A DNA stretch of 64,000 nt from Trichocoleus sp. FACHB-40 (GCF_014695915.1 NZ_JACJPF010000041.1:1-64000); one strand, 5' to 3'. Positions 1 to 64,000 are shown, counted from the first letter of the stretch. The notes: generated by a model not told the origin, from the letters alone. Numbers and translations are program-made.

Positions 1-1
1 T

Positions 2-127
2 GTAGAGTCGGCAGTAAAACAAATTGATAGAAGGTTGAAAATTTCAGGAGCGCAGTGGTTGATGAAAAATGTTAATCAAATGCTTAAGCTTCGGTGCGCC
101 TACCTTAACGGATTAATATCCGTTTGA
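2..127 (+). mobile_element. C-terminus of an ISKra4-like transposase (cut by window edge)
   Basis: The frame beginning at base 2 reads VESAVKQIDRRLKISGAQW and continues through a CAYLNGL motif to a TGA at 125-127. The VES.(I/V)KQI.RR.KISGAQW and RCAYLNG signature is what I associate with the C-terminal end of ISKra4-family transposases common in cyanobacteria. Only about 41 codons are inside the window. The element ends just before the truncated histidine kinase that follows on the same strand. Family assignment is from memory of the motif. Confidence 0.65.
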
Positions 128-157
128 TGCTCAAAAGCGCAAAACCGGGATGCTCCC
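128..157. mobile_element. Probable right terminus of the ISKra4-like element
   Basis: Between the transposase stop codon and the first kinase-like codons lie 30 bases ending in a small palindrome, GGGATGCTCCC (147-157). Kinase homology resumes immediately after it (LEPLRQMSQMT). The position and the GGG/CCC-ended palindrome suggest this is the insertion sequence's terminal repeat. The other end lies outside the window, so the inverted-repeat relationship cannot be checked here. Confidence 0.45.
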
Positions 158-989
158 GCGATCGCTTGAACCCTTGCGACAAATGAGCCAAATGACTAAA
201 GTAATCTCGGTTGAAGATTTAGGGGAAGCAAAATTGCATCTTGTTAATGCTCCTAGCGAAGTTAAGGAATTAGCCGATACCTTTAATATGATGTTATACC
301 GAATATCAGAATCGTGGGAGCAGCAGCGTCAATTTGTTAGCAATGTTTCTCATGAGTTGCGAACACCTTTAACTATTGTTCATGGCTATTTACAAAGTAC
401 GCTACGACGAAGTAATAACTTAACAGAAGCACAACAAGAAGCTCTTTCCATTGCAGCTTCTGAAACAGATAACACTATCCGTTTATTGCAAGATTTACTC
501 GATTTGGCGCGGGCGGATAGCGGTTATATACATTTTCATTTAGAAAATATGGTGCTAAATGATTTGGTTGCAGAGGTGGTGGGGATGGCGCAGCAATTTA
601 GCAGTAGAGCGATCGCTATCTCTACAACCTCATACCCTATCAAGGTAAAAGCCGATCGCAACCGTCTCAAACAAGTGCTGCTCAACCTGATTGATAATGC
701 TTTGAAATACTCGGAAATCAATGAATCTATAAGTATAAAATTAGACAAAACAAGCGACAATGTAACTATCCAAGTTTGTGACAAAGGTTGTGGGATTCCC
801 CTACAACAACAAACCCGCATCTTTGAGCGGTTTTATCGCGTGGATGAAGCTAGAGCGCGTTCTACTGGGGGCGCAGGGTTGGGTTTATCCATCGTTAAAA
901 CTCTCGTTGAGGGAATGGATGGAAGTGTTACAGTACTATCCAAACTAGGTGAAGGTAGTGTTTTTACAGTCACTTTACCCACACCATAA
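150..989 (+). pseudogene. Sensor histidine kinase lacking its N-terminal half (IS-truncated)
   Basis: The 279 residues contain the end of a HAMP-like linker (LEPLRQMSQMT), a HisKA H-box (SHELRTPL, around residue 68) and a complete HATPase domain: N-box NLIDNALKYS, G1 DKGCGIP, F-box FERFYR and G2 GGAGLGLS. Cyanobacterial kinases of this type are usually about 450 residues, with two membrane helices and a periplasmic loop ahead of this region. Those are missing, and upstream bases belong to a transposon end. The apparent ATG at 150 lies inside the IS terminal palindrome. If made, the product would be a soluble, signal-blind kinase core. The regulator 58 bp downstream is its likely partner. Kinase assignment is certain; that it is a relic is inferred. 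Confidence 0.85.
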
Positions 990-1047
990 TTAAAACCTTA
1001 CTTCCAATTTCTCTTTCTTTTTCTTTTACCTTTGCGGTTCATTAACT

Positions 1048-1722
1048 ATGACAGCACATATCTTGCTAGTAGAAGATGAAGTCAAACTGGCTCGATTTAT
1101 AGAGTTAGAACTGGGTTATGAAGGATATCAAGTCAGCGTAGCTAACGACGGTTTATCAGGAATCACAGCAGCGCGAGAATCTAATCCCGATTTACTTATT
1201 TTAGATTGGATGCTTCCTGGTTTATCGGGATTAGAAATTTGTCGCCGCTTGCGAACAACTGGGAATAAAATCCCGATTATTTTATTAACAGCAAAAGATG
1301 AAGTAAGCGATCGCGTAGCTGGTTTAGATGCGGGAGCTGATGACTATGTAGTTAAACCCTTTAGTATCGAAGAATTGTTAGCCAGAGTCCGCGCTCACTT
1401 GCGGAGAACGCAAGAAGAAAATCCGGATATTTTGCAATTTGAAGATTTAAGTTTAAACCGTACCACGCGAGAAGTTTTCCGAGGCGATCGCGCTATTGAA
1501 TTAACAGCAAAAGAATTCGATTTACTGCAACACTTACTCGCTCATCCCCGACAAGTGATTACACGCGATCGCATTCTCGAACAAGTTTGGGGCTATGACT
1601 TCATGGGCGATTCCAACATCATCGAAGTTTACATTCGCTACCTGCGCCTGAAACTCGAAGAAAACAACGAAAAGCGCCTAGTTCAAACCGTGCGCGGCGT
1701 TGGTTATGTGCTGCGAAATTAA
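1048..1722 (+). CDS. OmpR/PhoB-family response regulator
   Basis: This 224-residue DNA-binding regulator has a receiver domain (residues 3-118) with acidic pair E9/D10, phospho-acceptor D53 (LLILDWMLPG), T81 and K103 (VVKPF). A winged-helix output domain follows (about 125-222), with the typical LTAKEFDLL, ViTRdrILEQVWGYD and TVRGVGYVLR motifs. It lies 58 bp after the histidine kinase core on the same strand, the usual cognate-pair arrangement. Because the kinase has lost its sensor and original promoter, the regulator's input and transcription may be altered. The target regulon is unknown. Confidence 0.93.
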   Translation: MTAHILLVEDEVKLARFIELELGYEGYQVSVANDGLSGITAARESNPDLLILDWMLPGLSGLEICRRLRTTGNKIPIILLTAKDEVSDRVAGLDAGADDYVVKPFSIEELLARVRAHLRRTQEENPDILQFEDLSLNRTTREVFRGDRAIELTAKEFDLLQHLLAHPRQVITRDRILEQVWGYDFMGDSNIIEVYIRYLRLKLEENNEKRLVQTVRGVGYVLRN

Positions 1723-1837
1723 TTTTTTGAGTAGCGCAGCCTGGGACGAAGGAGCGATCGCTTCGCTACTTTTTCTCACTCAGCTCATCCTTTACTAACG
1801 CTCAACTAAACCTAAGCGAAAGAGGACTGGGTTACTG

Positions 1838-1865
1838 TCGTTCCCAGACTGGAGCCTGGGAACGA
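1838..1865. repeat. Dispersed palindrome (CGTTCCCAG...CTGGGAACG type)
   Basis: An inverted repeat with arms CGTTCCCAG and CTGGGAACG around a short spacer. Near-identical palindromes recur in this window at 10381-10402, 28953-28981, 38060-38080, 39316-39343 and 44642-44700, so this is a dispersed family. Here it sits between convergent genes and could form a hairpin at their transcript ends. Confidence 0.7.
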
Positions 1866-1877
1866 GAACAGGGTGAC

Positions 1878-2597
1878 TTAAAGTGGAGAACTTTGCACCA
1901 AAGTAGTCTGTAACGCTCCCTGTTCATTTGGTTGCATCATATTCATAATAATCGCCACGGTGCGTCCATCGGGAGCTAGACGCACTTCCCTAAGCGTATA
2001 TTTCATAGCATTTTCGCGGTAATTATTCAGCGTACTAAGAGTACGTTTGCGATAATTAGCAGTTACCTCAAGACGCAAAGCAGCACGATCCACTTCAGCA
2101 TTACCTCCATATGCCACTGAAGGGATATACTTTTGCTGCATCAAAACCTCTAATTTCTCTTTCTTATCATTCAAAATGAAAGTATAAATTTCGCTACCAT
2201 CGGCGTTAGTTTTGCGAGAAAGAAGCGGCAACTTTCTTCCAGGTGCCGGACGATTTAGCTTCAAGTTGTAGCGAATAACCGATGTTTTCTTAAGTAATTG
2301 ATTTTCCGCCGATTTAGTAGTTAAACTTGGGGCTGTTTCCCTCGCTTCGTCAGTATATTCAGTTTCTAAACAGCCATTCTCAATGCAGGTGTTTCTCGGC
2401 AAATTTATAATTTGTAGTTTGGCTTTAGGAACGTCTGTCGCCACGTTTCGATAACTTTCCAGATATATATAGTAACGGCTATCCGTCGAAAAACCAGACA
2501 GCTGATGACTTGTTTTGTAGATAGCTGCTAATACTTGGGAGGAAATGAGTGCGGCGCTAGCTGCCAGAGTTAGGGAAATTACGGAAAAACGTCTCAT
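1878..2597 (-). CDS. Secreted protein, DUF2259-like
   Basis: A 239-residue protein that starts with a clear Sec signal peptide (MRRFSVISLTLAASAALISS, cleavage near VLA-A). The mature part opens with a SGFSTDSRYYIYLESY segment resembling the beta-propeller-like start of DUF2259 'predicted secreted' proteins, and ends with a conserved RLAPDGRTVAIIMN segment. It has no catalytic motif I recognise. It would act in the periplasm or outside the cell. It is convergent with the response regulator. Family assignment is tentative. Confidence 0.6.
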   Translation of the reverse strand: MRRFSVISLTLAASAALISSQVLAAIYKTSHQLSGFSTDSRYYIYLESYRNVATDVPKAKLQIINLPRNTCIENGCLETEYTDEARETAPSLTTKSAENQLLKKTSVIRYNLKLNRPAPGRKLPLLSRKTNADGSEIYTFILNDKKEKLEVLMQQKYIPSVAYGGNAEVDRAALRLEVTANYRKRTLSTLNNYRENAMKYTLREVRLAPDGRTVAIIMNMMQPNEQGALQTTLVQSSPL

Positions 2598-3623
2598 ACT
2601 AATTTTGAATGTTCACTAATTCAATTTTATATCGGGGACAGCTTAACGCATCAGAGGAGTGCTGTGGTGATGAACTAAATACCGCTTCTGTGCCATATGC
2701 TCAAAGATATTTGTTGCCATTGACTGTGCTTGGACTCGCCTACTACGCTCCACTTGTAACATATTTGCTACAAGAACGATGTAAGCGATGGCTTCGCCTC
2801 AGACGGAGTCCTACGCATTCCGAACTATTCCGAAAAAACGAATAAATTTGAAAAGCCTTCAGGATACGCCCACTAAGGGTTATGGCTTTTACATTCCAAC
2901 TGAGGTGGTTAATTCTGCTACGCAAGCTGTTTATGACACTTTCCCTAGCATTATCCCTCATTTTCCTCTTGTGCGATCGCATCTGGGTGTCACTTCTCCC
3001 CAGAAGGCGATCGCATCCTTGTGAGGATATGCAATTACTAATAGACTTATCTGTAAATACGAAATGCTTACTGTCTAATGGTTTGAAGCATTATGACGCA
3101 ATTAAAAACCCAAAAAATTAGTAGATGTAATAATAAGGCTTTCAAGGGATAAATTTAGCCAAATTAGCAGAAATGGGTGTAAACATCAAAATAAGATAAA
3201 TTGATTATGTCAAAGCAAATTTAAAGTATTAAGAGCTAGTATAAATAACCAATAAAGCCGCAATCTAGCTAACCCAGAAAATCCCGTGATTACCTGAATA
3301 GAACGGTGAAGAGCCTTTGCGGAATTTGTCGCCAGCTACTCGAAATATTTTTACCCGACCTATCAGGTGCTAGACACCTATTCTTGGTGACGATAATTGT
3401 TTATTGTATTGTTTTTGTAATAAAGAAATTTATACCTTTTTTCTGATGAGCAGTAGCCAATGAGTTTTTCCTGAGAGAAACCTTAATTTTTACTGAAAAT
3501 ATTTATAAATCTCTTAAGTAAAATCTCACTCCAAAATAATCTATACCCCAATCTATTGAGCAACAATTTATTTAACCCGGAAACATCGACTCAGCCATCG
3601 TAATTTTGCCTGAAGGATTAAAA
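2598..3623. other. 1.0 kb stretch without a convincing gene
   Basis: Several short open frames of fewer than 80 codons overlap in this stretch on both strands, but none has a ribosome-binding site, coding-like composition or recognisable motif. Two HIP1-like sites lie near 2978 and 3008. From about 3110 to 3600 the sequence is AT-rich and probably includes the promoter of the DM13 gene. Confidence 0.5.
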
Positions 3624-4127
3624 ATGATGAAACTGAACCACTTCGTAATACTAGGCATGACTCTTGTTGTAGGTTCTGAAGTAGCCACAGGAGTTGTAGG
3701 AAATACACTATTAAATGCCGTTAATCCCTCAACAAACTTAAATGGAATTGCTGTAGCCCAAACTCGTCCGGCAAGTCGCCCTGGAGTCTTTGTTGCAGGG
3801 GAAAAACCTACTTCTGGAACTGCTCGAATTATCAACGTCAATGGGCAACGATATATAGAGTTTGATTCGTCTTTTAAGACTAGCGAGCAAGGGCCTGATC
3901 TTCATGTGATTTTAGACACATCCCAGAAGCCGCCGCAGTCTTATCAAAACTCAAACGGCTACGTGAACCTGGGTAAATTACATAAATTCAACGGCACTCA
4001 ACGCTACCCAATTCCTGCCGCTATTAATCTGGCAAACTTCAAATCTGTTGTTATTTGGTGCCGTATGGCTAACGCCACCTTTGGCTATGCCACGCTCGGC
4101 GGTACTAGCAACGCCAGCGCTCAGTAG
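3624..4127 (+). CDS. DM13-domain exported protein
   Basis: I place the start at the ATG at 3624 because GAAGGA at 3612-3617 lies six bases upstream; a TTG in the same frame at 3606 would put that site inside the gene. The resulting 167-residue protein has an N-terminal hydrophobic signal or anchor, then a DM13 domain from about residue 45 to the end: G.F......SG.A.I, IEFDSSFKTSEQGPDLHVIL, and the conserved cysteine in SVVIWC. DM13 domains are proposed redox or electron-transfer modules, with that Cys as the key residue. A hairpin with T-run follows. Function here is unknown beyond likely export. Confidence 0.85.
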   Translation: MMKLNHFVILGMTLVVGSEVATGVVGNTLLNAVNPSTNLNGIAVAQTRPASRPGVFVAGEKPTSGTARIINVNGQRYIEFDSSFKTSEQGPDLHVILDTSQKPPQSYQNSNGYVNLGKLHKFNGTQRYPIPAAINLANFKSVVIWCRMANATFGYATLGGTSNASAQ

Positions 4128-4218
4128 TATTTTATCCACTTATGTTATGCCCACCATCACCGGAGTCGGTGGGTATTGCTTCCATCAGCGAAAAAACGAA
4201 AATATTAGCACAGGCGTT

Positions 4219-4258
4219 ACACAGCAAGGCAAAGCAGCCCTGCTGTGTATTGCTTTTT
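4219..4258 (+). terminator. Intrinsic terminator after DM13 gene
   Basis: Arms ACACAGCA (4219-4226) and TGCTGTGT (4241-4248) are followed by a TTTTT run at 4254-4258. Confidence 0.7.
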
Positions 4259-4360
4259 GTAAAAATTCTCTCTTAGGGTAGGGAACATTTGGTTAAGCTT
4301 AGGTTAAGGTTACATAATTAGAGATTTTCTCAATAAACCCAATTTGATAAGAAGGTAGCC

Positions 4361-4624
4361 ATGACAAATCCTGAGCGGGCGAGCAAAAACAGCTTTCTCT
4401 ACCCTCAAAGCCGCTACTACGGCTCTTTTTCCCCGGAATTTCTAGCTTTTAATGCTAATCTGCAAGAATTTGCTCAGAAAGTTTCTTACATCTCGGCGCT
4501 AGAGACTGGAGGCAAACTTTCTCCAGAGGAAGCTTATGACCAGATAAAGGGTCTCTGGAAGCAGCTGAAGCAGAGCAAGAAATCAATGGGCATTGGCTCA
4601 GATTTGTCATCAGAAACAAGATAA
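4361..4624 (+). CDS. Small conserved cyanobacterial protein (DUF7219-like)
   Basis: This 87-residue soluble protein is preceded by an AAGAAGG site eight bases before the ATG. The core FLYPQSRYYGSFSPE, FNANLQEFAQKVSYI, LETGGKLSPEEAY and LWKQLKQSKK is the pattern I recall for small cyanobacterial proteins now listed as DUF7219. It looks all-helical with no catalytic motif. It lies 115 bp upstream of a lone receiver protein. The role is unknown and the family name is from memory. Confidence 0.6.
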   Translation: MTNPERASKNSFLYPQSRYYGSFSPEFLAFNANLQEFAQKVSYISALETGGKLSPEEAYDQIKGLWKQLKQSKKSMGIGSDLSSETR

Positions 4625-4739
4625 GGTTTCTTGCATATTGGCATCTTAAATAAAACAACCGCTCTAAGTAGTTTTGGCAAGGGAATTGCTAAGCATAGTT
4701 TTTGTCGTCTATGGCAATAAAGAATAGAAATAGCAACTG

Positions 4740-5099
4740 ATGACAAAAGTGTTGGTAATTGAGGACGAAGAACTAATTCGCGAGAGTATTCTCAACCTTC
4801 TTGATGAAAGCGGGTTTACGGCGATTGGCGCTGAAGATGGCGAGAAGGGAGTGCAATTGGCAAAAGAGTTCGTCCCCGATTTGATTTTATGTGATTTAAG
4901 AATGCCAAAACTTGATGGTTACGAGGTTTTGAGGCTATTGCGTTCTGACCCGATTACAGGCACAATTACCTTCATTTTTCTCACTGCTGATAATCACCAA
5001 AATGTCCGTCAGCAAGGACAAATTTTGGGGGCAAACGGTTATCTAGCAAAACCGTTTACAAGTGCTGAACTTCTAGAAGCGATCGCTACCTATTTGTAA
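4740..5099 (+). CDS. Single-domain response regulator (CheY/PilH-like receiver)
   Basis: A 119-residue stand-alone receiver with acidic residues E8/D9, phospho-acceptor D52 (LILCDLRMPKLDGYE), the conserved Thr in FIFLTAD and Lys in LAKPF. There is no output domain, so it must act by protein contact or as a phosphorelay intermediate. No kinase is adjacent. A very strong hairpin follows 12 bases after the stop codon, so it is probably transcribed alone. Confidence 0.9.
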   Translation: MTKVLVIEDEELIRESILNLLDESGFTAIGAEDGEKGVQLAKEFVPDLILCDLRMPKLDGYEVLRLLRSDPITGTITFIFLTADNHQNVRQQGQILGANGYLAKPFTSAELLEAIATYL

Positions 5100-5111
5100 A
5101 TAAAATAAAAA

Positions 5112-5170
5112 TCAAAAGAAGGATGAAGAAGGAAACAGATTGTTGTATTCCTTCTTCATCCTTCTTTTGA
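5112..5170 (+). terminator. 23-bp perfect hairpin between receiver and acetyltransferase genes
   Basis: The arm at 5112-5134 (starting TCAAAAGAAGGATGAAGAAG) is perfectly repeated in inverse at 5148-5170 around a 13-base loop. It lies directly after the receiver's stop codon, with A-rich flanks to the left and pyrimidine-rich sequence to the right. It could terminate or protect transcripts on either strand. Confidence 0.75.
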
Positions 5171-5221
5171 CTTTTGCCTTCTTACTTCTTACTCTTGAAA
5201 TATAGTGCAGGGAGTGACACC

Positions 5222-5782
5222 GTGGAAAAAACGGAAAAACAGAAGATGCTAGCAGGGGAGTTATATCTGCCTTCTGACCCGGAACTGGCTGCTGATAGCA
5301 AGCGGGCGCGTCGTCTGTTAAGAATGTACAGTGCGACGACTGAGGAACAGCCAGAATTGCGATCGCAAATCCTTAACGACTTATTCGGTAAGGTGGGATC
5401 AAAAGTGGAAATTGTCCCTCCCTTTCACTGCGAATATGGTAGCAATATTTACGCTGGCGACGGCTTGTACATGAATTATGGATGTGTAATTTTAGACGGC
5501 AATACAGTTCATATCGGTGAAAATGTTTTATGCGCCCCTTATGTGCAAATTTACACCGCATATCACCCAACAGACCCGGAAATTCGTCAAAGTGGTTTGG
5601 AACTCGCTGCACCGATTAAAATTGGTAATAATGTTTGGATTGGAGGCGGTGCTATTATTTGTCTTGGGGTGACTATTGGCGACAATACTACTATCGGTGC
5701 TAGTAGTGTGGTTGTAAAAGATATTCCGCCGAATGTCGTTGCTGTGGGAAATCCTTGTCGGATTATTCGGCATTTAACTTGA
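5222..5782 (+). CDS. maa: Maltose/sugar O-acetyltransferase (Maa/NodL family)
   Basis: I place the start at the GTG at 5222, with GGAG at 5211-5214 seven bases upstream, giving 186 residues, the family's normal length. The Maa N-terminal cap is present (QKMLAGELYLPSDPELAADSKRAR..L...). It is followed by left-handed beta-helix hexapeptide repeats: VILDGNTVHIGENVL, PIKIGNNVWIGGGAII, VTIGDNTTIGASSVV and the closing VGNPCRIIR. The catalytic His lies in TAYHPTD. The enzyme transfers acetyl from acetyl-CoA to sugar hydroxyls. A longer open frame reads into the upstream hairpin and is unlikely to be used. Confidence 0.9.
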   Translation: MEKTEKQKMLAGELYLPSDPELAADSKRARRLLRMYSATTEEQPELRSQILNDLFGKVGSKVEIVPPFHCEYGSNIYAGDGLYMNYGCVILDGNTVHIGENVLCAPYVQIYTAYHPTDPEIRQSGLELAAPIKIGNNVWIGGGAIICLGVTIGDNTTIGASSVVVKDIPPNVVAVGNPCRIIRHLT

Positions 5783-5832
5783 AAAATTAGTAAAAATATA
5801 AGTGGCGAATCTTATTCGCGGCTATACATACT

Positions 5833-5852
5833 AAACCCGCCTGCGCGGGTTT
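5833..5852 (+). terminator. Short GC hairpin after maa
   Basis: Arms AAACCCGC (5833-5840) and GCGGGTTT (5845-5852) with a four-base loop. It lies 50 bp after the acetyltransferase stop and before the glucosidase, so a terminator is likely. Confidence 0.55.
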
Positions 5853-5890
5853 CAAATTTAAAGTCTTAGTTTTCATTGCTAGTAAACAAT

Positions 5891-8536
5891 ATGACTGAAG
5901 AAGAAAAGAGGTTAGAAGAAGATCGCGATCGTCAGGCCTATTGGCGGCGTTGGGGGCCTTATTTAAGCGAACGTCAATGGGGAACTGTGCGCGAAGATTA
6001 CAGTCCTGATGGCGCTGCTTGGCAGTATTTTCCTCACGATCATGCGCGTTCCCGTGCTTATCGGTGGGGGGAAGATGGTATTGCGGGGATTTCGGATAAT
6101 CATCAGCGACTTTGTTTTGCGATCGCGCTGTGGAATGGGGAAGATCCGATTCTTAAAGAAAGGATTTTTGGGTTAACAGGAAAGGAAGGCAATCATGGGG
6201 AAGATGTCAAGGAATATTATTTTTATCTTGACAATACTCCTACCCATTCTTACATGAAATGTCTCTACAAATATCCGCATCAAGCATTTCCTTATTCCCA
6301 ACTGGTTGAAGAAAATAAATGTAGAGGTTATCAAGATCGAGAATTTGAATTACTTGATACAGGGGTGTTTGCCGAAAACCGCTATTTTGATATTTTTGTC
6401 GAATATGCTAAAGCTGACTCAGAGGATATTTTAATTCAAATTAGTGTAGTTAACCGGGGAAAAGAAGCCAAGAGTCTGCATCTTTTGCCCACTCTATGGT
6501 TTCGTAACACTTAGTCTTGGAATCAGACTGATGAAAAGCCCCGGATAAAAAAGCTCAAAAACGATCAAGGTTTAAGTATTGTAGAAGCCTCTGAAGCAAC
6601 GCTGGGACGTTGGCTATATTCTGAGGGAGAACCGGAACTGTTGTTTACAGAGAATGAAACTAATAAGGAGAGATTGTTTGGAGTTAATAATTCCTCGCCC
6701 TACGTGAAAGATGGGATTAACGATTATATTGTTGAAGGTAAGAAAGATGCTGTTAATCCTAATAAAATAGGGACTAAGGTAGCAGCAAACTATTTATTAA
6801 ATGTTGGTGCGGGAGAAACTAAAGTTGTCAAATTGCGGTTGAGCGATCGCGCAGATTTAGCCGCACCATTTGACGGCCAGTTTGAGAGTATTTTTCAAAC
6901 TCGAAAACGGGAAGCTGATGAATTTTACCAGCGTGTTGCTTCTTCCTGTTCGCTGACAGAAGATAGGCGCAATGTGCAACGCCAAGCATTCGCGGGAATG
7001 TTGTGGAACAAGCAATTTTATTACTATGTTGTCGAGGAATGGCTGAAAGGAGATCCTGGTGAATTACCGCCACCCGAACCGCGACAAGGTATCAGAAACC
7101 ATGATTGGATTCATTTTTTCAGCGATGATATTATTTCCATGCCTGATAAATGGGAATATCCTTGGTTTGCGATTTGGGATTTAGCATTTCACGTCATACC
7201 CCTGGCGATAATTGACCCAGACTTTGCCAAGCGACAACTACAGCGATTGACGCGAGAATGGTATATGCACCCAAACGGTCAATTACCAGCTTATGAATGG
7301 GATTTTAGTGATGGAAATCCACCTGTTCATGCTTGGGCGGCGTTGCGGGTTTATAACATTGAGAAAAAAATGTATGGTCGCGCTGATAAAAAGTTTTTAG
7401 AGCGCGTTTTTCAAAAGTTACTACTTAATTTTACCTGGTGGGTGAACCGCAAGGATATTGAAGGAAAGAATGTTTTTCAGGGCGGATTTCTAGGGATGGA
7501 CAATATTGGTGTCTTCGATAGAAATATGAAACTGCCCACGGGGGGACATTTGTCGCAGTCGGATGGTACTAGCTGGATGGGAATGTACTGTCTAAATATG
7601 TTAGCGATCGCGCTAGAATTAGCAATAGAAAATCCCTCCTATGAAGACATCGCCAGCAAGTTTTTTGAACATTTTCTCTATATTGCCGATGCGATGAACC
7701 AGATGGGCGAAAAAGAGGAATCGCTGTGGGATGAAACTGATGGTTTTTACTACGATATGCTGCATTCTCCCAATGGCAGTTATATACCCTTGAAAGTGCG
7801 TTCGATGGTGGGATTAATACCACTTTTGGCAGTTGAAGTCATAGAAGAAGAAACTTTAGAGCAGTTGCCTGGTTTTAAACAGCGAATGGAGTGGTTTATT
7901 CACAATCGCCCCAATCTGAAAAAAAATGTGGCTTGTATGGAAACGCCGGGAGTGGGTGCTAGAAGATTACTTGCGATCGCTTATAGTGATAAACTCCGCC
8001 GCATCTTAGAAAAACTGCTTGATGAAAAAGAATTTTTTAGCGACTATGGCATTCGTTCGGTTTCTAAATTTCATGCAGAACATCCTTACATTTTCAATGT
8101 AAATGGAGATTCTTACTGTGTGAATTACGAACCAGCAGAATCTAGCAGCGGCTTATTTGGGGGCAATTCCAACTGGCGCGGTCCTATTTGGTTTCCCATC
8201 AATTATCTGCTTATTGAAGCACTGCAAAAATTCCATCATTACCTTGGCGATGATTTCAAAATCGAGTGTCCGACTGGTTCGGGGCAAATGATGAACCTCT
8301 GGGAAGTTGCCACCGAATTATCCCAAAGGATGATCCAAATTTTTCTGAAAAATGAATCTGGTCAGCGCCCCGTTTATGGGGATTTGGAAATATTCCAAAC
8401 CGATCCGCATTGGCGTGATTTAATTCTTTTCCATGAATATTTTCATGGCGATAACGGTGCAGGACTCGGCGCAAGTCATCAAACTGGATGGACTGGTGTA
8501 GTTGCCAAACTAATTCAGCAATGTGGCGAAAAGTAA
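5891..8536 (+). pseudogene. Glucosidase (MGH1-like/GH63 clan) interrupted by one in-frame TAG
   Basis: The frame runs from ATG 5891 to 8536 (about 881 codons) with a single stop, TAG at 6512-6514, and no frameshift. The two parts join as ...PTLWFRNT(stop)SWNQTDEKP..., where Trp (TGG) is the expected residue, so a single G-to-A change explains the stop. The first part carries the [21 protein letters not shown] start typical of large cyanobacterial 'glucosidase' proteins. The second has an (alpha/alpha)6 barrel with [45 protein letters not shown] and [15 protein letters not shown]. Known relatives hydrolyse alpha-glucosides. A stand-alone C-terminal part from 6641 would lack the N-terminal domain. 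A sequencing error or readthrough cannot be excluded. Confidence 0.88.
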
Positions 8537-8639
8537 GTTTTACGGGGCTGTTACAGTGAAATATAGTAGCGGTAGATAAATCATCAGTGACATTGAAATT
8601 CGGGTGCATCCAAATTTTTAAACTCCTTATCCCTTACTT

Positions 8640-8669
8640 AACCCCTTCTCCCTAACTAGAGAAGGGGTT
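8640..8669 (+). terminator. Hairpin after the glucosidase locus
   Basis: Arms AACCCCTTCTC (8640-8650) and GAGAAGGGGTT (8659-8669) form a perfect 11-bp stem. It lacks a T-run, so it may be a dispersed repeat rather than a classical terminator. Confidence 0.5.
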
Positions 8670-8729
8670 ATGCGGCTTTGTACTTCTGTGGGTGAGACAT
8701 ATGCAAGCTGACCAGGCAAAAGATTGAGC

Positions 8730-10214
8730 ATGGAACAAGGTAAAAAAGAATTTAAGAAGGGTGTTCAATGGCTTGTCTGGTCAAGTGTTGGAGTTTTGGC
8801 GCTCTTGAGCGCTGGAAGATGGGTAGACTATGCAAAGCTGCTGAATCGCTCACCAGATCCGGTAGAGGTGCGCCTACTTACCGTCAAGCGAGGCAACGTT
8901 GAGAATAAAATTAATGAGAGCGGCACAGTGAAGCTAGGCGGTCAACAAACCCTGAAGTCTCCAGCAGAAAGCGCCGTGGAGCAGGTGTTAGTAGAGCTTG
9001 GCGATCGCGTGAAATCTGGTCAAAAACTGATTGTTCTGCGTAACCGAGATCAACAAACTAGCCTCGCCGCCCAGCAGCTGGAGATTCAGAAACAGGAACT
9101 CGCTCTAGAGAGAAACCGCCAGAAAGTTCTGGAAGCGACCGAAAAGCTAAATGCTGCCCAACGGGAACTCCAGAATCGTCCCAACAAGCAAGCAGAGATG
9201 CGGACACAGGAACTGATAATAGTCCGCAACCGCGAAAAAATTGCTGAAGAACAGGAAAAGCTAACAGCAGCAGCTGGGGAACTCCAGCAATTACAAGCTT
9301 TGGCTGAAAAAGGTTTTATTCCGGGAAAAGAACTTCAAGATCAAAAACAAGAAGTCCGCGCCGCTGAATCAGCCCTGCGGGATGCTCAATTAACGCTGAG
9401 TACAAGTACCTTGGAACTTCAGCGTCTGAAGCAGGAGGGTCAAACTTCCCAGCAGGAATTTTTAGACAAGGTTGCAGCTGCTCAATCAGAACTGCGTCAG
9501 GCTCAGTCAGATGTTAACACCACTACCAGCGAAATTCAGAGCCAGAAGCTGGATCTAGAACGTCTGGTGCAGCAACTGCAAAACAACATTGTGAGTGCGC
9601 CAATTGCGGGTAAAGTTCTCAACATCATGGTCAAAAATGGGAACGGGGTGAACTTGGGCGATAACTTGCTGACTCTGGGCGACCCTTCGCAAGAACTGGT
9701 GGAACTGAATCTTTCCACTCTGAATGCTGCCAAGGTGAAGGTAAACCAAGTTGCCCGGATTAGCGTGATTGGCCCCGATTCCCAGATATTTAAAGGGCGA
9801 GTGTTGAGCTTGTATCCCCAGGCGATCGCTTCTAACACTAACAGCGATGAGCAGCAAGAAAGCCAATCTGGGCAAGTCACCGTACCTGCAATAGTCAAGA
9901 TGGGTCAGCCGACCCGCAAGCTGATCCCAGGCTCTCAGGTCAGTGTCGAAATCATTTTGGATCAGCGGCAAAACGTGGTGGTGTTAGATACGGAAGCCAT
10001 TCAGCGTTCTAAAGGTAAACCGTTTGTCTGGGTACGCGATCGCCTTGGCAAAGCGCAAAAACGAAACGTGACTTTGGGGCTAGAGGATGTAACGAAGGTG
10101 GAAGTGACTTCTGGCTTGCGCCCAGGCGACCAAATTGTGCTTCCAAGTCCTGATTCTGAGCTAGAACCAGGAATGCCCATCACTGCCGAACAAGAATCAA
10201 AAGAGGGAGATTGA
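8730..10214 (+). CDS. HlyD/MacA-type periplasmic adaptor of an efflux pump
   Basis: A membrane-fusion protein of about 494 residues. It has one N-terminal membrane anchor (WLVWSSVGVLALLSAG), a lipoyl-like half (VKLGGQQTLKSPAESAVEQVLVELGDRVKSGQ) and a long alpha-helical coiled-coil hairpin rich in Q, E and L (about residues 100-270). The second lipoyl half follows (VSAPIAGKVLNIMVKNGNGV), then beta-barrel and membrane-proximal domains ending in SGLRPGDQIV. It would bridge an inner-membrane transporter and a TolC channel. The next two genes on the same strand encode just those partners. I take ATG 8730 rather than the TTG two codons earlier. Confidence 0.92.
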   Translation: MEQGKKEFKKGVQWLVWSSVGVLALLSAGRWVDYAKLLNRSPDPVEVRLLTVKRGNVENKINESGTVKLGGQQTLKSPAESAVEQVLVELGDRVKSGQKLIVLRNRDQQTSLAAQQLEIQKQELALERNRQKVLEATEKLNAAQRELQNRPNKQAEMRTQELIIVRNREKIAEEQEKLTAAAGELQQLQALAEKGFIPGKELQDQKQEVRAAESALRDAQLTLSTSTLELQRLKQEGQTSQQEFLDKVAAAQSELRQAQSDVNTTTSEIQSQKLDLERLVQQLQNNIVSAPIAGKVLNIMVKNGNGVNLGDNLLTLGDPSQELVELNLSTLNAAKVKVNQVARISVIGPDSQIFKGRVLSLYPQAIASNTNSDEQQESQSGQVTVPAIVKMGQPTRKLIPGSQVSVEIILDQRQNVVVLDTEAIQRSKGKPFVWVRDRLGKAQKRNVTLGLEDVTKVEVTSGLRPGDQIVLPSPDSELEPGMPITAEQESKEGD

Positions 10215-10380
10215 GAAATTATTTCATTAATAAATAAAGCCTGGAAATGCCTAAGCTCTTGGCTTTGCCCCATTTCTCGTCTCTGAACGACTCTGCTGGG
10301 TGTGAGAGCGATCACTGGATGCGCTCGCTAGTGTGCCTCACTATCTGAATAAAGTAAAGAGGCGATCGCCTCCCTTTTCT

Positions 10381-10402
10381 GGTTCCCAGTCTCTGGAACG
10401 AG
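10381..10402. repeat. Dispersed palindrome, short copy
   Basis: The sequence GGTTCCCAGTCTCTGGAACG is a shortened copy of the CGTTCCCAG/CTGGGAACG family described at 1838-1865. It lies between the adaptor and permease genes. Confidence 0.5.
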
Positions 10403-10444
10403 GAAAAAATCCACAATTAAGAGCATCTAAAATCCACAATTGGC

Positions 10445-11605
10445 ATGAGCCTCGCCCCCTTCGACCTACTCGCTCTCACCCTTAACTCCCTACGCAGCAA
10501 CCCCTTACGTTCTGTTCTCACTAGCTTGGGCGTTTTCATGGGTGTAGCGGCGGTTAGTGCCACGCTTGAAGTTGGCAATATCAGTAGAGCTGTAATTGCC
10601 GAGCAACTGGCAGAGGGAGACGCGCCTCAAGTCAGAATCTTTGTGGAAGGAGAGCTGAAGTTGGAAGACATGGAATTTTTGCGCCAGCGTCTAGTCGGCG
10701 TGCGGGCAATCAGTGCCTCCACTTGGGTCTATCCTCCTTCATCAACCATATTTCAGGATCAAGAAGCTCAACCTTCCATGACACCTGTTTCGGAAGACTT
10801 TTTTCTAACCTCTGGGAAGAAATTGCTAGCGGGACGCTTCTTCACCCCTGCCGACTTTGAAAACTATCGCCCTGTGGTGGTGATCGATCAATTTTTAATA
10901 GACAAACTTTTTCAGGGTCAGAAGGCGGTGGGAGAGACTATTTATGTCGGCGGAAGACCTTATGTAGTTGTGGGGGTGGTACCGACTAATCCCCGCGATG
11001 AGCAACCGGAAGGGCAGCTACTGGTGCCAATGTCGTTTTACCACGCGCTCTCTGGTAGCCGCGATCTTGGCTCTCTCCAGCTGCGCCCTTATAAGCTGGA
11101 AACATTGAAAAATTTGCAAGAGCAAGCAAAGCTGCTGTTAGAGCAGCGCTTCCCGGACAAACGATTTTATGCTTATAACAATGTGGAGAAGATCCTTGAG
11201 CAACAGCAAACTCTGGAACTTGCTTCACGCGGACTGACAGCAGTTGGGATAATTTCGCTGCTAATTGGTGGCGTTGGGATTGCTAATATTACGATCGCTG
11301 CTGTAATGGAGCGTACCCCAGAAATTGGTTTAAGGCGGGCAATCGGCGCAACTAGACGAGATATCATGCTGCAATTCATTTTAGAAGCAGCAATCTTGAG
11401 TTTATTCGGGGGAACTGCTGCCATTGTCTCGGTGCATGGGTTGACAACTGTTGTCGCTGAGACTTTTAAGTTGCCTTACCAATTTGAGAAACGCATAGCA
11501 ATTTTATCTTTAGGATCTGCTCTGCTGGTGGGAGTGGGTGCTGGGTTTGGGCCTGCTTTAAGAGCAAGCCAACTTGATCCAGTTAAAGCGTTGCGTAACT
11601 CGTAG
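10445..11605 (+). CDS. MacB/FtsX-like ABC transporter permease
   Basis: A 386-residue permease with one N-terminal helix (LRSVLTSLGVFMGVAAVSATL), a large periplasmic MacB-PCD region (about residues 40-265) and three C-terminal helices. The last part includes the FtsX signature TPEIGLRRAIGATRRDIMLQFILEA. It contains no nucleotide-binding domain, and no ABC ATPase gene occurs in this window. The upstream HlyD adaptor and downstream TolC protein make a DevBC- or MacAB-like exporter of a lipid, glycolipid or peptide substrate. The ATPase must be supplied from elsewhere if the pump works. The substrate is unknown. Confidence 0.9.
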   Translation: MSLAPFDLLALTLNSLRSNPLRSVLTSLGVFMGVAAVSATLEVGNISRAVIAEQLAEGDAPQVRIFVEGELKLEDMEFLRQRLVGVRAISASTWVYPPSSTIFQDQEAQPSMTPVSEDFFLTSGKKLLAGRFFTPADFENYRPVVVIDQFLIDKLFQGQKAVGETIYVGGRPYVVVGVVPTNPRDEQPEGQLLVPMSFYHALSGSRDLGSLQLRPYKLETLKNLQEQAKLLLEQRFPDKRFYAYNNVEKILEQQQTLELASRGLTAVGIISLLIGGVGIANITIAAVMERTPEIGLRRAIGATRRDIMLQFILEAAILSLFGGTAAIVSVHGLTTVVAETFKLPYQFEKRIAILSLGSALLVGVGAGFGPALRASQLDPVKALRNS

Positions 11606-11741
11606 GGCGAACCGCACGTTATCCCCTAGATCCTGTTAGTAGATTTATTTGGGCTACAAGCTAGATAAAAGGATTTTGAATTAAACATCCAATTGTTCCA
11701 TCTAAAATCTAAAATCAACTGGCTAAAAGCTATCAGTTATT

Positions 11742-13655
11742 ATGTACAAGCGCGATCGCCAAATTTCTCAACATCCAGATTATCTCGACAATTTTTTGCC
11801 CCCAGTTAGTTCCTGGCTCGGCAGTACTTGTCTGCTTCTGGTGACAATTTTTGGCACGGCTATGACGCTGGCTGCGGCTTTTAAGCCGGATCAGACAACA
11901 GTACAACCTACTGCTAAGGTTAAGGGTGCGTCTAGTGTGGCTATCGCCTCTAGGCGCGAGCCCCTAAGGATTGGGGCTAAAGCTCACAATAGCGTCACCC
12001 AATCACCACAGCAAAGAGGAAAGCCAGATGCGATCGCTTTGCGTATGTCCCAAAGGCTGTTCCCTACTCCCCCTCATCCTCAACTCCTAACCAAAAATAG
12101 CCTAACGCCTCTTGATATCCAGTTACAGCATCCCTCTAGCCCACTTCCCGCTCTTTCGAGGCAATTTGTTGACTTCCCATCGGCAACCGATATTAACGTC
12201 CAATCCTCAGATTTACTCGCATCTAAAACAACAAAACTAGCAAATTTATTCGCTCAAACCACACAAAGACCGAGCCAGCCGGAACCAATAACACCTCAGC
12301 CAGGAATTCAATTAACCCTTGCTGATGTTGTCGTTTTAGCCGTGCAGAACAACACAGATATCAAAAACGCCTATCTTGAAAGAATAGCCCAAAGACAAAA
12401 CTTGGCAATAGCTGAAGATAAATTTATCCCTAACCTTACACCTAATGTATCTTTTAACATTGAGCGTTTCGGTTCTGGCGCAACTACATCAACCAGTGCT
12501 GATCTCGGTCTTGGGGCAAGTGTTTCTGTAAATATTCCTACCGGAGCTAGGCTGAGTTTTGGCTGGGACACTCAGACTCAGACCTCAAATAGAAATAATT
12601 TTATTGATAATATAAATAACGACATCCTTGGACAAAATCTCCAACTCCGTTTTACCCAACCCCTATTACGAGGCGCTGGAACTGCTGTTAATAGAGCGTC
12701 AATTGACATTGCTCGGCTCGATGAAAGAGCCAATATTCAAGCTTTAAAATCTACCCTAATCAATACAATTACCTCAGCAATTCTAGGATATCGGGATTTG
12801 CTCCAGGCGCAAGAACAACTTGAAATCGAGCGGCTTTCCTTGGAAAGCGCCCGCCAAATATTGCAGATTAACCAAGCCTTAATTGATGCTGGTAGAATAG
12901 CGCCAGTTGAAATTGTTCAAAGTCAGACAGAAGTTGCTAATCGAGAACTTAGCTTATTAGCTGCTCAAAATACTCTTGCCTCTGCCAAGTTAGCTTTACT
13001 TGATATCTTAGACATCGGACAAAATTTGGATATTGTGGCAGTAGAAAGAATTGTATTATCATCAATATCTCCAGAGTTAAATAAACTAAAAGCAGTAGCT
13101 TTTCAAAATAGACCGGATTATTTGCAAGCACAGCTCCGCTTAGAAATAGCTAAATTAGACCAGTTGGTAGCAGATAATAACAGGCGCTTGAACTTAGATT
13201 TTGATGCAAGATACGACAATTCTGTAAGTAGCAGCTCACAATTGGCTGCTGGCTTAGTCTTTTCTCATACTTTTGGCGATCGCACAGCAGAACGAGATTT
13301 TCAACGAAGTCGGGTAAACTTCCTCCAAGCCAAGAATTCCTTAGAAAATCTGCGTCAAAGTATAGAAATTCAAGTAACAGACAGGGTTAGAGATGTCAAC
13401 CTCAGACTTTCGGAGGTGAGGCTTGCCCAACAAGCAAGAGAGTTGTCAGAAAGACAATTACAGATAGAACAAGAAAGGCTGAAATTGGGAAGAGGGGAAA
13501 TTTTCCAAGTGGTGACTTTTCAAAGTAACTTAGTAGAAGCAAAAAACAGAGAGCTTACTGCAATTATTGCCTATCTCAATGCTTTGACCGGTCTGGATCA
13601 AACTGTTGGTACGACTTTAGATACATGGAATGTGACGATAGAAAGAAATAGATAA
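11742..13655 (+). CDS. TolC-family outer-membrane efflux channel
   Basis: A 637-residue protein with an N-terminal hydrophobic signal segment (LGSTCLLLVTIFGTAMTLAAAF), then about 150 low-complexity Pro/Gln/Ser residues typical of cyanobacterial TolC proteins. Two outer-membrane-efflux repeats follow: ITPQPGIQLTLADVVVLAVQNNTDIKNAYLERI, and the second half from about residue 440 with long amphipathic helices (ELSERQLQIEQERLKLGRGEIFQVV). It would form the trimeric outer-membrane duct for the adaptor and permease encoded just upstream. The 136-bp gap contains no obvious terminator, so co-transcription is plausible. Confidence 0.92.
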   Translation: MYKRDRQISQHPDYLDNFLPPVSSWLGSTCLLLVTIFGTAMTLAAAFKPDQTTVQPTAKVKGASSVAIASRREPLRIGAKAHNSVTQSPQQRGKPDAIALRMSQRLFPTPPHPQLLTKNSLTPLDIQLQHPSSPLPALSRQFVDFPSATDINVQSSDLLASKTTKLANLFAQTTQRPSQPEPITPQPGIQLTLADVVVLAVQNNTDIKNAYLERIAQRQNLAIAEDKFIPNLTPNVSFNIERFGSGATTSTSADLGLGASVSVNIPTGARLSFGWDTQTQTSNRNNFIDNINNDILGQNLQLRFTQPLLRGAGTAVNRASIDIARLDERANIQALKSTLINTITSAILGYRDLLQAQEQLEIERLSLESARQILQINQALIDAGRIAPVEIVQSQTEVANRELSLLAAQNTLASAKLALLDILDIGQNLDIVAVERIVLSSISPELNKLKAVAFQNRPDYLQAQLRLEIAKLDQLVADNNRRLNLDFDARYDNSVSSSSQLAAGLVFSHTFGDRTAERDFQRSRVNFLQAKNSLENLRQSIEIQVTDRVRDVNLRLSEVRLAQQARELSERQLQIEQERLKLGRGEIFQVVTFQSNLVEAKNRELTAIIAYLNALTGLDQTVGTTLDTWNVTIERNR

Positions 13656-13731
13656 TTAACCAGAAGCAAATAGGTTGGGGTGAGCGTTACCCAACGTTAA
13701 TATTAGGTTTGTTGAGTTTCACTATATCTGC

Positions 13732-13775
13732 ATTCCCAGCCCCCAGCCCCTAATCCCCAGCCCCCAACCCCTCTG
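13732..13775. repeat. STRR-type heptanucleotide repeats (CCCCAGC/CCCCAAT-like)
   Basis: Irregular repeats of CCCCAGC, CCCCTAA and CCCCAAC cover the end of the potassium channel gene and its flank. They match short tandemly repeated repetitive (STRR) sequences known from cyanobacteria. The repeats encode the last residues of the channel (VVPEGLGAGD), so the insertion has altered or extended its C-terminus. Confidence 0.65.
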
Positions 13776-14658
13776 GAACCACATCGTGAAAACGGGTATA
13801 GTCAATCAAGCGTCGCCCATCCTGTCTCCTATCCGAAGTAAAGATATCCACAAAACGCATATTCCACAAAATTTCTTTATCCGAAAAAGAGTGACGGGCA
13901 TGGATATTTTGCGAAACTGTTTCGTCTAGCCCGATTAGTGTAATCACAATGTCAGTTTCCGTCTGGGCGAGAGTTGCCAGCGTAGCCCCATAGAGGGGAC
14001 TTGTCTCATCAATCGGGTGCATCACCGTCCACGACAGGGCGAAGATAGGCGTGTGGCTGCGAACCAGTTTCAGGTCGTAGAATCGGCGCATAAATTCACC
14101 CTCGCGGTTGATTTCGTTCCGCACCATAGTCACGTTTATCTGGGCTTCTACAATAAAGTTACGACGCTGGTTGGCAGCCCGAAACATCAAAGTTGGTACG
14201 CCATCATAGCGACTAATAACTGCTACGCGACTGACAAGGACTCTAGCTGTCGGACGGGAAAAACGGGCGAACATCAGACCGCTACCCATAGCAATGCCCA
14301 AAAGTCCGACCAGTGATTCAATTGTGACTAAGAAATTTGCGTATAGCGTGCGCGGATACATTGCACCGTACCCGATGGAAGCCATTGTTTGAACGCTGAA
14401 GAAGAAGGCATCTTTAAAGGAACCAGGCTGTGCATTTTCTATGCCGTCGCCTCCTGCGAGATATGCGATCGCAAACAGGGAGTTGGCGATCGCATACCCC
14501 AAAGCCAACAGTACGAAAAACCAAGGCCAGGAGATTGTGAGTATTAAATAATACAGGTCGCCCCAGTAAAATCGCGAGTTACCCCGCCCCACGACGTTAA
14601 ACTGTCCATTTGTACTTAAAAAGCGCTTAGACGAAGATGGACGTTGCCTTTTTGCCAT
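13750..14658 (-). CDS. KirBac-type inward-rectifier potassium channel
   Basis: A 302-residue channel. It has an N-terminal slide helix region, the first membrane helix (WPWFFVLLALGYAIANSLFAIAYL), a pore loop with selectivity filter TMASIGYGAMYP, and a second helix (LVTIESLVGLLGIAMGSGLMFARFSRP) ending in the Kir-typical FSRP. The cytoplasmic immunoglobulin-like Kir domain follows (about 130-290: VLFS-like VAVISRYDGVPTLMFR, FALSWTVMHPIDE, SPLYG). The filter sequence supports K+ selectivity. The C-terminal end reads into STRR repeats. An HxlR-family regulator gene lies 41 bp upstream on the same strand. Confidence 0.93.
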   Translation of the reverse strand: MAKRQRPSSSKRFLSTNGQFNVVGRGNSRFYWGDLYYLILTISWPWFFVLLALGYAIANSLFAIAYLAGGDGIENAQPGSFKDAFFFSVQTMASIGYGAMYPRTLYANFLVTIESLVGLLGIAMGSGLMFARFSRPTARVLVSRVAVISRYDGVPTLMFRAANQRRNFIVEAQINVTMVRNEINREGEFMRRFYDLKLVRSHTPIFALSWTVMHPIDETSPLYGATLATLAQTETDIVITLIGLDETVSQNIHARHSFSDKEILWNMRFVDIFTSDRRQDGRRLIDYTRFHDVVPEGLGAGD

Positions 14659-14698
14659 ACATTATTGCAGAAGAAAGCTGATTATAAAGTACGCCAAA

Positions 14699-15070
14699 CT
14701 ACAGTTTTACTTCCACTTTTTGATCGAGAGGACAAGCACAACTTTCTCTTTCTAACCATCGAGATCCTACCTGATTTAGAGCCGTCATCACGGGTTGAAT
14801 TTCGCGCCCTTTCTCGGTTAGAGAATATTCTACATGGGGAGGAACTTCTGCGTAAACTCGGCGTTGGACTAAGCCAAACTCTTCTAGTTCTCTTAGCCGC
14901 ATCATCAGCGTTTTGGTGCTAATTCCAGAAAAAGCCTCTAGCAACTCGTGGGTACGGCGATCGCCTATAAACAACTCTCGTAGAATCACAATAGCCCATT
15001 TACTGCGGAGCAAGTCAAGAGTGAACTGAATCGGACATTTACTATCTTTGCACTGGCTGATGTCCAACAT
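14699..15070 (-). CDS. HxlR-family transcriptional regulator
   Basis: A winged-helix regulator. I choose the start MLDISQCKDSKCPIQFT (ATG at 15068-15070, 123 residues) because HxlR proteins usually begin 10-15 residues before the conserved CP; a frame 15 codons longer exists. Motifs are CPIQFTLDLLRSKWAIVILREL, RRTHELLEAFSGISTKTLMMRLRELEEFGLVQR and VEYSLTEKGRE. The Cys in KDSKCPI is the one often redox-sensing in this family. It lies immediately upstream of the K+ channel gene and divergent from a universal stress protein, so it may control either. Confidence 0.9.
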   Translation of the reverse strand: MLDISQCKDSKCPIQFTLDLLRSKWAIVILRELFIGDRRTHELLEAFSGISTKTLMMRLRELEEFGLVQRRVYAEVPPHVEYSLTEKGREIQPVMTALNQVGSRWLERESCACPLDQKVEVKL

Positions 15071-15349
15071 CGGACGCTCCTGATACAGCTGTGTACTTTG
15101 TTTTCGACAATTCAAATAAGAGAGGGATGTTAGAGTTAGCTGTCGTACACTATTCTTAATTTTTCTTAATAAAGAGCTGGATGCCTTGATTCAGGTCAAT
15201 TTTTTACTTTTGGTAAGTATAACGTACTTCCAGTAACTGAGTGTTTATTCAAAGGAGGAGAAGTAAGATAGAGTTAAGAGTTTAGAGTCGGAAATTAAGA
15301 ACTCTAAATACTCCATTTTTAACTTTTTTCAATTACCAAAGAGTTATAT

Positions 15350-15880
15350 ATGTTTTCCAAAATTCTAGTTGCAATGGATAATTCTGCCAGCAGCCAAACT
15401 GTCTTTGAGTCAGGTTTGGTTTTAGCGAAAGCTACCGAGGCTGAACTCATGCTGCTGCACGTTCTTTCCCTAGAAGAAGAGGGTACGCCAGTAAGCCCAT
15501 TACTCTCCAGCTTAGACTACTACATACCTGTAAACGACGACACCATCCAGATTTACAGAAAGCAGTGGGAAACCTTTGAAAATCGAGGTTTAGATTTATT
15601 GCGATCGCGCACAGATGAGGCGACTTCAGCGGGGGTAAAAACTGAATTCACCCAAACCCCAGGTAGTCCTGGTCGCACTATTTGTGAACTGGCACAGAAT
15701 TGGGGCGCAGACCTCATTGTGATGGGACGGCGGGGACGCTCTGGCTTAAGTGAATTAATCCTGGGTAGCGTCAGTAACTACGTTACTCATCACGCTCACT
15801 GCTCAGTCCTGACTGTGCAAGGAAAAGCTAATTTTTGCACAGAAGTTGCTCAAAAAAATCAAGAATTGTCAGTTTCGTGA
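15350..15880 (+). CDS. Universal stress protein (UspA family)
   Basis: A single Usp domain of 176 residues, opening with MFSKILVAMDNSASSQTVFE. It carries the ATP-binding type signature GRRGRSGLSELILGSVSNYVTHHAHCSVLTV (G-2X-G-9X-G-S/N). An insertion around residues 50-75 is typical of cyanobacterial members. Proteins with this motif bind ATP and support survival under stress. It is divergent from the HxlR gene, sharing a 280-bp upstream region. A long imperfect hairpin follows it. Confidence 0.92.
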   Translation: MFSKILVAMDNSASSQTVFESGLVLAKATEAELMLLHVLSLEEEGTPVSPLLSSLDYYIPVNDDTIQIYRKQWETFENRGLDLLRSRTDEATSAGVKTEFTQTPGSPGRTICELAQNWGADLIVMGRRGRSGLSELILGSVSNYVTHHAHCSVLTVQGKANFCTEVAQKNQELSVS

Positions 15881-15923
15881 AAGTAGATAACTCTAGTTGC
15901 TTTTTCAGGCACACAGCTATAAA

Positions 15924-16015
15924 TTAACGCCAAGAACCGCAAAGGTAAGCGCTCTCGGAGCGCGAAGAAAATATAATCTTAACTCTGCGTTTCTTGGCGC
16001 TTACCTTGGCGTTAA
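15924..16015 (+). terminator. Long branched inverted repeat after the usp gene
   Basis: The outer arms TTAACGCCAAG (15924-15934) and CTTGGCGTTAA (16005-16015) match perfectly. Nested inside are GGTAAGCGC with GCGCTTACC, and a small GCGCTCTCGGAGCGC hairpin. The second strand ends in an A/T-rich run. The RNA would fold as a two- or three-stem structure. It may terminate usp transcription or be a dispersed repeat. Confidence 0.55.
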
Positions 16016-16158
16016 AAAATTACCTCTTTTGAATAACCTTAGCCAAACCAGTGAGAAGGTAAATATCCTGAATCAACTTCTTCAGGAGTCTGGTGACTAA
16101 CCGTATCTGAATTTTGTTCAAGGATATGGTGAATACCTTAGTGAATCAAACATTCTAT

Positions 16159-16389
16159 TTATGAGTGTTGCTCCAAGCAACAGGTGACATTTTGGTTTAT
16201 TATTGATTCACCCTCCTCAATGACTGCGTAGTTATTAGAGGTTCGGCTGAGAACATAGACAATTAATTTTTGACGCAATTCAGAAATAGAGAAAGCTTTT
16301 TGATAGGGATGATCGGTATAAATCCCTAAAACTTTTTCAATTTCTTGAACTACCACTGGTAAGGTTAGATTGGCAATGGTTTTACTCAT
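16159..16389 (-). CDS. ComFB-like small protein
   Basis: A 76-residue protein: MSKTIANLTLPVVVQEIEKVL, then YTDHPYQKAFSISELRQKLIVYVLSRTSNNYAVIEEGE. The pattern of a long helix, then L...VLSR..N.Y.V.EEGE, resembles the late-competence ComFB family. Some cyanobacterial members of that family have been shown to bind cyclic di-nucleotides. The protein is slightly shorter than the relatives I recall, which usually extend past the EEGE region. It is a single gene with no obvious operon partner. Family assignment is tentative. Confidence 0.55.
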   Translation of the reverse strand: MSKTIANLTLPVVVQEIEKVLGIYTDHPYQKAFSISELRQKLIVYVLSRTSNNYAVIEEGESIINQNVTCCLEQHS

Positions 16390-16757
16390 TATCTAAACTC
16401 CTACAAATGAATAAACGGGTTTTGTTCTCAAATAAATTAAAACGGGTATTTTCCAGAACAACCATGCAAGAGGTGTTCTGGCTAGATTACCTAGCAGAAG
16501 CTTAAGTGCGATCGCTTACCCTAGACAAACCGTGATTGCCTTTATTAATGTTGCGTCTAATGGATAGGCATCGACTCCCTTACCCTCCAGTTTTGACACA
16601 ATCATCAAAAAGATCCCTAAAATTCACAAAATTTAAGTAAACTATTACAAAGCATCAACTTCTTCTAGCTAAAAATTGCAAAGAAGCGAAGTTTTTTAGC
16701 TTATTTTAGTGCTAATTCAAGCTAACACCTTGCAGAGTAGCGATATGCACACCTGTA

Positions 16758-17045
16758 TTAGATATTCACAGGTTCCTGGTCGAATCTCCTCATTAACTCA
16801 ACAAGAGCTTTTCTATCTGGCGGCTGTCCATCTTTGAGAAGTTCCGCCAAACCCTCGAAGTATTTCTCGCGAGATCCCGCCGGACAAAACATAATCAGCA
16901 GCTTCGCAGCTTGCGTTCCCCGGTTCGCAAAGGCGTGAGGCGTACCGCGAGGGACAAGCACGAAAGCCCCCGCCTGACCTTGCACTGTCTGCTCCCCAAC
17001 CAGAATTTCTACTTCGCCTTCTAAAACATAAAACATCTCCTCCAT
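16758..17045 (-). pseudogene. C-terminal fragment of a cupin protein
   Basis: The 95 residues begin abruptly at EEMFYVLEGEVEILVGEQTVQGQAG, which is mid-cupin, and continue with VLVPRGTPHAFAN, the second cupin motif with its metal-binding His. They end with a helical tail. Intact single-cupin proteins of this kind have 50-60 more residues ahead, including the first His pair. Directly upstream, in another frame, lies the start of an unrelated DUF1349 gene. A deletion near 17050 therefore seems to have joined the front of one gene to the back of another. Confidence 0.75.
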
Positions 17046-17260
17046 GTGGCGAGCCCGGCTTGGTCGTACAACACTTGATACTGTCCGGTAACTTTGACTT
17101 GGGCGGTGAAATCTCCCGTGACTTGTTCGTAATAAAAGTTTCCATTGTCGCGGATAAAGCCGTAATGAGTCTTGCGCCAGAAATCTGTTTCGGCTCCTGA
17201 AGTAACGGCGACAATACCTTCTTGTTCATTCCATGATGGCGGTTCGTTGTACCATTTCAT
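17021..17260 (-). pseudogene. N-terminal fragment of a DUF1349 protein
   Basis: The first 67 or so residues, MKWYNEPPSWNEQEGIVAVT, then DFWRKTHYGFIRDNGNFYYE and VTGQYQVLYDQAGL, match the start of DUF1349 (concanavalin-like) proteins, which are normally about 190 residues. Homology stops at DQAGLA, where cupin coding sequence begins in a different frame. Translation then runs only a few codons further. The remaining two thirds of the domain are absent. Confidence 0.75.
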
Positions 17261-17376
17261 AGTTTCAATCTTTGTTTTGTTTCATTTTGCCAGATGCTGA
17301 ATATAGAGAGTAGGCGGGTAAAATTGGCTAGTCTTGGGAGTAGGCAATTTTAAAAAGGAATCTACGAGTATTAGTT

Positions 17377-18933
17377 ATGAAATTTGTGTCAGATCCGCCC
17401 ATCGCCGTCAAAATCCGCAAGATGAAGGAAAGGGTGCGGTGGCGAGATTCAAGTATTCTTGAGCGGGGAATCGATCAAACCCGGATGGTTTTAGACGATG
17501 GTGCGGACTCTCCAGAGTTCTCATTTTTGGTCGTGGGCGATAGCGGTTCTGGATCTCATCGGGGTCATAACCCCCAACGACAGATCGCAGAATTGATGGC
17601 GGAACATTCCCCTGAGAGCCGTTTCGTATTGCATACGGGCGACGTAATTTATCTGGTTGGCTCAAGCGAATTTTACCCGAAAAACTTTATTGAGCCTTAC
17701 CGAGATTTTCTGGTGGGCGGGGAGAAGCCAGAAAAGATTGCTTATGACCAGATGGTTTTTAATATGCCATTTTTGCCCGTGCCTGGGAACCACGATTACT
17801 ACGATCTGCCTCTTGTCTATGGATTGATTGCACAGACGACACTACCCCTGCGCCACCTGCTGAAGTCAAAATTGGATTTGGACGTTAGGTGGCACGGTTC
17901 GCATCAAGGTAATGCCTATGCACAGGCGTTCCTTGACTACTTAAAGGCGTTCAATAATCCGCAAGAGTTGCGTCGTCATTTGGATCGCCATTACACTGCC
18001 CAAACTGACACGGGGCGCTGTCTGCGTTATCAACCGGGAAGTTTTACCCGCTTACCTAATCGTTATTACACGTTCCGTAGTGGCGGAATTGATTTCTTCG
18101 CCCTTGACTCGAATACTTTTAACGATCCTGCGCCGCTTCCAGCGACAAAAGAGGGGAACGAGTATCGCCGCCAGTTGGAAAAGCGGCGGGATGAGTTGGA
18201 ACAAGAAAAACAGCAAATCCTCGATACCGTAGCTAATCTAAACCCTGAGCAACCGGACGATGCCGAACAGCTTGATGACTTGCACGCCAAGTTGGAGCAG
18301 GTTGACGAGGTAAAAATTGACATTGACAAACAATTAGCATCCAACCAAACAACGGTTACTGACTCCGAACAATTGGATTGGCTTAAGCAAAGATTGATTG
18401 AATCTTGGAATACAGGCGAGGTGCGCGGACGTGTGATTTATTTCCACCATCCCCCCTATGTTACGGAGGCGACGAAGTGGTATCAAGCGCAAACTTTGGC
18501 GATTCGCCATCGAATCCGCTTGGTACTTGATGGGGTGTTTGATGCAGTGGGAAAGCAGGCAGAGGGTCGTCCGATTGTGGATCTGGTTTTGAATGGTCAT
18601 GCTCACTGTTTGGAATATCTTCGCACGGGCGAGACGGGACACGCTGACTCTAACAGCAATTGGATTGTCTGTGGTGGTAGCGGTTACAGTCTCCGCCGCC
18701 AGAGGGTTGAGGGGCCGGAATTGATGGAGACTTTTGGAGAGACTCGCCAAGTTGCGCGATCGCATCTTTTTGTCGGTCGCAATGGTCAAGGTTCGCAAAA
18801 GCGACGACCATACTCATTTTTGCGGATTGATGTCCTAGACTGTTGCCCACCTAAGTTTGTCGTCCGGCCGTTTATCGCTGAGCGATTTAAGCGACAGTGG
18901 AACAATAGCGGCTTGGAACCTTTTGCGATTTGA
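17377..18933 (+). CDS. Calcineurin-like metallophosphoesterase
   Basis: A 518-residue soluble phosphoesterase with all five metal-ligand blocks: VVGDSGSGSH (D-x-G), HTGDVIY (GD), VPGNHDYYD (GNHD), YFHHPPY and NGHAHCLEY (GHxH). Between residues about 260 and 325 it has a Glu/Gln/Lys-rich helical insertion predicted to form a coiled coil (KRRDELEQEKQQILD...). The overall order resembles purple or tartrate-resistant acid phosphatase-like enzymes. It has no signal peptide, so it is probably cytoplasmic. The substrate is unknown. A clean intrinsic terminator follows. Confidence 0.9.
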   Translation: MKFVSDPPIAVKIRKMKERVRWRDSSILERGIDQTRMVLDDGADSPEFSFLVVGDSGSGSHRGHNPQRQIAELMAEHSPESRFVLHTGDVIYLVGSSEFYPKNFIEPYRDFLVGGEKPEKIAYDQMVFNMPFLPVPGNHDYYDLPLVYGLIAQTTLPLRHLLKSKLDLDVRWHGSHQGNAYAQAFLDYLKAFNNPQELRRHLDRHYTAQTDTGRCLRYQPGSFTRLPNRYYTFRSGGIDFFALDSNTFNDPAPLPATKEGNEYRRQLEKRRDELEQEKQQILDTVANLNPEQPDDAEQLDDLHAKLEQVDEVKIDIDKQLASNQTTVTDSEQLDWLKQRLIESWNTGEVRGRVIYFHHPPYVTEATKWYQAQTLAIRHRIRLVLDGVFDAVGKQAEGRPIVDLVLNGHAHCLEYLRTGETGHADSNSNWIVCGGSGYSLRRQRVEGPELMETFGETRQVARSHLFVGRNGQGSQKRRPYSFLRIDVLDCCPPKFVVRPFIAERFKRQWNNSGLEPFAI

Positions 18934-18957
18934 AGTTTTGAAGCCAGTAGCACGGGT

Positions 18958-18990
18958 AAAAGGCAAAAAGGAGTTTTTGCCTTTTGCTTT
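18958..18990 (+). terminator. Intrinsic terminator of the metallophosphoesterase gene
   Basis: A perfect 12-bp stem with arms AAAAGGCAAAAA and TTTTTGCCTTTT and a four-base loop, followed by GCTTTTT. It could also serve the convergent lysozyme-family gene. Confidence 0.8.
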
Positions 18991-19010
18991 TTCAGCCTAC
19001 TCTTAAAAAA

Positions 19011-19895
19011 CTATTCGCCAGGTTTTAGCTGGCAATGGTTGCAAAAGACATACCAGCTTTCACGCTCTTTAAACGTAACGCCATCAAGTTTGATAAAAAA
19101 GTGCTCGTTCTCTTTTAGCCAAACTAAAACTGGTAGCTCCTTGCCAACTTTTAGCCATACCTTTTCCTCGTCTGATAAGGTAACTACTTGTTCAGGTTTC
19201 AGCTTTAGAAAAGCCCCCGGCTCATTGACGATCAATAAAGTGGATTTGTCGCCCTTTTCCTCTGACTTGTTTTCTTCTAGCGTCTTATCAGCTTTTGTCG
19301 CGTCGATTTCTTGATTTTCTGATATTAAAAGTTTCAACAAAGCTGCTGCACCTATCTGAGCAGAAACGGCTCGACCATCCCATTTCCCATCTGCGGTGTA
19401 CTTTCCTTTTTTGTAGTGATTAGTTGTTGACCACAGGTAAGGGGTGAGAACTTCTGGATGATACAATCTGTAGCCAAAACCGTTGTATGATTCTAATCTC
19501 CAAAGTTGTGCTGCCAGACTCCAATCTTTGGCTTGGTCGAATTCCTTGAATTTTAGAGCATCAATGGCGCTTTCTTCCCAACTGTATCCAACATTCCATC
19601 CTAATTTAGGCTGGTTAATCGGTCTACCAGGGGGGACTTTCACAGTGCGCTTTTTGAGAGAGTCACCGTTATGCAAATGTCCCTTAAAATTGAGGGAACA
19701 TTCCATATTGTGGATGACTGCAACAAAATACCACGGCACTCCAATTTGTTGCTGCACAGCTTCGTAGCGATCGCGTGTAGCCCGGATTTTTTCCGCTACC
19801 TCTTTAACACTCTTCAAAAACTCCGGTTTTATTTCACAGCTATCCCAAAGTTTCTGATACTCATCTTTTAAATCGCGAAGGCGAGTAGATGGCAT
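19011..19895 (-). CDS. Lysozyme-family (muramidase-like) protein
   Basis: A 294-residue protein. Residues about 55-190 resemble the COG5526 lysozyme family: WYFVAVIHNMECSLNFKGHLHNGDSL, where the Glu of NMECS is the likely catalytic acid, then NGFGYR, SPYLWSTTNHYKKGKY and AQIGAAALLKLL. The C-terminal 100 residues are a charged linker and a beta-rich region without a known motif. No signal peptide is visible, so export or phage/tailocin-like release is unclear. It lies convergent with the phosphoesterase gene. Confidence 0.8.
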   Translation of the reverse strand: MPSTRLRDLKDEYQKLWDSCEIKPEFLKSVKEVAEKIRATRDRYEAVQQQIGVPWYFVAVIHNMECSLNFKGHLHNGDSLKKRTVKVPPGRPINQPKLGWNVGYSWEESAIDALKFKEFDQAKDWSLAAQLWRLESYNGFGYRLYHPEVLTPYLWSTTNHYKKGKYTADGKWDGRAVSAQIGAAALLKLLISENQEIDATKADKTLEENKSEEKGDKSTLLIVNEPGAFLKLKPEQVVTLSDEEKVWLKVGKELPVLVWLKENEHFFIKLDGVTFKERESWYVFCNHCQLKPGE

Positions 19896-20065
19896 TTCTG
19901 TTGAACCTCCAAGAAATTAGTAGATGCACTTCCCCAAATTTTAGGTTAATTACCGGGCAGTCAATTTAACTTAATGCTCAATCTGGTGAGCATTGCATCC
20001 TCCTTTAATAGGAATAAATTGGCGTTTTAGCTTAAATTAGTCACCTTCCTATGCTAAAAAACCAC

Positions 20066-21040
20066 CTAGAGCCTTGCTATTATGGGGGCAAAATTGGGAG
20101 GAACTAACTGACGCAGATGGAGTTCATCAACCACGGTGTCAAAAGAGTAGCCTTGCTTCATGCGTGAACTAATTTCTTGAACTTCAGCCCAGGTTAAACC
20201 GCTTTCTACATAGGCTTTCGCTATCGCAATGAGCAAGTCTAGATGGTCGTTTCCCTCAGCTTTTGTCATCATATTGTGGGGAACATCCAGAACTCGGTCA
20301 AAGGAGTGATACCAAGTAAAGGGTTGATACTTGAGTGCGGCTTCAAATAAAGCTTCATGCTCCTCTTTACCGACAGCGCGATCGCTTTCACTCGATATAA
20401 TAAACATCGGCGCAGCCAAACTTTCTTCAGCACGTGCCAGAATATCTTGTCCCATGTCTAAAAAAACGCGCAAAGATGGCATCAGAAAGCCAGGATAGCC
20501 AAAACTGGCTAATCCTGGTTCAGTTCGCCACTTAAAGTAGATATTAAAGATTTCCACAAATAAATCTACCACTTTATTGCTGCCGCTCAAATAAGGCGCA
20601 AATAGCAAAGCCCGATTAATTTGTGCATTACGTTCTAGTGCTAGCCAAGCCGCCAATGTGCTGCCCCCAGATAGTCCCCCCACAATCACTTTCGTCCCCA
20701 AAGGTTGTACAATCTCTAGCCAGCGAAGACCAAACTGTTGATAAACTTGTTGATTTTCTGGCAGCGGAGGGGGGTTGTCTGCATCCCATTCCCCGGCAAT
20801 ACCATGCCCTGGCAACAAAGGAATTAAAACGTTGTAGCCAGCTTTAAAAAAAGCTTCTCCTATAGGTACAAACTGCTCTGGGGAGGCAGTAAACCCATGA
20901 AAGAAGAGACATACCTTCTCGGTAGGTTTTTGGTGAAGAAGAAACCGAGAGCGACAGCCTTCATCCATTAGGGGCAGTGCATCTTCATGCGCTTTTGTTT
21001 CTCGAATGATTGCTGATGTTAGGCTGAAATAGTTGGACAT
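20066..21040 (-). CDS. Alpha/beta hydrolase (esterase/lipase)
   Basis: A 324-residue serine hydrolase. It has an oxyanion-hole HG (LFFHGFTASPEQF), nucleophile elbow GLSGG, an acid in a ESDRAVGKEEHEA region and the likely catalytic His in VLDVPHNMM. The arrangement resembles carboxylesterase COG1647-type enzymes. A lid-like helical region sits between residues 165 and 210. There is no signal peptide. A hairpin lies upstream at 21132-21179. The substrate is unknown. Confidence 0.85.
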   Translation of the reverse strand: MSNYFSLTSAIIRETKAHEDALPLMDEGCRSRFLLHQKPTEKVCLFFHGFTASPEQFVPIGEAFFKAGYNVLIPLLPGHGIAGEWDADNPPPLPENQQVYQQFGLRWLEIVQPLGTKVIVGGLSGGSTLAAWLALERNAQINRALLFAPYLSGSNKVVDLFVEIFNIYFKWRTEPGLASFGYPGFLMPSLRVFLDMGQDILARAEESLAAPMFIISSESDRAVGKEEHEALFEAALKYQPFTWYHSFDRVLDVPHNMMTKAEGNDHLDLLIAIAKAYVESGLTWAEVQEISSRMKQGYSFDTVVDELHLRQLVPPNFAPIIARL

Positions 21041-21131
21041 ATAGAGGTTGTTTCCCGCTACAAGATAACTAAGTTACACATCTTTATTGTCATATTACTT
21101 AATCCTGTTTTTGCGAATATACTTCTTGTGG

Positions 21132-21179
21132 GGCAGACTAGAAGCCTGCAATTAGTGTATAACAGGCTTTTAGTCTGCC
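21132..21179. repeat. Inverted repeat, 17-bp arms
   Basis: GGCAGACTAGAAGCCTG (21132-21148) pairs with CAGGCTTTTAGTCTGCC (21163-21179), with one G-U-type mismatch. It sits in the divergent region between the esterase and AbrB genes. It is therefore more likely a dispersed repeat than a terminator. Confidence 0.55.
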
Positions 21180-21427
21180 GTAAGTATCTTCCCTGGGAAC
21201 TACAATTTGATAGGGGAAAGCTTCACCCTTCGCCGATGTAGCAGGTGGCGTTGCATTCAAAGACAAAAATTAGAGTTGATCCTGATTAATTGTCGCCCGA
21301 ATACTTAGTCATCGCCAGAGGGGTAATCATGGGATCGCGTTTTTACCATAAGAATAAATTTACTTGTTTATAGAAGTTTTTTGTGCAAGATGTTATTGTA
21401 ATTAACAAGGAAACCATTAGAGCTAAT

Positions 21428-21823
21428 ATGGACAAAAAGAAAAAACCAGAGCCTTTAACAGGAGAGGCGCTGATCAAAAAAGTCAAAGAAATAGGCTCTT
21501 TGAGCAAAGAAGAAAAGGCTAGAGCCTGCGGATACTACACTGTCACAAAAGGTGGTGTGGAGCGCGTGAACATGATGAAATTCCTAAACGCTCTCATAGA
21601 TGCTGAGGGAATTGAATTAGATGGTAAACAAGAAGGTACAGGACGCGGCGGACGTAGCGCCAGCTACCGGATATCGGTGCAGTCCAACGGCAATTTGCTA
21701 ATAGGCTCGGCTTATACTAAGCAAATGGGACTTCAAGCCGGGGATGAGTTTGAAATCTCTCTAGGGCGCAAGCATATCAAGCTGCAACAAGTTGATGCAG
21801 AAGAACTGCCAACGTCTGCTTAA
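21428..21823 (+). CDS. Cyanobacterial AbrB-family transcriptional regulator (cyAbrB)
   Basis: The sequence KKKPEPLTGEALIKKVKEIGSLSKEEKARACGYYT and the AbrB-like C-terminal half (VQSNGNLLIGSAYTKQMGLQAGDEFEISLGRKHIKLQQV) identify a cyAbrB protein. Cyanobacterial members are unusual in having the DNA-binding beta-structure at the C-terminus, and regulate carbon, nitrogen and cell-cycle genes. I prefer the ATG at 21428 (131 residues) because homologues start near the Lys-rich run; a GTG at 21383 would add 15 residues. A hairpin terminator follows. Confidence 0.9.
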   Translation: MDKKKKPEPLTGEALIKKVKEIGSLSKEEKARACGYYTVTKGGVERVNMMKFLNALIDAEGIELDGKQEGTGRGGRSASYRISVQSNGNLLIGSAYTKQMGLQAGDEFEISLGRKHIKLQQVDAEELPTSA

Positions 21824-21927
21824 ACATGTGGCTTTGTCCGCAATAGCAGGCTAGAAGGATTCTTCAGGCTTGGTAGCGCGATCGCTCCAACCACAACCAA
21901 GGTAGAAATCTAGAGAGCTATCCACTT

Positions 21928-21968
21928 CCAAGAAGCCTTGAGCAACTACAAAGCTTGAGGCTTCTTGG
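21928..21968 (+). terminator. Hairpin after abrB
   Basis: CCAAGAAGCCT (21928-21938) pairs perfectly with AGGCTTCTTGG (21958-21968), about 105 bases after the abrB stop. TTAATATTAATATATTT follows. Confidence 0.6.
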
Positions 21969-22083
21969 TTAATATTAATATATTTTGATTGAGGTATTTT
22001 AACTGCTCGAAGGCCCAATTGGACTATCCTGGGTTGAGACAGGAGGACTGCTAATAAGTAAAAAAGCAGAAATCCAAAATTGA

Positions 22084-22824
22084 ATGACTACTTCTGATAA
22101 TGAATGGCTCAATCCATCGGCAGATTTAACCTTGTCGAGGGATGAAATTGATGTTTGGCGGGCTGACCTTGACCCACCGACATCTCATCTTCAATTGTTG
22201 GCAAAAACCCTCTCGGCCGACGAGCGAAATCGGGCTGAGCGGTTTTATTTTGAGCAGCATCGAAATCGTTTCATTGCTGGTCGCGGTATTCTCAGAACCA
22301 TTTTGGCTCGCTATTTGGGTATCGATCCATCTGAGGTGCAATTTGGGTATGAACCGCGCGGTAAACCAATTTTGGCTGAAACCTCCGGCGACAGTAGACT
22401 CTGTTTTAACTTGTCTCACTCTCAGGGACTCGCTTTGTATGCTGTTGGACGCGATCGCGCCCTTGGCATTGACTTGGAATATATCCGTCCTATCTCCGAT
22501 ACCGAACAACTCGCTAAACGCTTTTTTTCCGCCCAAGAATATGCTGTAATTCGTGCGCTTCCTCCCTCGCAGAAGCAGGAAACATTCTTTCGCTACTGGA
22601 CTTGCAAGGAAGCTTATCTCAAAGCAACTGGAGACGGACTGGCTCAGCTAGACCAAATTGAAATTTTGCTCGCTCCCGAAAAACCAGCTAGCGAACTTCG
22701 TCTCCCCAGCAGTTTAGTTACTCAAGACTGGGTTCTCCAAGAGTTGACACCTACTGCAAACTATGTGGCTGCTCTTGTTGTTGCTGGGCAAGGTTGGCAT
22801 CTCAGGAGTTGGCAATTTCTATAG
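22084..22824 (+). CDS. 4'-phosphopantetheinyl transferase (Sfp/HetI type)
   Basis: A 246-residue Sfp-type transferase. It has FIAGRGILRTILARYLG, the acyl-carrier recognition segment FGYEPRGKP, FNLSHSQGLALYAVG, Mg-binding GIDLEYIRP and YWTCKEAYLKATGDGLAQ. It moves 4'-phosphopantetheine from CoA to carrier proteins of fatty acid, polyketide or non-ribosomal peptide synthases. Cyanobacteria usually have a single such enzyme serving all of them (HetI in Anabaena). The gene is monocistronic here. Confidence 0.93.
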   Translation: MTTSDNEWLNPSADLTLSRDEIDVWRADLDPPTSHLQLLAKTLSADERNRAERFYFEQHRNRFIAGRGILRTILARYLGIDPSEVQFGYEPRGKPILAETSGDSRLCFNLSHSQGLALYAVGRDRALGIDLEYIRPISDTEQLAKRFFSAQEYAVIRALPPSQKQETFFRYWTCKEAYLKATGDGLAQLDQIEILLAPEKPASELRLPSSLVTQDWVLQELTPTANYVAALVVAGQGWHLRSWQFL

Positions 22825-22944
22825 TCATTAGTTATTAAGCAGGTAGGCGTAATTAAACATAGCTTCTCGTAATTAAAAATTGGGTAAAAATTCTATCTAA
22901 TTTTTAGGAATATAGATTAAATAACTGGTAAAACTTACATTTTC

Positions 22945-22971
22945 TAGGGGCATGGGACTGCCATGCCCCTA
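22945..22971. repeat. Palindrome TAGGGGCATG...CATGCCCCTA
   Basis: A 10-bp perfect inverted repeat located after the phosphopantetheinyl transferase gene. The core GTAGGGGCAtGg recurs as a longer palindrome at 26652-26694, so it is a second dispersed palindrome family in this window. Confidence 0.6.
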
Positions 22972-22987
22972 CGTGTATTAAAGCCTA

Positions 22988-23380
22988 TTAGTCTAAAGAC
23001 TGATATAAACCTATAAGATTTCCGTCGGGGTCGCGAAGATAAGCTGTTTTAATTCCGTAGTAGGGATTGCTCATTGGTTCTGTTGTAAAGTTGACTCCCT
23101 TATGCCTTAATTTATGATATGCCTGATCTACATCATGCACTGTAAAAACTAACACTATCTTGTCTTGACATTCGGCATTTTCAGGCTTGTCAGCGTTGCC
23201 AATCATTTGCGCCATTTCTTGCCGTCTGAATAAACTAAGTCTCATATCTCCGGCTTTAAACTCAGCATATCCGCTTTGTTCATCTTCTACAGTAACGTCA
23301 AATTCCATGACATCTTTGTAAAAGTCAAAGCAAGCTTTTAAGTCCTTTACCAGCAGTCTTGTGTAAGCAGAACCAATCAT
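22988..23380 (-). CDS. VOC-family protein (glyoxalase/dioxygenase-like)
   Basis: A 130-residue single-chain VOC fold: AYTRLLVKDLKACFDFYKDVMEF, VEDEQSGYAEFKAGDMRLSLF, VFTVHDVDQAYHKLRHKGVNFTTEP and AYLRDPDGNLIGLYQSL. The C-terminal DPDGN..GL and an E or H near the start of the repeats are usual metal-site elements. Members include glyoxalase I, ring-cleaving dioxygenases and antibiotic-sequestering proteins, so the reaction is not predictable. It is the last gene of a minus-strand block with an MFS exporter. Confidence 0.85.
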   Translation of the reverse strand: MIGSAYTRLLVKDLKACFDFYKDVMEFDVTVEDEQSGYAEFKAGDMRLSLFRRQEMAQMIGNADKPENAECQDKIVLVFTVHDVDQAYHKLRHKGVNFTTEPMSNPYYGIKTAYLRDPDGNLIGLYQSLD

Positions 23381-23436
23381 AACTACTTTACCTGATGATA
23401 GTGATACTTCAAGAAGGTGCTTGTAAAATTACATTG

Positions 23437-24630
23437 TTACATACAGGTGCAATATCTGAACACAAGTAGCGTGATAATTGAAAAGCCAACACCTGCAAAA
23501 AATACACTATGAATTCCACCAATTCCAAAGGCAATTCCCATCAGTAGCGGCCCTAAAGTTTGCCCCAATCCAAAAAATGTGCCGTTTACAGCTATCACGG
23601 TAGCTAGGTACTCTCTCGGTGCCAGAGCTGCTAACAAAGTTTGAATGCTGGGAAATCCAATGCCAAGCCCAATCCCAAAAATCGTGGTTGGTATTAATAG
23701 TAACCACATATTTGTTACGAAGGGAACGATAAATAGAGCAATGGCATAGAAAACAAAAGATGCTCTAATTAAAGTTGTTTCTGGAAAACGTCTGGCGAGT
23801 CTACCTAGCTGTGAAGAAGTGAATGCGATCGCTACCGAGATACTAGAGAGTATCACTCCAATTGTAGAGGGCTGCGCTTTAAATGTATCGTTAATCAATT
23901 GTGGCAAATAAGTTACATAAGCACCATAAAGAAGCACGAAGTTAGCAGCACTCGCAAGAAACAATCCCGCCAACTGACGATTTTTCAGAATTCTGCGAGC
24001 ATTTATTAAATATTCCCTGAGATTACGTTCGCCTTTCGGTTCAGGATTTTTCAGGGCAAACAATACCACTAACGCGATAGGAATAGCTACCACGGGTAAC
24101 ATAAAAGGATAATACCAGCCAATTGTTGCTAGTGCGCCGCCAATTGTTGGATAGCTTGCTGTGCCGATACTGCTAACGCTGGCGTTATAACCCATTGCCG
24201 CAGTACGTCTTTCTCCGGCATATAAATCGCCGATTAAGGTGACACTGAGAGAAAGTAAAGAAGCTGCACCAATTCCTTGCAATAAGCGGAACAACAGTAA
24301 AAGGTTAAAATCACGAACAAAGGCGCAAGCTGTGCCAGCAATTCCAAATAAAAGCAGTGAAGGAACAATAATCTTCTTTCTGCCAATTCTATCGGCAAGG
24401 ACACCAATAATAGGGCCTAGCAACAGAGTGGGAAGCGTGAAGGCTGTAACCAATAAACCAATATTTTCTGGAGCTACATTTAAGGCTTTAGCTAGATTCG
24501 GGAATGCCGGAGTTACACTGGAAACACCGAGAACGGCGATTAGAGAAATAGCAAAAATAATCAGAATATTTTTGTCTTTAAGCAAGTTTTTGGGGTTGTG
24601 TTGCTGACCATCGGCTTCTGTTGATTGCAT
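23437..24630 (-). CDS. MFS transporter (DHA1-like drug exporter)
   Basis: A 397-residue protein with about twelve membrane helices. Loop 2-3 carries the MFS A motif GVLADRIGRKKI. The C motif-like helix RLLQGIGAASLLSLSVTLIGDL is characteristic of proton-driven exporters. It begins with a short polar tail (MQSTEADGQQHNPKNL) and ends unusually (FRYCTCM). It is followed by a VOC protein and preceded by SDR, ABM and AKR genes on the same strand, which suggests handling of small reactive or xenobiotic compounds. The substrate is unknown. Confidence 0.88.
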   Translation of the reverse strand: MQSTEADGQQHNPKNLLKDKNILIIFAISLIAVLGVSSVTPAFPNLAKALNVAPENIGLLVTAFTLPTLLLGPIIGVLADRIGRKKIIVPSLLLFGIAGTACAFVRDFNLLLLFRLLQGIGAASLLSLSVTLIGDLYAGERRTAAMGYNASVSSIGTASYPTIGGALATIGWYYPFMLPVVAIPIALVVLFALKNPEPKGERNLREYLINARRILKNRQLAGLFLASAANFVLLYGAYVTYLPQLINDTFKAQPSTIGVILSSISVAIAFTSSQLGRLARRFPETTLIRASFVFYAIALFIVPFVTNMWLLLIPTTIFGIGLGIGFPSIQTLLAALAPREYLATVIAVNGTFFGLGQTLGPLLMGIAFGIGGIHSVFFAGVGFSIITLLVFRYCTCM

Positions 24631-24758
24631 GAAGTTACTTGGTTTTTGAGGTGATAAATATTGGTAAAATAAAATGGTGGGTAGCGCCTACCATCAGCCG
24701 AAAAAATCCTACTTCAATTGGGCAATGCAAGAGAGCGATCGCATTATTTTTGCTTGCC

Positions 24759-25016
24759 TTAGTGGGCGGTATATCCTCCATCGACTCCCAGCGATTGCCC
24801 CGTGACAAACGAAGCTTTATCTGAGCAAAGCCAAATCGCGGCGTTGGCAATTTCTTCCGCCTTGCCAACACGTCCGATGGGGTGCATTTGCTTAATCTGT
24901 TCAATTCCTTGCGGGTTTTCTTTGGCAAAACGCTCAAAGGTAAATGCGATCGCACACGCCCGACCGATACCAGAGCTTCCACGAGTTACAATAGATACTT
25001 TTCCAAAAGACATCAT
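24759..25016 (-). pseudogene. SDR oxidoreductase with large internal deletion
   Basis: The frame encodes 85 residues that join both ends of a classical short-chain dehydrogenase. The start [21 protein letters not shown] matches the TGGSSGIG cofactor loop, with Gly changed to Arg. The rest is the C-terminal segment: [41 protein letters not shown]. About 160 residues between them are gone, including the NNAG motif and catalytic Ser, Tyr and Lys, yet the frame is kept. It cannot be an active enzyme. An intact SDR gene lies about 80 bp upstream. Confidence 0.85.
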
Positions 25017-25097
25017 TACAGTTATCTGCCTTTACTTAAGAGTTAGTTAAGATTTAGCCAAGGTTAGCTAAGTTGAATCAAATTGCCCAGCACTTAC

Positions 25098-25844
25098 TTA
25101 TGCTCGCGCCAGTCCGCCATCAACAATTAAAGTTTGTCCAGTTATAAAAGCAGCATCATCTGAGGCAAGAAAAGATACTGCACCAACAACATCATCCGGT
25201 GTTGCCGTGCGTTTGATCGCTTGCCTTGCTGCCACCATGTCAAAAACTTCTGATGGCGAATTTGTTTCCGTGGTGCCAGTGCGAACCAAACCGGGAGCGA
25301 TCGCATTCACTGTAATTCCAAATTCTCCCACTTCCGATGCCAAAGCTCGCGTAAACCCAATAACACCCATCTTTGCTGTTGTGTAGTGAGTATAGTCGGG
25401 AATTACTAGCCAGCTTACAGTTGAAGACAAGTTAATAATGCGTCCGTAGCCGTTCTGCTTCATGCTTGGTAAAAAAGCTTTGCACATTAAAAATAGCGAG
25501 TCTAAATTAACCGCCATCATCTTGCGCCAGTCGTCAAAACTCATCTGGTCAAAAGACTGATAGGGATAGATTCCTGCATTATTAACCAGGATGTCGCAAC
25601 GCCCAAATTTCTCCATCACAAGAGCAGCAAATTTGCTGACATCCTCTGGTGAGGATACGTCACAAACGCTAATTTCAGCTTTACGCCCAGCATCTTTGAC
25701 CATTTTTTCAGTTTCCTGTGCTAAAGATGTGGCAGCGATCGCAATATCTGCCCCATCTTCAGCAAGTCTTTTGGCAAATGCTTGTCCTAACCCTTTCGAT
25801 CCGCCTGTAACAACAGCAACTTTCCCTTTCAGACTTTTGCCCAT
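25098..25844 (-). CDS. SDR-family NAD(P)-dependent oxidoreductase
   Basis: A 248-residue classical short-chain dehydrogenase: cofactor loop TGGSKGLGQAFA, CDVSSPEDV, NNAGIYP, catalytic Ser in INLSSTVSW, Tyr and Lys in HYTTAKMG (Y..AK variant), ITVNAIAPGLVRTGTT, and C-terminal ITGQTLIVDGG. I choose the ATG at 25842-25844 (MGKSLKGKVAVV), preceded by an AAAGAGA site; a longer frame would overlap the upstream gene. It probably reduces or oxidises a small carbonyl or alcohol. It follows the double-ABM gene by 19 bp, so they are likely co-transcribed. Confidence 0.92.
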   Translation of the reverse strand: MGKSLKGKVAVVTGGSKGLGQAFAKRLAEDGADIAIAATSLAQETEKMVKDAGRKAEISVCDVSSPEDVSKFAALVMEKFGRCDILVNNAGIYPYQSFDQMSFDDWRKMMAVNLDSLFLMCKAFLPSMKQNGYGRIINLSSTVSWLVIPDYTHYTTAKMGVIGFTRALASEVGEFGITVNAIAPGLVRTGTTETNSPSEVFDMVAARQAIKRTATPDDVVGAVSFLASDDAAFITGQTLIVDGGLARA

Positions 25845-25863
25845 TTCGACTATCTCTTTATAA

Positions 25864-26502
25864 TTAATCAGCAGGTTCGGTGAAAACAACCTCGTACAAA
25901 TGAAACTCGTTTTCAGCTAAACCTTGCCAATACTCACTCAAAGGTTTGTATTTTGGATCTTTTAGCAGTTCCTCAAAATACTCAAAACTGCGCCACTGTC
26001 CGTAGTTAACATTATGCACACCGTCAAGAGAGCGATGAAAATTCCCAGATAAAAGTCCGGGATTTTGCAACCCAAGTGGTAGGTATTCCCTTTCCAATTC
26101 CACTAGGCGCATCTGATTTTCTGGTTTTACTCTAAATTCTGCCAGGTGAATCAAACCGCCTTTAGTAATTTTGAGCTCAGCGTCATCTGGTAGAGAAACT
26201 ACGACTTCGTAGACGTGTGAATCATGAATTTTAAACTGGGAAAGCTTTTTACCAACTGCTTGTACTTCAGAGTTGTTGACAAAAGCTTGGTAATCTTCTA
26301 AGGTTTCCCACTGGGCATAGTTCATAACTCTTACGCCGTCTATACTTTTGTGGAGGCTGGATGAGACGAAACCTGGTTGATTTTTCACCGCTGTTTCGAG
26401 AAATTCCCCAATAGTATCTATTAATTCCTGCTGTCGTTCCGGCTCTACCTCGAAGATAATTATCACCGTAATTACATCGTTATTCTTTGCAATAGTCGGC
26501 AT
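25864..26502 (-). CDS. Tandem antibiotic-biosynthesis-monooxygenase (ABM) domain protein
   Basis: A 212-residue protein. I choose the start MPTIAKNNDV, with GGAGAGATCAAA directly before the ATG. Two ABM ferredoxin-like domains are present: TVIIIFEVEPERQQELIDTI ending at VMNYAQWETLEDYQAF, and LIHLAEFRVKPENQMRLVEL ending at NVNYGQWRSFEYFEELL. Each has the GFVSSSLHKS.DG or GLLSGNFHRSLDG strand-turn typical of heme-degrading or quinone-forming monooxygenases. Tandem ABM proteins often act on aromatic compounds. Adjacent SDR and AKR genes support a role in small-molecule metabolism. Confidence 0.87.
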   Translation of the reverse strand: MPTIAKNNDVITVIIIFEVEPERQQELIDTIGEFLETAVKNQPGFVSSSLHKSIDGVRVMNYAQWETLEDYQAFVNNSEVQAVGKKLSQFKIHDSHVYEVVVSLPDDAELKITKGGLIHLAEFRVKPENQMRLVELEREYLPLGLQNPGLLSGNFHRSLDGVHNVNYGQWRSFEYFEELLKDPKYKPLSEYWQGLAENEFHLYEVVFTEPAD

Positions 26503-26651
26503 TTTGATCTCTCCTGGGATTGTTGGTGAACCAAAATCTTTAAATTGCCAGCATCCTAGCGCTAATACTGTAGGAACGCTACTAGCCATTTTTCTAGGTA
26601 GTTAGTAAAAATATAGCTTTTCTCCGTTCGGTTGAATATATTGCGGTTGTG

Positions 26652-26694
26652 ACGTTTGGTAGGGGCATGGCATTCCCCTGCCCCTACCAAACGT
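26652..26694. repeat. Palindrome ACGTTTGGTAGGGGCA...TGCCCCTACCAAACGT
   Basis: Sixteen-base perfect arms around an 11-base spacer, located between the ABM and aldo/keto reductase genes. It shares the GTAGGGGCA core with the palindrome at 22945-22971. As RNA it would be a strong hairpin. Confidence 0.7.
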
Positions 26695-26726
26695 ATTACC
26701 AAATGCGATCGCTTTCTTATTTAATT

Positions 26727-27776
26727 TCAGCTGCGGTGATTGTCGATTAAATCGAACGTGCCACCAAAAAGGCGATCGCGGATCATATCATTGCTTAAAA
26801 AGTCATGGGGGAAGCCAAGTTCAACTTTGCTAACTTCGTTGAGGCGTTGCAAATGCTCTGGTGATAGCTTCACATCCAGACAAGCTAAGTTATCTTTAAC
26901 CTGCGATACTTTGCGAGAGCCGATAATTGGGATGACAACGCCACTTTGAGCAAGCAACCAAGCTAATGCAACTTGTGGAGGCGTGTGTCCGATTTCTTCG
27001 GCAACTTGACTCACAACTTCTGCGATCGCTATATGGCGTTGGGAAATATTTCCCCCGGAAGTAGTCGCCAGTCGCCCTTGTTCGTTATTGCCACTGGCTT
27101 TATTGTACTTGCCCGTCAGCACACCAGCGCCAAGAGGCGACCACGGCGTAACCGCTAAGTCAAATGCCTTCGCCATCGGTAGCAAGTCGCGTTCTGGTGT
27201 CCGTTCAACCAAACTGTACTCGACTTGCAAAGCGACAAACGGAGTCCAGCCGTAACATTGCGCCAAGGTGTTTGCTTGAGAAACAATCCAAGCAGGCGCG
27301 TCCGAAATGCCAATATATAACACCTTGCCAGAACGTACTAGGTCATCAAAGGTACGCATCACTTCTTCAATAGGTGTCATAAAGTCCCAAGCGTGCAGCC
27401 AGAATAAGTCGATGTAGTCGGTATTGAGGCGTTTTAGGCTGCCTTCTACCGACTGCATCATGTTCTTACGATGGTTGCCGCTGCCGTTGGGGTTGCCTGC
27501 CTTGTCGCTCATATGCAAGGGGAATGAGTATTTGGTTGCAACGACAAAGCGATCGCGTTCTGCGGCAATTAACTCACCAACGATTTTCTCGCTGCTGCCA
27601 TCGGTGTAGCCGTTGGCGGTGTCAATAAAGTTGCCTCCTGCTTCCACAAAGGCATCGAAAACCTGACGGCTTTCGTCTTTGGAAGCGCCCCAGCCCCAAT
27701 CTTCACCGAAGGTCATTGTTCCCAAGCACAGTTCAGATACCCTCAATCCACTTTTACCCAAGAGTTTGTATCTCAT
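26727..27776 (-). CDS. Aldo/keto reductase
   Basis: A 349-residue TIM-barrel oxidoreductase with the catalytic tetrad D52, Y57 (NFIDTANGYTDG), K82 (VVATKYS) and the His in FWLHAWD. It also has LYIGISDAPAWIV, VTPWSPLGAGVLTGKY, and the NADPH-binding C-terminal IIGSRKVSQVKDNL. It reduces aldehydes or ketones with NADPH; the subgroup resembles the AKR11/12-type and putative potassium-channel beta-like reductases. It is the first gene of the minus-strand block with ABM, SDR, MFS and VOC genes. Confidence 0.93.
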   Translation of the reverse strand: MRYKLLGKSGLRVSELCLGTMTFGEDWGWGASKDESRQVFDAFVEAGGNFIDTANGYTDGSSEKIVGELIAAERDRFVVATKYSFPLHMSDKAGNPNGSGNHRKNMMQSVEGSLKRLNTDYIDLFWLHAWDFMTPIEEVMRTFDDLVRSGKVLYIGISDAPAWIVSQANTLAQCYGWTPFVALQVEYSLVERTPERDLLPMAKAFDLAVTPWSPLGAGVLTGKYNKASGNNEQGRLATTSGGNISQRHIAIAEVVSQVAEEIGHTPPQVALAWLLAQSGVVIPIIGSRKVSQVKDNLACLDVKLSPEHLQRLNEVSKVELGFPHDFLSNDMIRDRLFGGTFDLIDNHRS

Positions 27777-27871
27777 TGTTTTTGCCCCTTGTAGAACGAA
27801 TGTAGTTTTAGTGCGAGCTTACTTAAGGATAGTTGTCGGGAATGGTTGTAGCTTGCTTTCGCGTAGCCTTA

Positions 27872-28013
27872 GAGGATGTCTGAAAAGTCATAATCGAGAC
27901 GCTTAGAGCGTGGAGATCCCCCTTAAAAAGGGGGACTAAGGCTTGATTCTCCCCCCTTGAAAAAGGGGGGCTGGGGGGATCAAACTAACTTTTGACACTT
28001 CTAGGACATCCTC
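27872..28013. mobile_element. MITE-like element, 142 bp, flanked by TTA
   Basis: The ends GAGGATGTCTGAAAAGTC and the complement of ACACTTCTAGGACATCCTC form imperfect terminal inverted repeats of about 19 bases, with nine outer bases perfect. The element is bounded by TTA at 27869-27871 and 28014-28016, as expected for a target duplication. The inside has no ORF but two G/C-run palindromes (CCCCCTTAAAAAGGGGG; CCCCCCTTGAAAAAGGGGGG). This fits a non-autonomous miniature element. The parent transposon is not in the window. Confidence 0.6.
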
Positions 28014-28190
28014 TTACGGGAATGTTACCCAACAAATCGCAGGTTTGAATTTTTATCTTCTAAGTGAACCCTATTGAGTTGTAACTTACTAAAAAATATT
28101 GTTGCTAGAAAAAGTGCTGGATCTGAGTCACAAGCCAAAGCGCTAAAATAGTATTAAGTAACGTAACGACCTATTCAGACATCAAAATTC

Positions 28191-28841
28191 ATGGCGCTAT
28201 TCGGATTTGGCAAAAAGCAAACTATACCTACTCCTGAGCAGGCATTGCCAGGACGGGCAGAGTCAATGCCAGTACCCTCTGGTCACTACGTCAACGGTCA
28301 TCCTCTCAAGCCTCCTTTTCCAGCTGGGATGGAAATGGCGATGTTTGGCATGGGGTGTTTCTGGGGTGCAGAACGGAAATTTTGGCAGCAAGAGGGCGTT
28401 TTTAGCACCGCAGTGGGTTATGCAGCTGGCACAACACCAAACCCCACCTACGAAGAGGTTTGCACGGGCATGACCGGACATAATGAAGTGGTTCTCGTGG
28501 TTTTTGACCCAAAAATTATTAGTTACGAAACACTTCTAAAAGTCTTCTGGGAAAGCCATAATCCCACTCAAGGTATGCGTCAAGGCAATGACGCTGGCAC
28601 TCAGTATCGTTCAGGAATTTACGTGTATTCAGGTCAAAGGCAGCTGGCTGAAGCATCGCGAGACGCTTATCAGAAAGCTCTGAATGCGGCTGGCTATGGC
28701 GATATCACTACTGAGATTATTGAGGCTCCTGAGTTCTACTATGCAGAGAGCTACCATCAGCAGTATCTTGCCAAAAATCCTGGTGGGTATTGTGGTTTAG
28801 GTGGGACGAAAGTTGCTTGTCCTGTAGGAGTACAGGCTTAA
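28191..28841 (+). CDS. msrA: Peptide methionine sulfoxide reductase MsrA
   Basis: A 216-residue MsrA with catalytic Cys56 in [14 protein letters not shown]. The expected [47 protein letters not shown] and [22 protein letters not shown] follow. The C-terminal Cys residues (GYCGLGG and VACPVG) would resolve the sulfenic acid. The enzyme reduces methionine-S-sulfoxide in proteins using thioredoxin. The short N-terminal extension (first 30 residues) is common in cyanobacteria. The gene is monocistronic, starting 177 bp after the MITE-like element. Confidence 0.95.
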
Positions 28842-28952
28842 AATAGCGGCACTTCATTTTTGTCCTGCGCTCAAGCCCTGAACTAAAGTTCGAGGCTCAA
28901 AGCTCAAGTCCGTTGAAACGGACTGAAATGCTTAGTTAGTGTATATGAATTT

Positions 28953-28981
28953 CTCGTTCTCAGACTCCGCCTGAGAACGAG
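28953..28981. repeat. Dispersed palindrome CTCGTTCTCAG...CTGAGAACGAG
   Basis: Perfect 11-bp arms around a seven-base spacer between convergent msrA and the DICT-GAF gene. It is a member of the family at 1838-1865 with one substituted base in each arm (TTCTCAG for TTCCCAG). The change is compensated on both sides, which implies selection or copying as a hairpin. Confidence 0.7.
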
Positions 28982-29003
28982 GAAGAAGCCCTCCCTTAAA
29001 AAG

Positions 29004-30263
29004 TCACTTCCGCATCAGGTTTCTGGCTATCTTAATCTGCGCGACTAACTTAGCAAAGTGTTTATTCATGTGACGTAAAACTTCAAGTTGAATGGGGGTA
29101 AGGTTGCCCAAGCTGCGGAGTTTTTTCTGAAGTGTCAAAAGATGCACTACAGCCTCTTGCTGCTCAACAACGGCTTGTTGCAGCTCATGGGTGGATAGTT
29201 GCTCTGTTGGGTCAGACCCAGAATTATCTATCTGTCGGAGATGGATTGCTAGCATCCTGGCGATCGCCATCAGTGTCTGACCATCATCTTCATCCCATTG
29301 ATTAGACTCTGTGTTGCCAATAGCGATCGCACCATAAACCTGACCTTCTATAATTGGCGCAGCAATCAACGCTTTGGCAGTGGGCAATAACGGATCGCTC
29401 TCGTGTCTCTGGCGCACACTTGTTACCTGGATCAATCGCGCCTGCTGAATTGCTCGTCCGATCAATCCCTCACTCACAGGCATTTTCCAACCTTTGCCAT
29501 TCGCATCGCCTGCTATAGCACAGACTGAATAATCTTCCTTGGAAGGGTTGAGTCCAGCAATGACAACACCCGTAGCACCAAAAATACTGTGTAAAATCTC
29601 TGCTGTATCTTCTAGAAGATTGTCTGGATTGCTTGAGGAGGTTTCCGCAAATTGTTGCAAGGTGCGGAGGTGTACTCGGCGACGCTGATTATTTAGTACA
29701 ACCTGTTCCAGCATACTGAGCATGCGGCTGCTGATGTCGGATATATGGATGTTTTGCTGTTCGTAGTTGCGCTTTCTAATCGGCTGGTAAGATGACTCCA
29801 TAACTTGTGATATCAGCAGCGAGATTCGGTCAACTACTTGCTCGTCAAAAGACCACAACCCATCAAAGCGTCGTCCCCCCGTTGTTATGTCCCGTCCATC
29901 TACTTCTTGGGCAACCAATGTAGTCCAAAAACTCGAAGTATTGACCAACAAAAACCACTCGCGAGACAGAACAGAGCTGGGTGAAATTTCAATAAACTCT
30001 ACCCCTGGAATAGAAGGTGGTTCCGAGTCGGCAATACCAAACACATAAACTCGCCTACATATTGCCCCTAAGCGACTATAGCGACGCAGTTGATCTGGAA
30101 AATTAGAAAATTTTTGAAAGCCCGCGTAAAAGTCTACTGAAAGTTTATGCTGGATAACTTGGTCTTCTATCTGATGACTTATGACATTCATCATTGAGAC
30201 TGTGTTTACACGGCGTATATGCTGATACTGACTAGCAACCGAGCGGAAGAGTGAAATATCCAT
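29004..30263 (-). CDS. DICT-GAF sensor protein without output domain
   Basis: A 419-residue soluble protein. The first 180 residues match the DICT sensory domain: MDISLFRSVASQY, DFYAGFQKFSNFPDQLRRYSRLGAICRRVYVFGIAD, WFLLVNTSSFWTTLVAQE and DGLWSFDEQVVDRI. A GAF domain occupies about residues 210-350 (EILHSIFGATGVVIAGL, GLIGRAIQQARLIQVTSVRQ, ALIAAPIIEGQVYGAIAIGN). The last 60 residues are helical. In cyanobacteria such domains usually precede GGDEF or kinase outputs, but none is present, so it must signal through a partner. The ligand is unknown. Confidence 0.87.
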   Translation of the reverse strand: MDISLFRSVASQYQHIRRVNTVSMMNVISHQIEDQVIQHKLSVDFYAGFQKFSNFPDQLRRYSRLGAICRRVYVFGIADSEPPSIPGVEFIEISPSSVLSREWFLLVNTSSFWTTLVAQEVDGRDITTGGRRFDGLWSFDEQVVDRISLLISQVMESSYQPIRKRNYEQQNIHISDISSRMLSMLEQVVLNNQRRRVHLRTLQQFAETSSSNPDNLLEDTAEILHSIFGATGVVIAGLNPSKEDYSVCAIAGDANGKGWKMPVSEGLIGRAIQQARLIQVTSVRQRHESDPLLPTAKALIAAPIIEGQVYGAIAIGNTESNQWDEDDGQTLMAIARMLAIHLRQIDNSGSDPTEQLSTHELQQAVVEQQEAVVHLLTLQKKLRSLGNLTPIQLEVLRHMNKHFAKLVAQIKIARNLMRK

Positions 30264-31251
30264 TACACAGGCATTGTGTTCAGTAGTAAGAACACCCTAA
30301 TTTTTTGCTTGCTCTCCTGATTTCTCTTTCTTTAAAAAAGTAATTTATAATACGATTCACAAATTAACAGCAGTTTAAAAGCCATGATTTGGCTCATTCG
30401 CATGATGCGTTAGCACCACAATTACAGGAGAGCATTTTTATTATTATATAGTTTATTAATAATTACTGATATAAAAATGCCAAATTATTTTTAAGTAAAA
30501 AATGCTAATTTTATAGTAAGATAGAAGTTTGATAAATTCAGTTTTTCAGGTGCTTGATACTTTTTAGGAAATGTCTTCGGCGTTACCCCCGCTAAAAGCG
30601 CCGGAAGTGGCAGGTGAGGTGGCGTTGCTTGATTGGCACTTCACAGGAGGGTAGCAGAACGCGATCGCTACCTGTATTTACGGGAAGTACCCAAAAGCAT
30701 CATTGCGATCGCTGCGTTACGCAACTGTACACTCGAAGATTTGAGCGATCGCCTACGTGCATCATTACCTGTTTAAAACTAGCGTTCTGTGTCCTGAATC
30801 AACAAAAGTGGAAGCGATCGCTTTTTATGATTCAATAAAAGCCATAAATCAAAACCAGTCTTAATCTTGTTGGCAGGCTCCAGACAGCTTCTGCTTACCA
30901 TTTCAGTTGCTCTATCTCCTCGACGACTTATATAAAAAAGTCAAACTTTTACATAAAAACATTTTTAGCTAATTAGTATATTTTTGGATAAATTAATATC
31001 TATTTCTACAAAAAATACATAGCAATGTATGCTCATTAACATTATTTAAACCAAGCTAAGAGCATCTAAATTAAAGTGTAAATATTATGATATAGAAATG
31101 CAATCTACCTCGAACAGTGAGGCGGTTTCATGACAAAAAACTTAGGCTTAAGTACACCAGGTGAGCATTTCATCAGTAAGTTTAGCAAGCACCATAGCCC
31201 TAACTGAACAGATGCACTGGCTATGATCAAAGCTAGGCGCAACAACCAGTC
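30264..31251. other. About 1 kb AT-rich stretch without a convincing gene
   Basis: The sequence from 30300 to 30560 is very AT-rich and probably holds the promoter of the minus-strand DICT-GAF gene. A GC-richer island at 30575-30840 carries four HIP1-like sites, but only short open frames with no motif. From 30930 to 31100 it is again AT-rich. I see no RNA gene. Confidence 0.5.
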
Positions 31252-31419
31252 CCGAAAAGCCTTAGCCAGTTTTCCAAACAAGAACCAGTCAGCATGATCG
31301 TGGAGCAAGCCGGGGCGCTGTGTCAGCTACAAAAAATGCTCGACGACCTCAGATAAGATATCGAGCGCCTCAAAGTAAGTAAAGATTTAGATAGCAAGAA
31401 GCCCTCAAAACGTCGATAG
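31252..31419 (+). pseudogene. Relic of an IS66-type transposase N-terminus
   Basis: One frame reads ...FSKQEPVSMIVEQAGALCQLQ, then DDLR, a TAA stop at 31354-31356, then DIERLKVSKDLDSKKPSK before a TAG. The motif QLQ..(I/L)..L..(D/E)IERLK.S.DLDSK.PSK is what I recall from the N-terminal coiled coil of cyanobacterial IS66 TnpC (there followed by PPS(T/S)D). Everything downstream of this region is missing. It is therefore a fossil of a former insertion next to the repeat-protein trio. The match is from memory. Confidence 0.5.
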
Positions 31420-31515
31420 AGCGATCTATCTTCGTCTCTAGTTCCTCAATTTTAGACGTGAATTCTTACAATATTTGTATCCATTCTTGGCTTTAAAAAT
31501 CTATTAACTATTGCC

Positions 31516-32484
31516 TCAAGTTACTTCAGTATGCTTACGATGCCCGTTGTTTGTGGGATACACAGTGCTGGGTTTGAATAGTTGTCCCGATTGGATAATC
31601 GCAATAGCTATAGGTTCTAGAGCTTGTGTCCAGCTATCTCTTATTCGCTGTTGCTCTTCCGGAGTGGGGTTAGTGCTTAACCGTTGAATTTCAGCAAGGA
31701 CAACTGCTGGTAGCTGCTCGTAGAAACTCATCGCCAGTTCGCTACCTACCTGACTCAGCAACAGTTGCACTAAAGCAGAGCTGTTCATTACATCATTAGC
31801 AACACTACCAGCTGCACCAGTCGCAGGGGGCGGGTCTAAAGATTTGGGGATAGAATCAACGGGAGATATAGGGGGTTTAACAACAGGCTCAGCAGCAGCT
31901 TTAAGTGTGTTGCTGGCATTTTCAATAGTAGGTTGAACACCCGCAGCAGCAGGTTTAAGCGTATCCCAAGGATCTTCAATAGTAGGTTGAACACCCGCAG
32001 CAGTAGGTTTAAGTGTGTTGCTGGCATCTTCAATAGTAGGTTGAACACCCGTAGCACTTTGAAGCGTATCCCAGGTATATTCAATAGTAGGTTGAACACC
32101 CACAGCAGCACCTTTAAGTGTGTCCATTGCACCTTCAATAGTAGGTGCAACACCCGCAGTAGCACCTTTTATTACTAAATCCGTTACACCTTCAACAATT
32201 GCTTTAAGACCCTCACCTACACCCTTACCAGTAAACGCCGCAGCTGCCGCGCTGACTACAGCACCAAAGGTTGCTCCAGCTAAAGCAGCATTGGCGACAC
32301 GCCTACGGGTGCCTGTTGGCTGAATGCCGGACTCTTCGGTAGCCGCGTCAGTATCTTCGTTAGCTCCATCTAAGGTAGTATCAACGCCATTTATGCCAGT
32401 TTCTGCTGGAGGAACGCTGGACTGTGCCGGAATCCGTCCAGTATTTTCGTCATGCCGATCAAAAGGCTGGTTGCTCTGTGTCAT
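31516..32484 (-). CDS. Glycine-zipper protein with 18-residue Pro-containing repeats (trio member A)
   Basis: I place the start at 32484 because AGGAGA lies eight bases upstream, giving 322 residues. Residues 1-60 are polar and disordered. Residues 64-87 form a small-residue hydrophobic segment (ANAALAGATFGAVVSAAAAAF). Residues 111-199 hold five repeats with consensus GVQPTIEDASNTLKPTAA: four of 18 residues and one of 17. A helical C-terminal domain (229-305: ALVQLLLSQVGSELAMSFYEQL...) is absent from the other two members. The order polar head, GAT.G zipper, 18-mer repeats matches the genes at 32771 and 34152. No known family is recognised. Membrane association is inferred. Confidence 0.8.
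   Translation of the reverse strand: MTQSNQPFDRHDENTGRIPAQSSVPPAETGINGVDTTLDGANEDTDAATEESGIQPTGTRRRVANAALAGATFGAVVSAAAAAFTGKGVGEGLKAIVEGVTDLVIKGATAGVAPTIEGAMDTLKGAAVGVQPTIEYTWDTLQSATGVQPTIEDASNTLKPTAAGVQPTIEDPWDTLKPAAAGVQPTIENASNTLKAAAEPVVKPPISPVDSIPKSLDPPPATGAAGSVANDVMNSSALVQLLLSQVGSELAMSFYEQLPAVVLAEIQRLSTNPTPEEQQRIRDSWTQALEPIAIAIIQSGQLFKPSTVYPTNNGHRKHTEVT
31888..32154 (-). repeat. 54-bp tandem repeats in trio gene A
   Basis: Five DNA copies (one three bases short) encode the GVQPTIE...TLK repeats. Copies 3 to 5 are most alike, which suggests recent duplication. The period equals that in the gene at 34152. Confidence 0.8.
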
Positions 32485-32770
32485 AATGCCCGTCTCCTGC
32501 CTACCAAAACGGCTTAACGATCTAAATGTCGCCGCTATGGCCAATTTAGCGACGCACGTATACACTTACACCGACCTCAAGAGAGACATTACTAAACATC
32601 TACCCAGGTATACCCATATACGATGATTGGGACTAAAAATCTACAACTACAGATGTACTATATGTCTGCCTTTAGCTCAGTTAAGTCTTTATTGAGGCTC
32701 GTTAAAATTGCAAGTGATGACAAGCTACGCCAAAACAAAATTTAGCTGCTTGGGAACAAAGGAGAAAATA
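32485..32770. promoter_or_regulatory. Divergent intergenic region between trio genes A and B
   Basis: These 286 bases separate two head-to-head genes of related architecture and must contain both promoters. Both starts have strong ribosome-binding sites (AGGAGA for A; AAAGGAG six bases before the ATG for B). No operator is obvious to me. The divergent layout suggests shared regulation. Confidence 0.45.
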
Positions 32771-33793
32771 ATGACTAATAACATACAATTCGATAAACGT
32801 GACGACCAAGTTGCTAGCGCCACTGCTCAACCCTACGTTCGTACAGAAGAGACAACCATAAGTACTGGGATAGCTAGAGAAGACAATAGTCCTACCATTA
32901 CGCCTCAACCCGTTGCTCGGCAACAATCCAGCAGCATGAATGTTGGGCAACAATCCAGCAGCATGAATGTTGGGCAACAATCCAGCAGCATGAATGTTGG
33001 GCAACAATCCAGCAGCATGAATGTTGGGCAACAATCCAGCAGCATGAATCCAGGCTTATCTAGAGCGCTGATGGGAGGACTCATCGGTGCTACATTAGGC
33101 ACATTAGCTGGTCTTTTGGCTGGTAGGAGAACATCTGAAGGTGTTAAACACGCTGCTAAAGGTGTAGGCGATGCGACAAAGACTGTAGCTGATGGTGTTG
33201 GTCAGACAGCCAAAGGTGTTGGCGAGGCAGCAAAGACTGTAGCTGATGGTGTTGGTCAGACAGCAAAGACTGTAGCTGGCGGTGTTGGCGACGCAGCAAA
33301 GACTGTAGCTGGCGGTGTTGGTCAGACAGCCAAAGGTGTTGGCGAGGCAGTCAAGAGTGTAGCTGAGGGTGTTAACTACGCTGTAGTAGGCACATTACAA
33401 GATACGGCTGAAGGTGTTAACCACGCTGTCGTAGGTGCATTGGATGCAGTCAAAGGTGCATCTTCAGATGCCAAGCAAGCTGTAGCAGGTGCAGCGGATC
33501 AGGTAAAAAATACAACTGAGGATGCCAAGCAATCTGTAATAGGTGCATTGGACTCAGTTCAGGATACAGCTGAGGATATCAAGCCATCTTACGAGCAGAA
33601 CCTTAAGGTAGCGATAGAACGCCCGGTTGCAAATACATCGCAGGTTGCGATGACTGGTAACATCGGCATGGAAAGGGAAATTGATATGCAGACGGCATAC
33701 ATTTCCGGCCCCCAGGACGAAGATGTCGCAACCTATCTCCAAGAAGGAGAAGTTCCTGCAATACAGCCTTATGAAGGTACTGCTGACATTTAG
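32771..33793 (+). CDS. Glycine-zipper protein with 18/11-residue amphipathic repeats (trio member B)
   Basis: The start ATG 32771 has AAAGGAG just upstream; the protein has 340 residues. Residues 1-50 are polar. Residues 51-93 are five near-perfect copies of QQSSSMNVG. Residues 98-118 form a glycine zipper (RALMGGLIGATLGTLAGLLAG). Residues 124-271 are repeats of 18 residues (GVGQTAKGVGEAAKTVAD), 11 residues (GVGQTAKTVAG) and one 15-mer. The C-terminus is acidic. Mixed 18/11 periodicity with regular Lys and Thr recalls synuclein, perilipin or LEA-type amphipathic helices. A lipid- or membrane-surface role is inferred, not shown. Confidence 0.8.
   Translation: MTNNIQFDKRDDQVASATAQPYVRTEETTISTGIAREDNSPTITPQPVARQQSSSMNVGQQSSSMNVGQQSSSMNVGQQSSSMNVGQQSSSMNPGLSRALMGGLIGATLGTLAGLLAGRRTSEGVKHAAKGVGDATKTVADGVGQTAKGVGEAAKTVADGVGQTAKTVAGGVGDAAKTVAGGVGQTAKGVGEAVKSVAEGVNYAVVGTLQDTAEGVNHAVVGALDAVKGASSDAKQAVAGAADQVKNTTEDAKQSVIGALDSVQDTAEDIKPSYEQNLKVAIERPVANTSQVAMTGNIGMEREIDMQTAYISGPQDEDVATYLQEGEVPAIQPYEGTADI
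32921..33049 (+). repeat. 27-bp minisatellite in trio gene B
   Basis: Four identical 27-bp units (32921-32947, 32948-32974, 32975-33001, 33002-33028) and a fifth partial copy of 21 bases. Each encodes QQSSSMNVG. Perfect identity, including third codon positions, implies very recent expansion and likely copy-number variation between strains. Confidence 0.9.
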
Positions 33794-34151
33794 AAGCAAT
33801 TTTTGATGACTGGGAATGGATAATGGGATTAGGAGTTAGGAGTTAATAATTCATAAATTCATAACTCCTAACTTTTCTCTATTTACCCTTACCCATGTAG
33901 AGCCGAAAAATCGCAATTTCTTGGGTTGAAGCTAACCGTTCCCTAACTATTCTTTTGTACTTGTTGGGTAACTAGATAGTGCTTTTTGCTGAGCTAATAC
34001 CAATTTACTTTTGGAAGGATACACATTTGATACCCCTAACCCCCTTTTAAAGGTGGGCTAACAAAAGCGATTAGTGTAGTGGCAAAAAAGTTAAACGGGA
34101 TAAGCTAACGGCTATTCATCAGTTTTATTTAGTAGGAAGGAGACGATTTTT

Positions 34152-34754
34152 ATGATTGAGAGCAACGAATTTTTGGATGAAGATGAAATCTTTGTTGAGC
34201 AAATTCCGCATGAATATGATGCTCCTTCAGCAGGCACAGGCATGAATAATGCGTTCACTAAAATAGCGATTGGAGCATTCATTGGTGCTACGGTGGGTGC
34301 AATAGCTGGCGCTTTAGCTAATAAGGGTTCTGTTGATAGGGTTAATCAGACTGTAAGAAATGCAGGAAACACAGTCAAGAATGCCGCTGAAAGTGTTAAC
34401 CAAACTGTAAGAAGCGTAGGTGACGGGGTAAAGAACGTAGCTGTCAACGTTAATGACACAGTAATAGATGTAGGGGACAAAGTTAAGGGTGTAACCCAAG
34501 ATGTTAATTACACTGTAAAAGATACGCTGAACACAGTTAAGGGTACAGCGGAGAACGTTAACGAAACTGTAAAAGGTACAGTGGATGTACTCAAGGATGC
34601 AGCGGAGAATGTTAACGAAAATGTAAGAGGTACGGGAGAAGCATTGAAGGGTGCAACTGAGAATGCCAATCCATCTAGTAGTCAGATTGTCAAGGGATCT
34701 GATAAGCAGATAAAATACATTTTAGTGCCAGTGGAAAGTGAAGGTAATGCTTGA
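34152..34754 (+). CDS. Glycine-zipper protein with six exact 18-residue repeats (trio member C)
   Basis: A 200-residue protein with GGAG nine bases before its ATG. Residues 1-30 are acidic (ESNEFLDEDEIFVEQ). Residues 36-58 are a glycine zipper (TKIAIGAFIGATVGAIAGALANKG). Residues 64-171 are six consecutive 18-residue repeats, all beginning VN and containing TV(K/R)...(V/L)K...E(N/S), for example VNETVKGTVDVLKDAAEN. Eighteen residues make exactly five helical turns, so V/T and K/E faces stay in register along a helix of about 160 angstroms. It closely parallels trio member B 358 bp upstream. No known family is recognised. Confidence 0.82.
   Translation: MIESNEFLDEDEIFVEQIPHEYDAPSAGTGMNNAFTKIAIGAFIGATVGAIAGALANKGSVDRVNQTVRNAGNTVKNAAESVNQTVRSVGDGVKNVAVNVNDTVIDVGDKVKGVTQDVNYTVKDTLNTVKGTAENVNETVKGTVDVLKDAAENVNENVRGTGEALKGATENANPSSSQIVKGSDKQIKYILVPVESEGNA
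34341..34664 (+). repeat. Six 54-bp tandem repeats in trio gene C
   Basis: Six diverged 54-bp units, each encoding one 18-residue helix repeat. The protein-level pattern is better conserved than the DNA, which indicates that selection maintains the periodicity. Confidence 0.8.
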
Positions 34755-34853
34755 TAAAGCAAACTTCGCTGAAAGGGGCGTTTAGGAGCAAACCCTGGCT
34801 TTATTGTGTTTGAAACTGCACAAACTTTTGTTATCAGAACAGAATTGAATTAG

Positions 34854-34892
34854 TAGCGATCGCTTCTTTTTTCCAGAAAGCGATCGCTTTTA
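34854..34892 (+). terminator. HIP1-containing hairpin after trio gene C
   Basis: AGCGATCGCTTC and GAAAGCGATCGCTTTT lie about 20 bases apart and can pair, since each contains the self-complementary HIP1 site. TTTTATATATTTTT follows. It is the first plausible terminator after member C. Confidence 0.5.
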
Positions 34893-34945
34893 TATATTTT
34901 TCAATATAAGTTTTCCTGTTGTCATTATCAAATAACTTTGAATAT

Positions 34946-35258
34946 ATGACACAACAAAAATCGAAGCGCCAAGCACGACGCCGCAGAATATTCCCAGAAC
35001 TCACTATATCTCCAGAAGAAAGAACCAAAAAAGAAGCCGATATCAAAGCGTTGTCGTCCAATCTTTAAGCGGCTCCGGACTGAATTGATTAAAGACCGCT
35101 ACAACTGGTTCATTGTCATTGAGCCTGAGAGTGAGGATTACTTTATCGCTCAATGTTCTGGCTGTAGGGTTGATTTGTCTAATATTTTTGTAGTCATGGT
35201 TGCTGGTGAAAGAGCGCGAACTTCACAAAAAGGCTCGTCTCTTGGGGAAATTGTTTAA
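34946..35258 (+). pseudogene. Frameshifted small cyanobacterial protein gene
   Basis: An ATG at 34946 opens a 40-residue Arg/Lys-rich peptide ending at 35068. In the overlapping next frame a continuous segment reads PIFKRLRTELIKDRYNWFIVIEPESEDYFIA and ends with TAA at 35256-35258. The RL..ELI...YNWFI.IEPES.DYFI pattern is one I recall from small cyanobacterial proteins of unknown function that begin with a charged N-terminus. This suggests one gene broken by a frameshift near 35058-35068. The C-terminal 35 residues do not match the usual ending (DEE.A..KAR..YP). Confidence 0.4.
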
Positions 35259-35372
35259 AAGCCTTTGCCTTCGATAGTATTTTATTCGCTAGTTGAGCTG
35301 AGGTGAGGAGAATGGCTTCCGTAACCAGGGCTTATAGTGGAATTGGAAGTGTAAACGTTTGTATCAAATATA

Positions 35373-35816
35373 GTGACTTTCAATTGGCTTTCCTTGGTGC
35401 ATCCTGTAGGCGGAGTGGCTGCGATCGCGCTAGCGGCTACTGCTGCAACTTATGGTTGGCGTTACCGCAATGCACGGCTGGGTAAAAGCGGTTTAGATGT
35501 GATGGAAACGTTCAATCTCCAAAAAATTCACAAAAAAGTAGGGATTGGGTTTTTGGCGATCAGTATAGGTGTGTGGCTTTTGGGTTGGGTGACGACTGCG
35601 GAATTCACACTTGATGACTTGCTTACTGGTTCCCCTCACAATTTGGTTGGATTGGCAGTTGTTATTTTAGTAATTACTAGCGCAACGGTAATATTGCGCT
35701 TTCGCCGCACTTCTTGGGCTAGCTCTGTGCATTTAACTCTCAATGGTTTAGTGCTATTGTTGCTAACGGTGCAACTGCTATCTGGATTAGGACTGGTAAA
35801 TCAGTTGTTACCGTAG
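35373..35816 (+). CDS. DUF4079-like four-helix membrane protein
   Basis: A 147-residue membrane protein with a GTG start. It has four hydrophobic helices: VHPVGGVAAIALAATAATYGW, KKVGIGFLAISIGVWLLGWV, PHNLVGLAVVILVITSATVIL and HLTLNGLVLLLLTVQLLSGL. His residues near the ends of the helices (VHP, IHKKVG, SPHNLVG, VHLTLN) match the layout of the cyanobacterial/plant DUF4079 family and of cytochrome b561-like proteins, so heme binding is possible. It lies 45 bp upstream of tex on the same strand. Function is unknown. Confidence 0.65.
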   Translation: MTFNWLSLVHPVGGVAAIALAATAATYGWRYRNARLGKSGLDVMETFNLQKIHKKVGIGFLAISIGVWLLGWVTTAEFTLDDLLTGSPHNLVGLAVVILVITSATVILRFRRTSWASSVHLTLNGLVLLLLTVQLLSGLGLVNQLLP

Positions 35817-35861
35817 AATGATCGCTACAGAAGTGTTTGATTCGTAACCGCTGACACCCCA

Positions 35862-38045
35862 ATGCTGAATATTCCTCAACTACTGGCTCAAGAACTTTCC
35901 CTCAAGCCTTCTCAGGTGCAAAACGCTCTGGAACTCTTGGCTGAGGGGTCAACAATTCCTTTTATTGCACGTTACCGCAAAGAGCGCACTGGCGAGATGA
36001 ATGAAGTTCAGCTGCGCGATTTATTTGATAGATATGCTTATTTGACTGAACTGGAGGAACGGAAAGCGGCCATTTTGGAAGCGATCGCATCCCAAGGCAA
36101 ACTTACCGATGAGCTGAAAGCTCAAATCGAATCTTGTTTGCAAAAAACTGAACTTGAAGACCTTTACCTACCTTACCGAGCGAAGCGACGAACACGCGCC
36201 ACAATTGCTAGGGAAAAAGGTTTAGAGCCATTTGCCGAGTTTATCAAGTCGTTGAACCTTCCCAATGCAAAGCCTGTGTCCTTGGTGGAAGCGGCGGCAC
36301 AGTATGTTTCTGAAGAAAAAGGAGTAAAAACTCCTGAAGATGCTCTTAAGGGTGCTGCTGACATTTTGGCAGAAGAAGTGTCAGAGCGGGCAAACTTGCG
36401 ATCGCATCTGCGAGAATATTTGCTGGAGGAAGGCGTTTTTGTCTCGCGCATCAAAGATGAACATCCCGAAGGTTCCACCAAATTTGAGATGTACCGAAAC
36501 TATCAAATTCGGGTGACAAATATCGCGCCACATAATATGTTGGCACTGCTGCGCGGAGAAACTGAAGGAGTGTTAAATTTAGAACTTTCCTTCGATGAAA
36601 CAGTTGTGATGTCCTATCTAGAATCGCAGGAAATTAAAACGAAAATTCCTGCAATTCGAGACTTTTACCGAGCCATGCTCAAAGATGCGTTCAATCGCTT
36701 GATGAAAACTTCCTTAATTAGCGAAGTGCGTTCGGAAATTAAAACTTACGCTGATGTTGAATCTATCACAACGTTTGAAAGTAATCTGCGCGAGTTGCTG
36801 CTATCTCCTCCAGCAGGAATGAAACCGACATTAGCCATAGATCCAGGTTTTCGGACTGGATGTAAAGTTTCTGTACTTTCGGAAACGGGAAAATTTTTGG
36901 AGTATCAAACTATTTTCCCACACCAAGCCGCCGCACAGCGCACTCAAGCGGCACAAGCTATCAAAAGAATGATTGAAAAGCACAATATTCAGTTGATAGC
37001 TATTGGCAACGGTACAGCTGGAAGGGAGACAGACGAATTTGTTTCGGAAGTTCTCAAAACGATGGATCGCAAACCAGTTAAAGTGATGGTGAATGAGTCG
37101 GGAGCGTCGATTTACTCGGCTTCTGAGGTAGCGATCGCAGAGTTTCCCGAACTTGATCTTACCGTGCGCGGTGCCATCAGTATCGGTCGCCGCTTGCAAG
37201 ACCCTTTAGCTGAACTTGTTAAAATCGATCCTAAATCGATTGGTGTGGGACAGTATCAGCACGATGTAGACCAAAAATTGCTGAAAAAAAAGTTAGATGA
37301 AACGGTGGAAAGTTGCGTTAACTACGTTGGCGTAGATTTGAATACTGCCTCGAAGGAACTTCTAACTTTTGTTTCTGGGATGACACCAGCAGTGGCGAAA
37401 AATATCGTCAACTATCGCAACGAAAATGGTGCATTTAAAAATCGGCGACAACTTTTGAAAGTGCCAAAATTGGGGCCAAAAGCATTTGAACAAGCGGCTG
37501 GATTTTTGCGAATTCGTGCTGGCGACAACCCGTTAGACAATACAGCAGTGCATCCGGAAAGCTATAAAGTGGTGGAAGCGATCGCTAAAGATTTAAATAC
37601 TCCTTTAGATCAGATAACGCAGATTGCAGCAAAGCTTAAGTCGATGAACCTGAAAAAATACGTCACAGAAACAGTAGGCGAACCAACCCTACGCGATATT
37701 ATTAGCGAATTGGAAAAGCCCGGAAGAGATCCTAGAGAACAATTTAAGTATGCAACTTTCAAAGAAGGTGTCAAAGAAATTAAGGATCTCACCGTAGGCA
37801 TGGAATTAGAGGGAATTGTGACGAATGTAGCTAATTTCGGTGCATTTGTTGATATTGGCGTTCATCAAGACGGTTTAGTGCATATTTCGCAATTAGCAGA
37901 TCGATTCGTTGACGATCCTAAGAAAATTGTCAAAGTTGGACAAGTTGTGAAAGTGCGAGTGCTAGAAGTCAATGAGAAATTGAAGCGAATTAGCCTATCA
38001 ATGAAATCAGCAGGTTCCGCAAATAGCGGACGTGGTGGGAGATAG
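35862..38045 (+). CDS. tex: Tex-family RNA-binding transcription accessory protein
   Basis: A 727-residue protein with the full Tex order: an N-terminal helical domain containing PFIARYRKERTGEMNEVQLRDL, a YqgF/RuvC-like domain (LAIDPGFRTGCKVSVLSETGKFL, IGNGTAGRETDEF), helix-hairpin-helix repeats (VDLNTASKELLTFVSGMTPAVAKNIVNYR) and a C-terminal S1 domain (GMELEGIVTNVANFGAFVDIGVHQDGLVHISQLADRFV). Tex binds nucleic acids and affects transcription and stress tolerance. The length is normal for the family. A dispersed palindrome lies 14 bases after the stop. Confidence 0.96.
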   Translation: MLNIPQLLAQELSLKPSQVQNALELLAEGSTIPFIARYRKERTGEMNEVQLRDLFDRYAYLTELEERKAAILEAIASQGKLTDELKAQIESCLQKTELEDLYLPYRAKRRTRATIAREKGLEPFAEFIKSLNLPNAKPVSLVEAAAQYVSEEKGVKTPEDALKGAADILAEEVSERANLRSHLREYLLEEGVFVSRIKDEHPEGSTKFEMYRNYQIRVTNIAPHNMLALLRGETEGVLNLELSFDETVVMSYLESQEIKTKIPAIRDFYRAMLKDAFNRLMKTSLISEVRSEIKTYADVESITTFESNLRELLLSPPAGMKPTLAIDPGFRTGCKVSVLSETGKFLEYQTIFPHQAAAQRTQAAQAIKRMIEKHNIQLIAIGNGTAGRETDEFVSEVLKTMDRKPVKVMVNESGASIYSASEVAIAEFPELDLTVRGAISIGRRLQDPLAELVKIDPKSIGVGQYQHDVDQKLLKKKLDETVESCVNYVGVDLNTASKELLTFVSGMTPAVAKNIVNYRNENGAFKNRRQLLKVPKLGPKAFEQAAGFLRIRAGDNPLDNTAVHPESYKVVEAIAKDLNTPLDQITQIAAKLKSMNLKKYVTETVGEPTLRDIISELEKPGRDPREQFKYATFKEGVKEIKDLTVGMELEGIVTNVANFGAFVDIGVHQDGLVHISQLADRFVDDPKKIVKVGQVVKVRVLEVNEKLKRISLSMKSAGSANSGRGGR

Positions 38046-38059
38046 CAGTTTATTTCTTG

Positions 38060-38080
38060 TTCCCAGGCTCAGCCTGGGAA
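38060..38080. repeat. Dispersed palindrome TTCCCAGGCT/AGCCTGGGAA
   Basis: Perfect 10-bp arms around one base, just after tex. It is the cleanest member of the family first noted at 1838-1865, and may act as a transcript-end hairpin. Confidence 0.7.
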
Positions 38081-38162
38081 TGCTATTAGTAAGGCGGGAG
38101 CTTCACGTTAATAAGATTTCCTGCCAAAATTAAAAGGTGTTCCTACTTTTATCGGAATTGCT

Positions 38163-39356
38163 GTGACTACTAAAACTGTTGATGCCATTCTTGACCGGGC
38201 TTTCGCGGGTTGTGATTTGTCGAAAGAAGAGGGGGTTGTACTATTAAAGCAAACTGACCCAGCAATTAAGACGGCGATTCAGGAAGCATCTGACCAACTG
38301 CGACTAAACCAAGCTGGCGATATCGTTACCTACGTTGTCAATCGCAATATTAACTTTACCAATATCTGCGAACAGCACTGTAGTTTCTGCGCCTTTCGCC
38401 GCGATGATGGGGAAGACGGCGCATTTTGGTTAGATAGCGCTCAAATTCTGGAAAAAGCTACAGATGCAGTCCGGCGGAATGCGACGGAAATTTGTATGCA
38501 GGGGGGACTCAATCTTCAGGCAAAACTCAATGGTGCGTCTTTGCCTTATTATCTGCGAGTGGTAAAGACAATTAAACAGGAATTTCCTCAACTACATATG
38601 CACGCCTTTTCGCCTCAAGAAGTGCAATTTATTGCTAGGGAAGACAAGCTTAGTTATGCTGATGTAATTGCGGCGTTCTTAGATGCTGGCGTTGACTCGA
38701 TGCCTGGAACGGCGGCGGAAGTTTTGGATGATGAGGTGCGGCGCGTCCTTTGTCCAGAAAAGCTGGATACGGCAACTTGGCTGGAAATTGTAGGAACGGC
38801 GCACAAGTTGGGAATGCCTACCACTAGCACCATGCTTTCCGGTCACATAGAGACACCAGAACAGCAAATAGACCATTTAGATAAGTTGCGAAGTCTCCAA
38901 CAAACCGCCTTAGAAAAAGGATATCCCGCCCGGATCACAGAGTTTATCCTGCTGCCCTTCGTCGGGCAAGAAGCCCCCAAACCTTTGCGCCGTCGTGTAG
39001 GACGCGACCAACCAATTTTAGAAGATGCACTGCTACTTACCGCCGTAGCGCGAATTTTCTTAGGAAATTGGATTTCTAATCATCAACCCAGTTGGGTTAA
39101 GCTTGGTCTTGCGGGTGCCAAAGAAGCGCTCAGATGGGGCTGTAACGACATCGGCGGCACGTTAATGGAGGAGCATATCACCAGTATGGCTGGCGCACAA
39201 GGCGGTACTTGTATGTCCGTAGAAACCTTGCAGGAAACTATCAGTGACTTGGGTCGTCCGTATCAACAACGGGATACACTTTATCGATATTTACCGATGA
39301 GCGATCGCTACCCTCGTTCTCAGGCCCTGGCTGGGAAGGAAACAAGAGAGCTATAG
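38163..39356 (+). CDS. cofH: FO synthase subunit CofH (radical SAM)
   Basis: A 397-residue radical SAM enzyme with the [4Fe-4S] motif C69-x3-C73-x2-C76 ([17 protein letters not shown]). The CofH signatures [33 protein letters not shown] and [14 protein letters not shown] are present. With CofG it joins a tyrosine-derived fragment to a 5-amino-6-ribitylaminouracil unit to make the deazaflavin FO, the cyanobacterial photolyase/F420-type chromophore. The start is a GTG at 38163. Its C-terminal residues ([15 protein letters not shown]) are encoded by a degenerate copy of the dispersed palindrome, so the tail was remodelled. Confidence 0.95.
39316..39343. repeat. Degenerate dispersed palindrome inside the cofH 3' end
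   Basis: CGTTCTCAGGCCCTGGCTGGGAAGG is an imperfect copy of the family seen at 38060-38080. It lies in frame within the last 15 codons of cofH. Confidence 0.5.
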
Positions 39357-39445
39357 TTGCCTCTACACAAACAAACCAAGCGTATGTCAAGCTAAAAAAG
39401 GCATTAAACAGATTCTAATGCTTAAGAATAATTGAGCAAAAAACC

Positions 39446-41263
39446 ATGTTGGGCAAGTTACTAGACGGGCGTTACCAAGTTGTCCAAGCCTTGGGTGCCG
39501 GGGGATTCGGAAAAACATATATTGCTAAAGACACTCGTCGTCCCGGTGCGCCAACTTGCGTTGTCAAGCACCTCAAACCCGCTAGTAGCGACGCCTACTT
39601 CTTAGAAACGGCTAGACGATTATTTACCAGCGAAGCCGAAACTCTCGAACAACTGGGAAATCACGACCAAATTCCCAGGCTGTTAGCTTACTTTGAAGAA
39701 AACCAAGAATTTTACTTGGTGCAAGAGTTCATCGATGGACATCCCTTAAGTGCGGAACTTTCTCCCGGTTATTGCTGGCAAGAAAGTCAAGTAATTCAGA
39801 TGCTGCAAGAACTCTTGAGTATTCTGGCATTTGTCCACAACTACAGTGTAATTCATCGTGACATCAAGCCAGACAACATAATCCGCCGCTCGTCAGATAA
39901 TAAGTTAGTCTTGGTTGACTTTGGCGCAGTTAAGCAACTCCGGACTCAGGCATTAAATCCAGCACAAGCAAGTGCTACTGTTGCCATTGGCACTCCCGGC
40001 TATATGCCCACCGAACAGGCGCAAGGTAGACCCCGTTTCAACAGCGATATTTATGCGCTGGGCATCATTGCTATCCAGGCGTTGACTGGGTTAATGCCGC
40101 TGCAATTGCACGAAGATCCCCAAACGGGCGAAATTATCTGGCTGCATTTGGTATCAGTCAGTCCAGGGTTGGCGGCTGTCCTTACTAAAATGACCCGCTA
40201 CCACTTCAAAGACCGCTACGAGTCGGCAACGGAAGGGCTACAAGACTTGCAGTATCTACTAAGCGGACAGCAATTACCCGTAAGAATAACGCCGCAGAAA
40301 CCTATCTCACAACCCCCACCGTCGTTGTCTGAACAGTACACGGTTGCGGCTGTTCCGCCCCAACGACCTCAACCATCGCCACCACCACCAATTAGTCAAC
40401 AGTCACGTGCTACTGTTGCTCCTTCTAATAAGTTTCCTCTGATTATCGGGGCTGCGGTGATGGCTTTGCTGTTTGGGGGAGGTTTGTTTTTGGCTATTTC
40501 TCCACAATCAAGACAGGGTGACGGTGGAACTGCGAATAATCCTGACAATCGCGGGGTAGATAAATCACAAGAAACTTGCAAAGTTACAATTCCAGCATTA
40601 AATGTCCGCACTAACCCTAAAGGTAGGATTCTAGACAGTGTTCGACAAGGTACGAGTTTATCTGTGACTGGCAGCAAGCAGAATGGCTGGGTGGAGATTA
40701 GTTCGCCGATAAAAGGGTGGGTGTTTAGTGAATATATAAACTGTGCTTCTACTGCCTCGGCAGGTTCAACACCTACTCCTAAGCCAACTCCGACAAAACC
40801 TCCAGCAACGCCGCCACCTGTGGATAAAGGAGGCGACATCATAGCACAAGCAACGGAAAAATTCCAGTCAGGCGATTTGCCGGGCGCGATCGCATTGGTA
40901 AGATCCATTCCCGCCAGCAGTGCTGCTTACTCGCAAGTTAAGGAGGTGCTGCAAGAGTGGCCGAATAATTGGGCAACTGCCCAAGCTAAATTTAATGAGG
41001 TACAAAAAGCGTTTAATGAGGGTAGATGGGAAGATGCGATCGCGATCGCCCAAGACCCTGATTTCCCCCAAATTCGCTACTGGCAAGACAAGTTACAGGA
41101 AGTTGTTGCCGCAGCCAAACAAAAGCTGAACGAACAACCGCCCCCCACCGAAAGTCCCAGCCCCACCGAGAGTCCCAGTCCCACCCCAATTCCCACTGAA
41201 AGTCCCAGTCCTACCGAGAGTCCTAGCCCTACACAAAGCCCAGCAACTGAACCATCTTTGTGA
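39446..41263 (+). CDS. Membrane-anchored Ser/Thr protein kinase with SH3b domain
   Basis: A 605-residue Hanks-type kinase. Residues 1-270 form the catalytic domain: Gly loop LGAGGFGKTY, Lys in CVVKHLK, catalytic loop VIHRDIKPDNIIRR, DFGAVKQL, and the GTPGYMPTEQ activation segment. A Pro-rich linker precedes one membrane helix (FPLIIGAAVMALLFGGGLFLAI, about 330-352). Outside the membrane are a bacterial SH3 domain (LNVRTNPKGRILDSVRQGTSLSV...GWVFSEYI) and a helical region. The C-terminus is a TESPSP repeat tail. SH3b suggests cell-wall sensing. Substrates are unknown. Confidence 0.93.
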   Translation: MLGKLLDGRYQVVQALGAGGFGKTYIAKDTRRPGAPTCVVKHLKPASSDAYFLETARRLFTSEAETLEQLGNHDQIPRLLAYFEENQEFYLVQEFIDGHPLSAELSPGYCWQESQVIQMLQELLSILAFVHNYSVIHRDIKPDNIIRRSSDNKLVLVDFGAVKQLRTQALNPAQASATVAIGTPGYMPTEQAQGRPRFNSDIYALGIIAIQALTGLMPLQLHEDPQTGEIIWLHLVSVSPGLAAVLTKMTRYHFKDRYESATEGLQDLQYLLSGQQLPVRITPQKPISQPPPSLSEQYTVAAVPPQRPQPSPPPPISQQSRATVAPSNKFPLIIGAAVMALLFGGGLFLAISPQSRQGDGGTANNPDNRGVDKSQETCKVTIPALNVRTNPKGRILDSVRQGTSLSVTGSKQNGWVEISSPIKGWVFSEYINCASTASAGSTPTPKPTPTKPPATPPPVDKGGDIIAQATEKFQSGDLPGAIALVRSIPASSAAYSQVKEVLQEWPNNWATAQAKFNEVQKAFNEGRWEDAIAIAQDPDFPQIRYWQDKLQEVVAAAKQKLNEQPPPTESPSPTESPSPTPIPTESPSPTESPSPTQSPATEPSL

Positions 41264-41306
41264 TGCCCCACGACTAAAGTCCCTGGTGCGCGGACTTTAT
41301 AATATA

Positions 41307-41326
41307 AAGCCTGCCTCCGCAGGCTT
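41307..41326 (+). terminator. Hairpin AAGCCTGC-CTCC-GCAGGCTT after the kinase gene
   Basis: A perfect 8-bp stem lies in the gap between convergent genes and is followed by AGTTT. A weaker AAAGTCC/GGACTTT hairpin is immediately upstream. The CCTGC...GCAGG core recurs in the region after the TnpB relic (52270-52325). Confidence 0.55.
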
Positions 41327-41366
41327 AGTTTGCGTTGCGCCACCCTAAAGGGTGAGCGCACTTTTG

Positions 41367-41912
41367 CTATTTTTTCGGTTCTGGAGGCGGCGGATAAGGC
41401 ACCAGGGCAGCTTTAAAGAAATAAACTCGGCCGCAATATTGCCCTCTGTTCGGTTGGTCAGAACAGATGGTTTCTATCGCCACATTCTTGACATTGGTAA
41501 CATCAAGTGACACAGACTCTTTCTGTCCGGGCGTAACAGTACGAGAATCTTTCCGCTGTCCATCTAAGTAAATATTGATCGTGTTACCAGGGCTACCTCT
41601 GTCATTGTCCTGCATTCCATACTCCAGATTTAGTGTCTGAAAGTAAGTTTCATAGCCATCCGGCATGATTTTACAGGTCATTGCCACATAGGTATTACCA
41701 GGCCCCATGTGCAAAACATTTTTATAGACTGCTCTGCCTATAGCCACCTCAGACTTATCCGGTCGCCAGCGGCCAGGGCCGCTACTTACACATCTAGTTT
41801 CCGGTAGGGAAATAATCCGCCGTGCCTGTACCATCTGGGTTCCCAGAGTCGCTAGGGCAAAGGAAAACATTGAACCAACGATGACTTGATGGATCAACTT
41901 GGTTTTTTGCAT
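41367..41912 (-). CDS. Secreted protein of unknown function
   Basis: A 181-residue protein with an N-terminal signal peptide (IVGSMFSFALATLGTQMVQA). The mature part has a beta-rich segment, DRGSPGNTINIYLDGQRKDS then VSLDVTNVKNVAIETIC. This resembles the NPCBM (carbohydrate-binding) pattern in which a strand measuring a radius or length is followed by V.LDV...K.V.L. Four Cys residues may form disulfides. It ends in a Pro-rich tail. It is convergent with the kinase gene. The carbohydrate-binding idea is weak; otherwise unrecognised. Confidence 0.65.
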   Translation of the reverse strand: MQKTKLIHQVIVGSMFSFALATLGTQMVQARRIISLPETRCVSSGPGRWRPDKSEVAIGRAVYKNVLHMGPGNTYVAMTCKIMPDGYETYFQTLNLEYGMQDNDRGSPGNTINIYLDGQRKDSRTVTPGQKESVSLDVTNVKNVAIETICSDQPNRGQYCGRVYFFKAALVPYPPPPEPKK

Positions 41913-42275
41913 AGAGAAAGGCCAAGTTAAGAGGTAAAAATCCTTACTAATAATACCGAATTGCCAGCGCCTAATTTAGCAGTATTTTTTTAATAAGGAT
42001 GGGATTCGGTAGAAGCGATCGCTTTTAAAGAAAGCTTCACGCGGTTTTTGACTTAATATATTTAAAATAGTTCCAACAGCTAGAAACTTGTTTTATTGAA
42101 GAACCCGGTTTTTTGCCAACCCGCGATTTTACATCTTTTCGCGCCTCGCTCATAGCTTATAAAAATAGTCACAGCATCGCTATCTGAATGTCACATTCAT
42201 GTCACATTTGCTCGTTAGACTTTTGTTTAGAAGCATAGGTGAACTAAAAGCTTCTCACACCCATCAGTAAAGACC

Positions 42276-42312
42276 ATGCTCCCTCAACTTAAGTTGAGGG
42301 AGCATTTTTTTT
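42276..42312 (+). terminator. Perfect 15-bp palindromic terminator with no coding gene upstream
   Basis: ATGCTCCCTCAACTT (42276-42290) and AAGTTGAGGGAGCAT (42291-42305) are followed by eight Ts (42305-42312). The T-run makes it a plus-strand terminator. The nearest plus-strand gene ends 1 kb upstream, beyond a minus-strand gene. The most economical explanation is a small RNA starting somewhere in 41950-42250. Confidence 0.8.
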
Positions 42313-42334
42313 CCTTGTGAAACTCAGCCAAAAT

Positions 42335-42367
42335 AAAAATCACCTTATGCCTGATAAGGTGATTTTT
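42335..42367 (-). terminator. Terminator of ssrA
   Basis: AAAAATCACCTTAT and ATAAGGTGATTTTT form a 14-bp stem with a five-base loop, 17 bases beyond the tmRNA 3' end. The sequence is symmetric enough to work on both strands. Confidence 0.85.
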
Positions 42368-42383
42368 AAAGTTTTAATTTAAG

Positions 42384-42773
42384 TGGAGCCTACGGGGATC
42401 GAACCCGTGTCCAAATTGGGTATTAACCTACCGCTCATTCACAGGTTTAGCCTATCTGACCCTCAAGGCGGGAACCATCCATTATCCCGGATGACAGGAT
42501 GCACCGGTTTATCTTAGCTAGCAAGTCTACCAGTGAAGGCTTACTAGAGCATCCGTTGGGGTTGGTGTCTGCGGTCTTTAACGGAGTCGGACTACAGACG
42601 CTCGATGCCTCGTTAGAGGAAATTAGGCAATAGCAACTGCCTGACGACGAGCAATAGGAACGATGTTGTTCGCATTTACTTTTTTTTTGAGCCCGGTATT
42701 TCCGAGAGAAGACTCACTCTCGACCTGAATCACGGGGCAGCGTTCGCCAACCTGTCGAAACCATTAAGGCCCC
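42384..42773 (-). ncRNA. ssrA: Transfer-messenger RNA
   Basis: On the minus strand the 5' end GGGGCCTTAATGGTTTCGACAGG and the 3' T-arm CGGGTTCGATCCCCG with acceptor AGGCTCC pair as a tRNA-like acceptor stem (seven pairs, one G-U). CCA is not encoded. Inside is the tag reading frame at 42673 down to 42623, giving resume Ala and ANNIVPIARRQAVAIA before TAA. The hydrophobic ...VAIA end is a protease-recognition tail like other tmRNA tags. tmRNA with SmpB rescues stalled ribosomes. The length (about 390 nt) and layout are those of a one-piece cyanobacterial ssrA. Confidence 0.96.
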
Positions 42774-42894
42774 ATGTCGTACACTTCCCATTATATATAT
42801 TTGTTGAAGGGGTGGGGAGAGTTTCGGGAGGTTTCCAGAATAAATTATTAGGGTGTAATATCCGAACTACATAGATCGGTGACAATGCGATCGC

Positions 42895-44598
42895 CTACTC
42901 TTTATCCTTATCCTTCTCTGGTTTATCTGACTTTTCTGACTTTTCTGGCTTCTCTGGCTTTTCTCGCTCAAATTTTTGCTTCTTGTCGGCTACGGGTGCG
43001 GGTGGAGGTTCTGGTTTGATAACCGGGACGGTGATTGAAGGTGGTTGTGCAGTATTATCCCCAGATGAGGAAGCGGGTGCAGAATCCGAGGGCTTGCGAT
43101 CACTACGAGAAAATGGCGGTGGCACAGGTGCGGGAGCAGGAACAACTTCCACGCTAACATCAGGAGCTTTGGGCGAGTTTGCCGTGCCATCCTGCTGTTG
43201 GCGATACTGCTCTCTTTGCTTGCGGATGTCTTCTTTTAGTTTCTCAATCCGCGAGTCGTTATCATCCTGTTTTGAAGTTGCTTCCTGATTCGAGTCACTT
43301 CCAGCAGTGGAAGTATTCGGCACAGGATTACCCGTGGCGGGAATTGTAACTTCAGGTGGCGGCGTTTGTAGAGGAGAGCGATCGCGTTGTTGCTGGGATC
43401 TTCTTCTGCGGGACGATCTTTGATTTTGGACTGGTTGCTGTTGAGTAGCAGTGGTCTTAATTTTTACAGGTTCAGCAGTGCTGCTAGCATCCTGAGTTGG
43501 TGGTTTTTCAATTGATGGTTGTTCAGCATTTGGCGATTTGGTTTGTGGAGGCGCGAACCAATTGGAACTAAAAGCGATCGCAATTCCCGAAGCGATCGCA
43601 ATTCCTGAAGCAATCAAAAAACCGCGCCATTTCAGTAATGAGGAAAATTTAATTCCTTCCTCCTTGCGGGGAGGATTAGGGAGGGGTTGATTTTTTTTTG
43701 CTTCTGGTGCAAGCTGAGGCACAAAAGCAACCGTAGGCGCTGTGTTTGTTGGCATCGCCGTAATTGACATACTGCTGGGGCCCTCAAACTGAGATGGCAA
43801 TAGAGACAGCCACTCATCCACACTTCCAGGTCGGTATTGAACATCAACAGCCATCCCGCGCATCACCGCCTGATTGACAGCCGGACTCAGATGCGATCGC
43901 AAATCGCGGGGTGCTGGCATCGGTTGTCTGTTTCGGATTGTTGCAGGCGTTGGGACTCGTGCCGTTAACAAAGCGTAAAGCGTCGCCGCTAATCCATAAA
44001 CATCTGTGGCTGGAGTTCGCTTTGCTTGCGGTAAGTATTGCTCAATTGGAGCATAGCCTTCAGAAACAATATTTGTATGAGCTTGAGTCAAGTCGGGCGT
44101 AAACTCTCGCGCAATGCCAAAATCAATCAGCACTACCTCTTGAGTTCCCCCACGCAGAATGATATTTTGCGGCTTGATATCCCGATGCAGCAGATTATTT
44201 TGATGCACCACCTTAACAGCTGCTGCAATCTGCCGGATAAAGTGGATAGCAGTTGTCTCTGGCAGAGGATTGTCTGGAAATACCACAGCTTGCAGAGTTT
44301 GACCAGCGATGTAGTCCATCACCAGGTAAGGCAAGCCACCATCCATGAAGAAGTCATTCACCCGAACAATATTCGGATGGACGCACAACGCCAAGCGTCT
44401 TGCTTCATCCTGAAACTGGCGCTGGAACCGGGCAAAGTCAGGATGTTGACGCAGAGAATCGTTGAGGGTTTTAATCACCATAAACTGACCCAAGTAGTGA
44501 TGGGTAGCTTTAAAGGTGACACCAAACCCACCCCGTCCCAGTTCTTCTAAGAGCGTGTATTTGCCACCCTGCAAAGTTTTGCCTACTAACGTATCCAT
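42895..44598 (-). CDS. Membrane-anchored Ser/Thr protein kinase
   Basis: A 567-residue kinase. Its catalytic domain covers residues 10-270: [41 protein letters not shown], and [10 protein letters not shown] in the activation segment. A membrane segment around residue 330 reads [22 protein letters not shown]. The C-terminal 210 residues are low-complexity: Pro-, Ser- and Gln-rich, then a charged [22 protein letters not shown]-like tail. No sensor domain is recognisable outside the membrane. It lies opposite the tmRNA from the other kinase but is on the other strand. Its function is probably signalling; substrates are unknown. Confidence 0.93.
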
Positions 44599-44641
44599 GC
44601 GATCGCAAAGGATGAAGGACTAATTAATTCTAAAGGTAATG

Positions 44642-44700
44642 CTCGTTACCCAGTTTACGCCCTCACGGAATGCGTTCCCAGGCGTAAGCTGGGTAACGAG
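44642..44700. repeat. Long member of the dispersed palindrome family
   Basis: CTCGTTACCCAGTTTACGCC and GGCGTAAGCTGGGTAACGAG are 20-base arms with one mismatch, around a 19-base loop that itself contains GCGTTCCCA. It lies between the kinase gene and the omp85 gene. Confidence 0.7.
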
Positions 44701-44717
44701 AAAACTCTTGAATTAAA

Positions 44718-47012
44718 TTAGAATCGTTGACCGATACCAAATTGCAGCCTACTGTCGCCTTGGTTATTGATGCCGAAGTCAGCCCGAATCAAGCCAATAG
44801 GTGAACTTAGACGGAGACCTGCTCCGTAGCCAAAGCCAGCCCCTGGCTTATCGCGCACTGTTCCCGGTTCTCCTGGGACTGTATCGCCAGAACCTAAGTC
44901 TGAGCCAAAGTCAGCGAATAAAACTCCCCCGACTGGCTGATAAATCGGGAAGCGATACTCGGCAGAGGCTAAGACAAAACTGCGACCGCTGGCGACATCA
45001 CCACTGCCGTAACCGCGTACAGAATTGATACCGCCAAGATTAAATGCTTCGTAGGGCGGCAGGTTGCCAATTGTTGTGCCTCCCTGTACGTTAAAGGCAA
45101 GCACTTCTGCGTTTTTGTTGCCGATGAGATTGACTGGGACGTACTGGCTGTAATTTGCTTGGAGACGGTTCATCAAAATATTGCCGTTACCGACTGGAAT
45201 TGACTGTTCCGTACTAAGACTGAGTACCGAACCTTTAGAGGGGTTAACAGGGTTGTCTCGGCGGTCTTGAATGACTCCAGCAGTCAGCGCCACTTTGTCA
45301 TCAATGCCATTTTCACTGTAGGAAAGACGATTGCCTAATTCATCGACTGGGGAGAGATTGCCATCGCGATCGCGTATGCTGGTGCGGGTGTAGTTCAATC
45401 CCACCGAACCCTGAAAATCACCCACTGGTCGCGTCACTGTCACGCCGCCGCCGAACCGTCCTTCCCTAACTTGATCTCCGTTTGGCAGCTTCACATCTTC
45501 ATTAAAGGTGGCGGAAAGCTCCCGTTGTCGAAAAGCATCGACGGAATATCCCAGGCGGTCGGGGTTGCTGGCGCGATAGGGACTGCTAAACTTACCGTCA
45601 AACTGTACGTCTCTGGGGCTTACCTGGAGATTCCCGCCTAGTTGTTGGTTGGTGCCGCCCAAATTGCGATCGTTGTAGCTAAGCGTACCGTAAAGACCGC
45701 TATTGTCGCTGTAGCCGCCGCCAACGTTGACAGAACGGGATTTACCCTCGGTTAGTTCGTAAGTGACATCCACTTTTCGGGGGTCGCCGTTGAGAGAAAC
45801 ATCGGCGTTCTCAAATAGTCCCAGCTGATACAGTTGTTGCAAGTCGCCTCTTGCCACATCCACGCGGAACGGTTGACCTGACTTTAGCTTGATCTCGCGC
45901 AGCAGGAAATCTTCTTTAGTACGCCCTTGAGTTGGATTACCTTCTTTGTCTACAAAGCGAATTTTGACATCGCCGACGATACCCTCGGCAACTTGAATTG
46001 CTAGCACTCCATTGCGACCCGGCTGCACAGCTATTACCTGCGCTAGTGTGTAACCATTTTTCTCATACCATTGTTTGATTTGTTGGACACCTTGGGTTAT
46101 TGCCGCTGGGCTGATGTTTGTCCCTATCTGGGATTTGAAGATGTCGTTGGCAACTGTTGGCGTGAGGACTTGCGCCCCAGAAAGTTGAACGCTTCGCACT
46201 ACCACTGGTGAAACCTGGAAGACTGCTCTCAATCCATTTTTCTCAGCATAAGTAGTCACATTAGCATCGGCAAATAGTCCGGTTTCCAAAATTGCTGCAA
46301 CATCTTTTTGCAGCTGACTTTGACTGGTATCTCCGCCGGGACGGGTGCTAATCGCATTTTGGGCAACTTGCTGCAATTCCCCTGTGACTCCCACCACTTG
46401 AACATCAGTTGCTGTGACTACCAAATCTGAGGAATTGACAGCGCGAGTTGGGGTAGCTCTTGGAGTCTGAGCTGTTGGTGTAAACTGAGGCGTGTTTATA
46501 GTTTCTGGTGCCGCAATTGCCCTAACTGGTGGTGTCGTGGCACTATTAACTGGGACAACGACTCTGTTACCATCTGCTGGTTTTGGAGTTGAAGTTGTTG
46601 CTACTGGTGTGGCAGTATTAACCGGGACAACTACCTTGGCATCTGCCAGTTTTTGGGTTGAAGTTGTTGCTACTGGCGTGGCAGTATTAACCGGGACAAC
46701 TACCTTGGCATCTGCCAGTTTTTGGGTTGAAGTTGTTGCTACTGGCGTGGCAGTATTAACCGGGACAACTACCTTGGCATCTGCCAGTTGTGGTGTGGCA
46801 CTATTAACCGGGACAACTGGGTTGGCATCTGCCAGTTTTTGGGTTGAAGTTGTTGCTACTGGTGTGGCACTATTAACCGGGACTACAAGGTTAGTGGCTT
46901 CCGCTTCTGGTGTTTGAGTTGGTGATGAGGTGTTACTGGCTAAAGCGTGGGAGCCTAAATCTGCGGCAGCTAGGACAGCTAAGGTATAAATGGCAAGGGA
47001 TGGTACGCGCAT
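44718..47012 (-). CDS. Omp85/BamA-type outer-membrane protein with POTRA domains
   Basis: A 764-residue protein with a signal peptide (LAIYTLAVLAAADLGSHALA). A repetitive Pro/Val/Thr linker occupies about residues 30-190. Three POTRA-like domains follow (about 195-430: VVTATDVQVVGVTGELQQVAQ; VVRSVQLSGAQVLTPTVANDIF; FLLREIKLKSGQPFRVDVARGDLQQLYQLGLFENADVSL). A 16-strand Omp85 barrel includes GGTTIGNLPPYEAFNLGGINSVRGYGSG, which carries the lid-loop VRGY motif, and the terminal aromatic RLQFGIGQRF. It assembles or inserts outer-membrane proteins. Three POTRA domains are typical for cyanobacteria. Confidence 0.94.
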   Translation of the reverse strand: MRVPSLAIYTLAVLAAADLGSHALASNTSSPTQTPEAEATNLVVPVNSATPVATTSTQKLADANPVVPVNSATPQLADAKVVVPVNTATPVATTSTQKLADAKVVVPVNTATPVATTSTQKLADAKVVVPVNTATPVATTSTPKPADGNRVVVPVNSATTPPVRAIAAPETINTPQFTPTAQTPRATPTRAVNSSDLVVTATDVQVVGVTGELQQVAQNAISTRPGGDTSQSQLQKDVAAILETGLFADANVTTYAEKNGLRAVFQVSPVVVRSVQLSGAQVLTPTVANDIFKSQIGTNISPAAITQGVQQIKQWYEKNGYTLAQVIAVQPGRNGVLAIQVAEGIVGDVKIRFVDKEGNPTQGRTKEDFLLREIKLKSGQPFRVDVARGDLQQLYQLGLFENADVSLNGDPRKVDVTYELTEGKSRSVNVGGGYSDNSGLYGTLSYNDRNLGGTNQQLGGNLQVSPRDVQFDGKFSSPYRASNPDRLGYSVDAFRQRELSATFNEDVKLPNGDQVREGRFGGGVTVTRPVGDFQGSVGLNYTRTSIRDRDGNLSPVDELGNRLSYSENGIDDKVALTAGVIQDRRDNPVNPSKGSVLSLSTEQSIPVGNGNILMNRLQANYSQYVPVNLIGNKNAEVLAFNVQGGTTIGNLPPYEAFNLGGINSVRGYGSGDVASGRSFVLASAEYRFPIYQPVGGVLFADFGSDLGSGDTVPGEPGTVRDKPGAGFGYGAGLRLSSPIGLIRADFGINNQGDSRLQFGIGQRF
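46603..46880 (-). repeat. 69-bp minisatellite in the omp85 linker
   Basis: Near-identical 69-bp units (46603-46671, 46672-46740, then truncated and complete copies to 46880) encode LADAKVVVPVNTATPVATTSTQK-type repeats of 23 residues. The period is a multiple of three, so copy-number changes keep the frame. Confidence 0.85.
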
Positions 47013-47297
47013 ATTCTAAAAAATTGAATTTTGTAGAGGCATTGCCGAAAATACCTAAGAAGGAATATTTTCTGCTAAGACAGGATAATGGTTTATCGCT
47101 TAAGTAGCTTTGTTGAAGAAAGACCCTTGCTTTTGCTCTCAGGTTCCAAGGTGCTGATTTGGGATTTGGGACTTGCACTAGGTTTTTAGAACCCCGCCAC
47201 GCCCGTCGCTGGCTCCCCAACTTCCTCCCCGCAATCGAGAGAGGGGGCTAAAAAATATCAAAAGTTTAAAATATAACATCCGTGGAGGAGGTATTTG

Positions 47298-48584
47298 ATG
47301 AGGATATTATGCCTGAGTAATGGTCATGGAGAGGATGCGATCGCTTGTGCGATTTTGCAACAACTCCAGCAACAGTCTGATTCTCTAGAATTAGCTGCTT
47401 TACCATTAGTGGGCGATGGACGCGCCTACGCCCAGTTGGATATCCCCATCATTGGCAAGGTGCAAACGATGCCCTCCGGTGGCTTTATATACATGGATGG
47501 GCGGCAATTGGCGCGAGATGTCAAAGGCGGTTTGCTGCAACTTACTCTCGCCCAGTACCAAGCAATTCGCCGTTCTTGCAAACGCGGTGGAGCAATCTTG
47601 GCGGTAGGAGACATTGTACCCCTGCTTTTTGCCTGGTTGAGTGGCGTTCCTTACGCTTTTGTCGGCACCGCTAAGTCAGAATACTATTTGCGAGATGAAG
47701 CTGGGCCATTGCCGCGTCGGTCGCGGCGAGAACGTTGGGAAGGTTGGTCGGGTTCTGTATACTTGCCTTGGGAGCGTTGGCTAATGAGTCGTCGGCGCTG
47801 CAAGGCGGTTTTTCCCAGAGATGGACTGACAACCGAGACTTTGCAAAAGTTCTCTATCCCTGCTTTGGATTTGGGGAACCCGATGATGGACGGTTTGGAA
47901 CCTTCTAGACGACCATCGGTATTTTATGCCTCAGATATTGAACTGCAAGAAACTAAGCGATCGCTTATTATTACTCTTCTCCCAGGTTCCAGACCACCAG
48001 AAGCTTACGCGAATTGGCAGCAAATTCTTCAGTCTTGCCTTAGCTTAATGAAGGCGTTTTTACCTCGTCCGGTGATGTTTTTAGGCGCAATATCACCAGG
48101 ATTAAATTTAGAACCGCTGCGTCAAAGTTTGGAATTACAAGGCTGGCACGAGCCAAATGATGAAGGCGGTATAGACACTTCATCGTTTACTGTTCATCCA
48201 TCTGAAGTTGTATTTAAAAAAGAAAATGGCACTGTAATTCTTACCCAAGATGCTTATAACGATTGCTTGCATCAGGGAGATTTAGCGATCGCTATGGCTG
48301 GTACAGCTACAGAACAGTTTGTCGGTTTGGGGAAACCTGCGATCGCCCTTCCCGGTAATGGCCCACAATTTACCCCAGCCTTTGCCGAAGCTCAATCTCG
48401 TCTTTTAGGGCCATCGTTAATTCTAGTTGACCAGCCAGCTAAAGTTGCCCATGTCGTACAGCAGGTACTACGCGACCCCGACCGACTGCAACTAATTGCT
48501 GAAAATGGTCTTCGCCGCATGGGAGAATCAGGTGCTGCGCGCCGCATTGCCTCCTGTCTGCTAGAGCGTTTGGGAAGAAGATGA
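47298..48584 (+). CDS. Lipid-A-disaccharide synthase-related glycosyltransferase
   Basis: A 428-residue protein starting at ATG 47298 with GGAGGAG upstream. The opening RILCLSNGHGEDAIACAILQQL, LPLVGDGRAYAQLDIPIIG, GAILAVGDIVPLLFAWLSGVPYAFVGTAKSEYYLRDE and the C-terminal LAIAMAGTATEQFVGLGKPAIALPGNGPQFTPAFAEAQSRLLG match the LpxB-related family conserved in cyanobacteria and plastids. It has the GT-B fold, with the HGED loop in the acceptor site and the A(G)TATEQ donor-site motif. The true substrate is not established for this subgroup. Confidence 0.9.
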   Translation: MRILCLSNGHGEDAIACAILQQLQQQSDSLELAALPLVGDGRAYAQLDIPIIGKVQTMPSGGFIYMDGRQLARDVKGGLLQLTLAQYQAIRRSCKRGGAILAVGDIVPLLFAWLSGVPYAFVGTAKSEYYLRDEAGPLPRRSRRERWEGWSGSVYLPWERWLMSRRRCKAVFPRDGLTTETLQKFSIPALDLGNPMMDGLEPSRRPSVFYASDIELQETKRSLIITLLPGSRPPEAYANWQQILQSCLSLMKAFLPRPVMFLGAISPGLNLEPLRQSLELQGWHEPNDEGGIDTSSFTVHPSEVVFKKENGTVILTQDAYNDCLHQGDLAIAMAGTATEQFVGLGKPAIALPGNGPQFTPAFAEAQSRLLGPSLILVDQPAKVAHVVQQVLRDPDRLQLIAENGLRRMGESGAARRIASCLLERLGRR

Positions 48585-48806
48585 TCGGGCATTTTGTATT
48601 TTATTATGCAAGAGAGTAGCTGTAGGTATTACCATCTTTATAGAGGCAACTTGTTTTTGCTTTCAAACCGTGGGAAATTCTCTGAACCCATCTCAGGCTT
48701 ATGACTTATCTCCTAAGAGGCAATTTTAGAATTAATTGCCCACCTTTGCCAATAAACAGATTGTTTTGGTTCAACTAAGCAGTTGATTATTGAGGTATCA
48801 AAATCC

Positions 48807-49214
48807 ATGTATAAAATTGGTGTATTGGATGATGATGAAACCTGGTGTTTGATAATCGAGCGCTTTTTAAGTAAAGAATTTGAAGTTTTTACCTATAAAA
48901 GGGTATTTACTTTTTTACAAGAAGTAAATCAATATGATTTAGTAATCGTGGATTTTTCTATCCCTCCTGCCCAATATGAAAAAGGGATGGATGGTTGCGA
49001 AATAATCATGCACGTTAAAAAAACTCTTCCTAACCCTCCTTTATTAGTTTTAGTAACAGGATTTCTAAGCGCTACTAACTTAGAAGTGGGTCGAGAAATT
49101 TGTCCGGAAGCCGATGCTTTTATCGCCAAGGATGCCGGAATAGATGCAATTTCAAAAGAAATCAAACGCCTCCTTGCTTCTAAAGAAAAAGAAAATAACC
49201 CTCTAGCAGGATGA
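48807..49214 (+). CDS. Stand-alone receiver-domain protein
   Basis: A 135-residue receiver, starting at MYKIGVLDDDETW (ATG 48807). Acidic residues D8-D10, phospho-acceptor D49 (LVIVDFSIPP) and the conserved Thr in LVLVTGF are present. The Lys is in AFIAKDAG, a divergent ending compared with the usual K-P. The insertion PPAQYEKGMDGCE lengthens the loop after D49. There is no output domain and no adjacent kinase, so signalling is through a partner. Confidence 0.87.
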   Translation: MYKIGVLDDDETWCLIIERFLSKEFEVFTYKRVFTFLQEVNQYDLVIVDFSIPPAQYEKGMDGCEIIMHVKKTLPNPPLLVLVTGFLSATNLEVGREICPEADAFIAKDAGIDAISKEIKRLLASKEKENNPLAG

Positions 49215-49251
49215 GCCACCCGCCGGCTTGGGTAGAGGCTAAATAATTATT

Positions 49252-49358
49252 GTTGTCCGTTAGCGTTTGAAGGTTTGAAGGTTGGAAAGTTATTAGATTA
49301 CCTCTAGTTAACGTTTCAACTTTCCAACTTTCTAACTTGACAACTCTTGGCGGACAAC
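49252..49358. repeat. Long imperfect inverted repeat
   Basis: GTTGTCCG near 49252 and CGGACAAC at 49351-49358 enclose nested arms GGTTGGAAAGTT and AACTTTCCAAC. It lies between convergent genes and may end both transcripts. Confidence 0.5.
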
Positions 49359-49410
49359 GGACAAAAAAACGAGCAATTGATATTGCAATTTAAAAACGTG
49401 AAAGCGCTGC

Positions 49411-50136
49411 TTAGGTGTTCTTGACCAATACCCCAGCTTCTCGCTGGATCGGGAGAACATCTAAAATATCAGTTTGGGCGCAATATTTAAGGTCTTCGAG
49501 ACAGTCCAGACGTAGAAGTCGTTGCCCGTGGCTGGCATGGTGGAACAATTCTAGTAAATTGTCCTGCCACTGGCGATAAAGAGCGATCGCGCCAAACACT
49601 TCATCATTTCCCATGTCTACATTTACTTTGTCTGCAAGGGCAGAAGCGATCGCGCCAGCACACACCGTATCCTCTAGGGAAAAACTGCCTTCCCAACCAG
49701 AACCCAACAACCATACATTCTCTGGTTGCCGATCCAGAAGATACTGCACTGCTGCTTGACGATTTATCAAGGCAGCCGCCAGAACAACAGGAGATTCTTG
49801 CACTCGTTGCAAGGCGCGGGTACCATTCGTGGTACTGATAAATAACCGCCGTCCCTGTACCCGTTCTGGGGTGCAATCAAGCGGAGAGTTGCCCAAATCG
49901 CAGCCAGTTACCTTAGCGCCACCTCGTTCTCCAGCACGCAGCCGCAGATCCGGCTGCCACTCTTCGCTGAAGAGCATCAATTTTTCCATATCGCTGAAGA
50001 CTTGGACAGCCTCGGCACCAGCGTTTAGCGCTGTAGCAATGGTAGTGGTGGCACGGAGCACATCGATAGCGATCGCGCAGTCGGGAACACTATCCGGGGG
50101 CGTGAGTTCAGGGGTATGGTAAACAAATAATCTCAC
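49411..50136 (-). CDS. comB: 2-phosphosulfolactate phosphatase family protein (ComB)
   Basis: A 241-residue ComB-family phosphatase: [78 protein letters not shown], then a C-terminal helix bundle. The Asp, Arg and Cys residues of these blocks form the Mg-dependent active site. In archaea ComB makes sulfolactate for coenzyme M. In cyanobacteria, which lack that pathway, the substrate is uncertain. The gene is monocistronic. Confidence 0.92.
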
Positions 50137-50373
50137 AAGCTAACTACACCTACAACGAAAGCTGCCGAGTAACATCTTACCTTTATCAGTGTCACTCAAT
50201 AGCAACGCTCATGCTAAGGCGTTGCACCTATCCCTTGGCAACATCTAGCTATTATTTATTGAGCCTCGGTTTTTATGCTTGTTTTTCAGGCTATTTGCGT
50301 TATTTAATATTATTCTTAAACCCTATTCCTGTTAATTTTGCCGATCTAGCTTTAAATATTTTGTCTTCTCAAT

Positions 50374-50880
50374 TTAGGTAGCCGAAAGTCTCGCCAAAGC
50401 TTCCTTCATTGCTGGTGGCAACTGGCGCATAATCTTACCCTTGTCCCGGTCAACGACTACCAAAGTAACTCGCGCCGTAGCAAATAGAGTTTGTCCATCG
50501 GTAGATTGAATTTTGTAATCCCAATTAATTCGTACACCCTCGATTTCTGCCATCCGCGCCCTGACCACAGCCGTCATTCCCATCTGAATCGGTCGGTGGT
50601 AGCGCAAAGAAAGATCGACAACTGGCATATCGCATCCCAAGGCTACCAGCTCGGAAAAGTTGATGCCAATTGAGCGCAAGCATTCCACCCGTGCTTCTTC
50701 CAACCAAGCAATATAGGAACCATGCCAGACAATGCCAGCATAATCAGTGTGGTGAGGTTGCGCCCTTACTGGATATTCAAACCAGTTCTCAGTCGTTGCT
50801 GTCAGAGACAGGTTTTCGATAGCCCCCGTGGGTGGCAGTGATGGTGTTTGTGGTTCTTCTGACACGTTGCCAATCTTCAC
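50374..50880 (-). CDS. Hotdog-fold acyl-CoA thioesterase (4HBT/YbgC-like)
   Basis: A 168-residue hotdog protein with the 4HBT signature FEYPVRAQPHHTDYAGIVWHGSYIAWLEEAR; the Asp of HTDYAG is the catalytic residue. It is followed by VVDLSLRYHRPIQMGMTAVV and ATARVTLVVVD. About 30 extra N-terminal residues are polar. Relatives include the DHNA-CoA thioesterase of phylloquinone synthesis, which cyanobacteria need. The N-terminal extension makes that assignment uncertain, so a general acyl-CoA thioesterase is safer. Confidence 0.87.
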   Translation of the reverse strand: MKIGNVSEEPQTPSLPPTGAIENLSLTATTENWFEYPVRAQPHHTDYAGIVWHGSYIAWLEEARVECLRSIGINFSELVALGCDMPVVDLSLRYHRPIQMGMTAVVRARMAEIEGVRINWDYKIQSTDGQTLFATARVTLVVVDRDKGKIMRQLPPAMKEALARLSAT

Positions 50881-51233
50881 TCAATACACGATCTGGATTT
50901 TAACAGAGTCATCGGGAAGTTCCTACTTGCAGAATTGGCAGTACAAGTGGGGATGATTCGTTGGCTTTTTTACTAAGGGGGTGGGAGAGGGGTGAGAAAT
51001 GTGTAGGGTTGATGCCTTAGCAAAATTGGAATATTTGACAACCCACAATAGCAATATCCAGCTAAAGACGGAAATCTGCTTTTTGAACTAGCCCCATACC
51101 GAAGGCCGTGATACCTTTAAAAATGGTGCGAGCGTCCTGTAACAACAGGACGAAAAGAAAACCTCTGGCGGAAACTCGACATCTTCTAAAAGCCGAGTGT
51201 AAAGATTATAGATATTTAGGATACAATCCTATA

Positions 51234-52478
51234 ATGAGAATCGTCCGCCAGTATCGAGTGCGCCCAACTCAACACCAGTTAGTTACAATGAAGGAGTGGA
51301 TAGGAGCGCTCAGATGGCAGTGCAATTATCGGTTAGCTGAAGGCTTTAAGTGGTGGAAGCAAAACCGTTGTAAAATTGGCGGCGATGACACAAGCAGTTG
51401 TGCGATCGCACCGCTAAAAAACAGTCCAAACTACTACATCCAAAAGCGCCACTTTAAAAAAACCAACGAGTTATTCCCATTCTATAAAAACATTTTTTTT
51501 CATTGGTTACAAAACTGCGTTGAGCAGGTGGCAATCCCTCGATACAATCGGAAAGCCCAGAACCAAATTGAGCGATTACAGCCTCAGTTGTATCGCCATC
51601 AGGGCAGTAAGCATCAAGTTAAAATCCAACAACTTGAATTGGCACCTGTAAAGCTGGCTTCCCAACGTCAAAATTTTCGCTCCCAAACTGCTAAGTGGCT
51701 GTTGAAGCAATTGATGGTTGTTGATAAAGACTTGAATACCAAAAAACTCGCTCCAAGCAAATTGACATTTGTTACTGGTGCGGTAGAGGAGCAATTCTTA
51801 TCTATCGTAGCGATCGCAACTGCGGTGGAGAGCAACTTACCATTTGAATGCTTGAATGCGGCAGGGGAGAATTGCCTATCGGCGATACATCAAAAAGATT
51901 TTGGCGGCGATGCGGTTTTCAAGCCGCAGGCTGACAGATGGTATTTCTGTCCTAATTGCGGACAGGATCTCGAAGGAGATGAAAGCGCAGTTAGGAACAT
52001 GGAAAAAAAAGCGGTGGGCATCTTGTCTGGAGGTCGGATCGGGAGAGAAAAAAAAGCTCCCGTTGAGGGAGCATCCCTGTTTTGGAAAAACGCCCGCCGA
52101 CTAAAGGATACTGTTGGTCAATTCCCGAAAGGGCAAACCCTTCCCCGAAACAGGGAGGGGGTTGCAGGCTCCCCCTTCCGAGAACAAAAATTCTTCCCCC
52201 TCTTATACAGAGGGGACTGGGGGATGGGGTTGTCTGACGCTAACAGTATCTTAAAGTCGTGGCTCTCGCGTCTAAGCCTGCTTTTGCGGGCTTTAGGTAA
52301 ACCTGGGTCGGCAGGCTTAGACGCGAGAGCATCAAGGCAAAAAAGCCTGTGGGTATGTATGCAAAATTGGGATGCAGCCCTTGTTGAAACGAAAAACCCC
52401 AAAATAACCCGTCAGCTTCAGCAGGGGGATATGTCACCGAAAATCGGGTTAAGTCGTCCGCTAAGCAATTTTGTTTAA
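51234..52478 (+). pseudogene. Decayed TnpB (IS200/IS605 OrfB)
   Basis: Residues from MRIVRQYRVRPTQHQL and LVTMKEWIGALRWQCNYRL match the start of TnpB proteins. IPRYNRKAQNQIERLQPQLYRHQGSKH then VKLASQRQNFRSQTAKWLL matches the central RuvC-proximal region. YFCPNCGQDLEGDESAVRNM matches the second zinc half and RuvC-III. The first RuvC Asp block and the start of the zinc ribbon are missing. The middle EDLNV block, normally with the catalytic Glu, reads DKDLNTKK. After about 52040 the frame runs into intergenic hairpins and repeats. It cannot be an active RNA-guided nuclease. Confidence 0.75.
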
Positions 52479-52504
52479 AAATCAGAGTCTGGAGGTATCT
52501 TTCC

Positions 52505-53047
52505 ATGTCAATTCGTCTATATGTAGGCAATCTGCCCAAAGAAGAAGTAGACCGTCAAGAGTTACAAACGATGTTTGGGGAAATGAGTGATTCCGTTTCC
52601 ACCAAAGTGATTAAAGACCGTAAAACTGGTAAATGCCGAGGGTTTGCTTTTGTAACCGTGAAAACGGATGAACTGGCTGATGAAATTATTGAAAAGTTCA
52701 ACGGTCAGATGTTCAAAGAAAGCCCTTTGAAAATAGAAAAGGCATTGCCGAGAGCTAAGGGTGAAGGGGAAGAGGAGGCTCCCCGTCCCCCAGCTCCAGC
52801 TCCCATTAAAGACAGCAACAAAGCCAGCGGTGGTGGCGAGCGTAGCGGTGGTGGCGAGCGTACTGAGCGGACCAGCGATCGCCCAAGCGGCGGCGGCGGC
52901 GGTCGTCGTGGCGGCAGCAAGAAGTCTCGACGCTCCGATAATGCTGCTGTTAATGTTAATCCTGATTCGGACGCTTTTCAACCAGATCCCCGCTGGGCTG
53001 GGGAATTGGCAAAGCTGAAGGAACTTTTGGCTGCACAAAGCAATTAG
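52505..53047 (+). CDS. RRM-type RNA-binding protein with glycine-rich tail
   Basis: A 180-residue protein. Residues 3-80 form one RRM, with RNP2 LYVGNL and RNP1 KCRGFAFV. The tail from residue 85 is rich in E, P, G, R and S (GGGERSGGGERTERTSDRPSGGGG). It ends with a short helix, PRWAGELAKLKELLAAQSN. Cyanobacterial proteins of this class bind mRNA or participate in cold response and mRNA localisation near thylakoids. The Gly-rich tail puts it in the cold-inducible group. A 21-bp terminator hairpin follows. Confidence 0.93.
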   Translation: MSIRLYVGNLPKEEVDRQELQTMFGEMSDSVSTKVIKDRKTGKCRGFAFVTVKTDELADEIIEKFNGQMFKESPLKIEKALPRAKGEGEEEAPRPPAPAPIKDSNKASGGGERSGGGERTERTSDRPSGGGGGRRGGSKKSRRSDNAAVNVNPDSDAFQPDPRWAGELAKLKELLAAQSN

Positions 53048-53066
53048 CCATTAGTCACCAAAAACT

Positions 53067-53118
53067 TGTAAGGTGGGCAATTTGTTAGGTTTTAACAAAT
53101 TGCCCACCTTACAGTTTT
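53067..53118 (+). terminator. 21-bp perfect terminator of the RRM gene
   Basis: The arm at 53067-53087 (TGTAAGGTGGGCAATTTGTT and one more base) is perfectly inverted at 53093-53113 around a GGTTT loop. GTTTTT follows. It may also serve the convergent gene. Confidence 0.85.
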
Positions 53119-53140
53119 TAAACCTGCAAACGCCAACAGA

Positions 53141-53563
53141 CTACTGAGTAATTGGAACTTGCAACCAGTCTTGCAGGTGGTGTTGTAACTGCAATGCAAA
53201 TTCTGGTCGCTGGTTAAAATGTTCGGTACGAACGGGCTTGCGATCGCTATCCAGAGTCCAGCCGTAATCGCTGCTTAAGCGTAATTTGCCCTGCCAGTCA
53301 GCAACTGAGACAATTAGCGCACTGGCAGGGCTATTGTCTATTCCTTGAACCCGAAACACGTAGTTAAAGGTATTCTGGCTGGCGGCTGCAACCGTGGAAG
53401 GCTGACCGCATTTTAGAGCAAGACGCGATCGCACTTGCTCTGTTAGGTCTGGTTTCTCTAAATCTAAGAGAGTTTTTACTGCTAAGGTCAGAGCAAAATA
53501 AAATTCTTCAACAGGAACAAATTCAAGCTGCATACACACAATATCGGTTGTAACCGTTTGCAT
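53141..53563 (-). CDS. Conserved-looking hypothetical protein
   Basis: A 140-residue soluble protein with no recognised domain. It alternates short helices and strands (EEFYFALTLAVKTLLDLEKPD; FNYVFRVQGIDNSPASALIVSVADWQGKLRLSSDYGWTLDSDRKP; FALQLQHHLQDWL). An internal Met at residue 11 (MQLEFVPVEEF) is an equally possible start. It lies between the RRM gene, with which it is convergent, and an EAL protein gene 116 bp upstream on the same strand. Coding is supported by regular composition and no overlap. Confidence 0.65.
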   Translation of the reverse strand: MQTVTTDIVCMQLEFVPVEEFYFALTLAVKTLLDLEKPDLTEQVRSRLALKCGQPSTVAAASQNTFNYVFRVQGIDNSPASALIVSVADWQGKLRLSSDYGWTLDSDRKPVRTEHFNQRPEFALQLQHHLQDWLQVPITQ

Positions 53564-53679
53564 CTTACCGAAAAAATGGGTCTAAAGCGCCGCACTTTTA
53601 GGGACGTTCGACGAGTTAAAAGCTGCAATTGGTGTTTGAGTCTAGAATCCCCTGATGTTTACGCCGGAGAGTGTCAAAA

Positions 53680-54783
53680 CTAATGGTTGTAATTGTAAGA
53701 GTCGGTGTAAGACAAAAGACTTAGCGGTAAATTAACTAAATCCAAACGTTGCTGCTGTAAAGTTATCTCAGGCATTGCCAAACCAAATCCCTGTCCATAA
53801 TCTGCACCCAGTTCCCGGCAGAATTCAATATCTTCGATATCCTCTAGCCCCTCTGTCACCACTTTGATGCCAAAATTGTGAGCAGAATCTACTAAACTTG
53901 TGAGCATAACCTGCTTGAGAGCATGCTGACTGCAACCATGCACCAGTCGCTTGTCGATTTTAATTACATCTGGACAAAATTCCATAAAGTAGTTATCAGT
54001 AGAGGCGCAAGCGCACAAATCATCTACCGCAATGCCAAATCCCCACTCACGCAAGCGGTTGATATTCTGCAACAGTCTTGGACACCTCAGCAGAGCTTCC
54101 ACTTCGGTTAATTCAAATACAATTTGTTCTGGTTGTAGCCCCAAATCTAAAATTTGCTTTAAGTTTTGATCTAGAGAATTTGCATCGCGAATAATCGCAT
54201 TAGGTAATATATTAATAAAAAATTTTTGATTACTTTTAGTAGCAGCAATTGAGTCCAAACAAATTGTTCGAGCTAATTCATCAAACTCACAAGCCAACTG
54301 AGTTGATATAGCTGCTTCAATCAATTGATAACCGTTGAAGTCTGCTTCCCCATCGTCTTTGGCGCGTGCTAGACATTCATAAGCGATCGCTTCGCCGGAT
54401 GAAAGGTCAAAAATTGGCTGATATTTGAAAAATATACGCTGCTTTGATAAAACATGAAAAAACCAACTGTATTTAACAGCCTTGGTAATTGTCACTATCG
54501 GTTGAGCTTTTAAAAAGTCTACTAGTAAACTTGGCAAATCGCAGAGCGATCGCGCAATAAAAAAGCGCGATCCAGCTTGGCTAATTTCAGAAAGCGCCTG
54601 ACTGATATTTAAGAAAATACTGGCTACCTCATTCCGACTATCTATACTTCTATAGAAAAGTTGAGGAAGGACAGGAAGCTCCTGAAAACCAACTTTACAA
54701 AGACAACGACTTGTTTCCCAGTCATCTGGTTGAATAATTAAATAAAGCGGGTTAATTTTTGGCATTATAGCGGATACAACCAT
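53680..54783 (-). CDS. EAL-domain cyclic-di-GMP phosphodiesterase with degenerate EAL motif
   Basis: A 367-residue protein. The first 120 residues form an unassigned N-terminal domain. The EAL domain (about 120-355) begins KQRIFFKYQPIFDLSSGEAIAYECLAR, with ECL in place of EAL. It then has INILPNA, FELTEVEAL, AVDDLCACAST in place of DDFG.G.S, DVIKIDK, VVTEGLE and GADYGQGFG. Key metal ligands E, N, E, D, K and E remain visible, but loop 6 is changed. It may hydrolyse or only bind c-di-GMP. It is monocistronic. Confidence 0.88.
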   Translation of the reverse strand: MVVSAIMPKINPLYLIIQPDDWETSRCLCKVGFQELPVLPQLFYRSIDSRNEVASIFLNISQALSEISQAGSRFFIARSLCDLPSLLVDFLKAQPIVTITKAVKYSWFFHVLSKQRIFFKYQPIFDLSSGEAIAYECLARAKDDGEADFNGYQLIEAAISTQLACEFDELARTICLDSIAATKSNQKFFINILPNAIIRDANSLDQNLKQILDLGLQPEQIVFELTEVEALLRCPRLLQNINRLREWGFGIAVDDLCACASTDNYFMEFCPDVIKIDKRLVHGCSQHALKQVMLTSLVDSAHNFGIKVVTEGLEDIEDIEFCRELGADYGQGFGLAMPEITLQQQRLDLVNLPLSLLSYTDSYNYNH

Positions 54784-55080
54784 TTATTTAAGTTATGTAA
54801 CAAGATATACAAAACTAAAAAATACATTACGAAACCTCAAAGTATCTTCTATCTGAGGGTGTAAAAGGTATTACCAAAGGTACTATAAGTTGAATTTTTA
54901 AAAATGGGAAGAGTGCAGCCCAAATCGTTAGATTGCAGTAGCTTATGAGAGACAGCGTTGCCTCTTATGGCAAATTTCTCAGTATCAGAGTAATAAAAAG
55001 CGCACCTAGATAGTAGACTGACTGCAAGCAGCCACAGCCTGGGTATTGACCGGGGGCATAAATTCTAGGGAGTTTTCACA

Positions 55081-55791
55081 ATGAGCGCAGAACAAGATCC
55101 GGTTAAGTTAATGAAACAGGAAGTAGGTAAGGCAGCCGCCGCCCGCGTCCAGTCTGGTACGATTGTGGGGCTGGGTACAGGCTCGACCACGGCGTATGCG
55201 ATCGAGTTTTTAGGCGATCGCATCAAAAAAGGCGAACTAAAAGACATCAAAGGCATCCCCACCTCATTTCAAGCCTCAGTGCTGGCAAAACAGTATGGGA
55301 TACCCTTAACCACGCTGGATGAAGTTGACCGCATTGATATTGCTATTGACGGAGCCGATGAAGTCGATCCGCAGCACAACTTGATTAAAGGTGGCGGTGC
55401 TGCTCACACCCGCGAAAAAATAGTAGATGCCCTGGCAGAGCAGTTTATCGTCGTCGTAGATAGCTCTAAGATAGTTGACAGACTGGGTTCCACCTTCCCT
55501 GTCCCAGTGGAAGTGATACCCCTAGCGATGACCCCAGTCATGCGTGCCATCGAAAAATTAGGTGGTAAACCAGAACTGCGAATGGGTGTGAAAAAAGCGG
55601 GGCCAGTGATCACAGATCAAGGCAACATGGTTATTGATGTGAAATTTGACAGCATCGACAACCCAGGCGAATTAGAAAAAACCCTGAATAACATCCCCGG
55701 CGTTTTGGAAAATGGCTTGTTCGTAGGGGTTACAGATTTAGTGCTAGTTGGTGAAGTAGTAGATGGTAAACCTGTAATTCGCGAACTTTAG
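55081..55791 (+). CDS. rpiA: Ribose-5-phosphate isomerase A
   Basis: A 236-residue RpiA with [18 protein letters not shown], the phosphate-binding loop [32 protein letters not shown] carrying the catalytic Asp, Asp and Lys, and [21 protein letters not shown]. It interconverts ribose 5-phosphate and ribulose 5-phosphate in the Calvin and pentose phosphate cycles. The length is normal. A 297-bp upstream gap with no ORF presumably carries its promoter. Its stop overlaps the convergent DUF3421 gene by four bases. Confidence 0.96.
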
Positions 55792-56321
55792 CGATCGCGT
55801 AGCACAGCTACTTCATAGTTGGGGCTGAGGATTTCTTTTCCCCCCCAACCAAAATTACAATTATTGGCTACAATTTTTCCGGGATGAACCCCACCTTTAT
55901 ATGCTGCCCGACAGAGGATGAGGGATTGACCGCCTTCGTAACCAGCCACTATAAACCCTGCTGGAACTTGTCCATTAGATGCAGCTATCCAATTAATTTT
56001 GACGCTCCGGGGTGCGGTGAGAACTTCATAGTTGGGTTGCAGAACTTCCTGTCCTCCCCAGCCAAAATTACAATTATTGCTGACAACTTTGCCTGGATGC
56101 ACCCCATTTTTATATTCTGTTCGACAGACGTACAGGGAACTGCCATTTTCCTTGCCACCTACCACTGCTCCTCGTGGCACTTGCCCGTTAGATGCAGCAA
56201 CCCAAGCAAAGGAAATTTGAAGTTGGGATAGATTCTGAGCCAGAATAGTAGAATTAGATGTCAGAATTAAAGTAATTGGTAAAACAGAGAGCGCGGCGAC
56301 ACGGATACTTTTTGTAGTCAT
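55788..56321 (-). CDS. Secreted protein with two DUF3421/DM9 repeats
   Basis: A 177-residue protein with a signal peptide ([22 protein letters not shown], cleavage near TILA-Q). Two repeats follow, about 40-110 and 112-175: [20 protein letters not shown] with [29 protein letters not shown], and [19 protein letters not shown] with [31 protein letters not shown]. This is the DUF3421/DM9 pattern, common in eukaryotes and some bacteria. In insects and molluscs such proteins bind sugars. A periplasmic or surface lectin-like role is inferred. It overlaps the end of rpiA by four bases. Confidence 0.88.
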
Positions 56322-56440
56322 TGTTTCCCTTAAAAATGATTTTGTTGACTGATAAGCACAAGTCTTTTGAATCGTGTGAAAACTCTTAGTTTTGTTAAAC
56401 TACAAGCGTACTCATGCCGCTTCCTGATTAGCTCGTATTT

Positions 56441-57625
56441 ATGATGCAATATCGTCGCTTTGGGCGGACAAATTTACAGATGCCAGTGTTTTCCTGTGGG
56501 GGAATGCGCTACCAGTTTAAGTGGCAAGATGTCCCGGCGTGGCAAATTCCGGGCGAATATCAAAAGAATCTAGAGGCAACGATTTGCCGCTCATTAGAAG
56601 TTGGAATTAATCATATTGAAACTGCTCGTGGATATGGCACCTCCGAGATGCAGTTGGGGCGCATTCTGCCAACTTTTCCCAGAGAAAAGTTAATTGTGCA
56701 GACAAAAATCAGCCCTAAGCCAGACGCTAAGGAATTTCGGCGGGACTTTGAAAAGTCGCTCTCTTACCTGAAGTTAGATTACGTTGATTTATTGGGGCTG
56801 CATGGTATTAATACCCTCGAATTGCTGCACGATAGTATTAAACCGGGTGGCTGTCTTTCTGTGGCACGGCAGCTACAAGATCAGGGCAAGGTTAGGTTTA
56901 TCGGCTTCTCGACTCACGGGCCGACCGATGTTATTGTCAAGACGATTGAAACCGATCAGTTTGATTATGTCAACCTGCATTGGTACTACATTAATCAGTT
57001 TAATTGGACAGCAGTTGAGGCGGCTTCTCGGCACGATATGGGCGTTTTTATTATCAGTCCTTCGGAGAAAGGAGGAATGCTATTTAAACCGCCGCAAAAA
57101 TTGGTGGATTTGTGCTATCCCCTCAGCCCAATCGTGTTTAATGATTTGTTTTGTTTGAGTCATCCGCAGGTGCATACTCTCAGTATTGGGGCATCAAAAC
57201 CGCAGGATTTCGAGGAACATTTGAAGACTTTGCCGCTGTTGGAGAAAGCGGAGTCAGTTTTGTTGCCGATTTTAGAACGTTTGGAGAAGCAAGCGATCGC
57301 TACTTTCGGCGAAGACTGGGTGAAAACCTGGCACGTTGGCTTACCCGCACCCGAAGAAACTCCCGGCGGGTTGAATATCCAGGTGATTCTGTGGTTGAGA
57401 AATCTTGCGATCGCCTACGATATGATTGACTACGCCAAAATGCGCTACAACCTGCTAGGCAACGGCGGTCACTGGTTTCCAGGCGCAAAGGCAGACCGAG
57501 TGAGAGAACTAGATTTGCGCCAATATCTGGCACATAGTCCCCACGCTGACCAGATTCCCGCCTTACTTGAAGACGCGCATCGGCTACTCGGCGGTCAAAC
57601 TGTTAAAAGGCTTTCGCAACAATAA
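56441..57625 (+). CDS. Aldo/keto reductase, divergent tetrad
   Basis: A 394-residue TIM-barrel oxidoreductase: [78 protein letters not shown] and [17 protein letters not shown]. The position normally occupied by Asp of the tetrad is Glu (HIETARGYG), while Tyr, Lys and His are kept. It is 40 to 50 residues longer than simple AKRs, with a C-terminal helical extension. No Cys-cluster ferredoxin domain is visible. The substrate is unknown. Confidence 0.9.
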
Positions 57626-57701
57626 GAGAGTGAGGAGTTTTGAATTATAACTCCTCAATATTCCCCATCCCCCATTCTCCATTCCCCATTTCTAAATTTC
57701 A

Positions 57702-58817
57702 ATGTTGCGATCGCCTAATTATACTAAGCTGCCTTTTACAGAAACCTATAGTGACATTATCGATGTCCGCTCACAAAGCGAATTCACCGAAGATCGTATT
57801 ATAGGTGCCATTAACCTGCCCGTTTTGAATGACGAAGAACGCGCCAAAGTAGGAACACTCTATAAACAATGCCCTTTCACCGCCCGGAAACTGGGAGCCG
57901 CCCTAGTCGCCCAAAACATCGCCCAGCACCTCACCACTTACTTTGCAGACAAAGAAAAAGACTACCATCCCCTCATCTACTGCTGGCGTGGCGGACAGCG
58001 TTCTAACAGTTTAGCGATGGTCGTGAGCCAAATAGGTTGGCAAGTCACCATCATCGAAGGTGGCTACAAAACCTACCGCGCCTATGTGCGCGAACAACTG
58101 GAACATCTACCAGAAAAATTTACCTACCGGGTGTTAGCGGGAATGACTGGGAGCGGCAAAACCCACATCCTGCGCCACTTGGCGGCCCTTGGCGTTCAAG
58201 TGCTGGATTTGGAAGGTTTGGCTAACCATCGCGGTTCCCTGCTGGGTGAAGAGTGGGAGAGTGGGAGAGGCGAAGACAAGGAAAAAAAAGCGTTGTCCCC
58301 CCAATCCCCAATCCCCAGTCCCCAATCCCCAGCCCCCAGCCCCCAGTCCCAGCCCTCGCAAAAACACTTTGAATCGCTTCTGCTGCACCAATTGCAAAGC
58401 TTTGACCCCAACTTGCCAGTATGGGTGGAAGCGGAAAGTAACAAAATTGGGCGCGTTTATTTGCCCAAATCTTTGTGGAAACAGATGCAACAATCTAGTG
58501 GTGTGGAAATTGAGCTACCTTTAAATGCCAGAATTCAGTGGCTATTGCAGGAATATCCCCAATTGATTGCTCACCCAGAAGTTGTGAAGGGGAAACTAGA
58601 AAAGCTGAAATCCCGCTATGGTGGGGAAAAAATCAAGGAGTGGTACAGGCTCATTGATGCCCAGCAAGGGGAAAATTTGGTAGGAGACTTGTTAGTGTGT
58701 CACTACGACCCCAGTTATAACCATGCTATTCACCGCTGTTTCCCCAAAATAGAGCGGGTGCTTTCTCTGCGAGATTTGTCCGATGCTAGTGTTACCGCAT
58801 TGCTGAAAGAGTTTTGA
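57702..58817 (+). CDS. mnmH: tRNA 2-selenouridine/geranyl-2-thiouridine synthase with STRR insertion
   Basis: A 371-residue MnmH/SelU. The N-terminal rhodanese domain has DIIDVRSQSEFTEDRIIGAINLPVL and catalytic Cys in YCWRGGQRSNSLA. A P-loop domain follows (VLAGMTGSGKTHILRHL, VLDLEGLANHRGSLLG). The enzyme exchanges sulfur for selenium at the tRNA wobble uridine. Between the GSLLGE and HFESLLL motifs, a 40-residue Pro/Ser/Gln stretch (SPQSPIPSPQSPAPS...) is encoded by CCCCAGT/CCCCAAT repeats. In relatives these motifs are nearly adjacent, so this is an in-frame repeat insertion. It appears tolerated because the frame continues intact. Confidence 0.93.
   Translation: MLRSPNYTKLPFTETYSDIIDVRSQSEFTEDRIIGAINLPVLNDEERAKVGTLYKQCPFTARKLGAALVAQNIAQHLTTYFADKEKDYHPLIYCWRGGQRSNSLAMVVSQIGWQVTIIEGGYKTYRAYVREQLEHLPEKFTYRVLAGMTGSGKTHILRHLAALGVQVLDLEGLANHRGSLLGEEWESGRGEDKEKKALSPQSPIPSPQSPAPSPQSQPSQKHFESLLLHQLQSFDPNLPVWVEAESNKIGRVYLPKSLWKQMQQSSGVEIELPLNARIQWLLQEYPQLIAHPEVVKGKLEKLKSRYGGEKIKEWYRLIDAQQGENLVGDLLVCHYDPSYNHAIHRCFPKIERVLSLRDLSDASVTALLKEF
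58296..58355 (+). repeat. STRR heptanucleotide array inside mnmH
   Basis: About eight units of CCCCAAT, CCCCAGT and CCCCAGC types lie in frame within mnmH. Similar units appear at 13732-13775 and 57650-57690. Confidence 0.8.
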
Positions 58818-59036
58818 GGTTTAAATTTTGTGCAGTAACCAACCCTTCAATTGATAGCCCAAATTCCAAAATACAGAAGCCCCAGCTGATGTTCTACTTT
58901 GTGACACCAGTGGAGCTGAGGAAGCACTTAGGAGGTATCTTGCAGTCTAAGTTATCCGAAGAAATGTCAATCAGTGCAGACTTTTAACAAGTTCTTAATT
59001 GTTAGTTAGCCATTGGTCAGAAAACGTTATATAACC

Positions 59037-60149
59037 TCAGCTCCGCTCTTTTTTCAGTTCTCGGAGGGCGGAATCCGCTCTCTGAGAGTCTTCCTTGTGT
59101 CCCTGACGACGGAAGAGATCGCGGGCTTGCTCAAAGGCAGCGATCGCGTCTTGAATGCGATCGCGCTTTTTGAGTGCTGTTCCCAAATTATAGTAAGCTT
59201 GTGCATCCTGCGGCGAGATTTCAATCAGCCGCCGATAGGCGACAATCGCCATCAGAAAATCCTGCTGCTTCATCAAAACATCAGCCACTCCAGCCTGTGC
59301 TTCCACTAAATCTGGTTGCAACGAAGCCGCTCGTTGATAAGCTTCTAAAGCACCATTCAAATTATTCTGTTCTTGTAAAAGTTTGCCAATTTGGAGATTT
59401 ATTTGAGGATTGCGCGGTTCCATCTGCGCTATTCGTTGTAGGCCCGCAACTCCATCTGCAACATTGCCTTGCTTCAAGTAAGCGCTTGCCAAACTTAACT
59501 GCAAGCTGGTATCCTTGGGAGCCAGCGCCACAGCTCGCTGGAAAGCCTGAACAGCTTCTCTGGAACGCCCTTGCTTCATCAGGGTGGAGCCAATAAACTT
59601 GTGGGCTTCCAGATTTTGCGGATCGAGCGCGATCGCGCCTTGATAGGCTTGCATCGCCCGGTTATAATCTCCTAAACGCTGTAGCACCACTCCCAACCCC
59701 AGATAAGCATTGAGATTTTTACTGTCCAGCCCAGTAGCACGCGCGTAAGCAGCAGCAGCACCAGCATTGTCTCCTAACTGCCCTAGACTGTAGCCCAGTG
59801 CATACTGGAAATCAGCATTCTTAGGTTCGAGAGTGACAGCCTGTAGATAAGCGTTAGCTGCTTGGCGGTAATTTCCCTGAAGTGCCTCTAAATAGCCGAT
59901 AGCAGAAAAAATCCGGGGATTGTTCTTATCCAGTTCGGCGGCTTGTTGATAAACTTTCAATGCTTTGGCGATCTCTTTTGCATCCACCAACTTACGCCCT
60001 TGGCGCAGCAGGTTATTCACCTGTTGGTTGCTTTTTACACGAAGTGAGTTCATCGCTTCAGAAGCGTGAACGACTGGGGGGTGTACAGTGGCGATTCCTG
60101 CCAACAACAAGGAACTGGCTGCTATGATGGTCTGTTTTTGCACGGTCAA
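59037..60149 (-). CDS. Tetratricopeptide-repeat protein, exported
   Basis: A 370-residue protein with a signal peptide (IIAASSLLLAGIATVHPPVVHA). Nine consecutive TPRs of 34 residues follow from about residue 45 to 350, each with the W/L-G-Y-A-F-A-P pattern, for example PQNLEAHKFIGSTLMKQGRSREAVQAFQRAVALAP and ISPQDAQAYYNLGTALKKRDRIQDAIAAFEQA. It ends in a charged tail (LFRRQGHKEDSQRADSALRELKKERS). It forms a superhelix for protein contacts, probably in the periplasm or at a membrane. No partner gene is adjacent. Confidence 0.92.
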   Translation of the reverse strand: MTVQKQTIIAASSLLLAGIATVHPPVVHASEAMNSLRVKSNQQVNNLLRQGRKLVDAKEIAKALKVYQQAAELDKNNPRIFSAIGYLEALQGNYRQAANAYLQAVTLEPKNADFQYALGYSLGQLGDNAGAAAAYARATGLDSKNLNAYLGLGVVLQRLGDYNRAMQAYQGAIALDPQNLEAHKFIGSTLMKQGRSREAVQAFQRAVALAPKDTSLQLSLASAYLKQGNVADGVAGLQRIAQMEPRNPQINLQIGKLLQEQNNLNGALEAYQRAASLQPDLVEAQAGVADVLMKQQDFLMAIVAYRRLIEISPQDAQAYYNLGTALKKRDRIQDAIAAFEQARDLFRRQGHKEDSQRADSALRELKKERS

Positions 60150-60856
60150 TCTTATCTTAAGTTTCTACTATTGCTCAGTGCTACGACTGCGATCGCATTG
60201 AACCCATAATGGCAAAATCTGGATCTATGTCCTAAATTTACCAAAGAAGGTTTTTTGAGGACAGTAAATGATTGTAACAATAACTGATGTCATTCAGGCA
60301 TCTGTAATTTTTTGTTGGGATTCGGGAGGCAAGAGTGCGATCGCACTCTTGGTTATTCGCTGTGTATTTGAACCGGAACAGCTTTGACGCGATCGCTTCT
60401 CCTGGTAATTCGTCCTACGCCTCTTTTAAAAAGGGGAGCCGATGCCGTAATTGCAATTGATTTCAATCCCGCCACACACAATCGTAGTGCTTACCCGCAA
60501 CGGGATTTAAGCCCCTGCCCGGCTTACATTTTACCCCATCCGGATACATTTATTAACACTCCGGTAATTTGTTGCTCATTCCCGCCACAAGAAGTGCTGT
60601 AAAGCTCAGGCAATTTTATTACTTATAGCTAACAAATTTCCCACTCAATCAAAAACTTATTTCTCAAGATGTATAGACATTTAATAACCCTTGTTTCTAA
60701 CGATAGATATAGCCTATAAAATTGTTATTTCTAACGATAGACCTAATACTTCTTCCGACTGGCAGATGCAGCAAATAAAATAACGCCCTAAATTTAACTC
60801 AACGGGTGAAGAGCAAGAAGAAGTAACTTTAAAAGGGCAAGGGAGATAAATCAGTT
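60150..60856. other. 0.7 kb stretch without a convincing gene
   Basis: Three HIP1 or HIP1-like sites fall between 60185 and 60400. An open frame at 60384-60602 has no start signal or motif. A direct repeat of TTTCTAACGATAGA occurs at about 60691 and 60727. The last 120 bases are AT-rich and probably hold the promoter of the membrane-protein gene. Confidence 0.5.
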
Positions 60857-61486
60857 ATGTCATACGCAAATCGGGAAGATAGGGTTGCTGTTCAGGCTCC
60901 TGTAGGCAATCAAATTGTTGAGTACCATGACCGTGTAAGATGGGGCCCAATCATTGCAGGTATTGTCACTGCTTTGGCTACTCAACTGATTCTTAGCGGC
61001 ATAGGAATTGCAATTGGTGCTACTAACATTGCAGGTTCAGGCGCACCTAGAAGTGATGCACCTGATGTTGGTCAAGCAGTGGGAATCTGGTCGATTATAT
61101 CTTTATTCCTTTCATTGTTAGTTGGTAGTTGGGTAGCAGCCCGTGCCAGTGGCCCGATGAACCGCAACACAGCTATGCTTAATGGAGCTATTCTTTGGGC
61201 TACTACTTTGGCATTAAGTTCATGGTTATTGGCTAGCGGAGTAACAGGTGCGTTCGGCATCCTGGGGTCAAACGCTGGAGAAATTGTTAATCAAGTACAA
61301 CAACCAGGCGGCGTTGATATACCTAACAATGCACCTAATGTGGGCGTAAGTGCTCAGCAAGCTCGTAACATTGCTGGTAACACAGCTAAAGCAGGTTGGT
61401 CGTTTACAATTGGTTCTCTATTAGGTTTAGCAGCATCATTGATTGGTTCTTCTATTGGTGCGCGTACCCCCCGCACTTATACATAG
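60857..61486 (+). CDS. Four-helix membrane protein of unknown function
   Basis: A 209-residue protein with a polar N-terminus and four hydrophobic stretches: IIAGIVTALATQLILSGIGIAIGA, IWSIISLFLSLLVGSWVAARA, LNGAILWATTLALSSWLLASGVTGAFGIL and FTIGSLLGLAASLIGSSIGA. Gly-x3-Gly motifs are frequent. A Gly/Asn/Pro-rich loop lies between helices 3 and 4. I do not recognise a family name, though similar proteins occur in cyanobacteria. It does not carry the 18-residue repeats of the 32-34 kb trio. A strong intrinsic terminator follows it. Confidence 0.75.
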   Translation: MSYANREDRVAVQAPVGNQIVEYHDRVRWGPIIAGIVTALATQLILSGIGIAIGATNIAGSGAPRSDAPDVGQAVGIWSIISLFLSLLVGSWVAARASGPMNRNTAMLNGAILWATTLALSSWLLASGVTGAFGILGSNAGEIVNQVQQPGGVDIPNNAPNVGVSAQQARNIAGNTAKAGWSFTIGSLLGLAASLIGSSIGARTPRTYT

Positions 61487-61534
61487 GAATTTGAGTAAAA
61501 AATCAAATCCTTAAGCTTGTTTTTGGCACTTTTG

Positions 61535-61559
61535 AAAGCACTTTAAAGTGCTTTTTTTT
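61535..61559 (+). terminator. Intrinsic terminator of the membrane-protein gene
   Basis: A perfect palindrome AAAGCACTTTAAAGTGCTTT (61535-61554) runs directly into a T-tract ending at 61559. Confidence 0.85.
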
Positions 61560-61678
61560 GTATATAAATTTCTGGTTAATTACCTCCAAGGCAACCTCTC
61601 CTTGCTCCAGGAAGAGGATATAAAATGCTTTTTTATACTAATCACCCTACCTAAGACTTTGAGCTTGTTTCTAGTCAG

Positions 61679-62137
61679 TTATCGGTTGCGGCTATAGCGT
61701 CCCATTAGTTCGGCGGCGGCGAGAATATGACCATCCATTGCCGCTTCCAACTGGCTTTTAGTTACACCCGATGCCAAATCTAAGACGCGATTTAAAGCAT
61801 AGAGTCTGAAGAAGTAGCGATGCGTACCGCTGGGAGGACAAGGGCCACCATAACCTAAATTACCAAAATCATTTTTTCCTTGAGAGCCGCCATATTTCAC
61901 GTTGGCTTCAGTGGACACAGCTTCGGGTAGCTGGAGAATTTCCGCTGGCAAATCGTAGAGAACCCAGTGAACAAAAATTCCTGCTGGCGCATCCGGGTCA
62001 TCAACAATTAAAGCAAGACTTTCAGTACCTGTTGGTGGGGTAGTCCAACTCAGAGGAGGAGAAATGTCTGCGCCGTCGCAGGTATATTTAGACGGTATTA
62101 AACCATCGGCAGAAAAAGCTGTACTTTTAAGTTTCAT
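61679..62137 (-). CDS. YbhB/YbcL-family PEBP protein
   Basis: I choose MKLKSTAFSADGLIPSKYTCDGADISPPLSW (ATG at 62135-62137, 152 residues) because family members start there; an open frame 15 codons longer exists. PEBP motifs are present: LALIVDDPDAPAGIFVHWVLYDLPA (DPDAP and HW ligand-binding residues), GYGGPCPPSGTHRYFFRLYAL and ALEAAMDGHILAAAELMGRYSR. These are small cytoplasmic ligand-binding proteins related to eukaryotic RKIP. Their bacterial role is poorly known. Confidence 0.92.
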   Translation of the reverse strand: MKLKSTAFSADGLIPSKYTCDGADISPPLSWTTPPTGTESLALIVDDPDAPAGIFVHWVLYDLPAEILQLPEAVSTEANVKYGGSQGKNDFGNLGYGGPCPPSGTHRYFFRLYALNRVLDLASGVTKSQLEAAMDGHILAAAELMGRYSRNR

Positions 62138-62470
62138 CGTCTTTACTGCGAGTTTTTGACGATTGGTAGGGGTAACTGGCAAATTGCTTAAATTGGTAAA
62201 ATTGCAACTTCCTGTTAGTCAACCCTGCTAATCCCAGTAGATTAGCGCTTTGTCGCTGAAAGATGCGTCGTCCTTTGGGATTAAGCACGCTTAATATTTT
62301 GCCGTTGTGCGAAGAACAATAATCGCACTCAGAGATTCTTCAGGCTACGGCTTTCGTCCCCGAACAACTTTAGCTGGCTGTTTTCCACAATCACAATGCG
62401 CGATCGCGATCGCATTTGCTCAATCAAAATAAATATAAGTTGAAATTTTTACTTTCCCAGCTTGGTCATC

Positions 62471-62623
62471 GTGGAAAGCGATCGCAACTGGTTGCGCTGG
62501 TATGATGCTAATAGTAACTGGATTATTACTCCGCAAGAGCGAGAAAGTCAACGGCTTGAGAGATTAGCAGAACAACTACGCGACCTTGACGTTGAACCCT
62601 ATCTAGATGATGAGATGGAGTGA
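62471..62623 (+). pseudogene. C-terminal remnant of a Uma2 (DUF820) family endonuclease-like protein
   Basis: A frame ending at the TGA at 62621-62623 reads ESDRNWLRWYDANSNWIITP, then QERESQRLERLAEQLRDLDV. This is the usual tail of Uma2 proteins (RWYD..GNWI.T..ER......RAERLA.QLR.LG...P). The catalytic PD-(D/E)xK core, about 150 residues upstream in intact members, is not present. It is thus a remnant of a family that is highly expanded in cyanobacteria. Confidence 0.65.
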
Positions 62624-63043
62624 GGTAAAGGTAGGGACGCCATCGGCACCACTGGATAGGTGAAACTTTCTTGCCTTGATTGCTTTAGCAATTCTAGCCA
62701 CAGATGTTCTTCTGAAGCGTGTATGTAGAGCAACGACGTTCATCTGAGCTTGGGCTTGGCAAACACATCTTATTCTGAAACACCCACTGAATAAGGATTT
62801 CGGCTTTTGAGTATTTTTGCTTAGTTTTTTTGAACCCATTAGCCAGTAGGACTTATAGATTTTAGATGCGTTTGCCCTGTTAGTTTGGGATTTTTGAACC
62901 TGTTACTTTAGTGAAATTTCTGGGAACTCTAGGTATAGAGTATCTGAGATTTGTCAGTCAATCCTGTATTCTCAAAGCCCCCTATGGCTAATTAACTGAC
63001 AGAAATATCACCTTCACTATATAAGTAATGGAGCTAAAGCAAT

Positions 63044-64000
63044 ATGTTTTTTCTTTACCCAGCTAAAGGAGCAGTTTATGTTCCCAACTGTCCTTTTAGT
63101 ATTGAAAAAGATTACTCTCTTCAAATCAAATATTTATCACGCAAAGAGGTTAAATTAAATGAGTGTAGATATTTAATTCAGAAGTCTGTAGATACTCAAG
63201 TATTAAGTTTTTTCTTAATATATGGAAACGAACCAGTTGCCAACGAAGAACATAAATTGTTTTTGCAGCAATACTTGACAATAAAAAGTCCAAACATTAT
63301 TAATTTATTTGTTGAGTCGTTTAAGCTTCAGAATTTCAAACAATCATTAATCAACTTAGAGAAACTCGAAGAAGAATATCAAATATTTGATAGTTCTTTC
63401 CAAACCTTGGTTACTGCTCTTCCTGTAAGCTTAACTAGATTAGTTACAGTTAACAGAAGCACAGATCAGACTAGCGAAGATATACGAAAAAGTTTTCTTA
63501 AAAACTTTTTGGGAAAAAATAACTTGGAATTTAGACTTACCAGGTGATGTAATTCAATTATTTTGAACTCAAGGGTAAAGGCAGATGGCAACAATAAGCT
63601 AATAGTTAAGAAAGGTATTGAGTATTCTGTTGAATTCATAGAAGGTCGAATACATATAAACTTGAGTTACACCAACTTATGCAGAACAACTAAACCAGTT
63701 ATAGAATTAAAGTTGCAAAATCCTATTGACCACAAAAAACATAAGCTGATAAACATAAAGACAGGTAAATCTCTATCTCATGAAGTTAAAACTATATCAG
63801 AAATAAAAGATTCTGAAAATATATTTGAAACTTTTGATACAGCTCAAGCCTTTGAAGAGAGATTCGGAAATATTCGCTTTTCACAAGAAAAATTTTATTT
63901 TGAGCAAACGAACTTGAGAGAAACAATAGAATTAATAAATGAGCTGCAGGCTAATTATAGTAATATAACAAGCCTTGTTAATTTTACTAACCTCAATCAA
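63044..64000 (+). pseudogene. AT-rich unknown gene with one in-frame TGA, cut by window end
   Basis: ATG 63044 has GGAG ten bases upstream. The frame is open for 167 codons, meets TGA at 63545-63547, and then stays open in the same frame to the window end. The whole reads as a single soluble protein: MFFLYPAKGAVYVPNCPFSI... LEFRLTR(stop)CNSIILNSRVKADGNN... KGIEYSVEFIEGRIHINLSY. Composition is much more AT-rich and Lys/Asn/Ile-rich than its neighbours, suggesting transfer. I do not recognise a family with confidence. A second gene starting at TTG 63563 is possible but lacks a ribosome site. Confidence 0.6.

Follow-up and report, generated by a model that had tools for sequence, protein, structure and literature searches.

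The DNA analysed here, a 64,000-nucleotide stretch from Trichocoleus sp. FACHB-40 (GCF_014695915.1 NZ_JACJPF010000041.1:1-64000; hereafter 'the window'), contains between positions 31,516 and 34,754 three neighbouring genes that raise the question of what their products, each built from a hydrophobic glycine-rich segment followed by a long series of short repeats, might do at a membrane surface. A preliminary description of this locus proposed that the three constitute an undescribed lipid-surface or membrane-anchored stress system. The present analysis asks how the three proteins are related, how widely and in what arrangement they are inherited, and which physical role best accounts for their construction.

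Three homologous genes and their products

All three open reading frames were recovered in the positions and orientations first described, one on the minus strand and two on the plus strand. Gene A (31516-32484, minus) encodes 322 amino acids arranged as a polar head, a zipper, five proline-punctuated repeats of 17-18 residues, a linker and a C-terminal helical domain. Gene B (32771-33793, plus) encodes 340 amino acids, in which a polar head and zipper are followed by repeats of 11, 7 and 18 residues and by a tail derived from a DUF2382 domain, and gene C (34152-34754, plus) encodes 200 amino acids comprising an acidic head, a zipper, six continuous 18-mers and a tail with the motif LVPV. Translation is assigned to ATG codons accompanied by Shine-Dalgarno sequences, at 32484 (A), 32771 (B) and 34152 (C), which supersede the mechanically assigned GTG or TTG starts of A and B. 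The heads are variable; the common order of head, small-residue zipper and tandem repeats is present in each protein, as is the reported GAT.G motif within each zipper (GATFG in A, GATLG in B and GATVG in C). The three proteins are mutually homologous, and the repeats, which had been held to differ in sequence between members, are themselves homologous rather than unrelated.

The glycine/alanine zipper of A (32221..32310, minus; residues 59-88, GATFGAVVSAAAAAF) takes a looser form, GATFGAVVSAA, and is followed by the repeats (31885..32163, minus), of the form G-V-x-P-T-I-E..., of which there are five in the window and six in a second genome of the same species (G060). Zipper and C-terminal domain (31573..31788, minus; the 72 residues 233-304) are the best-conserved portions of the protein: the former is 93-97% and the latter 96-97% identical in genomes G003 and G004, and in more distant trios these values are 70-77% and 67-68%, against 33-36% for the repeats. 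Small HTH proteins contain a related sequence in their C-terminal part (hhalign, 92.7% with the HTH protein L111). Two near-identical proteins of that kind, L111 (9701-10249, plus) and L112 (9409-9966, minus), lie far apart in one genome and carry the A-type domain behind a MerR/HTH_17-like domain; L144 resembles both, with L145 as an additional HTH-like candidate.

Within the head of B is a tandem repeat (32921..33055, plus) with a 27-bp unit encoding QQSSSMNVG, present in five copies in the window and three in G060; the number of such copies, like that of the units of A, thus differs between two genomes of one species, which indicates rapid turnover of repeat number. The glycine zipper that follows (33047..33130, plus; residues 93-120, GATLGTLAGLLAG) is 71-79% identical in distant trios, and leads into an amphipathic repeat region (33131..33619, plus) and the tail (33620..33790, plus). 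The corresponding zipper of C (34254..34325, plus; residues 35-58, GAFIGATVGAIAGALA) is 67-71% identical in distant trios, and the pattern GxxxGxxxG within a hydrophobic helix can be read directly in both B (GATLGTLAGLLAG) and C (GAFIGATVGAIAG). It is followed by six 18-mers (34341..34664, plus; residues 64-171), the period of which is maintained across the class, and by a tail motif (34707..34739, plus; residues 186-196, QIKYILVPVES) whose LVPV element occurs in 35 of 36 C proteins and in 13 of 233 control reading frames. A plasmid search with C returned no match.

The divergent region between the starts of A and B (32485..32770) contains at 32608-32621 the NtcA-like pattern GTAN8TAC, which is found in all eight A-B intergenic regions of trio genomes (1.1 expected) and is limited to that region in those genomes with the exception of three single-copy genes; it may belong to a TATA-type promoter element instead of being an NtcA-like site. 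The same region includes TTAGCTCAGTTAA at 32672-32684, and TTAGCTC[AG]GTTAA lies 99-111 nt upstream of B in seven of the eight trio genomes and is missing from all other B-C loci. A motif common to the upstream regions of all three genes was sought and none was found, and a scan for sigma-70 promoters yielded sites no more numerous than in shuffled sequence. Downstream of B is a stable RNA hairpin (33825..33879, plus; -20.6 kcal/mol, z -5.5), a candidate terminator that is absent from the list produced by a consensus terminator scan. Since the gap between B and C in the window is 358 bp and contains this hairpin, the two genes may have separate transcripts there; outside the window's order the two genes often overlap or stand 9-51 bp apart, and B and C therefore likely form an operon there.

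Periodicity and helical geometry of the repeats

When the repeat regions are compared with themselves at successive offsets, 18 residues gives the highest identity in C (0.53) and in B (0.39), and in A a value of 0.50 at 18 stands beside 0.51 at 53, or approximately three units; no random shuffle exceeds 0.29, well short of all three. Further recurrences are seen at offsets of 7, 11, 22 and 29. Among the 71 family proteins gathered, 58 have 18 as their significant top period. The 18-mer resembles a compound of 7 and 11 residues (in B, GVGQTAK + GVGEAAKTVAD), and units of the two lengths have a common core (GVGxxAK in B, xxTVKN in C). The repeat counts first reported accordingly need some revision: A does have five units, at spacings of 18, 17, 18 and 18; the 18- and 11-residue units of B are present, with 7-residue units mixed among them; and the six units of C are exact in length, contiguous and free of insertions or deletions, but are not identical in sequence.

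The hydrophobic moment peaks at 101 degrees per residue in A, 99 in B and 100 in C, which was matched by none of 1000 shuffles in each case, and which corresponds to a hydrophobic stripe with a pitch of 3.56-3.64 residues for each turn. Its magnitude (muH) is 0.42 in C, 0.35 in B (shuffled, 0.15) and 0.30 in A, against 0.15-0.18 for shuffled sequences overall. On a consensus wheel of 135 18-mers from C, Val occupies positions 1, 5 and 12 (0-40 degrees), flanked by Thr/Ala/Val at 300-340 degrees, with Lys at positions 6 and 13 (120-140 degrees) and Asp/Glu/Asn on the opposite side. These peaks agree with the proposal that the repeats keep one helical face aligned; the repeat region of A contains nine prolines, every unit having a proline, so that one continuous helix is unlikely there. 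The repeats of B and C are free of proline.

AlphaFold modelling, which had been suggested as a check on helicity, was informative for C: the AlphaFold2 model places the zipper in a helix (28-55) and continues with a single helix of 113 residues (60-172), with pLDDT mostly 77-92 across the block (mean pLDDT 70, pTM 0.32, from single-sequence input). The model of A, also from a single sequence, has a pLDDT of 39 and gives no usable structure.

Distribution and ancestry

The window's genome is that of a cyanobacterium, as seen from a gene for a photosystem II chlorophyll protein (PF00421, E 2e-274). Searches of 60 related genomes, 342 genomes of the order, and sets of 390 and 291 genomes of the class revealed three arrangements: (i) the trio A< B> C> in eight genomes of two families (the window, G060, G003, G004, G002, G092, G165 and G178), in which all eight strong matches of the A C-terminal domain adjoin B and C; (ii) B> C> with A absent, found in other families and orders of the class; and (iii) one larger protein, in which the zipper has two parts and the 18-mers are punctuated by proline, and which in some cases carries an intact DUF2382 domain. 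Homologues thus co-occur rather than being scattered, and the linkage of B to C extends across the class. Among the 36 C loci inspected, the gene immediately upstream is B in 34 (including L133, in which the frame of B is shortened); of the other two, L134 has a DUF2382 zipper protein between B and C, and L131 lies at a contig end. The view of the trio as a linked system therefore holds for the eight genomes in which A, B and C are found together, but the conserved core is the two-gene unit B>C, to which A is a later, lineage-specific addition.

The flanks of the trio differ among genera, such that the only close neighbour shared with G003 and G004 is the Tex gene, and none is shared with G002. 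On the A side in the window is a gene for a protein with DICT and GAF sensory domains (29004-30263, minus), which was not found beside the trio in the other genera examined. Adjoining C in two further loci, L122 (8095-10407, minus) and L131 (6950-8242, minus), are zipper-repeat proteins with two fused additions, a second hydrophobic segment and a domain at the C-terminus (GWIFxGNIN...); this end of the L122 protein has no Pfam match.

In a phylogenetic tree A, B and C form one clade each (supports 100/100, 89/89 and 97/95), A being closer to the single-copy type and B closer to C, and the B and C trees are congruent; because the tree includes the repeats and is rooted at its midpoint, its deep branches are less certain than the synteny. 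Values of dN/dS range from 0.09 to 0.59 and are below 1 in 18 of 18 pairwise comparisons, with the lowest in C and with A at 0.32-0.52.

None of the three proteins passes any cut-off in Pfam or NCBIfam, and no single well-described family takes in all three. The nearest known kin are the YsnF/AvaK proteins (PF09557 DUF2382, TIGR02271). A, B and C give no hit to PF09557 (cut-off 23 bits); hhalign aligns the tail of B with DUF2382 at 97.1% (E 6e-11) when only tails from trios are used, and at 99.3% when that of L138, the closest relative of B, is added; the latter tail itself scores 20.8 bits against PF09557 (E 5e-4), and the domain of A, taken as a control, gives 0.2%. As judged by this sequence comparison, the tail of B and the DUF2382 proteins share ancestry, the former being a decayed domain. 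The tail of C was considered as a second remnant, and is not claimed as such because hhalign gives just 27%. A and C in the window have no recognisable DUF2382 domain, and all three members, unlike YsnF/AvaK proteins, lack a PRC barrel; separate proteins that combine a PRC barrel with DUF2382 are encoded in the window's genome.

Given the decayed domain in B, the probable ancestor of the set is a zipper-repeat protein with a DUF2382 domain, a type that survives in single copies. Single-copy zipper-repeat relatives with an intact domain are known from the same taxonomic order (L097, E 1.9e-30; L137; L134), and the two-part zipper of single-copy relatives differs from the single zipper helix of the trio. 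L137 belongs to G060; a protein of this kind was not found in the window's own assembly, from which it has been lost or in which it falls within a gap. The run at L134 (7844-10830, minus), namely B, an intact DUF2382 zipper protein and C, is an arrangement consistent with DUF2382 ancestry.

Apolipophorin III and apolipoproteins A1-A4-E (PF07464, PF01442) also consist of repeated amphipathic helices, and apolipoprotein A-I, like A and the single-copy proteins, is punctuated by proline. Against the PF07464 cut-off of 36.3 bits C scores 26.6 and B 20, and single-copy relatives, at 45-78, exceed it; this likeness is probably a convergence of composition and periodicity. The YtxH-like and glycine-zipper families share the succession of zipper and helical region, but the trio, with its single zipper helix, falls below their cut-offs (for C, 21.1 of 37.5 bits in PF12732, 16.2 of 24.2 in PF05433 and 12.1 of 25 in PF13488). 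PDB searches gave helical matches at chance level only, and weak matches to Zorya ZorA, Ag473, GvpQ and the like, far below cut-offs, were set aside as noise of helical composition. Searches of an open-access library for DUF2382, YtxH or apolipophorin proteins of cyanobacteria, and for zipper-repeat proteins, did not turn up an account of this family, an absence that does not prove novelty. The term 'undescribed' is thus apt in that no family model is passed, and too broad in that relatives exist: zippers, amphipathic repeats and DUF2382 are known parts, and what appears undescribed is their combination, together with the LVPV tail and the pairing of B and C in an operon.

A proposed membrane coat and its alternatives

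The reading that we favour, at somewhat less than even confidence, is that B and C are paired membrane-anchored proteins that coat the membrane with amphipathic helices, and that A is an accessory third member. The glycine zipper would pack into the membrane, probably helix to helix and B with C, and the repeat arm would lie along the surface with its Val/Ala/Thr stripe toward lipid, flanked on one side by Lys, and with Asp/Glu facing away from the membrane. Because each repeat would bind only weakly, in the manner of perilipin 4, the anchor would hold the arm beside the surface, where it could provide a long and reversible contact that covers or stabilises a perturbed bilayer, or keeps helices side by side; the docking of partner proteins would fall to the LVPV tail in C and to the C-terminal domain in A. 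In support are the periodicity and moments of the repeats, the continuous helix modelled for C, the operon-like pairing of B and C and the congruence of their trees, the better conservation of the zippers and the A domain than of the repeats in distant trios, the kinship with DUF2382, and the passing of the ApoLp-III cut-off by single-copy relatives.

The best explanation is one in which these proteins resemble perilipins and synucleins in physics and not in ancestry, as weakly amphipathic, membrane-anchored helical coats for which we infer lipid binding and a role in stress. Both groups have long, monotonous and weakly amphipathic helices of Val, Ala, Thr, Gly and Lys with few aromatics, and B has sub-repeats of the 11 residues that are typical of perilipin 4 and the synucleins; the present proteins differ in their 18-residue period, net acidic charge and zipper anchor. 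Eleven is not the dominant period (it is the second whole-protein offset, in B only), no perilipin or synuclein Pfam model matches A, B or C, and the comparison of B with synuclein in the PDB (phmmer, E 0.21) does not show sequence kinship. Perilipin 4 has a muH of 0.257 and 0.2% large aromatics (PMC5889406), a moment that A, B and C equal or exceed, and it holds its surface through length and side-by-side contacts instead of bulky residues (PMC8064757).

The main counter-evidence concerns charge. The repeats carry a net negative charge (-0.5 to -1.3 per 18 residues) and mostly score under the HeliQuest D of 0.68 that is the usual threshold for lipid binding, both of which argue against free membrane recruitment; cyanobacterial membranes are anionic. 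Perilipin 4 that has been made net negative no longer binds droplets (PMC5889406). The nine prolines of A and the derivation of the C model from a single sequence also count against a coat. The stress role is only a lead, drawn from kinship with YsnF/AvaK proteins: AvaK and its neighbours increase 3.6-9.5-fold in alkane-overproducing N. punctiforme (PMC7660261), and AvaK, as a PRC-barrel protein, lies outside the A/B/C set.

The same helices could instead serve as coiled-coil scaffolds or spacers, in which B and C zip together in the membrane, their 18/5 (7+11) stripes pair as straight rods, setting membranes apart or bridging them, and A adds a docking domain. An 18/5 periodicity does fit the pairing of straight helices, B co-evolves with C, the helix of C is continuous and zippers are dimerisation motifs; a core of Val/Ala/Thr/Gly with nearly no Leu, and a Gly content of 16% in the repeats of B, are poor material for stable coiled coils, and we regard this possibility as unlikely. 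An equally low probability attaches to LEA-like protectants, whose repeats would be disordered when hydrated and would, as the cell dries, either fold or vitrify, with the zipper merely positioning them at membranes: the composition (rich in Gly, Ala, Thr and Lys, with few aromatics) and the 11-residue sub-periodicity of B are of that type, but no LEA model (LEA_4 or others) matches A, B or C up to an E of 1, 18 residues is the dominant period and is retained in C across the class, and helix prediction for C is strong. Phasin- or perilipin-like proteins of a storage-body surface (a lipid droplet or polyhydroxyalkanoate granule) are quite improbable, since, for all their perilipin-like composition and weak phasin matches (TIGR01985 for C, E 8e-4 and 19.9 bits of a 99.7 cut-off; PF09361 for the relative L087, 24.7 against 24.9), every match of the trio falls below cut-off, a membrane-spanning zipper fits a bilayer better than a monolayer, and no storage genes are conserved beside the trio.

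The membrane coat can be extended to a cyanobacterial counterpart of the perilipins and synucleins, that is, a zipper-tethered coat of B and C with an 18-residue period, derived from general-stress DUF2382 proteins, equipped with an LVPV docking tail and joined in some lineages by a third member with a domain common to HTH proteins; as a whole this extended account is doubtful. The B-C pair, kept across families and orders under purifying selection and above the cut-off of no family model, is in any case a good target in the search for a class of membrane-surface proteins, and its regular arms of variable repeat number lend themselves to dose-response tests in which helix length is varied. If the helices do coat membranes, they would bring the YsnF/AvaK general-stress proteins under the same physics as perilipins and synucleins, and would offer a simple tethered system in which to study weak amphipathic helices.
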